From contig JAQVNC010000011.1 of the NCBI GenBank assembly GCA_028703305.1, positions 1 through 36,110 of the forward strand: a stretch of DNA of 36,110 nt, read 5' to 3'. The number at the start of each line of letters is the position of its first letter. Positions within the stretch are counted from its first letter, which is position 1. Below, one piece after another: positions 1 to 36,110 of the stretch. Below the pieces are notes generated by a model. It saw nothing but the letters and a program-made list of their open reading frames with translations, had not been told where the DNA came from and did no database searches. The position numbers and the translations under genes are program-made. This DNA is from Patescibacteria group bacterium (GTDB lineage: Bacteria; Patescibacteriota; Patescibacteriia; Patescibacteriales; GWC2-42-12).

Positions 1-82
1 CAATATCAACTCCGGATAGTCGGTTTTTTGAGTTCTGTTTTATGAGCTCTTTATTATCGCGGATGAATTTTATGTCTAGCAT
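1..82 (-). CDS. serS: Seryl-tRNA synthetase, N-terminal fragment (cut by window edge)
   Basis: Translating the minus strand from the ATG at 82-80 gives a peptide starting MLDIKFIRDNKELIKQNSKN, the characteristic opening of the SerRS N-terminal coiled-coil arm that contacts the long variable arm of tRNA-Ser. Only 27 codons lie in the window; the gene continues beyond position 1. The start is 5 nt after the TAA of the nucleotidyltransferase gene, so it is probably the last visible gene of the operon that begins with lysS. No Shine-Dalgarno motif precedes it. The call rests on N-terminal similarity alone, because no catalytic motif is in view. Confidence 0.82.
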   Translation of the reverse strand, partial: MLDIKFIRDNKELIKQNSKNRLSGVDI

Positions 83-87
83 ATAAA

Positions 88-486
88 TTATTTATTATGA
101 ATATTTTTAATAATTGACGTTTTATATTTATGCGGCTTAAAAGATTTTAATCTGATTATTTTTATTTTAAGCTTTAATTTCTTGAGCTGTTCAACAAAAT
201 ATGTCTGGTCATAGCCTAGGCAAATTATGTCCGGCTGATATTCTTTAATAGCCGCGTACTTATCACCCAGACTGCCTAATATCGCTTTATGGGTTAAATT
301 TAGGCCTTTTATAGCCTTTAGGCGCTGTTTTTCTCCGTATTTGGGTAATCTGCCCTTAACCTGTTTAACCGTCTTATCACGAGCAATAATTACTATCAAT
401 TGGCCGTATTCTTTCGCTTGGTTTAAAAAATTAATATGGCCAGGATGCAAAATATCAAAGGTGCCGAAAGCCATGGCTGTTTTCAT
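88..486 (-). CDS. Cytidylyltransferase-like nucleotidyltransferase (RibL/TagD/RfaE-C type)
   Basis: This is a 132-residue single-domain protein of the HxGH nucleotidyltransferase superfamily. Seen: the nucleotide-binding loop GTFDILHPGH at residues 8-17, with the HxGH signature H14-P-G-H17, and a C-terminal YKTS at 121-124 that matches the position of the RTxGISTT-type phosphate-binding motif. Members transfer CMP or AMP to a phosphorylated acceptor, as in archaeal FAD synthase, glycerol-3-phosphate cytidylyltransferase and the RfaE C-terminal domain. The acceptor cannot be told from sequence. The start overlaps the previous gene's stop as ATGA (483-486), which implies translational coupling. 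FAD synthesis or CDP-activated sugar/alcohol formation for surface glycans are both plausible. Confidence 0.8.
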   Translation of the reverse strand: MKTAMAFGTFDILHPGHINFLNQAKEYGQLIVIIARDKTVKQVKGRLPKYGEKQRLKAIKGLNLTHKAILGSLGDKYAAIKEYQPDIICLGYDQTYFVEQLKKLKLKIKIIRLKSFKPHKYKTSIIKNIHNK

Positions 487-917
487 ATAATCTTGCTCAA
501 ATCACCATTGATAATGATAGGTTGCATGGCCTTTAGCTCATCCAAGTAAATTATGTCTGGTAAATTATTATATAAATAAATTTTTTTACTCAAGACATGC
601 GCAAAACCCATTTCCAGAAAGACATTGCCGCCAATATAATTTTTTATGCCGTTTTTATCAATATTAAGAACTATAATAGCGTCAGATTCTTTTATAAAAT
701 TATAATATCTTTTTATCAGGTCTTCTTTAATTTTGCGGAAAGCGCCGTCGCCGTTTTTTTCTTTTTCATGCAAATATTCCTCCATAGTCATCTCGCCGTT
801 GATAATTTTCAGGCTGGTATAAGGCAGATAAGTTTTATGCCCCATAGCTAAAAGTTTGTCAGAAACCTCTTTAATTTTTGGCGTTGAGCTGATGCTCCCG
901 CAAATAGTTATGGTCAT
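483..917 (-). CDS. Nucleoside 2-deoxyribosyltransferase-like protein
   Basis: This 144-residue protein has the Rossmann-like fold signature of the nucleoside 2-deoxyribosyltransferase family. Seen: an N-terminal beta strand and turn TITICGSISS at 2-11, a central SDAIIVLN strand at 78-85 with Asp79, and GGNVFLEMGFAHVL at 97-110, where Glu102 occupies the position of the family's catalytic glutamate. Known members cleave or exchange the base on 2'-deoxynucleosides, or hydrolyse nucleotide N-glycosidic bonds. It ends with TGA overlapping the next ATG, and starts 4 nt after the HD-hydrolase stop. Location beside an HD phosphohydrolase suggests nucleotide salvage or house-cleaning. The exact substrate is unknown. 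Confidence 0.68.
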   Translation of the reverse strand: MTITICGSISSTPKIKEVSDKLLAMGHKTYLPYTSLKIINGEMTMEEYLHEKEKNGDGAFRKIKEDLIKRYYNFIKESDAIIVLNIDKNGIKNYIGGNVFLEMGFAHVLSKKIYLYNNLPDIIYLDELKAMQPIIINGDLSKII

Positions 918-921
918 ATAA

Positions 922-1506
922 TTATAAGTCGATTTTATCAGATATTGATTGCAAAGCCTTTAGGCCGATTTCTAAAAATTGTTCTAAGGTTAAACCGATT
1001 TTTTCGCATTCCATAATAATTTTTCGGTTGCAATTAGCGACAAAGCTCTTATTTTTAAATTTTTTTATCAGTGAGCGGGTGTTGACGCTGGCCAGTTTTT
1101 TATCCGGTTGCACCAGCGCCGAAGCTACAATCAGGCCGGTCAAAGTTTCAGCCGCGGCTAAAGCATGTTCTAATTTTGTTTGCCTTTGCTTATTCTGGGG
1201 CGCGCCGCAGGCCGGCTGGCCGTAGCCATGTGAAATTATCACGTCAATCAGTTCATCGCTCCCGCCAGCCTGTTTTAAAATTCCCGGCATTTTAACTAAA
1301 TGTTCTTTTGGATTATTTTTAGTTAAATCCCAGTCAATATCATGAAGCAAGCCGATAATCCCCCATTCTTCTTCATTCTCGCCGAAATGCGCCGCTAAAG
1401 CGCGCATGATAGCTTCGCTTTCCAGCAAATGATATTTAGTGATTTGATTGGTGATATATTGGTTGACTAACGCATCGGCTTGTTGTTTGTTTATGCCTAA
1501 GTTCAT
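922..1506 (-). CDS. HD-superfamily hydrolase (COG2316-like)
   Basis: This 194-residue protein has the layout of a small HD-domain phosphohydrolase. Candidate metal ligands are His26, the His55-Asp56 pair in LLHDIDWD, and His93 in ISHGYG. The fourth ligand position, usually an Asp just before LTGL in this family, appears to be Glu120 (AAETLTGLIVAS), which is a conservative but unusual change. HD enzymes hydrolyse phosphomonoester or nucleotide phosphate bonds using divalent metals. It lies 62 nt after lysS, with a palindromic repeat (1515-1544) in between, and 4 nt before the deoxyribosyltransferase-like gene. The substrate is not predictable. Confidence 0.75.
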   Translation of the reverse strand: MNLGINKQQADALVNQYITNQITKYHLLESEAIMRALAAHFGENEEEWGIIGLLHDIDWDLTKNNPKEHLVKMPGILKQAGGSDELIDVIISHGYGQPACGAPQNKQRQTKLEHALAAAETLTGLIVASALVQPDKKLASVNTRSLIKKFKNKSFVANCNRKIIMECEKIGLTLEQFLEIGLKALQSISDKIDL

Positions 1507-1514
1507 AAAATTTC

Positions 1515-1544
1515 TGGATTCCGGATCAAGTCCGGAATGACGGA
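1515..1544. repeat. Short palindromic repeat, family B copy 1
   Basis: The hairpin ATTCCGGA-TCAAG-TCCGGAAT (arms 1518-1525 and 1531-1538) sits in the frame TGG(hairpin)GACGGA. The same frame recurs at 27870-27899 with different but still complementary stem bases (ATCCCGTA/TACGGGAT), so the two are copies of one dispersed REP-like family. It occupies the lysS-to-HD-hydrolase gap. Confidence 0.7.
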
Positions 1545-1568
1545 GAGTTGTGAGTTACAAGTTATGTG

Positions 1569-3035
1569 TTACGAGTTTTTCGGCTTCATTAAGGGAAAAA
1601 TTTGGCATTCGCGTCCCGGCTTATCCATTAAAAAAGAGAAAACTCTCTCCGACATGCCAAAGCCGCAAGCCGGCGGCATACCGTATTCTAAAGCTTCCAC
1701 GAATTCGTGGTCAAACATTTGCGCTTCCTCGTCCCCTTCTTCCCTTAATTTGGCCTGCTCTTTAAATCTTTCTTCCTGGTCTAGGGGATCGTTAAGCTCC
1801 GAGTAGCCGTTGCCTAACTCCGAGCCGGCGATAATTACCTGGAATCTTTGGCTTAATTCAGGATGTGTTTTATCGCGTTTGGCTAAAGGCGAGACTTCAA
1901 TCGGCACGCCGATTAAAAAGCCCGGTCCAGCGATTTGTTTCCGGCAGTATTTCCATAAATTATCAATGGCGCGGGTTTTATTAAAGCCTTTTTTATCATA
2001 GTCAACTTTCAGTTCTTTTAATTTTTTTTCTATTTGTTTTATATCAGTATTTAATATATCAACGCCGGTATATTTTTTAACAGTTTCCCGATAGTCATAA
2101 CGCTCCCAGGTTTTATTCAAATCAATTTCAAAATTTTTAATTTTAAATTTAAGCGTGCCAAAAGTTTCCTTGGCCGTATATTTAAGCAGCTCTTCCACAA
2201 GTTTCATGCCGGCCTCATAATCGGCGTAAGCCCAATAAAATTCCATTTGCGTGTAATCCTGCAGATGCTCGGCGTCCATGCCTTCGTTTCTGAACTGCCG
2301 GCCGATTTCAAAAGTTTTTTCAAAGCCGGCTACCATTAGCCGCTTCTGCCAAAGCTCGCCCATGGAAATTCTTAAGTATACATCCATATCAAGGGCGTTA
2401 TGATGCGTTAAAAAAGGTTTGGCGTCGGCGCCGCCGGCGGTATTTTCCAATACCGGAGTTTCAACTTCTAAAAAATTCTGCTTAATTAAAAAATCTCTGA
2501 TAGCCTGCCAAAATTTGGCGCGTTTGATAAATATTTCGCGCACATCATCATTAAATAAAATATCCAGGTAGCGTTTTCTTAATTTTTCTTCTTCATCCGA
2601 GAGGCCATGCCATTTTTCCGGCAAAGGCCTGATTGTTTTTGTTAATAGCTTCCAGTCTTTAACCATCAGGCTCTTTTCGCCGTTATGGGTTAAAAAAGCC
2701 TTGCCAATGATTTGTAAAAAATCGCCGATATCAATATGTTTGGAAAAAATTTTATAACTGTCGGCGCCGATTTCTTTTTTAGAAAACGCCAGCTGAATTT
2801 TTCCCGAACCATCCTGCAAATTAGCAAAAGTTAAATTGCCGTGGGCGCGCAAGCTTCTTAATCTGCCGGCCAGCTTTAATTCAATGCCGCTTTTCTCCAA
2901 TTTTTCAAAATTAGCCAAAACAGCGCTGATATCGTTATTTTTTTCCGCTTTAGCTGGATAAGGGTTAATGCCTATTTTTCTTAATTCCGCTAATTTTTTA
3001 AGCCTGTCCGCGCGCTCGCTAATTTTTTCATTCAT
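1569..3035 (-). CDS. lysS: Lysyl-tRNA synthetase, class II
   Basis: This 488-residue enzyme charges tRNA-Lys with lysine. Seen: an OB-fold anticodon-binding domain at about residues 50-140, then the class II catalytic core. THHNALDMD lies at 210-218, motif 2 is FEIGRQFRNEG at 242-252, and the C-terminal motif 3 is GFGMSER at 458-464, with the ATP-binding Arg464 present. Class II LysRS usually shows GLGIGIDR there, so this motif 3 is divergent, and PELYLKRL is replaced by MGELWQKRL. Overall layout and most core motifs still point to LysRS rather than AsnRS or AspRS. It starts the operon leading to serS and has its own consensus promoter 36 nt upstream; no Shine-Dalgarno motif is visible. Confidence 0.92.
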   Translation of the reverse strand: MNEKISERADRLKKLAELRKIGINPYPAKAEKNNDISAVLANFEKLEKSGIELKLAGRLRSLRAHGNLTFANLQDGSGKIQLAFSKKEIGADSYKIFSKHIDIGDFLQIIGKAFLTHNGEKSLMVKDWKLLTKTIRPLPEKWHGLSDEEEKLRKRYLDILFNDDVREIFIKRAKFWQAIRDFLIKQNFLEVETPVLENTAGGADAKPFLTHHNALDMDVYLRISMGELWQKRLMVAGFEKTFEIGRQFRNEGMDAEHLQDYTQMEFYWAYADYEAGMKLVEELLKYTAKETFGTLKFKIKNFEIDLNKTWERYDYRETVKKYTGVDILNTDIKQIEKKLKELKVDYDKKGFNKTRAIDNLWKYCRKQIAGPGFLIGVPIEVSPLAKRDKTHPELSQRFQVIIAGSELGNGYSELNDPLDQEERFKEQAKLREEGDEEAQMFDHEFVEALEYGMPPACGFGMSERVFSFLMDKPGRECQIFPLMKPKNS

Positions 3036-3071
3036 ATTATTGTAGAGTTAAGATTATATTTTAATGTTAAT

Positions 3072-3100
3072 ATTTTACCCTGTTTTAGCTAAATTGTCAA
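3072..3100 (-). promoter_or_regulatory. Sigma-70-type promoter of lysS
   Basis: On the minus strand, TTGACA (3100-3095) is followed by a 17-nt spacer and TAAAAT (3077-3072): a consensus -35, optimal spacing and a 5/6 -10. Transcription would start near 3065, giving a leader of about 30 nt before the lysS ATG at 3035. Confidence 0.8.
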
Positions 3101-3104
3101 AACA

Positions 3105-3134
3105 AAAAACAAGCTTATGCTAAAGCTTGTTTTT
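3105..3134 (-). terminator. Intrinsic terminator after greA
   Basis: A perfect 12-bp inverted repeat (3105-3116 and 3123-3134, arms AAAAACAAGCTT/AAGCTTGTTTTT) has a 6-nt loop. On the minus strand the stem runs into a T-rich tail. It lies 14 nt beyond the greA stop and separates greA from the lysS promoter. The stem is flanked by A and T tracts on both sides, so it could act in either direction. Confidence 0.75.
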
Positions 3135-3147
3135 AAGCACGATATTT

Positions 3148-3606
3148 TTATTTAACGTCTAAAATTTCGTAAACTATGCTGCCGCGGGGCGTGTTGACCG
3201 TTATTTTTTCGCCTTTCTTTTTTCCAATAAAAGCTACGCCCAAGGGCGATTCGTTGGAAATCATGCCTTCTGCCGGATTAGCCTCGTTAAAGCTAACAAT
3301 GGTAAATTCTTTGGTTTTGCCTTCGGCGGCGGCGGTTACTTTTGAACCCATGCCGATTTTATGCTTATCGCCGTTGCTTTGCACAACCGTCACATTTTTT
3401 AACAGAGCGGTTAGCTCGCCGATGCGCCCGTCGTTAAAAGCTTGCTCGTCTTTAGCTTCGGCGTATTCGGCATTCTCGCTCAAATCACCCAGCTCTTTCG
3501 CCGTTTCAATACGGCCGGCGATTTCCAGCCTTTTAACGCCAAGCCTTTCGTCAAGTTCTTTTTTTAATTTATCATAGCCTTCTTGGGAAATAATTTGATC
3601 AGGCAT
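3148..3606 (-). CDS. greA: Transcription elongation factor GreA
   Basis: This 152-residue protein rescues backtracked RNA polymerase by stimulating cleavage of the nascent transcript. Seen: an N-terminal antiparallel coiled coil (about residues 1-75) whose tip carries GDLSENAEYAEAKDEQ, including the acidic residues placed in the polymerase active site, then an FKBP-like C-terminal domain ending RGSIVYEILDVK with the family's SPLGVAFIGKKKGE element. Length is slightly below the usual ~158. It is monocistronic, with its own promoter (3651-3679) and terminator (3105-3134), between the polysaccharide cluster and the lysS operon. Confidence 0.95.
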   Translation of the reverse strand: MPDQIISQEGYDKLKKELDERLGVKRLEIAGRIETAKELGDLSENAEYAEAKDEQAFNDGRIGELTALLKNVTVVQSNGDKHKIGMGSKVTAAAEGKTKEFTIVSFNEANPAEGMISNESPLGVAFIGKKKGEKITVNTPRGSIVYEILDVK

Positions 3607-3650
3607 AATGTTAATAAAATTTTAATTATAATTAAAATTGCATAATTTAC

Positions 3651-3679
3651 AATATACAGGAATTATAAGATTTATGCAA
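3651..3679 (-). promoter_or_regulatory. Candidate promoter of greA
   Basis: Minus-strand TTGCAT (3679-3674), a 17-nt spacer, then TATATT (3656-3651). Start of transcription near 3644 would leave a leader of about 38 nt before the ATG at 3606. A second, weaker pairing (TTGTAA with TATAAT) lies just downstream. Confidence 0.5.
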
Positions 3680-3690
3680 GTGGGAATAGA

Positions 3691-5265
3691 TTAAAACTGT
3701 CTGTCATTGCGAGCGACCGAAGGAAGCGAAGCAATCTCGGATTTATTCCGACTAACCGGAGATTGCTTCGTCGCTAACGATCCTCGCAATGACAAACGTT
3801 CCATCATCACCGCAACAACAATCAGATAGCCTATGCCCAGCGGATGATTGGCATACGGACTGAATATGTTGACCGCTAGAATCACTATTAAGCCGGCGGC
3901 TAGAGATAAAGAGCAATTTTTCAAGCCGTCAAAAATAATTTTAAAAAATAAAGTTAAATAGGCCAGCAATCCTAAAATTCCCAATTTTAACCAGATATCA
4001 AGCCAGCCCCATTCAAAAGCATAGGTCGTGTATTCGCCTTTGGGGTCAACGGCCAAAACCCGCGGATCGCTGGATTTATAAGTTACGGTGGCGCCAAAGC
4101 CTTGGCCTAAAATCGGCGCGCTTTTAATTTTTTGCCATAACGACGGCAGTAATTGCCACCTTGACGAAGCGCCGGCCTCATTGGCAATTTGGGTGGCCCT
4201 TTCGCTTAATAAATTCGTAGCGTCAAATTCGCCCGAGGGCATCGGATAAGGAAATTTTATAACAAAAAAAGTAAAAGCCAAGCTTAAAATAATCACAACC
4301 GCGATCATTGAATTAAAAATAACAAATTTTTTTAAATTAATTTTTAATTTAAAAATCGCGGTTAGCCAGACAAACAAGCCGCCGGCCGTAAGGCCCAGCC
4401 AAAAACTTCGTGAAAAGCTGATTATGATGGCTGATAATAATAAAGCGCTAAAGCCGATTAAGCTATAAGTTTGTTTATTTAAGGCGGTTTGCCGTTCGGT
4501 TAAATTTTTTAGCAAATAAAACAGCAAAATAAAAAATCCGATTAAAACGAAAATATGCGATTGCATGAATATTCGGTTAAATCCCGGGACGACTTGGGTT
4601 ATTTCCCCGATTCCGCTTTGGCGCACCCAAAAATAAAGATCCGGGCTGAAAAAATTAAAGCTATGCGAAAAAATATAAGCCAAGATAATCGTTTTCGCGC
4701 TAAGCCAGCTTATGGATGCTAAAAAAATTTGCTTAACTATTTTTAAATTATCATCGGCCTGCCAGACGGAGAATATCGGAAAAACCAGCAAAAAATAAAG
4801 CCAATTATTAAAATCAAAAAACAAATTGTTTAAAGAGTTATTGTTAGCCAGGCCGTTTAAGGCGCCTAGAATAATAAAAATAAATAAAACAAAAAAATAT
4901 TTGGCGTAAGAAGATTTAAAAAAATCAATTGATAGTTTTTTTGTCTCGGCCAGTTTAATAATTGCCCCGGCCAGCCAGACCGACATAATAATCAGCCATA
5001 AAGCTATGCGAAGAGAAATTTTAAAGCCATTAGCTTCAAAATAAAATAAATAGCCGAAAGAGCCGATTAGGAGTTCGGCCAGAAGAATATATAAACCATA
5101 TTCCAAGCGGTATAATGAAATAAATAATACTAAAACTATTATGGCGAAAAAGGCAATGAAATTGACCGATGGAAAATAATAGCCTAAAAACGAAAGCAAC
5201 TCGGCTAAAATTATGAATAGCAGAGTATTTTTTATGATTTTTTTATTGGCGAAAAAATCAGCCAT
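3691..5265 (-). CDS. O-antigen polymerase/ligase-type membrane protein (Wzy/WaaL family)
   Basis: This 524-residue protein is strongly hydrophobic, with about ten or more membrane segments across residues 15-490. It has the typical large periplasmic loop containing SSRWQLLPSLWQKIKSAPIL and GQGFG, followed by YAFEWGWLDIWLKLG, a pattern of the O-antigen ligase (Wzy_C) superfamily. Such proteins polymerise or transfer lipid-linked glycans outside the membrane. It follows the GT2 gene by 3 nt and closes the polysaccharide cluster. Odd: the last ~34 residues (about 491-524) are translated from a palindromic repeat (3702-3794), so the original C-terminus was probably replaced or extended by that insertion. 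Confidence 0.78.
   Translation of the reverse strand: MADFFANKKIIKNTLLFIILAELLSFLGYYFPSVNFIAFFAIIVLVLFISLYRLEYGLYILLAELLIGSFGYLFYFEANGFKISLRIALWLIIMSVWLAGAIIKLAETKKLSIDFFKSSYAKYFFVLFIFIILGALNGLANNNSLNNLFFDFNNWLYFLLVFPIFSVWQADDNLKIVKQIFLASISWLSAKTIILAYIFSHSFNFFSPDLYFWVRQSGIGEITQVVPGFNRIFMQSHIFVLIGFFILLFYLLKNLTERQTALNKQTYSLIGFSALLLSAIIISFSRSFWLGLTAGGLFVWLTAIFKLKINLKKFVIFNSMIAVVIILSLAFTFFVIKFPYPMPSGEFDATNLLSERATQIANEAGASSRWQLLPSLWQKIKSAPILGQGFGATVTYKSSDPRVLAVDPKGEYTTYAFEWGWLDIWLKLGILGLLAYLTLFFKIIFDGLKNCSLSLAAGLIVILAVNIFSPYANHPLGIGYLIVVAVMMERLSLRGSLATKQSPVSRNKSEIASLPSVARNDRQF
3702..3794. repeat. Palindromic element, family A copy 1 (inside the Wzy-like CDS)
   Basis: An inverted repeat with outer arms TGTCATTGCGAG/CTCGCAATGACA and inner arms GAAGCAATCTC/GAGATTGCTTC, giving about 36 bp per arm with a ~20-nt centre. 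Copies of the family are at 5976-6068, 31766-31901 and, as a half element, 35980-36018. This copy encodes the final residues of the Wzy-like protein. Confidence 0.88.
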
Positions 5266-5268
5266 AAT

Positions 5269-5964
5269 TTATGATAAGTAATGCTTTTTTTTGATTATAG
5301 CCATGGCTTGGTTATATTTTTTTACCGTTGGCAGCCAGGGCAATAGTTTATAAGCAAATGACGGCAGCCAGCCGCTCATGGTCTGGGTGCCTCTAATAGC
5401 GATTTTAAAAAGAATTTTATCAACGAAAACTCCGGGATGGCCTTGCTCCAGCATCGTCAGCCAAAGATCCCAATCTTGAAATTTTTTTATATTTTCGTCA
5501 AAACCGGGAAAATCTTTAGATCGTATGAGAGAGGTTGTGGTGATATATGGCATTGTTTTTAATTTTTCCCCGGCAAAAGGGCAAAGTTTAAAATTTTTTC
5601 CCCCCCAAAGAAAAGACGAATAGCAGAAACTCGCGCCCGGGTTATCGCGCAAAGTCTTAAGCATTAGTTCAAGCATGTTTGGCTCCATAACAGCATCGGC
5701 GTCGCAAAAAATCATGTATTCACCCTTAGCTAATTTAGCGCCCCTATTTCTGGCCGCGTTAGCTCCCCTGTTTTCCTGCTCAAAGTAATTTAAATTAAAA
5801 CCGAAAATTTTTTTGAATTTTTTAATCACCCTGATAATATTATCCGTTGAGCCGTCATTCACCACAATAATTTCATAATTATCGTAGGTTTGTTTTTTAA
5901 TGCTGGCCAGGCAATTAGCCAGATGTTCGGCTTGATTATAGACCGGAATAATAATGCTTATCAT
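5269..5964 (-). CDS. Family 2 glycosyltransferase
   Basis: This 231-residue GT-A fold enzyme transfers a sugar from a nucleotide-sugar donor to a growing surface glycan. Seen: the N-terminal PVYNQAEHLANCLASI, the NDGSTD donor-binding motif at 36-41, NRGANAARNRG at 65-75, the metal-binding DAD at 88-90, and a downstream QDWDLWL motif with the acidic residues expected near the catalytic base. The C-terminal third is short and lacks membrane segments, so it probably acts at the inner membrane face. It sits between the GT4 gene (110 nt away, with a family A repeat in the gap) and the Wzy-like gene (3 nt). Donor and acceptor sugars are not predictable. Confidence 0.9.
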   Translation of the reverse strand: MISIIIPVYNQAEHLANCLASIKKQTYDNYEIIVVNDGSTDNIIRVIKKFKKIFGFNLNYFEQENRGANAARNRGAKLAKGEYMIFCDADAVMEPNMLELMLKTLRDNPGASFCYSSFLWGGKNFKLCPFAGEKLKTMPYITTTSLIRSKDFPGFDENIKKFQDWDLWLTMLEQGHPGVFVDKILFKIAIRGTQTMSGWLPSFAYKLLPWLPTVKKYNQAMAIIKKKHYLS

Positions 5965-5975
5965 ATTGTGTTATC

Positions 5976-6068
5976 TGTCATTGCGAGCGACCAAGGGAAG
6001 CGAAGCAATCTCACGTACTCGGATTTTAACCGGAGATTGCTTCGTCGCTTACGCTCCTCGCAATGACA
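5976..6068. repeat. Palindromic element, family A copy 2 (intergenic)
   Basis: Same outer arms (TGTCATTGCGAG/CTCGCAATGACA) and inner GAAGCAATCTC/GAGATTGCTTC arms as 3702-3794, and the same total length of 93 bp. It fills most of the 110-nt gap between the GT4 and GT2 genes, 11 nt upstream of the GT2 start, so any RNA hairpin would sit in the GT2 leader. Confidence 0.88.
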
Positions 6069-6074
6069 ATAAAA

Positions 6075-7178
6075 TTATATAATTGCTTGATATATTTTTT
6101 TAATCTGTTTTTCCCAATTAAAATCGTTAATCGCGCGCTTTTTCCCCTGCTCGCCTAATTTCCGCCTTAATTCCGGATTTTTGGCTAATTCAATAACGGC
6201 CGCGGCGATTTGCTTAGTATCTTCGGGGTCAACCAATAAACCGTTCACGCCATCTGCCACAGCGTCGCTAACACCGCCGCTTTTGCCGGCGATTACCGGC
6301 TTGCCGGCCAAATTAGCTTCCAGATAAACCAGGCCGAAGCCTTCAAAATCGCCGTTAATATTTCGGCTGGGCATAATAAAAATGTCACTGGCATTATACC
6401 AACTATCACGTTCTTCGTCCGTGGCTTTACTTATTATTTTAATATTTTTTTCTTGACTTGAATTTATAATTTCATCGCCCGCCCCGATAATTATATAAAT
6501 TAAATTCGGCGTCTGTTTTAAAATTTCCGGCATGGCTTCAATAACTTTATCAAAGCCTTTGCGTTTTACCAGCCGGCCGACCGATAAGAGTATGATTTTA
6601 TCTTGTAAATTATATTTATCGCGTAATTGCGCCGCGAGCCGCGAGCTGGAGTTTGCGTGATTCTCTACTCCGGGATTAACTACAATAATCTTTTGGCCAG
6701 CATCCGGAAAATTTTGCCGCGCCATTTCGGCCGTATAGCTATTGCCGCAAATTATTTTTTCAGCTTGGTTTAAAATTTTTTCAGCCAGCCATTTTTTTCT
6801 AGGCAATTTTAAGGCGTAAGCCAAGTCCATGCCGTGTAAAATTACCGAATACTTTGTTTTAAAAAATTTGGCGCAAATCAAAGCGGCCGCGCCTAACGGG
6901 AGTATCTGGCCGACTAAAATATGCCCGATTTTTTCCTGTTTTATTTTGGCGGCTAAGGCGAAATATGCCGGCAGCCATTTTAAGAGCGGCAGCTTCTTAT
7001 TGATTAAGCGGCCGTCATTATTATTTAGCACGAAAATACTATTAGCCTCGTCGGTTGAGGCGGGCTTGCCCTCCGTAGTTTTAGCGAAGGAGGGCCAATA
7101 TTTAACTAAATTGCCGTAGTAATTAGCCACGCCGCCATGAAATGGCGGATATTCAAGGGTAAATAATAGAATTTTCAT
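6075..7178 (-). CDS. Family 4 glycosyltransferase (GT-B fold)
   Basis: This 367-residue enzyme has the GT4 arrangement: an N-terminal acceptor domain opening MKILLFTLEYPPFHGGVANY, a linker GVENHANSSS, then the donor domain with LLSVGRLVKRKGFDKVIEAM and the EGFGLVYLEA segment carrying the E-x7-E signature, followed by GKPVIAGKSGGVSDAV. GT4 enzymes are retaining and typically use UDP- or GDP-sugars on lipid-linked acceptors. The gene begins 5 nt after the flippase stop. Odd: residues ~29-46 (PSFAKTTEGKPASTDEAN) come from a palindromic repeat at 7044-7096 and replace or extend a loop that normally joins the first helix and second strand. The frame is intact. Confidence 0.9.
   Translation of the reverse strand: MKILLFTLEYPPFHGGVANYYGNLVKYWPSFAKTTEGKPASTDEANSIFVLNNNDGRLINKKLPLLKWLPAYFALAAKIKQEKIGHILVGQILPLGAAALICAKFFKTKYSVILHGMDLAYALKLPRKKWLAEKILNQAEKIICGNSYTAEMARQNFPDAGQKIIVVNPGVENHANSSSRLAAQLRDKYNLQDKIILLSVGRLVKRKGFDKVIEAMPEILKQTPNLIYIIIGAGDEIINSSQEKNIKIISKATDEERDSWYNASDIFIMPSRNINGDFEGFGLVYLEANLAGKPVIAGKSGGVSDAVADGVNGLLVDPEDTKQIAAAVIELAKNPELRRKLGEQGKKRAINDFNWEKQIKKIYQAII
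7044..7096. repeat. Palindromic repeat, family C (in frame inside the GT4 gene)
   Basis: Two adjacent small hairpins: CCTC-GTCGGTT-GAGG, then CCCTCCG...CGAAGGAGGG. It encodes GT4 residues ~29-46 without breaking the frame. The composition and the peptide PSFAKTTEGKPASTDEA look foreign to a GT-B fold. Confidence 0.65.
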
Positions 7179-7183
7179 ATAGT

Positions 7184-8653
7184 TTAAGCGATTGGTTCAA
7201 TATTGTTCCCGCTTTCTTTTTTAACAAACGATTGATAGATACTGGCTATATCTTCTTTTTTAAAGCCTCTAAAGGCGTATAAAGCGATAAAATAGCTTAG
7301 GCCGGAGAAAATAATCGTTAGTATAAGATTAATCTGATTTTTTAAATAGTAGCCGACCGCGCCCATGATTATGACGGCCAGAAGCGACTTTAAAAACATA
7401 ATGATTATTTTTTTGTAATCATATTTGGTGATTCGCGGCACGACGGCCATGCCTAAAATAAACATTAGCAAATTAGTCAATAAAACGGTTAAGCTGGCGC
7501 CGACCGCCTGGTAGCGGGGTATTAAAATCAAGTTTAAAATTACGCTAGCCGCCAGCACAACGCCCATGTTAATAGTATTAATTTTTTGCCGGTCGCAGGC
7601 GTTTAAAAGCGAACCTACCGGAAAATTCAGGAACATAAAAATAACCGCGGCCATGGTAATTTGCAAAGGCAGAATCGCGTCCGAAAAGCCGCTTTTAAAA
7701 ATAACCATTATCTTATCGGCTAAAATTATGCCGCCCACCGAAATCGGCAAGGAAATAATAATTAAATAATTCATGGCGCGTTCAAAAGTAACGGATAGCT
7801 GTTCGCGGTTCTTATGCCAATAATGGCTCATGGCCGGAAAAAGCGAAGCCACGAAAGCCAAGGGCAGAAACTGCAAAGCAAAAATAATTTTAAAAGGGAT
7901 TTGATAGATGCCGACCTGGTGGTCGCCGGCCAGAAGCGACAACAATACCGAGTCAAGATACATATAAACCCGCTGAAAAATCGCGTAGACGGCAAAAGGC
8001 AGAGAGACCAGCAAAATACTTTTAATTAAAGTTTTATCCGGCCGCCAATTAATCTTAAGCCCCCATCTTTTCTTTACAATAAAAAAAGAATAAGCGGTGT
8101 TATAAAGGCTGGCCGAAACTAAAGACATCATCAGCCAAATTAATCCCAGGTTGAATTTCAAGGCGGCTAAAACCACGATAAAAACAATCAGCTGGAAAAT
8201 TATTGAAGAAATGCTTTCATATTTTAAATTATGAAAACCGCGGCTGATGGCAAAAAAAGTTAAAGTAAAAGAATCTAAGACCATGCAAAACATGGACAGA
8301 TAAACCAGCTGGCGGGTAATTTCGGGATAATTGGCGAAGTTAATAATGGCTAAGACCGCCAAGCTTGAAAGCAAGGCTAGGGGCAGTTTAAATAAAAATA
8401 CCGAACTGAAATAGCGCCCGGCATCTTCCGGCCGTTTGGCGACCTCCCGCGTCAAGACGCTGGATTGGCCGATATCTATGAAGATTCCGAAGATGGAAGT
8501 AAAAGAAATGGCAAAATAATATTTGCCTAAATCAGCCGGGCCGATAGCGCGCGCGATTAAAATAAAATAAGTAAAAGAAATTATTTTTTGCAGAATCAGC
8601 GCTAAAGTAAAATAGGAAGTGTTTTTCGCAATGTTAGTAATTTTCGCGGTCAT
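7184..8653 (-). CDS. Wzx-type oligosaccharide flippase (PST/MATE-like)
   Basis: This 489-residue polytopic protein, with about 12-14 hydrophobic segments along its length, has the hallmarks of polysaccharide transporters. These include the N-terminal NTSYFTLALILQKIISFTYF, FGIFIDIGQSSVLTREVAKRPE and the internal QRVYMYLDSVLLSLLAGDHQVGIY. These proteins move undecaprenyl-linked oligosaccharides across the cytoplasmic membrane. It is the first gene of a four-gene glycan cluster (flippase, GT4, GT2, Wzy-like polymerase), matching a Wzx/Wzy-dependent pathway. A TATAAT box ends only 10 nt before the ATG, so the transcript may be almost leaderless. Confidence 0.9.
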   Translation of the reverse strand: MTAKITNIAKNTSYFTLALILQKIISFTYFILIARAIGPADLGKYYFAISFTSIFGIFIDIGQSSVLTREVAKRPEDAGRYFSSVFLFKLPLALLSSLAVLAIINFANYPEITRQLVYLSMFCMVLDSFTLTFFAISRGFHNLKYESISSIIFQLIVFIVVLAALKFNLGLIWLMMSLVSASLYNTAYSFFIVKKRWGLKINWRPDKTLIKSILLVSLPFAVYAIFQRVYMYLDSVLLSLLAGDHQVGIYQIPFKIIFALQFLPLAFVASLFPAMSHYWHKNREQLSVTFERAMNYLIIISLPISVGGIILADKIMVIFKSGFSDAILPLQITMAAVIFMFLNFPVGSLLNACDRQKINTINMGVVLAASVILNLILIPRYQAVGASLTVLLTNLLMFILGMAVVPRITKYDYKKIIIMFLKSLLAVIIMGAVGYYLKNQINLILTIIFSGLSYFIALYAFRGFKKEDIASIYQSFVKKESGNNIEPIA

Positions 8654-8662
8654 AATATGTAT

Positions 8663-8668
8663 ATTATA
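8663..8668 (-). promoter_or_regulatory. Candidate -10 box of the glycan cluster
   Basis: Minus-strand TATAAT at 8668-8663 lies between the ribosomal-operon terminator and the flippase ATG (8653). No good -35 lies 17 nt upstream. A start about 7 nt downstream of the box would leave roughly 3 nt of leader. Confidence 0.35.
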
Positions 8669-8684
8669 ACTTATCCGCCATAAA

Positions 8685-8716
8685 AATAAAACCCCGCTTT
8701 TAAGCGTGGTTTTATT
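8685..8716 (-). terminator. Intrinsic terminator of the ribosomal-protein operon
   Basis: 15-bp arms (8685-8699 and 8702-8716) are complementary with one mismatch: AATAAAACCCCGCTT against AAGCGTGGTTTTATT. On the minus strand the stem ends in a T-rich run. It begins 20 nt past the rpsI stop. Confidence 0.8.
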
Positions 8717-8735
8717 GAAATATAGAAATTTATTT

Positions 8736-9155
8736 TTACCTCTTCGCCCATTGCGGTGCTCGGCGGGCTTTCTTCAGCCCCGGTTTCTTTCTTTCTTTTT
8801 TGCGCGCGTCGCGGGTTATCCAGCCTTTTACTTTAAACGAAGCTCTTAAATCAGGATTTAATTCTAAAAGCGCGCGGGCGATGCCGTGGCGCACGGCCTC
8901 GGCTTGGCCTTTTTTACCGCCGCCGTTGACAGTGATTGATATATTAAAATCTTTAACCAAACCAGCTAATTTTAGCGGCTGATTAATAATTGAAAATAAA
9001 TCTTCTTCCGTAAAATATTTTTTGGCTTCCGCGCCATTAATAACCATTAAACCCTCGCCGCTTTTATAAAGCCTGATTCTGGCGGTTGAAGTTTTTCTGC
9101 GGCCGATTGCGCTGGTGAATTTTCCTTTGAATTTTATAGCTTCTGCTTCAGTCAT
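8736..9155 (-). CDS. rpsI: 30S ribosomal protein S9 (uS9)
   Basis: This 139-residue protein has the conserved S9 opening GRRKTSTARIRLYKSGEG, the central ITVNGGGKKGQAEAVRHGIARALLE, and the basic tail KKPGLKKARRAPQWAKR, whose final Lys-Arg reaches the P-site tRNA. Most bacteria end in APQFSKR; here it is APQWAKR. It follows rplM by 1 nt, the usual L13-S9 pair, and is the last gene before the operon terminator. Confidence 0.97.
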   Translation of the reverse strand: MTEAEAIKFKGKFTSAIGRRKTSTARIRLYKSGEGLMVINGAEAKKYFTEEDLFSIINQPLKLAGLVKDFNISITVNGGGKKGQAEAVRHGIARALLELNPDLRASFKVKGWITRDARKKERKKPGLKKARRAPQWAKR

Positions 9156-9156
9156 A

Positions 9157-9504
9157 TTAATTTATAATTAATCTTTTTAGCATATTTACTCTATGCTTGG
9201 TCGGCGGCAGCATATCTCTGACCGCTCTTTTTAAAATTTCCGCCGGCTTTAGGTCGGCTATTTTCTTGGTTTTTAAGCCACCCGGATAACCGGAATATTT
9301 ATAATATTTTTTCTGTTCAATTTTTTTGCCGGTGAATTTAAGCTTATTTATGTTCATAACCTGAACCATATCGCCCATATCCAAATGAGGCAGATATTCA
9401 ACCTTGTTTTTGCCGCGCAAAATCAAAGCGATTTGCGTAGCTAACCGGCCGGCGGATTTATCCGCGGCGTCAATTTTATGCAGTTTTCTTTCTATTTTAA
9501 TCAT
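9157..9504 (-). CDS. rplM: 50S ribosomal protein L13 (uL13), short form
   Basis: This 115-residue protein keeps the core of L13: SAGRLATQIALILRGKNKVEY, the MGDMVQVMN strand, KFTGKKIEQKKYYKYSGYPGG and the AVRDMLPPTKHRVNMLKRL element. It is about 25 residues shorter than the ~140-residue E. coli protein because the C-terminal tail is missing, a reduction in line with other trimmed proteins in this window. L13 is an early-assembling 23S rRNA-binding protein. It lies 7 nt after rplQ and 1 nt before rpsI. Confidence 0.96.
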   Translation of the reverse strand: MIKIERKLHKIDAADKSAGRLATQIALILRGKNKVEYLPHLDMGDMVQVMNINKLKFTGKKIEQKKYYKYSGYPGGLKTKKIADLKPAEILKRAVRDMLPPTKHRVNMLKRLIIN

Positions 9505-9511
9505 AAAGGTT

Positions 9512-9862
9512 TTAAACTAATTCAATTTGCACCATGCTGGCGTTATCGCCAAGCCTTTTGCCTAATTTAGTAATCCTTAAATAGCCGCCGCGCCTATCTT
9601 TATATTTAACCGCTAAAATTTCCATGGCTTTTTTTACGGCCATTGGCTGGGGCAATAAGCTGATTAATTTTCTGCGGCTGGCTAAATCTCCCTTGGTTGA
9701 AGCGGTAATGATTTTTTCCAAGAGCGGTTTAACCGTTTTCGCTTTAGCCTCGGTTGTTTTAACTTTTTCGTAAATTATAATGCTTGACGCTAGGTTTCTT
9801 AGCATCAATTCTCTCGGCGCTTTTTTTCTATCTAATTTTTTTCCTTTTACTCTGTGTCTCAT
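9512..9862 (-). CDS. rplQ: 50S ribosomal protein L17 (bL17)
   Basis: This 116-residue protein opens MRHRVKGKKLDRKKAPRELM and continues with NLASSIIIYEKVKTTEAKAK and a C-terminal GGYLRITKLGKRLGDNASM, all diagnostic of L17. It binds 23S rRNA near the peptide exit tunnel. It follows rpoA by 9 nt, as in the classical alpha operon, and has no Shine-Dalgarno motif before its start. Confidence 0.97.
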   Translation of the reverse strand: MRHRVKGKKLDRKKAPRELMLRNLASSIIIYEKVKTTEAKAKTVKPLLEKIITASTKGDLASRRKLISLLPQPMAVKKAMEILAVKYKDRRGGYLRITKLGKRLGDNASMVQIELV

Positions 9863-9871
9863 ATAAAAAAT

Positions 9872-10672
9872 TTAACTTTTTTTCGGTCTGCCTCTTTTTT
9901 TAGATTTTTTGTCTTCAGCCGCTTCCTCTTCTTTTTCCTCCGCGATTTCTTCTTCGGCTTCAGTTTTTATTTCTTCCGCTCCGCCGGTCTTTTCAACTAA
10001 AGCGTTAAATTGGCTTATTAAGATAGCCACGGCTTTATAAAAAGCGTCTTCCGGAGTTATGGTGCCGTCGGTGGTTAAATCTAAGATCAATTTATCCCAG
10101 TTAGTCATTTTTCCGATGCGGACATTTTCAATATTTACGCCGACTGACATAACCGGGGAAAAAATTGAATCCATTTCAATATAGCCGATTTCGTTTTTAG
10201 CGCTTTCGCGGCTTTCAACCGTAATATAACCGGCGCCCCGGGCAACAAAAATTTCCATGCTTAAACTTCCGGCCATATCAGTCACATGGCCCAGAACCAA
10301 ATCAGGATTGGCTATTTCAACCAAGCTATTTTTTTTAATGTCGGAAGCTTTAACTTCTTTTTCGCCGCGGGCATCAAGCTCTAGCGTTACCGTTTCATCA
10401 GTAAAAACTTTCAAGCGCAATTTTTTTAAATTTAAAATAAGTTCTAAAACATCTTCTTTAACATGGGGCAAAGTCATGAATTCATGGTCAGCGCCCTTGA
10501 TTTTTACGCCGACAGCGGCGGCTCCGGGCAAAGATGATAATAATACCCTCCTTAAAGCATTGCCGATGGTAGCGCCATAGCCGGGATAGCATGGCTCAAT
10601 AACAACCTGTTTGTTATTCGCTTTAGAGCTTTTAATAAACTCTATTTTTTGAGGCAAAGCTATTTTTTCCAT
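9872..10672 (-). CDS. rpoA: RNA polymerase subunit alpha lacking the C-terminal domain
   Basis: The N-terminal assembly domain is complete. Conserved PGYGATIGNALRRVLLSSLPG contacts beta and beta', VKEDVLELILNLKKLRLK follows, and NWDKLILDLTTDGTITPEDAF closes the dimer interface. I start at the ATG encoding MEKIALPQKIEF (10672), because the in-frame ATG at 10717 would overlap rpsD by 23 nt and add a non-conserved peptide. Instead of the helix-hairpin-helix C-terminal domain that binds UP elements and activators, the protein ends after about residue 228 in an acidic, Glu-rich tail of ~40 residues that finishes KKRGRPKK, which resembles an AT-hook. At 266 residues it is short next to the ~310-330 of most bacteria. 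Confidence 0.95.
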   Translation of the reverse strand: MEKIALPQKIEFIKSSKANNKQVVIEPCYPGYGATIGNALRRVLLSSLPGAAAVGVKIKGADHEFMTLPHVKEDVLELILNLKKLRLKVFTDETVTLELDARGEKEVKASDIKKNSLVEIANPDLVLGHVTDMAGSLSMEIFVARGAGYITVESRESAKNEIGYIEMDSIFSPVMSVGVNIENVRIGKMTNWDKLILDLTTDGTITPEDAFYKAVAILISQFNALVEKTGGAEEIKTEAEEEIAEEKEEEAAEDKKSKKRGRPKKS

Positions 10673-10694
10673 ATTATTTATTTTAAAAATATTA

Positions 10695-11324
10695 TTATTT
10701 AGAATAGAATTCAACAATCATCTGGCCATTGATTTTTGATTCAAAATTTTCTTTAGCCGGCATATGCAAAACCTTGGCGCTTAAATCTTTAATATCAAGA
10801 TTAAGCCAGCCGGGGATTTCCACCTTTTTAAGCTTTTCCGGCAGATTAATAAAATGCTTATTTTTGCGGCTTGATTGCCTGACTTTTATGATGTCGCCGG
10901 TTTTTACGTTAAACGACGGAATATTAACTTTAATATCATTAACTTTAAAATGTCCATGGTTGGTTAAAACTCTGGCCTCCGCTCTTGAAGGGGCAAAGCC
11001 TAAGCGATAAATAACGTTATCAAGCCTGGTTTCCAGTATTTTCATTAAATTTTCACCAGCCTCGCCTTTTTGCTTAATGGCTCGCTCAAAACTTAAAGCA
11101 AATTGCTTTTCCATTAAATTATAAATTCTTTTGGCTTTCTGCTTCTCCCTTAATTGCATATTATAACCGCTTTGTCTGGCTCGCCCTTTCGGGCCATGAA
11201 GACCAGGCGGATAGTTTCTTTTAACTATCGCGCATTTAGCCGTTGAGCACCTCTCCCCTTTTAACATTAATTTATCACCTTCGCGGCGGCATAATTTGCA
11301 TTTTGGACCTAAATATTTTGACAT
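10695..11324 (-). CDS. rpsD: 30S ribosomal protein S4 (uS4), zinc-site form
   Basis: This 209-residue S4 nucleates 30S assembly on 16S rRNA. The N-terminus has four cysteines, C9, C12, C26 and C31, the zinc-binding C+ version. Then come LHGPKGRARQSGYNMQLREKQ and the S4 RNA-binding fold LETRLDNVIYRLGFAPSRAEARVLTNHGH in the middle. In many bacteria S4 also represses its own operon by binding a pseudoknot in the leader. It sits 15 nt after rpsK and 22 nt before the preferred rpoA start. Confidence 0.97.
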   Translation of the reverse strand: MSKYLGPKCKLCRREGDKLMLKGERCSTAKCAIVKRNYPPGLHGPKGRARQSGYNMQLREKQKAKRIYNLMEKQFALSFERAIKQKGEAGENLMKILETRLDNVIYRLGFAPSRAEARVLTNHGHFKVNDIKVNIPSFNVKTGDIIKVRQSSRKNKHFINLPEKLKKVEIPGWLNLDIKDLSAKVLHMPAKENFESKINGQMIVEFYSK

Positions 11325-11339
11325 AAAAAATTTATTAGC

Positions 11340-11891
11340 TTAAACTCTCCTTGGTTTTTTAGGCCGGCAACCGTTGTGCGGTATGGGCGTAATATCTTTA
11401 ATTGAAGTAATAATCAAGCCATTGGCGTTTAAAGCCCTAATCGCCGATTCGCGTCCGGTGCCGACGCCTTTTACCATCACGCTAACTTCGTTTAAGCCGT
11501 ATTCTTTGGCTTTTTCCACCGCGATTCTGGTAATTATCTGGGCGGCGTATGGAGTGGATTTTTTCGGCCCTTTAAAACCAGCCATGCCGGCCGAAGACCA
11601 AGACAGGACGTTGCCGCTTAAATCGGTTAAGGCCACAATGGTGTTATTGTAAGTCGCTTTAACATGAGCGACGCCTACCGGGACTCTTTTATCGGTTTTC
11701 TTTTTGCGCCCTTTTTTCTTGTTGGTTTTTCTGTCTTCTTTGCTTTTTTCCAGTTTTTTTCTGATTTCTTCAGGTAATTCTTCAACCATATTCAAAGGAT
11801 TGCCAGTCTTAATAATCGGCTCGTCCATTTCAGCCGCGGTTGGAATTTTTTCTTCTTTGATTTCTACGTCTTGTTTTTTTTCTTCCGTCAT
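11340..11891 (-). CDS. rpsK: 30S ribosomal protein S11 (uS11) with a charged N-terminal extension
   Basis: From about residue 67 the protein is a standard S11: [59 protein letters not shown] and the C-terminal [15 protein letters not shown]. Residues 1-66 are extra. This stretch is rich in Glu and Lys, contains [20 protein letters not shown] and ends in a basic run [11 protein letters not shown]. Usual length is ~129; this is 183. The extension reads in frame from a good ATG with no internal Met directly before the core, so it looks genuine. A structured inverted-repeat element occupies the gap upstream of it. Confidence 0.95.
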
Positions 11892-11898
11892 ATTTTAT

Positions 11899-12022
11899 TA
11901 TCAAGTAAAAATTTAATGGCCGTAGAGTTTTACTCGCTATTAAATTTTTACTTGATACCTTATATTTTTTGTTTATCCCTTTAGGGTAAAGTATTGAAAA
12001 CTTTTTCTAAAAAAGTTTTCAA
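11899..12022. repeat. Structured inverted-repeat element, left copy (rpsM-rpsK gap)
   Basis: Two hairpins. The first has perfect 19-bp arms (11899-11917 and 11939-11957) around a 21-nt loop reading GGCCGTAGAG, five bases, CTCGCT. The second is a perfect 13-bp AT-rich stem (11994-12006 and 12010-12022) with a 3-nt loop that touches the rpsM stop. A copy in opposite orientation lies at 12556-12661. Confidence 0.8.
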
Positions 12023-12025
12023 AGG

Positions 12026-12418
12026 TTATGTTTTTTGAGCCGCCGGTTTTTTGCCCGATGTGGCGGTTTTTCTAATATTGCCGCGAACCGTTCGGTTATT
12101 GGTTTTAGTGCGCTGGCCCCTGACCGGCAAGCCTTTGGCATGCCTTGAGCCGCGGTAGCTGCCTATTTCTTTTAATCTTTTTATATTGGCGAAAACATCG
12201 CGTTTTAAGTCGCCTTCAACCTTATTCTGCTTTTCAATCAAGTTTCTTAGCTTATTGGCTTGCTCGTCGTCTAAATCTTTAACTCTGGTATTAGGATTAA
12301 TTTTAGCCAACTTTAAAATGGCTTGGGATTTCGGTTTGCCAATGCCATAAATATAAGTTAAAGCGATTTCAACTCTTTTTTCATTTGGTATGGTTACGCC
12401 AGCGATTCTTATTGCCAT
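12026..12418 (-). CDS. rpsM: 30S ribosomal protein S13 (uS13)
   Basis: This 130-residue protein shows the S13 opening [20 protein letters not shown], the [15 protein letters not shown] helix-two-turn-helix, and the C-terminal [25 protein letters not shown], which enters the decoding-site side of the 30S head. It follows rpmJ by 19 nt. Both rpmJ and rpsM lie between two mirror-image hairpin elements. Confidence 0.97.
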
Positions 12419-12437
12419 AGATTAGTTATAAAGTTAT

Positions 12438-12551
12438 TTAGCCTTGCCTTTGCTTATGTTTTGGAGTTTTACAAATAACGCACACGCGGCCGTTGCGCCT
12501 GATTATTTTACAATCTTTACAAATTTTTTTTACGCTGCTTCTTACTTTCAT
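12438..12551 (-). CDS. rpmJ: 50S ribosomal protein L36 (bL36)
   Basis: A 37-residue reading frame from ATG 12551 to TAA 12438 translates as [20 protein letters not shown] followed by [17 protein letters not shown], the signature of L36. Zinc ligands C11, C14, C27 and H32 are all present, so this is the metal-binding form. It sits in the conserved infA-rpmJ-rpsM order. The 5' leader up to the ATG is formed by the right-hand hairpin element. Confidence 0.96.
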
Positions 12552-12555
12552 AAGT

Positions 12556-12661
12556 CTTTAACAACTTTTTTAGAAAAAGTTTTTACTATTTTCAAAAATA
12601 TAATGTATTAAATTAAATTTTATAGCGAGCAGAGCTCTACGGCCATAAAATTTAATTTAAT
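12556..12661. repeat. Structured inverted-repeat element, right copy (infA-rpmJ gap)
   Basis: The AT-rich hairpin near 12562-12582 shares a 21-nt stretch with the left copy. It is followed by a perfect 17-bp stem (12607-12623 and 12645-12661) around a 21-nt loop. Read on the minus strand, the loop is GGCCGTAGAG, five bases, CTCGCT, differing from the left copy by three transitions. The stem sequences differ between the copies. Orientation is opposite to 11899-12022. Confidence 0.8.
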
Positions 12662-12662
12662 G

Positions 12663-12905
12663 TTAAAGCCTGTAGGTTATGCGGCCCTTGGTTAAATCAT
12701 AAGGACTGATCTGCACCCTTACCCTGTCTCCCGGGAGCAGCCTTATTTTATTCATTCTCATTTTACCGGAAAGGTGCGTTAAAATTTCATGGCCATTTTC
12801 CAAAACGACCTTAAAGCTGGCGGCCGGCATCAATTCTATAACTTCGCCCTGCATTTCAATAAAATCCTTGGAACTGATAATTTTGTTATTTTGTTCTGCC
12901 ATCAA
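12663..12905 (-). CDS. infA: Translation initiation factor IF-1
   Basis: This small OB-fold protein of about 80 residues binds the A site of the 30S subunit during initiation. Seen: [48 protein letters not shown] and [12 protein letters not shown], all typical of IF-1. Two consecutive ATG codons open the frame; the second (MAEQNN, 79 residues) is the more usual start. It is the first gene of the nine-gene operon, with a consensus promoter and an ~80-nt hairpin-bearing leader. Confidence 0.97.
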
Positions 12906-12928
12906 ATATTATGATTTAAAATAAAAAT

Positions 12929-12972
12929 AGCTTTGGCAAAAAATTACTCGCCCTAGGCGAGATGCCAAAACT
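12929..12972 (-). promoter_or_regulatory. Leader hairpin of the infA operon
   Basis: A two-part stem: outer arms of ten pairs with one mismatch (12929-12938 and 12963-12972, TTTGGCA/TGCCAAA core) and an inner perfect CTCGCC-CTA-GGCGAG (12947-12961). It lies between the predicted transcription start (about 12986) and the infA ATG (12905), where ribosomal-operon leaders often carry autoregulatory structures. There is no T tract, so a terminator is less likely. Confidence 0.55.
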
Positions 12973-12992
12973 GTATTATTTACTGTAAAATA

Positions 12993-13021
12993 ATTATATA
13001 GTTTATTTAGTTAGCTGTCAA
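12993..13021 (-). promoter_or_regulatory. Consensus sigma-70 promoter of the ribosomal operon
   Basis: TTGACA (13021-13016), 17-nt spacer, TATAAT (12998-12993) on the minus strand: a full match to the consensus in both boxes with optimal spacing. Such strength fits a highly expressed infA-rpsI operon. Confidence 0.9.
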
Positions 13022-13087
13022 GAGGAAATGAAGAAAAAGCTAAAATTAGTTGTTTTATTAAATATTTAATTTAATGTTAGCTAAATT

Positions 13088-14869
13088 TTATTCTAAAACC
13101 GCTTTAATTCTTCTTACTCCCGAGCTTGAACTTTCTTCTTTTTTAATTTTAAATTTTCCCAAGATGCCGGTATTTTCAACATGCGGGCCGCCGCAAATCT
13201 CTTTGCTAAAATATAATTTTTCACGGCCGATCAGATAAACCGATACTTTTTCGCCGTACTTGGCGTCAAAAATTCCATGGGCGCCTTTTTCTCTGGCCTG
13301 ATCAAGCGTCATTTCTTCGCAGGTGACCGGCAAATTTTCTTTAATGGCTTGATTTACCAAATTTTCAACTTTTTGTTTCTCCTCATCAGTCATTTTTTCT
13401 TTATGCGCGAAATCAAAGCGCAGGCGTTCAGCCGTAATATTGCTGCCTTTTTGGATAACATGTCCGCCCAAAACCTTTCTTAAAGCGGCTAAAAGCAAAT
13501 GCGCGGCCGTATGGTATTTAACCGTAGCCTCGGAAGCGTCGGCCAAACCGCCTTTAAACATACCGGCCGAAGCGGTGCGGGATAGGTCTTGGTGCTTTTT
13601 AAGCTCATTTTCAAATTCCGGCTTATCAACGGCTTGTTTTTTTTCTAATGCCAATTCCTCGGTAATTTCCAGCGGGAAACCGTAAGTTTGGTATAAATCA
13701 AAAGCCTGCTTGCCGGTAATAATTTTTTCGTTGCTTAATTTTTCAAATTCTTTTAAGCCTTGCTCTAAAGTTTTTTTAAATTTCGCTTCTTCTTCTTTTA
13801 ACAGATTTATTACCAGATTAATATTTTTTTTAAGTTCCGGATAAATTTCCTGGTAGTCATGCGCCACTATTTTAGCAATCTCTTTAGTCCAGGATTCTTC
13901 GGTAATGCCTAATTGGCGGCCGTACCTAATAGCGCGCCTGATTAAACGGCGCAGGACATAGCCGCGGTCGGTATTGGACGGCGTTACGCCTTTGTCGTCC
14001 GCCATAATAAAAACCGCGGCTTTTAAATGATCAACGATAACGCGCATGGCTTTAGTTGTTTCCGCATCAACGCCGTATTTTTTTCCCGACAAATCTTCTA
14101 TTCTGAAAATTAAATTTTTAAATAAGTCGGTTTTATAATTATCATCAAAATCGTTCATAACCGCCAAAATTCTTTCAAGCCCCATGCCGGTGTCAACATT
14201 TTTTTGCTCCAAAGGTTCATAAGCCCCATCGGCCTTTTTATTGTATTGCATAAAAACGTCGTTCCAAATTTCCACCCAAAGCGGATTATCGTCATTAAAG
14301 CTGTTCGGCGTTTTTTCAGGGTCGCCCACCCAATAAAACATTTCCGTATCTGGTCCGCATGGCCCGGTTAAGCCGGCCGGTCCCCACCAGTTATTTTTTT
14401 TGGGCAGCCTGGCGATTTTTTTCTCCGGTATGCCTAAGCTAAGCCAAATATCATAAGCCTCCTTATCAAACGGCGCGTCCTCGTCTCCTTTAAAAATTGA
14501 GACCGCCAGCCTATTTTTATCAAGATTAAGCCAGTCCGGCGAAGTTAAAAATTCCCAGCTCATTTTTATGGCTTCTTCCTTAAAATAATCGCCCAAAGAC
14601 CAATTGCCCAGCATTTCAAAAAAAGTATGGTGCGTCGCGTCCCCGACTTCATCAATATCCGAGGTTCTAATGGATTTTTGCGCGTCAGCCAGCTTGCGCC
14701 CGACCGGATGTTTCTGCCCCATTATGTAAGGCACTAAAGGATGCATGCCGGCGGTGGTGAATAAAACCGTGGGGTCATTATCAGGAATCAAAGAAGCGCT
14801 GGAAATTATGGCATGCCCATGCTCTTTAAAAAAATCCAGGTATTTTTGGCGCAGTTCTTTTGAAGTCAT
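13088..14869 (-). CDS. alaS: Alanyl-tRNA synthetase without the C-Ala domain
   Basis: This 593-residue AlaRS attaches alanine to tRNA-Ala and edits mischarged Ser/Gly. Seen: the class II core with FTTAGMHPLVPYIMG, THHTFFEMLGNWSLGDYFK and DTGMGLERILAVMNDFDDNY; the tRNA-recognition region GYVLRRLIRRAIRYGRQLG; and the editing domain with its metal ligands HTAAH, and C559 and H563 in ICGGPHVENTG. The chain stops right after the editing domain (SSGVRRIKAVLE). The C-terminal C-Ala domain, present in ~875-residue bacterial enzymes and helping tRNA binding and dimerisation, is absent. It follows mnmA by 25 nt. Confidence 0.95.
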   Translation of the reverse strand: MTSKELRQKYLDFFKEHGHAIISSASLIPDNDPTVLFTTAGMHPLVPYIMGQKHPVGRKLADAQKSIRTSDIDEVGDATHHTFFEMLGNWSLGDYFKEEAIKMSWEFLTSPDWLNLDKNRLAVSIFKGDEDAPFDKEAYDIWLSLGIPEKKIARLPKKNNWWGPAGLTGPCGPDTEMFYWVGDPEKTPNSFNDDNPLWVEIWNDVFMQYNKKADGAYEPLEQKNVDTGMGLERILAVMNDFDDNYKTDLFKNLIFRIEDLSGKKYGVDAETTKAMRVIVDHLKAAVFIMADDKGVTPSNTDRGYVLRRLIRRAIRYGRQLGITEESWTKEIAKIVAHDYQEIYPELKKNINLVINLLKEEEAKFKKTLEQGLKEFEKLSNEKIITGKQAFDLYQTYGFPLEITEELALEKKQAVDKPEFENELKKHQDLSRTASAGMFKGGLADASEATVKYHTAAHLLLAALRKVLGGHVIQKGSNITAERLRFDFAHKEKMTDEEKQKVENLVNQAIKENLPVTCEEMTLDQAREKGAHGIFDAKYGEKVSVYLIGREKLYFSKEICGGPHVENTGILGKFKIKKEESSSSGVRRIKAVLE

Positions 14870-14894
14870 ATAAAATTTAGTATATAAAATTCCT

Positions 14895-15962
14895 TTAATT
14901 TTGGCAAATTATTCCCCCGCCCAAAACTTGATTTTTTTCATAAAATACCACGCTCTGGCCGGGAGCGATGGCTCGTTGCGGGATGGCAAATTTCACTTGA
15001 TATTTGTTTTTATTAATTTTAGCGGCCAGGCATTTTACCGGCTTATGATGATAACGGATTACGGCCTCGCATTTAAGCGGCATTTTCGGTTCAGTACCGA
15101 TAAGCCAACTTATATTTTTAGCAATTAATTTATCGCCGTATAAAATTTTGTTATCGCTTTTATTAACTACGTATAAAATATTTTTTTTATAATCCATCTT
15201 CGCCGCGTAATACGGGCCGGTGCCGCCGATCTCTATCCCCTTTCTCTGGCCGATCGTATAAAGCGGTAGGCCTTGATGCGCGCCGATAATTTTATTGTCT
15301 AAAGTTTTAATTTTACCGGCCTTTAATTTTAAATAACGCTTTAAAAATTCATTATGGCTCTTATCCGCTATAAAGCAGATTTCCTGGCTTTCCGGCTTTG
15401 CGGCCGCCGGCAATTTAAATTTTTTTGCTAACTGTCTGACTTGCGGTTTAGTGTAATCGCCCAGAGGAAAAAGTAAATGTTTTAATTCATCCTGATTTAG
15501 AGTATATAAAAAATATGACTGGTCTTTGTTTTTATCTTTGGCTTTATATAATTTATTATTTTTATTTATGGCGTAATGCCCGGTAGCCACATAATCAAAG
15601 CCTGATTTTTTGGCCTCTCTGATTAAAAGCCCGAGCTTAACCAGCTTATTGCATCTAACGCAAGGGTTGGGCGTTTTGCCTTTGGCATATTCGCTTAAAA
15701 AATTATCTACCACTTGCTTTTTAAAAATTCTAGAAAAATCTAAAGTATGGAGTGGTATGCCGATAATTTTTGCCGCGCGGCGCGCATCTTTAAAATCCCC
15801 CCTGCCCCCCTTTGCTAAAGGGGGCTGCTCCTCTTTCCAAAAACGCAAAAAAATACCAACGACATCATGCCCCTGATCTTTTAATATTTTAGCCGTTACC
15901 GAAGAATCCACTCCGCCGGACATGGCGACCGCGATTTTAAATTTGTTTTTGGCCTGTTTCAT
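14895..15962 (-). CDS. mnmA: tRNA-specific 2-thiouridylase MnmA
   Basis: This 355-residue enzyme thiolates U34 of tRNA-Lys, -Glu and -Gln. Seen: the PP-loop MSGGVDSS at 14-21, the catalytic pair C101 (NPCVRCN) and C196 (ESQEICF), ATGHY near 126, and the C-terminal GQRKGIEIGGTGPYY and YHHKPVKCLAAKI beta-barrel elements. The start codon directly abuts the TAA of the CAP-domain gene, so the genes are probably coupled. Odd: residues ~46-57 (QPPLAKGGRGDF) come from a palindromic repeat in the variable loop before DARRAAKIIGIP. The catalytic residues are untouched. Confidence 0.95.
   Translation of the reverse strand: MKQAKNKFKIAVAMSGGVDSSVTAKILKDQGHDVVGIFLRFWKEEQPPLAKGGRGDFKDARRAAKIIGIPLHTLDFSRIFKKQVVDNFLSEYAKGKTPNPCVRCNKLVKLGLLIREAKKSGFDYVATGHYAINKNNKLYKAKDKNKDQSYFLYTLNQDELKHLLFPLGDYTKPQVRQLAKKFKLPAAAKPESQEICFIADKSHNEFLKRYLKLKAGKIKTLDNKIIGAHQGLPLYTIGQRKGIEIGGTGPYYAAKMDYKKNILYVVNKSDNKILYGDKLIAKNISWLIGTEPKMPLKCEAVIRYHHKPVKCLAAKINKNKYQVKFAIPQRAIAPGQSVVFYEKNQVLGGGIICQN
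15790..15827. repeat. Palindromic repeat, family D (in frame inside mnmA)
   Basis: GCCCCC-C-TTT-GCT-AAA-GGGGGC (about 15804-15825) with adjacent C tracts, encoding PPLAKGGRGDF in MnmA. The G/C-run hairpin is unlike the surrounding AT-rich coding sequence and lies in a loop region of the protein. Confidence 0.65.
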
Positions 15963-17399
15963 TTAAAAAATAATCATAGCCATAAGCAAGCTTAAAAAAG
16001 CCAAGCTATAAGCGATAATATGCGGATGCTGTTTTTTTATTTCAATAAAAATATTTAAAATTAAGGCTATAAGCGCCAAAGCTAAAATTAATTTAAAATA
16101 CAAATTACTTAAACTCATAACCGGCGCCATGGCCGCGGCCGGATTATTTTTATAAAGCTGATAATGCTCTAAGGGCGTCGTTTTGATTATTTTCACGTCA
16201 TCCCAATCAACTTTGCCGTATCCGGCCGCGCCGGACGAATTAGTTGCGGTTAAGCTAGCCGGCACTAAAGGGTTTAAAATATTTTTTTCTTCTGCCGCGC
16301 TGATAAGCGCCGCGCCGTTCCAGATATTGGCTTGGCTTGATTCTTTATTTAAAGCGATTTTTTTATTATCAACAATAATTTCGGCAGAAACAGTATCTTC
16401 CGGCAAAATCGTTTTAATCTGAATGGCTTTTTCGTTATTCAGGGGATCGGCTTTAATGGATAAAATAGTAGTTTGCTGGTTAATCGCGGCCGGAGCTGGC
16501 GTTAAATTTACCTTTTCGCCCTGGACCTCGGAATTTCCCGCCGGCTGATTAACTTCCGGCTGTATGAGCTTAGGCGTAATCGGCTCACTTGGCAAGTTAG
16601 CAACCGTTGCCGGCGCGGCGAAATATTGCGCGATAAAAGCCGTATCAATTTGATTTAATTTGCCGTCAGCCATGGCCACGCCGATTTCTTTAAAATCGCC
16701 GTCAATAATATTACTATAATGGGTTGGGCTGTTTTTCCAGGCCAGAACCACGTCTTCGGCTCGCGAAAATCCCACGGCCAAATTTTCTCCGGCCACGGCG
16801 TATTGGTAATTTATTTTTTTAAGCCAATCTTTTAGGCTTAAACCGGCCGGACTCGTATGCGCGAAATACTGATTTAAAGCCATGTCTTCAACTTTTCCGT
16901 AAGCGGCCTGATTTAATTTCTCGCTTTCTAAAAGCGCCGGCAAAGAAATAGCTTTGCGTAAATTATTGGTCAATTCAATTATTTTTTTGGCTTCGGCTAA
17001 AGCCATATCCGGGCTAAGCCAGGCCGATATGGGATAAATTAAAATAAAAGCCACCACAATCGCTTTTATGGCGACTACGCCGGCGGCATGGAACAAAAGC
17101 CTTTTGGGCTTTAAGGCGTGCGGCTTGTAATTATTGCCGGCATGAGGAATAAATAAATCTTTAAGCGTGCCTTTGCCTAACGGATTTCTGCCCCGCTTAA
17201 CTTCGGCGCCGTCCTTCATGCCGTCGCGGTCAGTATCAGGATTTTTAGGGTCGGTGCCGTAAAGATATTTTTCTTCATAATCAGATAAGCCGTCATGGTC
17301 AGTGTCTTTAAAAATCTTGCCTTGCTTTACTTTTTTATCAAACTTTCTTTTCTTTTTTAAAAATTCCCGGTAATTATTTTTTTGTTTTGGCTTAGGCAT
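15963..17399 (-). CDS. Membrane-anchored CAP/SCP-domain protein with calcium-type repeats
   Basis: This 478-residue protein has a basic N-terminus, then two thrombospondin-3-like Asp-rich repeats (DTDHDGLSDYEE at 32-43 and DTDRDGMKDGAE at 55-66). A membrane segment follows at ~103-126, then a CAP domain at ~135-262 with the expected cavity residues H181 (FAHTSPAG), E205 (AGENLAVG), H227 (SPTHYSNI) and E238. A Pro/Ala-rich linker and a beta-rich region come next, and two membrane segments at ~433-455 and 459-478 close the chain. Bacterial CAP proteins are often secreted; their activity is mostly unknown. The gene heads the CAP-mnmA-alaS run. A weak TTGATT-17-TATTTT pair lies upstream at 17409-17437. 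Confidence 0.82.
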   Translation of the reverse strand: MPKPKQKNNYREFLKKKRKFDKKVKQGKIFKDTDHDGLSDYEEKYLYGTDPKNPDTDRDGMKDGAEVKRGRNPLGKGTLKDLFIPHAGNNYKPHALKPKRLLFHAAGVVAIKAIVVAFILIYPISAWLSPDMALAEAKKIIELTNNLRKAISLPALLESEKLNQAAYGKVEDMALNQYFAHTSPAGLSLKDWLKKINYQYAVAGENLAVGFSRAEDVVLAWKNSPTHYSNIIDGDFKEIGVAMADGKLNQIDTAFIAQYFAAPATVANLPSEPITPKLIQPEVNQPAGNSEVQGEKVNLTPAPAAINQQTTILSIKADPLNNEKAIQIKTILPEDTVSAEIIVDNKKIALNKESSQANIWNGAALISAAEEKNILNPLVPASLTATNSSGAAGYGKVDWDDVKIIKTTPLEHYQLYKNNPAAAMAPVMSLSNLYFKLILALALIALILNIFIEIKKQHPHIIAYSLAFLSLLMAMIIF

Positions 17400-17435
17400 A
17401 TTTATTTAAAAATACCATAAAATAAGAGAAAAATC

Positions 17436-17473
17436 AAAGCCCCTTGCTTAATAAATTAAGATAAGGAGCTTTT
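17436..17473 (-). terminator. Intrinsic terminator of the surface-protein operon
   Basis: Imperfect ~15-bp arms (17436-17450 and 17457-17473; AAAGCCCCTTGCTTA against TAAGATAAGGAGCTTT) with a short AT loop, followed on the minus strand by TTTGATTTTT. It lies 13 nt past the stop of the 591-residue secreted protein. Confidence 0.6.
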
Positions 17474-17486
17474 TAGTCTGTCATTA

Positions 17487-19262
17487 TTAGTATAACCTTA
17501 ATATTTCATCGCTGACATCGTAAATCGGCCGGCCGGCATATTTTTTTAGTTCAGCTAAACTTAAGATCGGCTGTTTTTTATGGTTCTTTATTATATAAAT
17601 TTTTTGCGAGGAGCCTCTTATAAGCTGGCCGTCAAAAAAATTCATATATTGGCGGATGACTTCATCCGGCACGTCATAAATTTTTTGCGCTTTGTATTTA
17701 TTTAACTGCGCCACGGTTCTAATGACAACTAATTTATTATTTTGGATTAAATATATTTTTTTATCATGGCCGCGGATTAAACTGCCGTTGGCAAAATATT
17801 CTAGGCCCGGTTTAACCGTATATAGAGGAAATTTGGCTAATATTTCAAGACTGACATCATTAATTTTTTGTTTATTATATTGTTTTAATTCTTCAAGATT
17901 TTTTATTAATTTTTTCTTGCCTTGAGCTATGACATAAATCTTTTTGTCCGACCCTCTAATAAGCTGGCCGTCGGTAAAATCAATATACTGCCTGATAACT
18001 TCATCCGGCACGTCGTAAATTTTCTGCGCTTTGTATTTTTTTAGCTGGGTCAAAGTTCTAATGACAATTAATTTGTCATCTTGAATTAAATATATTTTTT
18101 TATCCTGGCCGCGGATCAGCGTGCCGTTGGCGTAATATTTAACGGCTAAAACCTGCGGTAAAATTTGCGGCGTTATGACCGGCGTTTCTATGGCCGGTTC
18201 TTCTGCTGCTGGCGTGGAAGTGGCGATTAAACTGGGTTCGGCCGTGGTGGCCGTGGTAGTGGCCGAAGACTGCGTCTGCTGATAATAATAGCTGCCGCCG
18301 CCGCCAGAACTGCTTGGCGCGGGAGCTACTGCCTGATGATAAACCGCGAAATAAGTAAAATGCTTGGTCCAAACCGTTAAATCGCTCGGGCCGTTAAATT
18401 TGCATTCCTGGGCAGTAGTGGCCGTAAGGCTGTTTATGCTATTGTCCGGACAGATAACGGTAATTTCGGTAAAATCAGAGCTATTTCGGCTAAAACCGAT
18501 CTGGTTGCCGGCTTGCCCGGGAAATAAAATGCTGACCGGCTTATCAAAGGTTAAACTTTGGCCGGTAAAACCGATATTAATTATTTTATTGGCCTGGCTT
18601 ACCATGCCGGCATCAGCCGGAATAGATAAGCTTACATTGCTTATGGAAGGCGCGATTAAAGTTCCGTCCCAGGAACTATCGCCGGTTATGACGGTGCTTG
18701 AGGCGAAAGTAACAATAAATTTATTGGCCGCGGTTAATGAGTCTCTCTCTAAAATCAAGCCGTCCGAGCCGATGGTAACCGTTGAAGTGGCGGTGCTGGT
18801 CGCCACGGCGGTAAAATGAATTTCCGTTTCTTGGCTATCGCTTACGGAAGACGGAATGGTTATGGAGGAAACCGAATTTTCAACCGTCTGGTCGGCGCTG
18901 TTAAAGTTTAAGCTTAAATTTACTCTAGCTACGTAAGCTACGTCAACGCAGTTAGCTTCTTCGGCTATTAAATCGTTAATTCTAAAAATAAAAGTTTGGC
19001 CGACATAATCCGAGCAAGGCACTTCCATAAAATATTTGCCGGTCGCCGCGGCCGTAGTGCTGGCGATTTCCAAACTATCGGTTTTACGGCGCATGGTAAT
19101 TATCGGGCTTGAAGTCGCGGCTACGCCGTTAACGCTGGCCGTGCCATAGTACAAGACCGGAATTGTCGGCGGAGTTAAAGCGCGCACGGCTGACCAGGCC
19201 GCGAAAATAGCGGAGAGAATTACCGCGATAGCGAATATAATTTTTATTATTTTTATATTCAT
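17487..19262 (-). CDS. Secreted surface protein with four LIRGxDKKIY modules
   Basis: This 591-residue protein has an N-terminal signal peptide (~1-29, hydrophobic core IIFAIAVILSAIFAAW). A ~90-residue beta module opens TPPTIPVLYYG and includes GKYFMEVP. It matches the first domain of the neighbouring 404-residue protein. A Ser/Thr/Val-rich beta region comes next, then a low-complexity linker SSSGGGGSYYYQQTQS. The C-terminus holds four ~50-residue modules with core LIRGxDKKIYxI...L..YxxxxIxDVxxEI. Modules 1 and 3 are nearly identical and 2 and 4 are alike, so a pair was duplicated. No membrane anchor or sorting signal is visible at the C-terminus. Function unknown; probably surface-exposed. 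Confidence 0.8.
   Translation of the reverse strand: MNIKIIKIIFAIAVILSAIFAAWSAVRALTPPTIPVLYYGTASVNGVAATSSPIITMRRKTDSLEIASTTAAATGKYFMEVPCSDYVGQTFIFRINDLIAEEANCVDVAYVARVNLSLNFNSADQTVENSVSSITIPSSVSDSQETEIHFTAVATSTATSTVTIGSDGLILERDSLTAANKFIVTFASSTVITGDSSWDGTLIAPSISNVSLSIPADAGMVSQANKIINIGFTGQSLTFDKPVSILFPGQAGNQIGFSRNSSDFTEITVICPDNSINSLTATTAQECKFNGPSDLTVWTKHFTYFAVYHQAVAPAPSSSGGGGSYYYQQTQSSATTTATTAEPSLIATSTPAAEEPAIETPVITPQILPQVLAVKYYANGTLIRGQDKKIYLIQDDKLIVIRTLTQLKKYKAQKIYDVPDEVIRQYIDFTDGQLIRGSDKKIYVIAQGKKKLIKNLEELKQYNKQKINDVSLEILAKFPLYTVKPGLEYFANGSLIRGHDKKIYLIQNNKLVVIRTVAQLNKYKAQKIYDVPDEVIRQYMNFFDGQLIRGSSQKIYIIKNHKKQPILSLAELKKYAGRPIYDVSDEILRLY
17490..18150. repeat. Tandem ~340-bp duplication encoding the LIRG modules
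   Basis: Two copies of a two-module unit. The segment at about 17640-17780 closely matches that at about 17980-18130, sharing stretches such as TTCATCCGGCACGTC and AAATATATTTTTTTATC. Copies differ mostly by third-codon changes, which implies a fairly recent duplication held by selection on protein. Confidence 0.75.
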
Positions 19263-19271
19263 TTTACCAGA

Positions 19272-19303
19272 CAGCCCTTTGCTTTAATTAAAACAAAGGG
19301 CTG
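19272..19303. other. Hairpin between the two small surface-protein genes
   Basis: A perfect 10-bp stem CAGCCCTTTG/CAAAGGGCTG with a 12-nt AT loop sits 10 nt upstream of the ATG at 19262. There is no following T tract on the minus strand, so a leader structure affecting downstream translation or RNA stability is as likely as a terminator. Confidence 0.45.
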
Positions 19304-19330
19304 GTATTTATATTATTCGTCATCTTCCGC

Positions 19331-20545
19331 TTATCTTTTCGCTCCGCTATAAGCAATCGCCCTAACCGCGTCCCAATCAACCGCCGAAACCGGCGCGCGC
19401 TTATAAAAATATTTAAATGATAAAATAGCAACTTTTTCCGAATTTAAATTGCGCGCGCTCGGCCTTAAGCCATAAGCCATAATGGTAACGGCCGCGTTAT
19501 CATTGGCATTAGACATATTGGCATCGCGCCCGTAAATTTTCTTAAACGACGTTTTGGCTTTGGTTTCAGCCGCCGCGCTTTTTACGCTCGGCCATCTGCC
19601 GTTGGCGATTTTAATCGCGTCCTGCCATTCGGCTTGGGTTTTAGGCAGTTTGCCGAAAGCGGCCTGGTAAGAGCCTATTACTCCGGCTCTTTCCCCGGCT
19701 CCTAAAATCTTCGTGCCGGCCGTGCCGTAAGTAATAAAGAAATTCAAGCGGTTAATTTCGGACCCGGCTAAATCTCTGTGCCCGCTTAATTTGCTGATGT
19801 ATTTATCAGAAGTGGTTTTTTCTTTAGCTTCATCAATCTTGGCGCCGGCATTGCTTAAAATTACATCTCTTTTTTCCGTCCAAATCGCGGCTGAATCGGT
19901 TAAAATCTGATTTAGCTGGACTTCGGCCGCGCTGATTTTAACGCCTAAAACTTGAGGGGTGGTTACCATAGGCGGAGTTAACGGAACTGTTGGGATAGTT
20001 TGGCTGGTGCTGGTCGTTTGGCTGGTTGAGCTTGAAGAAGATGAGCCTCCACCACCACCTCCGCCTCCTCCGCCGCCTGAACTGATCGCGGTGCAAACTC
20101 CATTGCTTAAACTATAGCCGGAATTACAGGTTATAGCGCATTGCGGATAAGCTCCGATTGTGCCGTTAGCGATTGAGCTTGGGTTGCAAACGGACGGGGC
20201 GGTAGTTATTGCCAAATCAATTTTATCGCTGGCTACGCTAACCGGATTAGCCGCCACTTTTTCCACGGCTAAAGTTCCATTGACTTTATAAGTTAAGCTG
20301 GCGCCGGCATTGCTGGCAGGAACTTCCAAAAAATATTTTCCGGCCTGGGTAGTGGTAGTTCGCGCGGCTTCGCTAGCGCCGTTAAGCACGGTAATAATAG
20401 TTCCGATAGGCGCGTTGGCGCCATCAATTTTTACGTCGCCATAAACTGCCAAAGGAATTGCCGGCGGCGTATCGGCCAATACCATAACGGGCATCATTAA
20501 GGCGCTTACAAGCATGGTAAAATACAGAATTTTCATTTTATTCAT
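19331..20545 (-). CDS. Secreted surface protein with Gly/Ser linker
   Basis: This 404-residue protein has a signal peptide (cleavage likely after VMVLA, ~24). An N-terminal beta module, TPPAIPLAVYGDVKIDG through GKYFLEVP, is shared with the next gene's product. A small cysteine-containing segment (four Cys, ~115-150) follows, then a run of eleven Gly and six Ser, and a C-terminal domain of ~200 residues. That domain has GERAGVIGSYQAAFGKLP, NGRWPSVKSAAAETKAKTSF and NANDNAAVTIMAYGLRP. I do not recognise a catalytic motif in it. It starts 18 nt after the giant adhesin stop, so the two are almost surely co-transcribed. Probably a cell-surface accessory or partner of the adhesin. Confidence 0.78.
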   Translation of the reverse strand: MNKMKILYFTMLVSALMMPVMVLADTPPAIPLAVYGDVKIDGANAPIGTIITVLNGASEAARTTTTQAGKYFLEVPASNAGASLTYKVNGTLAVEKVAANPVSVASDKIDLAITTAPSVCNPSSIANGTIGAYPQCAITCNSGYSLSNGVCTAISSGGGGGGGGGGGSSSSSSTSQTTSTSQTIPTVPLTPPMVTTPQVLGVKISAAEVQLNQILTDSAAIWTEKRDVILSNAGAKIDEAKEKTTSDKYISKLSGHRDLAGSEINRLNFFITYGTAGTKILGAGERAGVIGSYQAAFGKLPKTQAEWQDAIKIANGRWPSVKSAAAETKAKTSFKKIYGRDANMSNANDNAAVTIMAYGLRPSARNLNSEKVAILSFKYFYKRAPVSAVDWDAVRAIAYSGAKR

Positions 20546-20563
20546 AGATAAAATTTATATTTT

Positions 20564-23500
20564 CTAGTCAGCGGCGATAAAGCTGCCGGAACCGGTTGAC
20601 CAGAGCCAGTAGCCTTTACCATGCTGTAAGTAAGAGCTGGTTTTATCAGCATTGTTTTGATCATATACCATATATCCGCTTGGTATGGTGGAAAGATAAG
20701 TTGAGGTATTTTTATAAGCCGTAACCGATTTATAGCCGATTAAATTCCAGCCGGAGATTACGCTATAAGTTGAAGGCGGGTTTGGCGCGGCCGGGGCCGA
20801 AGTTCCGGTTATGGTTAGAGTTGCCGAATTAGTCATGTTAATCCAATAGCCTTTGCCGTCTTGCATGGTTTCTAAAGTTCCGCCAACGTCTGGCGTATAA
20901 GCTTTCCAGGTTCCGGCGTCATAATATTGGACTACCGTAGAAGTGCCGACTCCGCTGATGCCTAAAAGTACGGTAGCGATCGCCGTATTAGACGGTATTA
21001 TCGGGAAAGAAACTAAATTCCAACCCGAGCTTAAGGCGATATCGCAAGTATAAACTCCGGCTACCGGTCCGGTACAAATTGAACTCGGATAAGTTACCGG
21101 GGTTGCCAAAGTGAAAACATTATTGCTGATATCTGATCCGGTTAAGCTGGCCGCGTCAGTAGCGGTAACTTTTATCATAGCGTTAGCTGAAGTCAAGCCG
21201 GTCGGCGTCCAGGAATAAGCGCCGTCATTATCAGTATCGGCAATAATTGTAGTCCAAGCGCCGCCGCCGTCCGTGGAATATTCCAATTTTACATCAAGGC
21301 TGCCGGCCGCGGTTATATTATCGGTCGCGGTCCAAGTTATAATATGCGCTACGGTATTATCCCATGACTCGCCGCCGTTCGGGCTGTTTAAAGCCGCGAC
21401 CGGAGCGGTTGAGTCGGTAACTACCGAATAAGTAATGCTAAAGGCGCTGCTTTCAGCGGTCGTGGCATTAGTGGCTAAATCAGTGGCAATAACTCTTACC
21501 TTGCCGTTAGAAGTATTGGTTGATGGCACGGTCCAGCTTTCCGTTCCGTCGTTTGAAGAACTATCAACGATATTAGTCCAGCTTGAGCCGCCGTTAATGC
21601 TATAATCAATTTTCATTGAAGTGGCGCTAAGGTTTGTGTCAGACGCGGTCCAGCTAATAGTATAAACATTGCCGCCGGTTAAAGTCTGGCCGGTGAACAT
21701 GCTATTTAGAGTTAAAGCCGGCACGGTATTGTCCGTATTTAATTGCCCGACATATCTATAGCCGACGTTACCAAAACTATCAGTTGCTTCAGTGCAAATA
21801 TAATTAGTGCGATTGCCGGTTATGGAAAAATCAACTCCGCTGGTAAATGAATTCCCGTAAGTATCCGAGCCATTACAAGTCGCATCGTCGCTATAGCCAT
21901 ATTCCGGGGTAACAGTATTGGCATCAACAATAGTTACATTAATAGTATCGGTCTTAACCGGCCCAGCATCGGTTCCGCTTACTACCGTTAAAACCGGCGC
22001 GACAACATCTTTGTCTGCGGTCGGAGTGGCTGTAGCCGCGCTGACATTGCCTGACGCGTCAGTAGCGGTTACCGAAGGGGTAATAACACCGTCGTTAAGA
22101 GATGAGCCGTCTATGGTAATTGAATAATTTCCGCCTGTGGCTGTACCAGAACCAGTAACCGTATGAGCAGGACCAACGTCACTTAAGCTAACGTTAACTG
22201 TGCTATTTGCTTCAGCCGTACCAGTTATTATAATAGCCGCTTTTTCTGAATCATTTATTTTTTCATTTCCGGCGATATGAGAAATTACCGGAGCAGATGG
22301 AGCGTCTGCATCTTTAGTCGCAGTATCAGTACCAGCCGAGCCAGTGTTACCGGCTGCATCAGTTAAAGTAACGCTCGCGGTTAACGTGCCGTCAGCAAGA
22401 GCGGAAACATTAACGCCGGTAATATTGATTGAACCAGCGCCGGACACAGTGCCGGCTCCGGTTACTGAACCGCCACCACCGCTAGTTGTAATAGTATAAG
22501 CGATAACAGCATTTGCCTCGCCAGTGCCGGTAATAGTTGCCGCGGTTTTGTTTGCGTTATTTATTGGATCAAGCAAGGTAATGGTTGGAGCGGTTGGAGC
22601 CGCAACATCTTTAGTCGCAGTCGGTGAAGTTGCCGCTGTACTAACATTCCCGGCCGCGTCGGTCGCGGTTACGGATGGAGTGATGGTTCCGTCAGTCAAT
22701 GCAGTGCCATCAATAGTAATTGAATAAGACGTCGCTCCGCCTACCAATTGTTGAGTACCGGATACTGTCGCTACATTGGTTAGAGAAACGGTTACCAGAG
22801 AATTAGCTTCAGCCGTACCGGCAACAACGATTGTTGCTTTTTCTGCATCATTGATTACATTATCTGTAGCGATTGAGGAAATAACCGGAGTACCTGGCGC
22901 GGCAACATCTTTAGTTGCCGTTGGGTCAGTATCAGCCGCGCTGGTATTGCCGGCCGCGTCAGTAGCGGTTACGGATGGAGTAATAGTGCCGTCTGTTAAG
23001 CCCGAAGCGTCAATTGTGATATCATAAGCGCCGCCTCCGCTTGCACTTCCCGTGACTGGACCGGCAGTCGCAACGCCAACTAAGGTAACGCTAACGGTTG
23101 AGTTTGCCTCTGCTGTTCCGACTACGTGCACTGCGGTTTTTTCGCTATCATTAATATAGTTATCACCCGCGATTGAAGTGATAGTTGGAGCGCTAGGAAC
23201 GCTAGCGTCTTTTGTCGCGGTATCGGTTCCGGCAGGTCCAACGTTGCCCGCGGTATCAGTTAAAGTAACTGAAGCGGTCAATGTGCCATTATCCAAGCTA
23301 GAAACATCGATCGACGTAATCGTCTGGTCTCCGCCCGTCAATGTTCCTGTGCCGGTTACCGGTGAACCTGGGCTTGCGTCTTCAATTGAATAATTATAAG
23401 TTGTTCCGGATTCACCAACTATATGAAGAGTTGCCGCTGTTTTATTGGCGTTATTTATCGGGTCAAGCAAAGTAATTGTTGTTGGCGCTACCGGCGTATG

Positions 23501-26500
23501 ACCATCAATTGTTTTAGCAACATCGCTTCCATCTCCAGCAGAACTCGTATTTCCTGCCGCATCAGTAATAGTTACTCCGGTAATTTGCAAAGCTGAAGTC
23601 CGGTCAGTGTTGCCTTCGGCAATGGTATAAGTAGCATTAAAGGTCGCGCCGGCATCCGCGGTGCTCCATGATAAAGCAACTCCGTTATATGAGCCGGTAA
23701 CCGAACCTCCGAGTTCGGCTGAGCCCGGAGTTAAGGTAAATATAATAGTATTACTTACTTTCAACCAACCGGCAACCGTAGCGTTTGAAGTAATTGATGA
23801 AATAGTAGGAGCAGCGACGTCTTTTAAGGCCGTTGGATCTGTATCAGCCGAGCTAACATTGCCTGCCGCATCAGTGGCGGTTACGGACGGAGTGATTACG
23901 CCGTCGTTAAGAGATGAACCGTTTATACTAATTGAAAAATTTCCGTCTGTTGCCGTGCCGGAACCAGTCGCAGTATGCGCGCTACCAGCATCAGCTAAAG
24001 TAACATTAACCGTGCTGTTTGCTTCAGCCGTACCGGTCACTATAATAGCGGCTTTCTCTGAATCACCGATTATTTCATTAGTGGCAATATGCCCAATTAC
24101 TGGAGCGGTTGGAGCCGCAACATCTTTAGTCGCGGTCGGCGAAGTTGCCGCTGTACTAACATTCCCGGCCGCGTCAGTGGCGGTTACGGATGGAGTAATC
24201 GTGCCGTCTGTTAATGTAGCTCCGTTAATAGTAATTGAATAAGCTATCGCATCGCCGGCTAATTGCTGGCTGCCGGTAACGGTTGCTCCGTTAGTTAAGC
24301 TTACATTTACCAATGCGTTAGCTTCGGCTGTACCGACTACTACGATAGCGCCTTTTTCCGCATTATTAATTTTATTATCAGTTGCTATTGAAGTAATAAC
24401 TGGAGCAGCCGGTTTATTCGCATCAATGGTTTTAACTATATCAATTCCGGCTCCGGCAGCACTGGTATTTCCATTCGCATCAGTAATAGTTACTCCGGAA
24501 ATTTGCAAAGCTGAAGTTTGATCAGTATGACCCGCGACTATAGTATAGGTAGCGGTATAGTGAGCGCCTGCATCCGCGGTGCTCCACGTTAAGGCAATCC
24601 CGTTATACGAACCGGTAACTGAACCTCCATCTTCGGCTGAACCCGGAGTTAAGGTAAATGTGATAGTGCCACCTATTTTTAACCAACCGGCTCCGGTTGC
24701 GTCTGAAGTAATTGATGTAATAGTAGGCAAAACAGTATCTTGCGTCGCTGTTGGAGCAGTATCAGCCGCGCTGGTATTGCCCGCCGCGTCAGTCGCGGTT
24801 ACGGATGGAGTGATTGTGCCGTCTGCTAAAGAAGCCGGAAGAGCGGCAGTTCCATCTAAGGTAACGCTAAAAGCAGTTTCTCCGCCAGAAAGCTGCTGCG
24901 TTCCGGTTTTGCTGTTTGCTCCGTTAGTTAAAGTTACAGATACCAAAGCATTAGCTTCAGCCGTACCGGTTACTATGATAGCGGCTTTTTCTGAATTATT
25001 TATTTTTTCATCCGTGGCAATATGGCCAATTATAGGGGCGTCTGGTGCAACCACATCTTTAGTCGCAGTATCAGTTCCGTTAGTGGCCGGATTGCCCGCG
25101 GCGTCAGTAACCGAACAAGTCGCGGTTATAGTTCCGTCGGCTAACGCACCAAGCGCGGTAGAGGCAATCGTAACTGCATTACTGCTAACCGCTCCGCTAA
25201 CCGGACCAACACTGCCAGATGTGCCGGTGATAGTACATGAAACCGTGCGACCGTCTTCTAGGCCAGTTGTAGTAATCGCGATATTAACTCCGCCGGCCGC
25301 ATCAGCCGCGTTCACATAATCGTCAGCCCCAAGCGCTACGGAAGCAAAAGTTGGGACAACAGTATCTTTAGTAATACTAGAAGCGCCGGAAGCTGCTCCG
25401 ATATTGCCGGCCGCGTCAATAATTTTAACGGTTAATGATTTGGCGCCATCGGCTCCTAAATCGGTAATTGATTGAGCATTGCCGGTTAAAGTATATTCTG
25501 CGCTGCCAGCTACAACTGCAATCGTAACCGGAGTCGCGAATTCAACACCGCCCACATACAAATGAGCCGTGCCAGCATAATTAGCTGCCGGGCTAGTGAA
25601 AGTTAAAGTAAAGCCGGTATTAGTGCTATTAATACTAGCGGCAACTACGGTTCCACCAACTGCGGTAAATGTGCCAACGACTGGAGCAGTTGGATTTATA
25701 GTATCTATATTGAATGTAGCTTGAGTATCTAATCCTTCTGCGTTCCCGGCAAGATCTTGAGCTAAGGAGCTATTTACTGTTACTCCGGCCGTTTCTTCGT
25801 TTAAGTCAGAAATAGTAAAATGTTGATGCCAAACATTGGCCGCCGTCCAACTTCCAGCGGCAGGCGTCCAGACGCCGGTAGTAGCGCTAAAAGTAATAGT
25901 CGGGGTTGAAGCCGGATTCATATTTTCATTATAGGTAACCGTCACTCCTTGATCTAAATCGCCTTCGTAAATTGTAGCCGTATCTACTGTTACTGTTCCG
26001 GTCGGCGCCGTAGTATCATAGGTCACACTGCCATTGCTGATTTGCGTGGCCGCATTGCCGGACGCGTCAGTCGCATTGAAAGTTACGGTGTAAATTGTGC
26101 CGCTGATTAATGAGTGTGCCCAATCAACACAAGCATTGACGCCAGTTGCTAAAACTAAATCAGTATGAGCTCCAGAATTTAAAGCTGTTCCTTGCAATGT
26201 ACATGTGTGAGTAGGATTAGCATCATCTGTACCACCGCTTCTGGTGAAAGTAATCACTCCGCTAGCGGCAACCGCGGCTTCGCTTAGAGTATAACTAACT
26301 TCTTGGTCGTTAATGAAATCACTGGCGGCCGGTTCGGTAGAAGTTATAGTAGGCGCGATGCCGTCGGTCGGAGTTGAAGATAAACTGCCGGTAATTATGT
26401 TGAGCGTTGAAGCATCTTTAGTATTAACCGGAGATCCTATTGTAGTGACATTTGGCGTATCTCCAGTGCCCATGGCGTCAACCGTAAGAACCGCTTTAGT

Positions 26501-27757
26501 TGTATCAACTTGTAAAACCGCGCTGGCGATTGTATGCCCGGTTACGCCAAAATCAGTTTTATCAACCGCGCTCATAGTTTCGGTAAAAGTAACTTCTATT
26601 GTAGTCGTGGTTAAAGTTCTAGTTGAGGCAATATCCGGTTTAATGCCATCTACCGCAGTAACGGTAACTGGCGTTATCGCCGTATTCGGAGAAACTGCCA
26701 AATCATTTAATGTATCTAATTGAGTATAGGTAACATTTGGAGTTGCCCCGGCGCCTAGAGCTGGCGCGTAAGTCAAGGTAATAACACCTGGCGCGGTTTC
26801 GCTTGCCGCGGATACCGTTGTACCGGCTACGTTAAATTCACTGCCTGAATCATTAACTGTAGCCCCATTCAAATCTTCACTAAAGGTTGCTCGGAGTGTT
26901 GTAGGTGAAATTGTTTGGGCTGACATTAATTTTGGTTTTGCCGCGTCAATTTCAGCCACAGCGCCACCATTAACATCGGCCAATAAATTTCCGACTATAT
27001 CAGCGCCTGACCCAGCGCTTTTAGTATAAGTAACGTCTTTAGCCTCGGTGCCGGTTACGCCGCCAGCAACCAATACATCAAAAGTATTATCATCGGCCGT
27101 GCCATATACAATACTTGTACCGGCCGAACCGCCGATATTAAAATCGCTGGCGGCCGAAAAAGTTGAATCTTGAACCGCTTCGCTAAAAACGATGGTAGCG
27201 GTGTCAACCTTGCCGTCGACATCTGCATCTTTAGTGGTTATAGAGGAAATTGTCGGCGCCGTGGCATCTACGGTAGTTAAGGGATTATAAGTATGGGAAA
27301 CAAAAGCATTATCTTTTGTTGCAACAGACCAGGCAATTGCCGAGTCTGCCCCAGGCGCTGTAGCCGAAAAAGAAACATTAGCACTGCCGCCTACCGCAAT
27401 GCCAAGGCCGACACCCGGATCAGGATCGCCGGTGCAAGTCGCGACTGAAGCGGTATTGCCCGATGTCCAGCCTGCCGGACAAGATAAACTGCCATTAATT
27501 GTAAAACCGGCCGGCGCAGTAATAGTTATGAGATATATAAAATTGCTGGAGCTACCATCATTAGCGAGATGAAAAGTATATGTTTTTGTTGACGCACCTT
27601 TTACTAACGTTTGATCGACCGTCACCGTTGCCGTATGCGCGGCAAAAACGTAGTTAATCACAAAAAAACCGCCAATCAAAATGACTGCGGCCAACAATAA
27701 AAATATCTTTTTTGATATTTTTTTAGGAACTACCCCAAGCGTAAGGTTTGTCCACAT
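20564..27757 (-). CDS. Giant Ig-like repeat surface adhesin
   Basis: This 2397-residue secreted protein has an N-terminal hydrophobic signal (~17-40, IFLLLAAVILIGGFFVINY). Residues ~41-900 hold diverse beta-sandwich domains with invasin/Big-type borders (DATAPTISSI, DTTAPTGTV). About ten ~100-residue repeats at ~900-1930 carry the pattern INxxEKxAIxVxGTAEAN...DGTITPSVTATDAAGN...ATKDVAAP. Then come two domains with SWTVPSTNTSNGKVRVIATD-like edges, and a C-terminal ~158-residue region with two SGWNLVSF/GKGYW units. Repeats of this type form long stalks in bacterial adhesins. No LPxTG or transmembrane anchor is visible at the C-terminus. It is first in a three-gene operon. Very low Cys and Ala/Thr/Val-rich composition fit an extended extracellular fibre. 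Confidence 0.88.
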   Translation of the reverse strand: MWTNLTLGVVPKKISKKIFLLLAAVILIGGFFVINYVFAAHTATVTVDQTLVKGASTKTYTFHLANDGSSSNFIYLITITAPAGFTINGSLSCPAGWTSGNTASVATCTGDPDPGVGLGIAVGGSANVSFSATAPGADSAIAWSVATKDNAFVSHTYNPLTTVDATAPTISSITTKDADVDGKVDTATIVFSEAVQDSTFSAASDFNIGGSAGTSIVYGTADDNTFDVLVAGGVTGTEAKDVTYTKSAGSGADIVGNLLADVNGGAVAEIDAAKPKLMSAQTISPTTLRATFSEDLNGATVNDSGSEFNVAGTTVSAASETAPGVITLTYAPALGAGATPNVTYTQLDTLNDLAVSPNTAITPVTVTAVDGIKPDIASTRTLTTTTIEVTFTETMSAVDKTDFGVTGHTIASAVLQVDTTKAVLTVDAMGTGDTPNVTTIGSPVNTKDASTLNIITGSLSSTPTDGIAPTITSTEPAASDFINDQEVSYTLSEAAVAASGVITFTRSGGTDDANPTHTCTLQGTALNSGAHTDLVLATGVNACVDWAHSLISGTIYTVTFNATDASGNAATQISNGSVTYDTTAPTGTVTVDTATIYEGDLDQGVTVTYNENMNPASTPTITFSATTGVWTPAAGSWTAANVWHQHFTISDLNEETAGVTVNSSLAQDLAGNAEGLDTQATFNIDTINPTAPVVGTFTAVGGTVVAASINSTNTGFTLTFTSPAANYAGTAHLYVGGVEFATPVTIAVVAGSAEYTLTGNAQSITDLGADGAKSLTVKIIDAAGNIGAASGASSITKDTVVPTFASVALGADDYVNAADAAGGVNIAITTTGLEDGRTVSCTITGTSGSVGPVSGAVSSNAVTIASTALGALADGTITATCSVTDAAGNPATNGTDTATKDVVAPDAPIIGHIATDEKINNSEKAAIIVTGTAEANALVSVTLTNGANSKTGTQQLSGGETAFSVTLDGTAALPASLADGTITPSVTATDAAGNTSAADTAPTATQDTVLPTITSITSDATGAGWLKIGGTITFTLTPGSAEDGGSVTGSYNGIALTWSTADAGAHYTATYTIVAGHTDQTSALQISGVTITDANGNTSAAGAGIDIVKTIDANKPAAPVITSIATDNKINNAEKGAIVVVGTAEANALVNVSLTNGATVTGSQQLAGDAIAYSITINGATLTDGTITPSVTATDAAGNVSTAATSPTATKDVAAPTAPVIGHIATNEIIGDSEKAAIIVTGTAEANSTVNVTLADAGSAHTATGSGTATDGNFSISINGSSLNDGVITPSVTATDAAGNVSSADTDPTALKDVAAPTISSITSNATVAGWLKVSNTIIFTLTPGSAELGGSVTGSYNGVALSWSTADAGATFNATYTIAEGNTDRTSALQITGVTITDAAGNTSSAGDGSDVAKTIDGHTPVAPTTITLLDPINNANKTAATLHIVGESGTTYNYSIEDASPGSPVTGTGTLTGGDQTITSIDVSSLDNGTLTASVTLTDTAGNVGPAGTDTATKDASVPSAPTITSIAGDNYINDSEKTAVHVVGTAEANSTVSVTLVGVATAGPVTGSASGGGAYDITIDASGLTDGTITPSVTATDAAGNTSAADTDPTATKDVAAPGTPVISSIATDNVINDAEKATIVVAGTAEANSLVTVSLTNVATVSGTQQLVGGATSYSITIDGTALTDGTITPSVTATDAAGNVSTAATSPTATKDVAAPTAPTITLLDPINNANKTAATITGTGEANAVIAYTITTSGGGGSVTGAGTVSGAGSINITGVNVSALADGTLTASVTLTDAAGNTGSAGTDTATKDADAPSAPVISHIAGNEKINDSEKAAIIITGTAEANSTVNVSLSDVGPAHTVTGSGTATGGNYSITIDGSSLNDGVITPSVTATDASGNVSAATATPTADKDVVAPVLTVVSGTDAGPVKTDTINVTIVDANTVTPEYGYSDDATCNGSDTYGNSFTSGVDFSITGNRTNYICTEATDSFGNVGYRYVGQLNTDNTVPALTLNSMFTGQTLTGGNVYTISWTASDTNLSATSMKIDYSINGGSSWTNIVDSSSNDGTESWTVPSTNTSNGKVRVIATDLATNATTAESSAFSITYSVVTDSTAPVAALNSPNGGESWDNTVAHIITWTATDNITAAGSLDVKLEYSTDGGGAWTTIIADTDNDGAYSWTPTGLTSANAMIKVTATDAASLTGSDISNNVFTLATPVTYPSSICTGPVAGVYTCDIALSSGWNLVSFPIIPSNTAIATVLLGISGVGTSTVVQYYDAGTWKAYTPDVGGTLETMQDGKGYWINMTNSATLTITGTSAPAAPNPPSTYSVISGWNLIGYKSVTAYKNTSTYLSTIPSGYMVYDQNNADKTSSYLQHGKGYWLWSTGSGSFIAAD
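21960..25060. repeat. In-gene tandem repeats (~300 bp) of the adhesin
   Basis: Roughly ten units, each bordered by a conserved AACATCTTTAGTCGCRGT-like segment (for example near 22008, 22300, 22606, 22907, 24116 and 25044). The shared internal stretch GCGTCAGTAGCGGTTACGGA recurs with few changes. Some unit pairs are close enough at DNA level to recombine. A second repeat type (encoding GSVTGSYNGIALTWSTADAG) occurs twice, near 23640 and 24570. Confidence 0.85.
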
Positions 27758-27869
27758 AAATTTTTTAGGCGAAAATATTTACGTCCTCTTTAATTAAGTA
27801 AATAATTTTTTGCCTGGTGAGTTATTAAAGTTTATTTAAAAAAAATAATTAATAATTCTAAATAGGAAA

Positions 27870-27969
27870 TGGATCCCGTATCAAGTACGGGATGACGGAA
27901 AGCGGGAATGGATTACGGGTCGTCCGCCTCGGCTCGCGCCGACGCGAGACGGGGAGCCCGGGATGACAA
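27870..27969. repeat. Palindromic repeats, family B copy 2 plus a longer relative
   Basis: 27870-27899 is TGG-ATCCCGTA-TCAAG-TACGGGAT-GACGGA, matching 1515-1544 except for paired stem changes. Immediately after it, 27909-27969 begins TGGATTACGGG and ends CCCGGGATGACAA, with an internal GC-rich palindrome GGCTCGCGCC-GACGCGAGAC. The local GC is far above the surroundings. Confidence 0.7.
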
Positions 27970-27992
27970 TATACGATAATGATTACTATTAA

Positions 27993-28021
27993 GTTTTATC
28001 AAACCGGCTAGCGCTTGTCAA
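27993..28021 (-). promoter_or_regulatory. Candidate promoter of the surface-protein operon
   Basis: Minus-strand TTGACA (28021-28016), 17-nt spacer, TAAAAC (27998-27993). The -35 is perfect and the -10 matches 4/6. It sits just after the upstream gene's terminator and about 240 nt before the adhesin ATG. Confidence 0.5.
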
Positions 28022-28080
28022 TAGATTTTTGCCTCTTTTGACAGAAAAATTATTTCGTGTTTTAAAAAAATAGAGAAAGA

Positions 28081-28112
28081 AAAACGCCCCGTGAAACCAC
28101 ACGAGGCGTTTT
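28081..28112 (-). terminator. Intrinsic terminator after the O-antigen-ligase/TPR gene
   Basis: 13-bp arms with one mismatch (28081-28093 and 28100-28112; AAAACGCCCCGTG against CACGAGGCGTTTT), 6-nt loop, T-rich on the exit side of the minus strand. It is 20 nt past the stop at 28133. It is also followed by T on the plus strand, so it may be bidirectional. Confidence 0.82.
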
Positions 28113-28132
28113 TACCGCTATCTTTCTATATT

Positions 28133-30553
28133 TTAGTATAAGCCAGGAAATTGTTTATGGATGATGTCAACCGAAGCTTGGTCGGAAGCTACGACGGTCA
28201 ATAGTTGCTTAATAACCAATTTTGCGTTTTCGGTTTCACCGGTTTTTTGGTATAAGAGGGCTAGGCTATAAAGCGCGTTAGCGTGATTCGGATTAGCCTG
28301 GACGATGCTTAAGAATAATTGCTCCGCCATAATAACGTCGTCATTTTTCTTAATTGTGCCGCCAGCCTGGCTGGTTACGCTTAAATCCTGGTTTGGTTCA
28401 TCGCCGGTGGTAATATTTTCCGTGGCTGATTGGGCGATGGCGCCGGAGGCGACCACTCCGCGGTTAAAATAAAGGCGTGCCAATTCAAAGCGATAGTCAA
28501 CATTATCCTTGGTCTGGATAACCGCTTTCTTTAAATTATCTATGGCATCGTCCATTTTATTTAACTGCTCGTAAGCGATAGCTTTGCCATAGTTGGCCGC
28601 GCCGAAATCGGATTTTTTATTTAAAGCCAAATCATATTTTTTTATGGCCTCGCTTATATAATATTCTTTCTGGGCCTGATCTTTTTCCGCGTTGGCGCGC
28701 GCCATGTTTATTAAAGCCATCCTTAGGTAAGGCGTTGGGCTGTCCGGCGATAATTCTATAACCTTATTATATAAATTTTCCGCCCATTCCAAAGCTCCCT
28801 GAACATAAAAAGAGGCGTTTTCATAAATTAAAGCCATGGACTCGTTATCGGCAGCGCTGTTGGGCGATAAAGTTAAAGCTTTTTTCCCGGATTCAATGGC
28901 TGATGACAGGCTGTTTTCTATGACAGTTTGGTTGCGGCCGCCATTAACTTCCTGATTGGCCAAGGTCATGTAATTATTGGCCAAATTCAAGTAATAAATG
29001 TCTTGATAAGGCGCTAAAATAATGGCTTTGTTGAGTTTGGCTATCTTTTGGTTCACGTCAGAAATCTTTAAAGATTGCATGACATAAACATCCGCCAAAT
29101 ACATTTTTACGCCCATGGTGAATAGGATAACTACGGTCGCGCTCAAGGTTAAGAAAATAGCGGCTAAAGCCAAAGCGTATTTAGGCGAGGCTCGGAATGA
29201 TAAATTAAGAGTCTTGAATTTTTCCGGATAATTAACGATCGCCATTGATACGGCCAAAATCGCGATCAGCATTGAAATCAAGATCAAGGCATTATTCATG
29301 GAAAATAATAAAGCAAAAATAATTACCGTGATAAAGCTTGAGAATAAGGCTAAAAGGATTGACTGGGTGTCGTTTTTTTGCACCTTAATTAAAGTTAAAA
29401 AGCAAATTGACAGGGCGATCAGGCCAATAATTACTATGGCTAAAACGCCTAGGCCGCCAACCGTGGCCGCCATTTCAAATAAAAAGCCGGAAGCATTATC
29501 AAACTTAGCGTCCCATAGGGGCGAGGCGTTAAAATCCGCGCCTTTATATTTATCAAAACTGTAATAAAATGATGACGGGCCGGATCCGAATAAGGGATCT
29601 TGTTTTAAACTTGATTTGGCGATATCAAAAGAAGCTTTGCGCGACAGGCTCACTTCTACCGGCAAATTCAAAGTCATAACATTAAAATTGCCCAAAACCA
29701 AAAGAATAATCAGGAGTAAAAAACTGGCGATGGGAATAACAATGTTCGCGCTGGAAATTTTAATGATCTTTGAAAGTAAAAACATTAAGACGATAACTAT
29801 GCCGACTATGGACGCCGGCCAGAAAGTAAAGCCGTTAAGTAAAGTCAAAACAAACAGCGATATTAAAATCACTATGCCCAGAACCGCTTTAATGGCGCCT
29901 ACTACGGCTCTATTCTTCAGGTCAGGATGGATTTCTTTAACTTGCGCCATGCCGATTACCAGGATGGGTAAAACTATGACTAAAAACATGGTTAAGGCGG
30001 ACAATGAATTTAAAGGGTTAAAGCTAATCGCCTGGGTAAAGCCAAACGGCAAAACAAATTTGCCTAAAAGCTGCAGCATGGAGTAAATCGCCACCAGGCC
30101 GGTTGAGCCGATTATGCCCCAAAATAATAATTTAATCCTTTTTTGGTCAATGTTGTTTATTACCAGATAATAAAATAAAATAAAAACTACTAAGGCCGCT
30201 AAACTTTTAGCCGGGTTGCCGTAAGTTCCCAATAAGCTGTCTTTTTGGCTGATAGATAAAACAGTAGAGGTGATAAAGATAGCCAAGAAGCCAACAATCG
30301 GCCAATCAAGAGGCGTTCTTTTAATGTTAAGTTCGCCGATGATTACGGCTTTAGTCACCCAGGCAACCGTGCCTAAAAGCACCAGAAAATAAAACAGCAT
30401 CATTTTTTCAAACCCCATATTTTGCGCTACCAAGCCGGTAAAAAATAACGGGCAGAGAAAAAATACTAAAAAAATCGAGCCGATAATAACAAAATCCAAA
30501 CCCTTGGTGGTGGTTGTTTGGTACTGTTTGGAGATAGTCTTTTTTTCATCCAT
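28133..30553 (-). CDS. O-antigen ligase-type membrane protein with C-terminal TPRs
   Basis: This 806-residue protein is a fusion. Residues ~15-490 are polytopic (about twelve hydrophobic segments) with an O-antigen ligase/Wzy_C-like extracytoplasmic loop containing LKQDPLFGSGPSSFYYSF and NASGFLFEMAATVGGLG. Residues ~500-806 carry TPR-like helix pairs (SGKKALTLSPNSAADNESMA, LYNKVIELSPDSPTPYLRMA, YDLALNKKSDFGAANYGKAI, LFLSIVQANPNHANALYSLA). Related proteins transfer lipid-linked glycans to lipid or protein acceptors; TPRs could bind the acceptor or partners. It is well separated from the other glycan cluster. It is preceded by a perfect hairpin in its leader and ends at a strong terminator. Confidence 0.82.
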   Translation of the reverse strand: MDEKKTISKQYQTTTTKGLDFVIIGSIFLVFFLCPLFFTGLVAQNMGFEKMMLFYFLVLLGTVAWVTKAVIIGELNIKRTPLDWPIVGFLAIFITSTVLSISQKDSLLGTYGNPAKSLAALVVFILFYYLVINNIDQKRIKLLFWGIIGSTGLVAIYSMLQLLGKFVLPFGFTQAISFNPLNSLSALTMFLVIVLPILVIGMAQVKEIHPDLKNRAVVGAIKAVLGIVILISLFVLTLLNGFTFWPASIVGIVIVLMFLLSKIIKISSANIVIPIASFLLLIILLVLGNFNVMTLNLPVEVSLSRKASFDIAKSSLKQDPLFGSGPSSFYYSFDKYKGADFNASPLWDAKFDNASGFLFEMAATVGGLGVLAIVIIGLIALSICFLTLIKVQKNDTQSILLALFSSFITVIIFALLFSMNNALILISMLIAILAVSMAIVNYPEKFKTLNLSFRASPKYALALAAIFLTLSATVVILFTMGVKMYLADVYVMQSLKISDVNQKIAKLNKAIILAPYQDIYYLNLANNYMTLANQEVNGGRNQTVIENSLSSAIESGKKALTLSPNSAADNESMALIYENASFYVQGALEWAENLYNKVIELSPDSPTPYLRMALINMARANAEKDQAQKEYYISEAIKKYDLALNKKSDFGAANYGKAIAYEQLNKMDDAIDNLKKAVIQTKDNVDYRFELARLYFNRGVVASGAIAQSATENITTGDEPNQDLSVTSQAGGTIKKNDDVIMAEQLFLSIVQANPNHANALYSLALLYQKTGETENAKLVIKQLLTVVASDQASVDIIHKQFPGLY

Positions 30554-30565
30554 AGATGTTTGTTT

Positions 30566-30592
30566 CCAATTAAATATTGTTAATTTAATTGG
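30566..30592. other. Hairpin in the leader of the ligase/TPR gene
   Basis: Perfect 10-bp arms CCAATTAAAT/ATTTAATTGG around a 7-nt loop, 13 nt upstream of the ATG at 30553. No T tract follows. It may be a leader structure or a palindromic protein-binding site. Confidence 0.4.
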
Positions 30593-30628
30593 CTGAATAA
30601 AAATAAATTAAATTATTTATAAATTAGC

Positions 30629-31759
30629 CTAAATTTTATCTTTTTTAATCAGCGCCTTAACTTCATTTATCATTTTAAGGTAAAACTCAAGATTATTCAA
30701 GCTGGCGAGCCTTAAGGCCAAAGGTTCGCCAATCTTAAATAAATAGTTCAGATATGCCTTGGAATAACGCCGTAATTCCGTCAGTTCGCTTAATCCGTTA
30801 ATTGGGGAAAAATCTTTAGAAAATTTGGCATTGGTTATGTTAATGGTCTCGTAAAAATTATTCGCTTTTAGGCTTAACGGCTTTTTTTTAAAAAAAAGTT
30901 TTCCATGCCGGCCTTCCCTGGTCGGGATAACGCAATCAAACATATCCCAGCCGAATTGGACAGACCTGATAATATCTTCAGGCAGGCCGATGCCTAAGCC
31001 GAAGCGTAATTTATTTTCCGGAATTTGCCCGGCCGTGTATTTTAAAGCGCCGGCTAAAAAATTTCCGGCTTCATCAACATGCCGGGCGCCAAAGCCAAAG
31101 CCGTCAAAGCCGATTTTAATTAATTCTTTAGAGCAATGCTCCCTTAATTTTAAATTATCGCCGCCCTGGATAACGGCAAAGAGCAGCGGCTTTTTATTAT
31201 TTTTAAGCGGCTGGCTTAATTTATCATATTCCCGCCTGCATCTTTTCGCCCATTTAATCGTCCTTTCAACCGAAGCGGACAGCTCGGCGTCGTTGTAGCC
31301 GTTGGGCGGGCAGTCGTCAAAACAAACGATCATATCCGCGCCTAAAGCAAACTGGGTTTTTATGGACAATTCCGGCGTCATTTTTAATTTAGCGCCGTCT
31401 AGCGGTGATTTAAAAATAGCGCCTTTATCATTGATAGCGCCATTAATTCCGTTTTTACGGATTAAGGAAAAAACCTGGTAGCCGCCGCTATCGGTTAAAA
31501 TCGGCTTTTGCCAATCCATAAAATTATGCAGGCCCTTGGCTCGCTTGATTAACTTCGCGCCCGGACGCAAAAATAAATGCAAAGTATTGGCTACCAGGCA
31601 TTCTAGATTCAAATTATTTAAATCTCCCGCACTTAAATGTTTTATTACTCCCCTGGTGGCATCAGACATAAAAATCGGCGTTTCCAGATTGCCGTGCGGA
31701 GTTTTTATTAGGCCGAGGCGCGCGTTGGATATTTTTGACTTATGAATTATTTTAAACAT
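30629..31759 (-). CDS. tgt: tRNA-guanine transglycosylase homologue lacking the zinc site
   Basis: This 376-residue TIM-barrel enzyme resembles bacterial TGT, which swaps guanine 34 of GUN-anticodon tRNAs for preQ1. Seen: LTDSGGYQVFSL with Asp90 (general acid/base), FDDCPP at 147-152, VIQGG at 196-200 and FDCVIPTREGRHG with the nucleophile Asp275. Two departures: GFGFGARHVDE (220-230) stands where TGTs have GGLSVGE, which touches the base; and the zinc ligands are gone, with NGLSELTEL (321-329) in place of the CxCxxC region and Asn355 instead of the His. I start at 31759 (MFKIIHKS), because the upstream in-frame ATG at 31771 lies inside a palindromic repeat. Confidence 0.87.
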   Translation of the reverse strand: MFKIIHKSKISNARLGLIKTPHGNLETPIFMSDATRGVIKHLSAGDLNNLNLECLVANTLHLFLRPGAKLIKRAKGLHNFMDWQKPILTDSGGYQVFSLIRKNGINGAINDKGAIFKSPLDGAKLKMTPELSIKTQFALGADMIVCFDDCPPNGYNDAELSASVERTIKWAKRCRREYDKLSQPLKNNKKPLLFAVIQGGDNLKLREHCSKELIKIGFDGFGFGARHVDEAGNFLAGALKYTAGQIPENKLRFGLGIGLPEDIIRSVQFGWDMFDCVIPTREGRHGKLFFKKKPLSLKANNFYETINITNAKFSKDFSPINGLSELTELRRYSKAYLNYLFKIGEPLALRLASLNNLEFYLKMINEVKALIKKDKI

Positions 31760-31765
31760 GGCATC

Positions 31766-31901
31766 TGTCATTGCGAGGAGCGACTAAGCGACGAAGCAAT
31801 CTCGCGTACTATTTATTAAAACTTATAGATTGTTTCTTGCTATAAAGGTTTGTTATATTTAAACTGTTCGTGAGATTGCTTCGCTTACGCTCGCAATGAC
31901 A
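31766..31901. repeat. Palindromic element, family A copy 3 (long-centre form)
   Basis: Outer arms TGTCATTGCGAG/CTCGCAATGACA and inner GAAGCAATCTCG/GAGATTGCTTC, as in the other copies, but with a ~68-nt AT-rich centre instead of ~20 nt. It fills the gap between the DUF11-like gene and tgt and supplies an in-frame ATG upstream of the real tgt start. Confidence 0.85.
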
Positions 31902-31909
31902 AAAAGAAA

Positions 31910-33874
31910 TTATTGTACTATTCCATCCCCCGCCGCCATGCTATCGTCTTCAAGCTTGGTATTTTCGGCTTTCAATGTCTTGCTGATTTGCGTATTAGTC
32001 TCGCTGTCAATGGCTGTAACGACCGTGCCGGGCAGGATTATCATAACTTTATTCCTATCGTCTTCACTCGGCGCAACGCTTATATTAAATTCAGCGTCGG
32101 CTTTATAAACCGTAACCGGCAAATCGCCAATCTGCCAAATGACTTGATTGGCCTGGCCATCGTAATACAAGGAGCCAACCGATGCCCTGTTTTTACTATC
32201 CCAGCTTACGTTATTAGGCAAAGCTACGCTGATCCGCAAATTTTTTAATTCATGCAGATTATTATTTATGGACCAATAAACTTTTAAGCTGGTAGCTTGC
32301 CCGACTTTAGGCGGGATCGGCCCGGAGCCGACAGCGATATTGTCATCATTAAAATATCTGACCTGCTCTGATAAATTCAAGTCGCTGTTTATTTTATTAA
32401 TAATAGTGTTGCTCTGGCTGTCCTCGGGGGCGCTTTTCCCGCCGATGCTGTATTTTACGTAGCTTTTTACCTGATAAGCTTTGCTTAAGTCAATCTCGGT
32501 TTGGCTTTTTAATTTAATTGAAAAATCTATTACGCCTTCGGCGCCGCTCACTAATTCGGCCAGTGCCGGAATTTCCTGTTTGCTCCAGCTAATAGTATTG
32601 CCACTGACCGCGCCGTTATTCTGCCCGCTTAAGCTCTGCCAATTTAAAAAATCACTTTCTAAAACCGCCATGATAATAACGTCCTTCATAACCGAGTCGC
32701 CTTTATTGGCATAATTGATTGAATAGTTTAAGGTCTGGCCGAAATCAACGCCCTGATCAAAGGGCGAACCGTTAATTATCAAATTTATGTTCAAATCGCT
32801 TTTAACCACGTCGTAAGCGAGGTCTTTTTCATAAAATGAATGGTATTTCGCCGGCGTAGTTGAAGCTTGCTCCGGCAATGCAAATTTTAATTTAAGGTTA
32901 AGACTGGGAGATTTTTTTTCTTTAATCTTAAATTTAATTTTAAATTCATTTTCATTTTTGCCGAAATTACTTAAAAGCCAGGCGCCCGGACCGCTTTGCG
33001 CGATAGTCAAGCCGGCGGGCGCAGATGAGCTTGAAGCGTTAGCTAATTCGGCGCCAATTATTTCCACTTCTTCAGGGTGCTCAACGCTTAAACGGAAATT
33101 ATCAATATAGTTTTCAATTTTAGCTTTAAATTTAACCACGATCTCATTGGTTTCATTGATCAGCGCGCTTGAAGCGTTATTAAATGAAAAATCAAGACCA
33201 ATATCGTTTATTTTAGTTTCAAAACTGGTTGATTTTTTAAATTCGCTGGAAAAATTTTGCGGCGTGTACGCCATATCAGCCAAAATAATATTGCCTGAAT
33301 CAGCCGGTCCGGCCAATTTGCCTTTTATCCGGATGGAGCCGCTCCTATGAGAATCTAAACTATCTATTTCCCAGATATTATTATTATGGCCGGGCGCGGG
33401 GTCTGAACTTAAAAATATAAAATTATCCGGGTAAGTTGCTTTTATTTCAATCTTAGCCAGGCCGACTTTATCTTCATTTTTATAATTTAAATCATAATAA
33501 AATTCTTTGCCGGCAACCACTTCTTTAACGGCGTCAAATTCAAGGGAGACCGAAGATTTGCCGTTGATCATCTTTAAATAAATATAATTATAAGCGCCAT
33601 AAATCGCGCCGCCAAGGACAAAAACCACAATTACAAAAGTAAATAAGTTAAACAGCAAGCCGCGTTTTGGCCTAATTTCCATTTTTTTTACGTCAACTCT
33701 ATTGCCTTGGTCGTCTTGATAAATTCTCGCCAAACCATCGCTTATTTCCTTCTCTTTAATTTCGCTTTCAGCGTATTCGTCAAAAGCTTCCGCTTCTTTA
33801 TCCGAGGCTAAGGGGCGCTGAACGAATTCCGATAAGCTGGAAGAGCTTTGCTTTATTTTTATTTCGTTTTTCAT
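31910..33874 (-). CDS. Single-pass membrane protein with extracellular DUF11/CARDB-like domains
   Basis: This 654-residue protein has an acidic cytoplasmic N-terminus (1-70), one membrane helix (~73-97, LFNLFTFVIVVFVLGGAIYG), then an all-beta extracellular part. Repeated Ig-type segments with FDQGVDFGQTLNYSINYANKGDS, KVGQATSLKVYWSINNNLHELKNL and NNVSWDSKNRASVG match the general DUF11/CARDB pattern of archaeal and bacterial surface proteins. No catalytic motif is visible. It lies 35 nt after the DUF4012 gene and probably shares a transcript with it. A TATAAT at 33889-33884 could also start a near-leaderless transcript. Function is likely structural or in surface assembly. Confidence 0.72.
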   Translation of the reverse strand: MKNEIKIKQSSSSLSEFVQRPLASDKEAEAFDEYAESEIKEKEISDGLARIYQDDQGNRVDVKKMEIRPKRGLLFNLFTFVIVVFVLGGAIYGAYNYIYLKMINGKSSVSLEFDAVKEVVAGKEFYYDLNYKNEDKVGLAKIEIKATYPDNFIFLSSDPAPGHNNNIWEIDSLDSHRSGSIRIKGKLAGPADSGNIILADMAYTPQNFSSEFKKSTSFETKINDIGLDFSFNNASSALINETNEIVVKFKAKIENYIDNFRLSVEHPEEVEIIGAELANASSSSAPAGLTIAQSGPGAWLLSNFGKNENEFKIKFKIKEKKSPSLNLKLKFALPEQASTTPAKYHSFYEKDLAYDVVKSDLNINLIINGSPFDQGVDFGQTLNYSINYANKGDSVMKDVIIMAVLESDFLNWQSLSGQNNGAVSGNTISWSKQEIPALAELVSGAEGVIDFSIKLKSQTEIDLSKAYQVKSYVKYSIGGKSAPEDSQSNTIINKINSDLNLSEQVRYFNDDNIAVGSGPIPPKVGQATSLKVYWSINNNLHELKNLRISVALPNNVSWDSKNRASVGSLYYDGQANQVIWQIGDLPVTVYKADAEFNISVAPSEDDRNKVMIILPGTVVTAIDSETNTQISKTLKAENTKLEDDSMAAGDGIVQ

Positions 33875-33883
33875 ATTGTATTT

Positions 33884-33889
33884 ATTATA
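33884..33889 (-). promoter_or_regulatory. Candidate -10 box before the DUF11-like gene
   Basis: Minus-strand TATAAT ends 10 nt before the ATG at 33874, with no clear -35. This is the same geometry as at 8663-8668, giving a predicted leader of about 3 nt. Confidence 0.3.
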
Positions 33890-33909
33890 ATATTTAGGTA
33901 AAAAAGTTT

Positions 33910-36110
33910 TTAAAGTCCTTCCACCACCACCGCCATTATTTCATCTTGATTTAAATCTTTGGCCATTAACCAGCCGTTTTTGCCGGGATCTAAATCGGCC
34001 GGATATTTCCAAATTGTTTTAAGTCCGCTCGGCAATTCCAATTCGCTCTCTATGGTTGACGAATTCATGCCCGGCTGTTTTTGCGTTAAAAGCGAATATG
34101 AATATAAATTTTTATCGCCCGGGTTTAAAATCGCGTCCGCTTTTTTAATCAGCTGATTTAACAATTCTTGGCTAACGGCTTGTTTTTTATCGGTTAATTT
34201 AAAAGGCAGCTTGTATTTTATGCTAATTTCAACAGTTTCTCCGGGATCAAGCTGGGACCAGTTGGCGAAGACGGTTTTATTAAACTCATTATAAATTTTT
34301 GTGCCGCTTGATTTATCGGTTAGCGCTTGACCTTCGCCGGCTAAAACTTCCGGATCATCAGTTAAGCCCTCGGCTTCATTATCAAAAAATATTTTATCCA
34401 CCGGCTTAAAGCCGCCGGCTTCAATTAATTCAGAGCCGAGCGGCACGTAGACTCTTAGCCAATCAACGTTTCTGACTCCGGAAAAAGGTTCGCGCTTGAC
34501 CGCTTCATGGGTTCGCCTGATGGTTAGCTCGTCAATAATGGAGCCGTCCGGCTGAATTTTGGCTTTGTGGATTATTTCCTGCTTGATTTTTCGATCGCTC
34601 TTGCCACCGGCGATATTGGAATTAACGACATTTAAATAATCGCCGGACGTGTCTTTGATTCTGCCGCTCCAGCCTAAATCGTCAGCCCTAGTCTCTAAAG
34701 CGGTGTCCGTGAAATAAAATAAAATATTTTTACCGGAGAGAGATTCTTCAAATGTTTTAAATAAAGGCGCCAAATTATCTTTAGTCAGCCGTTTGGGCAA
34801 TTCCTCAATAATTTTGTTCATTAAATCGCCGATTATTTTTTTCGGTTCTTTAGTTACGTCCGGTTTCTGCTCGGCTAATTTTTGCGTTTCCAGCCAAAAA
34901 TTATCCGCGTTAATCACCAGGCCGTATTTTTCTTTTAAATCAATCGGGCCGATTATGGTTAATAAATTTTCAATTACCGTGGGCGTAAAGCCAATTACGC
35001 CGTCAACCGTCGGGCCGTCGGAATTTTCATAAAACCAAGCCAGCTTCTTGGCGCTCGTCGGCCAATCAGGCCACCAATTAGCGTCCCAAAAATGCCAGTC
35101 GGCCCTAACTAGGCTTAAAGGTTCGGGAGATTTTATTTTTTTTAAAAAACCGGCTTCGGTATCATAGCTGCCGCCGCCCGGCACTTCAATATTTTTTATT
35201 TCGCCTTGGGAAAAATCCACTAAAGCAAAACTGCCAATAAAGCCGCCGGCAGCGCGCAGCTCGGAATTATTTTGAAAAACCAGCAGATAGCGCTTATCCG
35301 CGCTCATTCCTAAAAATTCTTTCAGGCTGTCGGCCAGGCCGATAAATTCTTTTAAGCCGCCGCTTAGCGAGCCGGCTTTTTGTTTTAATAAAATAAATTG
35401 AGCTTGATAGTCTTCCGGAATAACGCTACTGTCTATTTGGCTTAAGGCAACGTTTAATTCGTCTAAATTAATTATGGCGTTATGGCCGTAAAAAGTTAAA
35501 TCTTCCAATACATTATTGGCGCCGCTCTCTTTATAATTAAACAGTCCGGCCATAGCCAGGCTTAAATTCTGTCCGGCTTTGGCGCTTGATTCGCCGGCTC
35601 TTAAAATATTCTTGCCGGCGGCCGCCAGACGCATATTTTTATCCGGCATAACCGAGGCTAAAGCGAAGATTAAGCCGTTAATTTCTTCTAACTGGTTTTG
35701 CGCGCTTAAAAAATTATCGCCGGCTTGAGCAAAATTTTTGTCGGCCCGGTTAAAATCAAATCCGACCACGGCCCGGCCGCCGGCCATCAGGCTATTTACG
35801 GCGCTTTCACTTACGCCCAAAACCTTACCTTTAATATTATCAATAGTTTTATAATAGGTAAAAGCTTTAACCGGCAGAATTATAATAAATAAAATTCCGG
35901 CGAAAATCAAAGCCGGCTTTAAATAACCGATATTAGGCCGCGGCAATAAATCTTCTTTTTTAAAAACGAGGCTTTGCCCTGTAATTGCGAGCTTCTGAAA
36001 GAAGCGAAGCAATCTCACAGACACAGATGTTGCCACGGCTTGAGTTGCCTGGTAGCCGGTCGGCAGAGTGTTTAAAGCCCCAGATACGGCAGTTCGGGAT
36101 TTAAAAAACA
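33910..36110 (-). CDS. DUF4012 membrane protein (5' end outside window)
   Basis: The frame stays open to the right edge, so the true start is probably beyond 36110; the first in-window candidate is GTG at 36036 (708 residues). Counting from that GTG, a membrane helix lies at ~40-60, a helical region at ~75-235, and the DUF4012 domain begins near 245 with KRYLLVFQNNSELRAAGGFI and GGGSYDTEAGFLKKI. A C-terminal beta part follows (LDPGETVEISIKYKLPF). DUF4012 proteins are common in Candidate Phyla Radiation and Gram-positive genomes, often near glycan genes, and have no established activity. Residues 6-20 of that frame (SVRLLRFFQKLAITG) come from a palindromic half-repeat, so the repeat sits in the translated N-terminal tail. 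Confidence 0.85.
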   Translation of the reverse strand, partial: FFKSRTAVSGALNTLPTGYQATQAVATSVSVRLLRFFQKLAITGQSLVFKKEDLLPRPNIGYLKPALIFAGILFIIILPVKAFTYYKTIDNIKGKVLGVSESAVNSLMAGGRAVVGFDFNRADKNFAQAGDNFLSAQNQLEEINGLIFALASVMPDKNMRLAAAGKNILRAGESSAKAGQNLSLAMAGLFNYKESGANNVLEDLTFYGHNAIINLDELNVALSQIDSSVIPEDYQAQFILLKQKAGSLSGGLKEFIGLADSLKEFLGMSADKRYLLVFQNNSELRAAGGFIGSFALVDFSQGEIKNIEVPGGGSYDTEAGFLKKIKSPEPLSLVRADWHFWDANWWPDWPTSAKKLAWFYENSDGPTVDGVIGFTPTVIENLLTIIGPIDLKEKYGLVINADNFWLETQKLAEQKPDVTKEPKKIIGDLMNKIIEELPKRLTKDNLAPLFKTFEESLSGKNILFYFTDTALETRADDLGWSGRIKDTSGDYLNVVNSNIAGGKSDRKIKQEIIHKAKIQPDGSIIDELTIRRTHEAVKREPFSGVRNVDWLRVYVPLGSELIEAGGFKPVDKIFFDNEAEGLTDDPEVLAGEGQALTDKSSGTKIYNEFNKTVFANWSQLDPGETVEISIKYKLPFKLTDKKQAVSQELLNQLIKKADAILNPGDKNLYSYSLLTQKQPGMNSSTIESELELPSGLKTIWKYPADLDPGKNGWLMAKDLNQDEIMAVVVEGL
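35980..36018. repeat. Palindromic element, family A half copy (inside the DUF4012 gene)
   Basis: One arm only: TGTAATTGCGAG, CTTCTGAAAGAAGCGAAG, CAATCTCAC. It has one change in the outer motif (TGTAATT for TGTCATT) and a small internal CTTCTGAAAGAAG hairpin. It is read in frame as part of the DUF4012 protein's N-terminal tail. Confidence 0.75.

Follow-up and report, generated by a model that had tools for sequence, protein, structure and literature searches.

The Rickettsia palindromic elements RPE-1 to RPE-7 were reportedly described by Ogata et al. in 2000, and the protein-coding palindromic elements of Wolbachia are said to have been described by Ogata et al. in 2005. The published passages on Rickettsia state that RPEs occur as in-frame insertions in conserved proteins, for the most part at exposed positions, that RPE-4, RPE-6 and RPE-7 share an ATGAC motif, and that different elements hit the same loci (PMC3767692, PMC2229807), while an excerpt on R. 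conorii reports that its RPEs end in CGTC (PMC3733652). A passage in one of these sources ascribes a high ATGAC frequency to the Wolbachia elements, with the data not shown there (PMC3767692). For Coxiella, the relevant passages describe C-terminal overlaps of QMITE1 and QMITE2 with functional genes and, for strain Dugway, an enhC product whose final 33 residues are encoded by an in-frame QMITE2 that the stop codon follows directly (PMC5896051).

The family described here comes from another bacterial group. Like the Rickettsia RPEs, it consists of ~100-bp palindromes that are dispersed, also intergenic and found in frame in conserved proteins. The Wolbachia elements, likened by description, are protein-coding palindromes too, and the passage on Coxiella enhC and QMITE2, also likened by description and from a different organism, offers a close published precedent (PMC5896051). 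The sequence-only reading had drawn the comparison with Rickettsia, and the in-frame behaviour supports it. Membership of an RPE family does not follow, as the ends here are TGTC/GACA, in another phylum, against the CGTC given in the R. conorii excerpt (PMC3733652); the left end is TGTC in 31 of 32 complete copies and AGTC in one. The NCBIfam RPE1 and RPE4 models gave no match in the genome (the controls were likewise silent), nor did the NCBIfam RPE models match the tail peptides. In the open-access literature, no paper found named the element sequence, those containing the DNA motif seemed unrelated from their titles, and nothing on this element was found concerning palindromes in CPR/Patescibacteria. 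With a dispersed multi-copy palindrome, stop-free in-frame insertion in conserved genes and orthologues without it, this is, judged by its sequence features, a new family of a known kind, the protein-coding palindromes.

The element at the end of a Wzy_C-type gene

The window, that is, the whole stretch of 36,110 nucleotides analysed, is contig C20 of a genome (G000) of 925,016 bases in 37 contigs. The host is a Falkowbacteria-related member of the Patescibacteria; relatives bearing orthologues are labelled Falkowbacteria, Parcubacteria, Patescibacteria or bacterium, and a few Jacksonbacteria or Uhrbacteria. The features are as follows.

3691-5265, minus strand: open reading frame (ORF) of 524 aa for a Wzy_C/O-antigen-ligase-type polytopic membrane protein, with an element-derived C-terminus
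3796-5265, minus strand: residues 1-490, the putative ancestral part of this ORF, common to orthologues
3702-3794, no strand assigned: 93-bp palindromic element, the minus-strand reading of which gives residues 491-522
3691-3701, minus strand: right flank GA CAG TTT TAA, of which GA and the T at 3795 make TGA once the element is omitted
3625-3690, minus strand: greA leader with a conserved TTGC...TATATT promoter-like stretch, untouched by the insertion
3148-3606, minus strand: downstream greA-like gene, with the synteny kept in many orthologue loci
5976-6068, no strand assigned: second 93-bp copy, between two same-direction genes
31766-31901, no strand assigned: long-class copy of 136 bp that fills the gap between ORFs 31910-33874 and 30629-31771
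35980-36033, no strand assigned: half element, 5'-terminal in the DUF4012 ORF 33910-36036; the choice of start codon would make it coding or leader

The name greA is the one we presume for the 3148-3606 gene from its sequence, and the motif names for TTGC...TATATT are likewise our assumption, the pair not being listed by a consensus scan. The window also holds, at 20564-27757, a 2,397-aa protein with many diverged ~100-residue repeats and a repeat spacing of ~300 nt.

The element, with ends TGTCATTGCGAG...CTCGCAATGACA, had been taken to occupy all of 3691-3794 and to supply about 34 C-terminal residues. The codon map narrows both statements, as 3691-3701 belongs to the flank. Residues 1-490 are flank-encoded; L491, made of T from the flank and TG from the element, is the first element-derived residue, and R522, made of A from the element and GA from the flank, is the last, while Q523, F524 and the TAA at 3693-3691 are again flank-encoded. 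Thirty-two of the 34 residues after R490 come wholly or partly from the element, and no stop codon occurs from residue 490 to the TAA. The palindrome-derived C-terminus of the ORF is confirmed at this level.

The host protein matches PF04932 (Wzy_C) at residues 273-437 with an E value of 5e-13, and its AlphaFold model is a polytopic membrane fold predicted with confidence, at a mean pLDDT of 87.8. It had been called a Wzy polymerase, and the Wzy_C family assignment stands; since the WaaL O-antigen ligase 7tpg_B was the sole solved-structure match at E < 0.001, the product may equally be a WaaL-type ligase. The pLDDT is mostly 80-98 in the core and falls to ~45-55 after residue 500, which predicts most of the tail to be disordered. 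A selected, functional role for the tail as an enzyme domain is very improbable: the positive charge after the last helix, often seen in cytoplasmic tails, might suggest one, but it is opposed by the low pLDDT, by the lack of any family match for the tail peptides in Pfam or NCBIfam (the latter at E 10) and by the orthologues described below, none of which has a tail element. An assembly artefact, a repeat-driven misjoin at the end of wzy, is scarcely credible. Repeats do often break metagenome assemblies, but this copy is distinct, none of 31 other copies exceeding 84% identity to it, and the wzy-greA gene order on both sides agrees with relatives.

Orthologous C-termini and the proposed origin of the tail

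Alignment to orthologues without the repeat had been suggested as a check, and its outcome agrees with the proposal. Sixty-four orthologue loci were examined, of which 60 reach the C-terminus, giving 48 distinct C-termini, and the element is absent within 200 nt of the C-terminus in every one of the 60. Of the 48 distinct tails, 46 have their last residue within query positions 488-504, and the remaining two end at 513 and 520. The closest orthologue C-termini show 76% identity, and there was no close empty-site relative among the loci examined. G006 and G007 are element-rich genomes, yet are without the element at this locus (L002, L024). In both, the wzy ORF extends into the promoter-like TATATT stretch of greA and terminates in it, so the length of the tail is plastic in element-free loci too.

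When the flanks are joined without the element, the frame reads ...IVVAVMMER*QF* (asterisks are stops), with the T of one flank and the GA of the other making TGA; the orthologue L004 ends ...LYEK and has TGACA in the same column. As the joined flanks read ...MMER-stop, the ancestral stop was probably split (T|GA), and of the two possibilities first offered, that the palindrome replaces or extends the tail, extension is the most likely.

We judge it quite probable that a family element was inserted at the wzy stop, read through and left as a tolerated tail. In this lineage a non-autonomous REP/RPE-like palindromic element would have entered the wzy-type gene at its 3' end, most likely in the stop codon itself and with no target-site duplication. 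Since 93 is a multiple of three, the reading frame was kept; the ribosome would read TTG...AGA through the open 93-bp copy, and termination would have moved to the TAA 9 nt past the old TGA, adding 34 residues, 32 of them from the element. The tail so gained would follow the last membrane helix and is probably both tolerated and largely disordered.

As an end at residue 490 or earlier is seen in only two of the 48 distinct orthologue tails, insertion a few codons upstream with a small loss of bases is possible. The element would then have joined the frame shortly ahead of the ancestral stop, at the cost of a few target bases, and QF and the TAA at 3691-3693 would be original. This is consistent with the orthologue stops, which in 46 of 48 tails are offset from position 490 by -2 to +14 residues, mostly +2 to +10, and with the position of the TAA, 11 nt ahead of the promoter-like TTGC (13 nt in L022). 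Plain joining of the flanks already gives TGA, however, so a loss or change of bases has to be added, and there is no target duplication in the 32 complete copies, in which flank matches at k 1-11 were not above shuffles. Such an insertion within the old tail has a minor, though real, chance of being correct, and exact splitting of the stop is preferred.

The repeat family in this genome and its relatives

A search of the genome gave 58 matches, with the two palindrome strands counted apart, and 40 of 61 first-look candidates were scored. A spaced pattern occurred nine times per strand in this genome versus none in a reversed control. The match listing and this control together argue that the family is not due to chance. 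An nhmmer profile was run on the window and on 30 stretches of the genome chosen at blast hits, a sample rather than a full census, and it gave 44 family places, of which 34 are near full length and 32 complete at both ends. The complete copies have the common ends TGTCATTGCGAG and CTCGCAATGACA with few changes, and a variable centre that is A+T-rich in the longer copies. The copy at 5976-6068, which had been held to be the same element as that in wzy, is of the same family and does lie between genes, with 82% identity over aligned columns and not an identical sequence. Among 41 genomes (relatives, with this one included), 21 have matches at E 0.001 or better, and in a phylum-wide sample of 379 genomes the strict spaced pattern is present in 28, again including this one. 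No plasmid in the plasmid search matched the peptide; three phage records did over 32-36% of the query, and these are taken as weak arm matches, one of them sitting in a hypothetical protein of a Helicobacter canis prophage.

Five of six 93-bp copies are open in frame -3, and the 32 complete copies have 46 open frames versus 34.1 expected from dinucleotide shuffles, a modest excess that need not mean selection. The outer and inner stems hardly vary within the genome, and so give no covariation support for the structure; the side hairpins do vary, and the alignment there is poor. At a separate place (L101:1560-1660), another palindrome, GTCATTGCGGGCCC...GGGCCGCAATGAC, lies beside half an element where a pheS-like ORF begins.

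The copies favour gene junctions. Twenty-seven complete copies have a called gene on either side and lie wholly or mostly in the gap, and in 21 of them no more than 35 nt of the gap is left over. Gaps that short make up 304 nt of the 6,817 nt of intergenic DNA free of the element in these stretches, and the neighbouring genes run in the same direction. The binomial P of ~1e-23, or 6e-19 with the window gaps, is only indicative, as the genes were simple ORF calls (ATG, at least 80 aa) in stretches chosen around element matches. In 30 of the 44 places a start codon lies 6-15 nt from one end, and the other end is often just past a stop (L073-L102 and, in the window, 5976-6068 and 31766-31901). 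Given this bias, the insertion in wzy is just one step away from where the family usually settles. Five of the 44 places, wzy included, are clearly in genes and one, at DUF4012, may be; the rest are intergenic or overlap a mechanical start or a short ORF. ORFs starting inside elements (L074, L097, L099 and others) were not taken as in-gene, since mechanical start choice picks the ATG present in the element end (AATGACA). A 943-aa open frame at a copy in G003 was also set aside, as reading of the stretch did not support one gene.

The wzy copy is predicted to fold as an RNA hairpin of -54.1 kcal/mol (shuffle mean -26.7, z -9.4, none of 200 shuffles as good). Such stability, along with the mostly intergenic position of the copies and the short gaps that they leave, would suit an intergenic RNA hairpin, a REP-like stabiliser of 3' ends, for which the overlap with the ORF is accidental and most translation ends in or before the element through stalling or an mRNA cut. 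This is unlikely for wzy, where no stop intervenes between residue 490 and the TAA, and a family copy lies wholly inside the conserved MtaB, the C-terminal half of which needs read-through. No intrinsic terminator was found by a scan of 3560-3900, and the element has no Rfam family at the gathering score; its low-score Rfam matches were dismissed as chance.

REP/BIME sequences with RAYT are also palindromic, extragenic and often between genes, and here too there is a Y1_Tnp gene and no target duplication. REP sequences differ in having GTAG at the palindrome foot; the ends here are TGTC...GACA, GTAG is absent, and the flanks of the complete copies have no fixed tetranucleotide. The 32 copies do not show the target-site duplication of a classical MITE of a DDE transposase. 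Missing target-site duplication fits single-strand Y1-type elements (IS200/IS605, RAYT) better than DDE MITEs, and mobilisation of this kind may apply here. The one Y1_Tnp (IS200-like) gene in the genome (L127, contig C15:6-674) has a 223-aa frame matching PF01797 with an E value of 8.5e-8, and as a guess it could be the mobiliser. A RAYT gene would be flanked by the element; on the one visible side of this gene (C15:1-2500), which opens the contig, no element lies within 2.5 kb.

In-frame copies in other proteins

The suggestion that the family inserts in frame into proteins, as RPEs do, holds beyond wzy. One case is an MtaB-type tRNA methylthiotransferase on contig C30 (TIGR01579 above the cut-off), where a complete 93-bp copy, SLRGALATKQSPVNIRVREIASLLSVARND, lies in frame in the radical SAM region. 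At this spot extended linkers of other kinds occur in the relatives L114, L115 and L116, and the outgroups L117, L118 and L121 have shorter ones and no element. L114 gives weak matches to the element edges there (E 0.016 and 0.059), while L116 has a half element which by its position is at another loop. The same MtaB protein has a second, different palindrome-like insert (peptide SFRPPSRNPDFEAANKTSG...PAMTSG, L083:3742-3879), with weaker relatives elsewhere in its own and related genomes.

A second Wzy_C protein, P0002, has a remnant, LSLRGSVSDRSNLT, near residue 405, and similar peptides occur in L145 and L152. The latter, the P0002 orthologue of G006, has a complete in-frame copy at another loop (E 3e-23) that G000 is without. 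At this Wzy_C/IctB-like loop (L152:895-995), the L155 and L146 lineages have other insert-like linkers in place of the full element of G006, and by sequence comparison the loop appears to be an insertion hot spot. Two further tails involve the element, namely SVIASDRRERSNLTDSAHR in P0003, which is absent in L137 and L138, and the element-derived LSLREGAPAATRQSNE in the PMT_2-like P0004. With cases in MtaB, the Wzy_C loops and these two tails, the behaviour is RPE-like and recurrent.

A broader view can be put forward tentatively, and the chances are against it as a whole: the element would insert without target duplication, preferentially at gene junctions (just past a stop and ~10 nt before the next start) and repeatedly at a few protein loops in independent lineages, and would thereby keep supplying new C-termini and linkers, in this case by splitting a stop. 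Protein-coding palindromes, so far mainly from Rickettsiales and Coxiella, would extend to the streamlined, ultra-small Patescibacteria, where extra DNA inside genes is not expected. The wzy tail, if the account is true, would be a clean case of tail gain through stop-codon capture, and the MtaB and Wzy_C loops, with different inserts in different lineages, make the tolerance and later domestication of such peptides testable. LSLRG...ARND tails in such genomes are element-derived and not to be taken as domains.

Follow-up and report, generated by a model that had tools for sequence, protein, structure and literature searches.

A candidate AT-hook tail on RNA polymerase alpha subunits without a C-terminal domain in Patescibacteria

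The rpoA locus and the tail of its product

The window, by which we mean the whole stretch of 36,110 nt that was analyzed, carries on its minus strand an rpoA gene (positions 9872–10672, with the open reading frame starting from the ATG at 10672) for an RNA polymerase alpha subunit of 266 aa that lacks the C-terminal domain (CTD), as identified by Pfam and TIGR02027. The order of genes around it is the standard S13-S11-S4-rpoA-L17, with rpsD and rplQ as neighbors, and a single rpoA match was found in the window's genome. Residues 1–228 (9989–10672, minus strand) make up the N-terminal domain (NTD) with its dimerization and insert domains, for which the Pfam families RNA_pol_L (PF01193, residues 26–222) and RNA_pol_A_bac (PF01000, residues 56–172) both gave full-length matches. 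The TIGR02027 model scored 249.2 bits (cut-off 227.8) and its alignment ends at model position 232 of 298, while alignments of solved alpha subunits to the protein reach residue 225–253 or less. In an AlphaFold2 prediction made with 26 relatives the NTD was folded confidently, confidence was low from residue 230 on, and the tail had pLDDT values of 43–54. By its domains, its single copy and its position in the ribosomal protein cluster the product is a bacterial RNA polymerase alpha subunit, and it is the normal, sole one of this Patescibacterium, which is similar to Ca. Falkowbacteria: named matches place its relatives among Ca. Falkowbacteria and ‘Parcubacteria group’ genomes, in a class that we take to be ABY1 (the class name is our own reading).

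Residues 226–266 form the tail. Its last 40 residues, EKTGGAEEIKTEAEEEIAEEKEEEAAEDKKSKKRGRPKKS, consist of an acidic, Glu-rich stretch followed by KKRGRPKK and a final Ser, which agrees with the preliminary description of this DNA, where an acidic, Glu-rich tail of about 40 residues ending in KKRGRPKK had been noticed. The acidic linker (residues 226–256; 9905–9997, minus strand) cannot be aligned between relatives and, given its low pLDDT, these roughly 30 residues are presumably disordered. The AT-hook motif at the C-terminus (residues 258–265; 9878–9901, minus strand) has the RGRP core with basic flanks by which AT-hooks are recognized. On this tail the Pfam model AT_hook (PF02178) gave 14.2 bits, below its cut-off of 17.4, with the motif running into the C-terminus; on the tail of a relative (L370) the same model reached 20.6 bits.

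DNA coding for K-R-G-R-P-K-K (search pattern K[RS]G[RS]PKK) occurs at one site in the window's genome, at rpoA. Across 287 genomes of the class we found 56 such sites compared to 7 for a reversed control, and by our own tally 41 of the 56 fall at rpoA 3′ ends. Several other proteins with related features were seen on the way. Ribosomal protein S9 has an N-terminal extension with RKRGRPKK or KKRGRPKK in three relatives (L448, L449 and L455 in genomes G569, G544 and G524), two of these genes being close to rpoA (about 1 kb) and the third on the same contig as rpoA. A tyrosine recombinase of G569 (L460, XerC/D-like by eye) has the AT-hook end RKRGRPKKDKGVDDKS. Genome G642, in which rpoA is not the site of the hook, has two similar frames of 132–134 aa (L385, L386) with EVKKRGRPKK near the C-terminus. 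In G585 (L454) RpoA was matched twice, on contig C10 by a protein with a KKRGRPKK tail and again on C1, so that either rpoA is duplicated or other sequence is mixed in. In the window itself the product of the S11 gene (11340–11891, minus strand) is extended at its N-terminus by about 70 residues, acidic at first and then basic, which resemble the RpoA tail in their make-up.

Loss of the alpha C-terminal domain

The CTD family RNA_pol_A_CTD (PF03118) gave no match in the window's RpoA even at E ≤ 10, and no match over the cut-off anywhere in the genome (925 kb, 98% complete). Two matches below the threshold were dismissed as spurious, since the better one overlaps murI and the other is a frame of 24 codons with a stop. 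A frameshifted or displaced CTD was ruled out as well: the next gene, rplQ for ribosomal protein L17 (9512–9862, minus strand), lies 10 bp past the rpoA stop and leaves no room for a displaced domain, the genome is without a CTD, and relatives are alike. Because the same form was found in all relatives checked, the truncated RpoA is not an assembly frameshift. It is common to all 12 matched members of the family and to about 100 members of the order, whose rpoA frames are mostly 240–300 aa in length, the longer ones having longer tails. Among the 287 genomes sampled from the class, CTD matches within rpoA numbered 0, and the loss is therefore old and lineage-wide; as far as sequence comparison reaches, it is shown to be ancient in the class. 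The preliminary description had proposed an RpoA without its CTD, and this holds for a protein of 266 aa with a complete NTD and no PF03118 match. It had also named an assembly frameshift hiding the domain and relatives with a full domain as findings that would speak against it; the distance of 10 bp to rplQ and the equally truncated relatives speak against the frameshift, and no relative with a full domain appeared within the class (287 genomes). A separate CTD gene, for which it had advised a search, was absent over the cut-off from the 98% complete genome.

Elsewhere in the phylum, 306 of 380 genomes have a PF03118 match over the cut-off, so that the CTD is present in most, and several other Patescibacteria lineages outside the class are CTD-less too. 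The absence of the domain is by itself not new: alpha-CTD loss is already known for ‘Parcubacteria’ and is given for Hodgkinia, Tremblaya and microalgal chloroplasts in the relevant passage of PMC8321222. RNA polymerase goes unmentioned in the text of Nelson and Stegen 2015, a candidate source for the loss in Parcubacteria. As a separate observation, eight relatives in the class (L079, L209, L210, L211, L213, L216, L218 and L226) have proteins in which sigma-70 region 4 (PF04545) is joined to an alpha CTD (PF03118), and in three further cases (L089, L208, L225) a small protein consists of hardly more than a CTD. Such proteins might provide the CTD in trans, positioned near −35.

Distribution, conservation and selection of tail types

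A survey of RpoA tails across Patescibacteria, likewise advised in the preliminary description, compared 204 distinct CTD-less with 55 CTD-bearing RpoAs. RGRP was observed within the last 50 aa in 59 of the 204 CTD-less proteins (48 of 193 when sequences fetched for holding the pattern are left out) and in 0 of the 55 CTD-bearing ones, whereas only 0.01 is expected by chance (maximum 1) from 200 shuffles of the same CTD-less tails. Besides the 59 tails with RGRP, we classified 18 as hook-like (with ends such as KKRGKAKK, KKRGRTKK, KKRGRKPK and KKRGRLKK), 78 as plainly basic (Lys-rich ends such as KKKSKK and KKTKKK) and 49 as neither. The mean net charge of CTD-less RpoAs was +3.3 in the last 15 aa and −5.4 in the preceding 30 aa, compared to −1.4 and −0.2 in the CTD-bearing proteins. 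RGRP hooks are spread over at least 21 coded families, and one RpoA with a hook (L354) comes from a different class of the phylum. When the hook was mapped as a label on the NTD tree we counted at least 21 state changes, compared to 51 with shuffled labels, and 22 clades in which all members have the hook. On this tree the hook is thus inherited within clades and yet gained or lost often. Since 78 of the 204 tails are only basic and 49 neither basic nor hook-like, the hook is, judged by its distribution, one selected solution and no requirement for a CTD-less polymerase (about 70% are without exact RGRP).

Across ten aligned relatives R260-G261-R262-P263 is invariant and the preceding 30 residues are unalignable; this invariance holds among proteins that are 60–86% identical overall to the window's RpoA. 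Of the 12 family members 11 retain RGRP, and the remaining one shows RGRL. Within the family, pN/pS was 0.02 for the hook (eight codons), 0.195 for the NTD (140 codons) and 0.69 for the linker; in twelve other groups the hook gave values from 0.00 to 0.08. These are uncorrected pairwise Nei–Gojobori proportions with synonymous sites near saturation, and the hook sequences were picked for RGRP, which lowers pN somewhat, whereas linker and NTD were not so picked. The codon comparison thus shows that the hook is kept by selection acting on the protein, with strong purifying selection on its codons. A chance origin of RGRP from low-complexity sequence was ruled out by the tail shuffles together with the codon analysis. 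The tail had been called AT-hook-like in the preliminary description; this part stood, and the conserved RGRP, the almost exclusively synonymous change in its codons, the occurrence in at least 21 families and the restriction to CTD-less RpoA make it a selected and recurrent feature besides.

Promoters and the possible function of the tail

Two promoters of the window had been described beforehand as near consensus, and they are: the one upstream of infA and the S13-S11-S4-rpoA-L17 cluster (12993–13021, minus strand) matches the sigma-70-type consensus TTGACA-17-TATAAT at 12 of 12 positions, and the other (3072–3100, read 3100–3072), with a 17-nt spacer too, at 11 of 12. That they reflect the type of polymerase is, as far as the hook is concerned, not supported, because 12/12 promoters number 4 in the window's genome (G000), 4 in a hook-less relative (G076) and 1 in a second hook-bearing genome (G023), no CTD-bearing genome being among the three compared. 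As the hook-less relative is equal in this count, there is no support for tying promoter strength to the hook, and the idea that the hook gives rise to near-consensus promoters was rejected. Directly upstream of −35 the AT content was 0.726 in G000 compared to 0.652 elsewhere in the same regions, an excess that is a weak trend for promoters of 11/12 or better (n = 19, p = 0.054), and neither G023 nor G076 showed a raised value. A UP-element signature upstream of −35 gave no clear signal in these stretches of the three genomes, for which crude ORF and promoter calls and consensus matches rather than mapped starts were used.

In model bacteria it is chiefly the alpha-CTD to which UP elements and many activators dock, and since alpha is a dimer, each polymerase has two alpha tails. 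We consider it somewhat probable (about 0.55) that the tail is a flexible, polymerase-tethered minor-groove anchor, weak and sequence-lenient, which partly replaces the alpha-CTD. In this view both tails would be flexible tethers, and the RGRP core of each would enter the minor groove of A/T-rich DNA close to the enzyme, most probably in the region directly upstream of −35 that the alpha-CTD normally occupies. Such weak and sequence-lenient anchoring would partly replace the contact to UP elements and not that to activators, and the hook may be modulated or masked by the charge of the acidic linker. We infer the DNA binding of the hook by analogy with the bacterial proteins CarD and WhiB7. From the same two precedents the earlier suggestion that the tail substitutes for upstream-DNA contact appears plausible, although the AT content of promoters gave it no clear support.

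The main rival to a minor-groove anchor is a general electrostatic tether for nucleic acids, in which hook and Lys-rich ends would be equivalent and without promoter selectivity, serving for example search or elongation, with RGRP as one favored form. That 78 of the 204 CTD-less tails are simply basic, that the tree requires 21 or more switches between hook and other ends, that hook-like intermediates exist and that the stretches of three genomes gave no AT signature ahead of their promoters would all suit such a tether. However, the exact RGRP is constrained (pN/pS 0.02) and far above what composition predicts (59 compared to 0.01), from which it follows that the specific core matters, and we regard the tether as rather unlikely. 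An improbable reading is that RNA or the ribosome is the partner of the basic tail, for instance in transcription–translation coupling or in holding nascent RNA. AT-hooks can bind RNA or proteins as well, basic RGRP-type motifs in general are able to bind RNA, and the hook on the S9 extension in three ABY1 genomes is similar, but the canonical core is a DNA minor-groove motif and the bacterial precedents associated with the polymerase bind AT-rich DNA.

Persistence of the CTD in trans, with a hook unrelated to CTD loss, is very improbable for the window's genome, where no CTD was found at 98% completeness, and most genomes of the class have none either; nevertheless a CTD over the cut-off is encoded outside rpoA in 31 of the 287 genomes of the class, and Sigma70_r4 together with RNA_pol_A_CTD was found in 8 of 10 such proteins scanned, so that some ABY1 genomes do encode sigma-region-4/alpha-CTD fusions. 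It is scarcely credible that the tail is a functionless, neutral remnant of CTD loss, Lys/Glu-rich through an AT-rich genome. The linker does evolve almost freely (pN/pS 0.69) and about a quarter of CTD-less RpoAs are without hook or basic end, but a remnant would not show a hook pN/pS of 0.02, a spread over at least 21 families and invariance at 60–86% protein identity. For the hook in hook-bearing families the codon data refute neutrality, which may hold for the linker and the shortest tails.

The wider claim, that the polymerase core of ABY1 bears minor-groove AT-hooks on alpha in place of the alpha-CTD and thus has another architecture for upstream promoter contact, repeatedly gained or lost in the class and with at least one case in another class, we regard as an even bet. 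The AT-hook tail of RpoA is a genuine feature under selection, and it seems to be undescribed, since none of the open-access literature searched connects AT-hooks to rpoA or to the alpha subunit of RNA polymerase. The hosts are ultra-small, uncultured bacteria of a large group, and the loss of the CTD throughout the class together with a selected AT-hook in many lineages is a natural experiment on minimal upstream contact, which bears on how the upstream contact of bacterial polymerase can be rebuilt and, if the hook has the proposed role, would guide promoter prediction and gene expression for these organisms.

Compared to a standard bacterial RpoA, the window's protein shares the complete NTD, the single copy and the S13-S11-S4-rpoA-L17 order, but it has an acidic linker and a terminal AT-hook and no CTD. 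With the CTD-less alphas of Hodgkinia, Tremblaya, microalgal chloroplasts and ‘Parcubacteria’ it has in common that the NTD is kept and the alpha-CTD lost; the passage of PMC8321222 that deals with them does not mention an AT-hook tail, whereas here the loss is class-wide and accompanied by a selected motif of DNA-binding type. The RGRP core with flanking basic residues is that of the HMGA-type AT-hook (PF02178), although the window has a single C-terminal hook, 3 bits under the Pfam cut-off, in an otherwise unrelated protein. Myxococcus xanthus CarD binds polymerase beta and has an acidic segment and RGRP hooks, the latter binding an AT-rich site that lies upstream of a promoter (PMC4374960). 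It is likewise polymerase-associated and disordered, with the acidic segment preceding the AT-hooks, but it is a separate, beta-bound protein with four hooks, whereas the window's polymerase would have one hook per alpha as a covalent part of the core enzyme. The CarD/TRCF RNAP-interacting domain (PF02559) gave no match anywhere in the window's genome, and by sequence the resemblance to CarD/CdnL is confined to the acidic-plus-hook layout only. From the same missing match, neither Mfd nor CarD is recognizable in this 98% complete genome. Mycobacterial WhiB7, whose C-terminal RGRP hook binds an A-tract upstream of −35 (PMC10245118), is an Fe-S regulator on sigma region 4 and not a core subunit, but like the window's RpoA it is a polymerase-bound protein with an RGRP hook at its C-terminus.

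Follow-up and report, generated by a model that had tools for sequence, protein, structure and literature searches.

Integron attC sites combine conserved outer boxes (GTTRRRY/RYYYAAC) with a variable centre, and palindromic elements derived from IS200/IS605 have hairpins near both ends, asymmetric stem bases and a strand bias. REP and REPIN sequences, which go with TnpA-REP (RAYT) transposases, are short intergenic palindromes marked by a GTAG motif and by an asymmetry, either a bulge or a mismatch (PMC3733652, PMC8266576, PMC12306157). Known REPs are recognized strand-specifically as single strands, and in E. coli they are often found just past stop codons, where ribosomes were stalled if the REP lay within 15 nt (Liang 2015, in the summary given by PMC12306157). 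The pneumococcal BOX, RUP, and SPRITE repeats are partly modular, hairpin-forming, non-coding intergenic sequences of ~100 bp, present in tens of copies and interpreted as mobile (PMC3049150).

Here we describe F1, a new repeat family of a broad known kind, the short interspersed palindromic repeats, whose covarying hairpins carry a conserved asymmetric cap and which has been inserted lineage-specifically, in a fixed orientation and anchored at stop codons. We consider F1 to be, with fair probability, a non-autonomous, REP/BOX-like mobile palindromic repeat that is read as a folded single strand and leaves post-stop hairpins in operon mRNAs.

Two copies of a composite element in a ribosomal operon

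The window, by which we mean the whole stretch of 36,110 nucleotides that was analyzed, has a ribosomal operon of the alpha/spc type on its minus strand, with infA, rpmJ, rpsM, rpsK, rpsD, rpoA, rplQ, and rplM. Two copies of one composite unit, mutually inverted and 531-667 nt apart, are located in this operon, the left one at the rpsM-rpsK junction (11896..12032, plus strand, 99.1 bits, E 5.6e-16) and the right one at the infA-rpmJ junction (12548..12665, minus strand, 99.2 bits, E 5.0e-16); the scores are those of covariance model R1, which was built from 30 F1 copies, a training set that includes the right copy and to which both are related. The left copy has the common orientation, antisense to its flanking genes, whereas the right copy belongs to the three that are reversed. 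On the minus strand, rpsK (uS11, 11340..11891) lies downstream of the left element and infA (IF-1, 12663..12902) upstream of the right element; these two genes and rpsM (uS13, 12026..12418) were assigned with NCBIfam, and rpmJ (bL36, 12438..12551) from its translation and its conservation in relatives.

The F1 unit is ~105-155 bp long and consists of hairpin A, a TATATTTTTT linker, and hairpin B, in that order. In hairpin A, an AT-rich stem 17-19 bp long carries the cap GGC-[CGTA bulge]-GRGY-TYT-RCYC-GCT. In the left copy (11899..11957, plus strand, from sequence and fold), perfect 19-bp arms at 11899-11917/11939-11957 surround the cap GGC-CGTA-GAGT-TTT-ACTC-GCT (11918..11938), and in the right copy (12607..12661, minus strand), perfect 17-bp arms at 12607-12623/12645-12661 surround the cap at 12624-12644. 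The first-pass annotation had reported these stems, each enclosing a 21-nt GGCCGTAGAGNNNNNCTCGCT with three transitions between the copies, as well as the inversion of the whole elements and a second AT-rich hairpin with a 21-nt stretch common to both (AAAACTTTTTCTAAAAAAGTT; 11994-12022 and within 12556-12586), and all of this is present. The 21 nt, which it described as a loop, are indeed a conserved core, but they are folded and not open: GGC pairs with GCT, with a G.T wobble among the pairs, and within lie the CGTA bulge and a 4-bp hairpin with a 3-nt loop, GAGT-TTT-ACTC in one window copy and GAGC-TCT-GCTC in the other. Two of the three transitions form one compensatory pair, GAGT/ACTC vs GAGC/GCTC.

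The left linker, CCTTATATTTTTTG or in gene sense CAAAAAATATAAGG (11958..11971, plus strand), is conserved in the alignment of copies, and between it and hairpin B is a nested mini-hairpin insert, TTTATCCCTTTAGGGTAAA (11972..11990, plus strand), which several other copies have in the linker or in hairpin B. Left hairpin B (11994..12022, plus strand) has 13-bp arms and a 3-nt loop, with the rpsM stop codon 3 nt away. On the minus strand, the right linker is at 12593..12606 and right hairpin B, an inverted repeat at 12556..12586, adjoins the rpmJ start codon (12551).

The G.T pair of the cap is found in 58 of 62 distinct F1 copies, though the remaining stem is nearly perfect. The inner hairpin has been swapped wholesale in L101 (CCCCGCAAATTGCGGGG), L097, and L102, with GGCCGTA and GCY kept, and the outer arms in relatives read GTTCGGT/ACCGAAC or GTTCCAT/ATGGAAC in place of ATCAAGT/ACTTGAT. 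In the copy alignment the ends are unrelated (ATCAAGT at the A-end, CTTTRAAAAC at the B-end), with no terminal inverted repeats, and a pattern search of 371 kb of the genome found no solitary hairpin A or B. Mini-hairpin inserts of the form TTTATC-CCC..GGG-AAA are nested in the linker or hairpin B at L001, L002, L006, L019, L023, L024, L043, and L046, and F1 copies of the congener G003 have GCCCCGCAAAT(T)GCGGGG modules.

Copy number and distribution

The core pattern, with at most one mismatch, has 23 matches in the genome and its reversed control has none. The covariance model finds 27 full copies spread over many contigs; most of its weaker hits in this genome are these palindromes picked up again on the opposite strand. 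Given that copies occur genome-wide, we rejected a function specific to the ribosomal operon. The first-pass annotation had allowed that the likeness of the two window copies might be accidental, with the loop occurring nowhere else and the stems not conserved as pairs; both points were checked and the finding held up.

In the order, the model detects F1 in 16 of 111 genomes, our genome and 15 others with 1-8 copies each, and does not find it in the other 95. Beyond the order there is one matching genome among 381 drawn from the class. A search for the exact core in 84,980 GTDB species placed it essentially in Patescibacteria alone; the matches in Marinobacterium, Fibrobacteria, and two Bacteroidales have no paired arms and look like chance. 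IMG/VR viral contigs gave no match, and neither did Rfam at the gathering threshold, with chance-level matches only when the threshold was relaxed. In the open-access literature we found no description of a palindromic repeat family for Patescibacteria. In G022 (L091:1300-2100), F1 units and extra copies of hairpin B form a tandem array interleaved with tRNA genes.

Pairing, covariation and strand asymmetry

Among 30 F1 copies, standard pairs fill 95.6% of pair cells, compared with 88.3% after shuffling, and every slid register drops to 40-61% paired. Both sides have changed at 19 of 38 pairs (7.9 expected from shuffling), which bears out the earlier proposal that structure is kept while stem sequence drifts. 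Template-switching repair within a hairpin could also keep the arms complementary, so covariation alone is no proof of selection. The same repair would erase asymmetric features, and for this reason the G.T pair and CGTA bulge of the cap are probably the recognized part.

The two strands are not equivalent. With either RNA or DNA parameters, the GGCC strand, which carries the GGC-CGTA of the cap, folds more stably than the complementary strand in 23 of the 27 copies. Wobble cells outside the cap favor the same strand (~24 G.T vs 8 A.C), which is modest evidence, given the relatedness of the copies and an alignment that had been fitted to the GGCC strand. Of the two, it is the mRNA strand that folds less well, and its cap contains an A-C mismatch. 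The asymmetry and strand specificity of the cap suggest that F1 is recognized as a folded single strand, by analogy with REP/TnpA-REP and IS200/IS605 (PMC8266576).

Placement at operon junctions

Gene context was determined with a simple ORF-based gene caller in ~371 kb around F1 copies. For 24 of the 27 copies (24:3), the genes on either side have the opposite sense to the GGCC strand, and 26-27 of the 27 lie at co-directional junctions, compared with 81% of all junctions. In the common orientation, the mRNA runs from the stop codon through hairpin B, the linker, and hairpin A to the next start. In most of these copies hairpin B starts 0-10 nt past the upstream stop codon or contains it, and the distance from hairpin A to the next start varies from ~5 to >100 nt; the anchor of F1 is the stop codon. 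The exceptions in orientation are the right window copy, C37:3035, and C37:17164, the latter two lying on opposite strands within 20 kb of C37. In relatives the rule is mostly obeyed, and this includes copies in what appears to be the 23S-5S rRNA spacer of four genomes (L094, L096, L086, and L097; rRNA assigned by eye). GC skew mostly follows gene direction, so transcription and replication are not separable here as the reference for orientation. Replication strand is at most a possible sole cause of the orientation, being confounded with gene direction in most regions, with the two reversed C37 copies on opposite strands. Both the orientation and the co-directional preference are stronger than in typical parasitic repeats, and F1 could have a role for the host.

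At L161:14091-14500 we noted a copy directly 3' of a T-box-like leader (GGGTGGAACCGCGGG plus a terminator, by eye; Rfam is silent at its gathering threshold), ahead of a 1782-nt ORF.

Empty sites and age of the copies

Most of the F1 sites that we checked are empty in congeners. The spacer between infA and rpmJ is 111 nt in the window, compared with 1 nt in congener G003, 10 nt in G002, and 2 nt in family member G007, and at rplW-rplB and rpsC-rplP congeners lack F1 and have 2-45 nt in its place. At rpsC-rplP, F1 was apparently inserted just 5' of the original stop codon and supplied a new one (CTTTAA), as have about seven copies. The empty sites hold no sequence like the F1 arms, so an origin of the arms from target DNA was rejected. 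No target duplication could be demonstrated at these sites, where flanking intergenic DNA is too diverged. The first-pass annotation had listed a structured mobile element among its possible meanings, and the 27 scattered copies, the clean empty sites in congeners, and the preserved stem pairing support this.

Five pairs of copies share a junction with another species or genus (for example L167:9939/L036, L161:7782/L080, and L164:17164/L141), which implies that movement is slow or old. One of these is a reversed copy, kept at the same junction in two genera.

Interpretation

The same observations admit an alternative in which F1 is a selected RNA element, a pair of intercistronic hairpins for mRNA processing, stabilization, or translation control that is kept at operon junctions and spread by recombination, not parasitism. 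The orientation, the excess of co-directional sites, and the tight stop-codon distance are consistent with such an element, as are the copies seen by eye in the 23S-5S spacer of four genomes and the orthologous copies that keep their stems paired, such as those of the ATCAAG/CTTGAT type beside ATCGAG/CTCGAT in L080. However, with most checked sites empty in congeners no given gene needs F1, carriers are a small minority of the order, it is the mRNA strand that folds worse and has the A-C mismatch, the orientation is reversed in three copies (including one at a junction shared by two genera), and Rfam has no match. We therefore regard a selected RNA element as rather unlikely.

Much less probable is F1 as a portable promoter whose transcripts have a hairpin leader at the 5' end; AAAAAATATAATGTATC, read in gene sense, would serve as the -10 box, and transcripts would begin with hairpin A. 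A TATAAN box does lie a few nt 5' of hairpin A on the gene-sense strand, L100 and L102 retain only this box and hairpin A ahead of an ATG, and a similar box occurs alone upstream of a gene at L168:9790. Against this, the hexamer is not conserved at its sixth position (T, G, C, or A), whereas ordinary upstream regions here show TATAAT, sometimes with TTGACA, and neither window element has a -35 or promoter-like match. An intrinsic terminator, with its GC-rich stem and T-run, was also rejected, as both window elements lack a T-run and a terminator-like match.

The suggestion in the first-pass annotation that the window copies are a matched pair of sites inverting or insulating rpmJ-rpsM fits their mutual inversion and short separation but is highly improbable, because the order infA-rpmJ-rpsM-rpsK is unchanged in those relatives for which we compared gene coordinates, the 25 other copies are at unrelated junctions, and the left copy is in the usual and the right copy merely in the minority orientation. 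Congeners lack both copies and yet have the genes in the same order, and elsewhere F1 is found beside unrelated genes; that two copies bracket rpmJ-rpsM is thus a coincidence.

We return to the non-autonomous mobile repeat, the reading to which the lineage-specific, patchy, and dispersed copies and the nested mini-hairpins point. F1 would have spread through the lineage as such an element, settling at gene ends within operons. An enzyme may use the asymmetric cap to recognize the GGCC strand when this is folded as single-stranded DNA, which would leave the stem sequence free to drift provided that pairing holds. In a transcript, hairpins B and A would lie between a stop codon close by and the next gene, a position from which they might affect operon mRNA stability or translation as E. 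coli REPs do. Strand-specific insertion, selection acting on the transcript, or the two together would account for the fixed orientation.

Our search for a mobilizing enzyme found none. The Y1 transposase (PF01797) was not found in the F1 carriers G010 (98% complete, 8 copies), G012, G042, and G050, and in G000 it has a single weak match at a contig edge, with flanks that carry another palindrome. We rejected a RAYT/REP system as the mobilizer because the Y1 transposase does not track with F1 and was not found in several carriers. In L047 (G000:C15:249-467), a Y1 (RAYT-like) transposase ORF has AGCGGTCGGACCGCT-type palindromes in its coding frame, apparently inserted in frame, and in its flank.

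Other repeat families

At least two other families in the genome share the design of a conserved core with freely varying complementary arms. F2 consists of CTACTGCGGAACTCG, a variable hairpin, and CTCAAACAGTCCTCGCACG, with outer arms that differ in most copies yet are complementary; it is present at L152:15587-15700 and in 10 more copies in ~371 kb, with 23 exact cores genome-wide, and the copies examined are gene-sense. F5 (GCTTAGAYGAAATT..ACAATTTCATATGCGCGATAAAA) has long, copy-specific complementary outer arms (L152:19153, L158:1417, L160:10521, and L164:1978). An intergenic palindrome in the window at 5965-6074, GTCATTGCGAGGAGCG..GAAGCAATCTC, belongs to a family found in further spacers of the genome.

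A strong inverted repeat is present in 29% of 129 co-directional spacers of 50-350 nt and in none of the shuffled spacers, a share that describes regions chosen for holding F1 and should not be extended to the whole genome. In 26 of these 38 spacers the repeat is F1 or F2. The rpsH-rplF junction has F2 in our genome and unrelated palindromes in G001 and G003. Congeners also have unrelated long palindromes (L214, L215, and L106) at rpsH-rplF and rpsM-rpsK, where our genome has F1 or F2. It is conceivable, though we hold it only tentatively, that F1, F2, and F5 represent a general class in these Patescibacteria that is recognized as a single strand, with only a small asymmetric cap read and every helix interchangeable and free in sequence, and that a given operon junction is occupied by different members of the class in different species, making post-stop hairpins a recurrent operon feature that is convergently replaced.

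Comparison with known systems

F1 is short, non-coding, dispersed, and absent from the corresponding sites of relatives, as MITEs are, but it lacks their terminal inverted repeats. Relative to attC sites it is built the opposite way, with a conserved centre and variable outer arms. Elements derived from IS200/IS605 (recognition: PMC8266576) share with F1 the hairpins near both ends, the asymmetric stem bases, and the strand bias; in contrast, F1 is not associated with a Y1 transposase and its end hairpins are unlike each other. BOX, RUP, and SPRITE are enriched at convergent junctions with a weak strand bias (~61-63% leading strand; PMC3049150), whereas F1 is almost always co-directional and strongly oriented. 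Terminal inverted repeats, which F1 lacks, are present in BOX and RUP, as are target duplications, which could not be demonstrated between the diverged flanks of F1.

The likeness to REPs is in the palindromes, the asymmetric cap, and the GTAG motif, which nearly all F1 copies have. However, a REP is one hairpin of 20-40 bp and F1 is two unlike hairpins; the GTAG (or CGTC) tag of REPs is unpaired and marks the foot of their palindrome, and the GTAG of F1 is inside the cap, enclosed by the outer stem. F1 stems also drift freely, and no Y1 transposase was found in the carriers G010 and G012. In the position that matters for function F1 is REP-like: most copies in the common orientation begin 0-10 nt past the stop codon or contain it, within the ~15 nt that applies to REP-like hairpins, and ribosome stalling similar to that at E. 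coli REPs is plausible. F1 makes it testable what moves such repeats without a REP transposase, and whether post-stop hairpins tune operons in streamlined genomes. Within this broad kind of repeat, F1 is unusual in the strictness of its placement, by orientation, stop codon, and co-directional junction, and in a recognition core that is separable from its stems.
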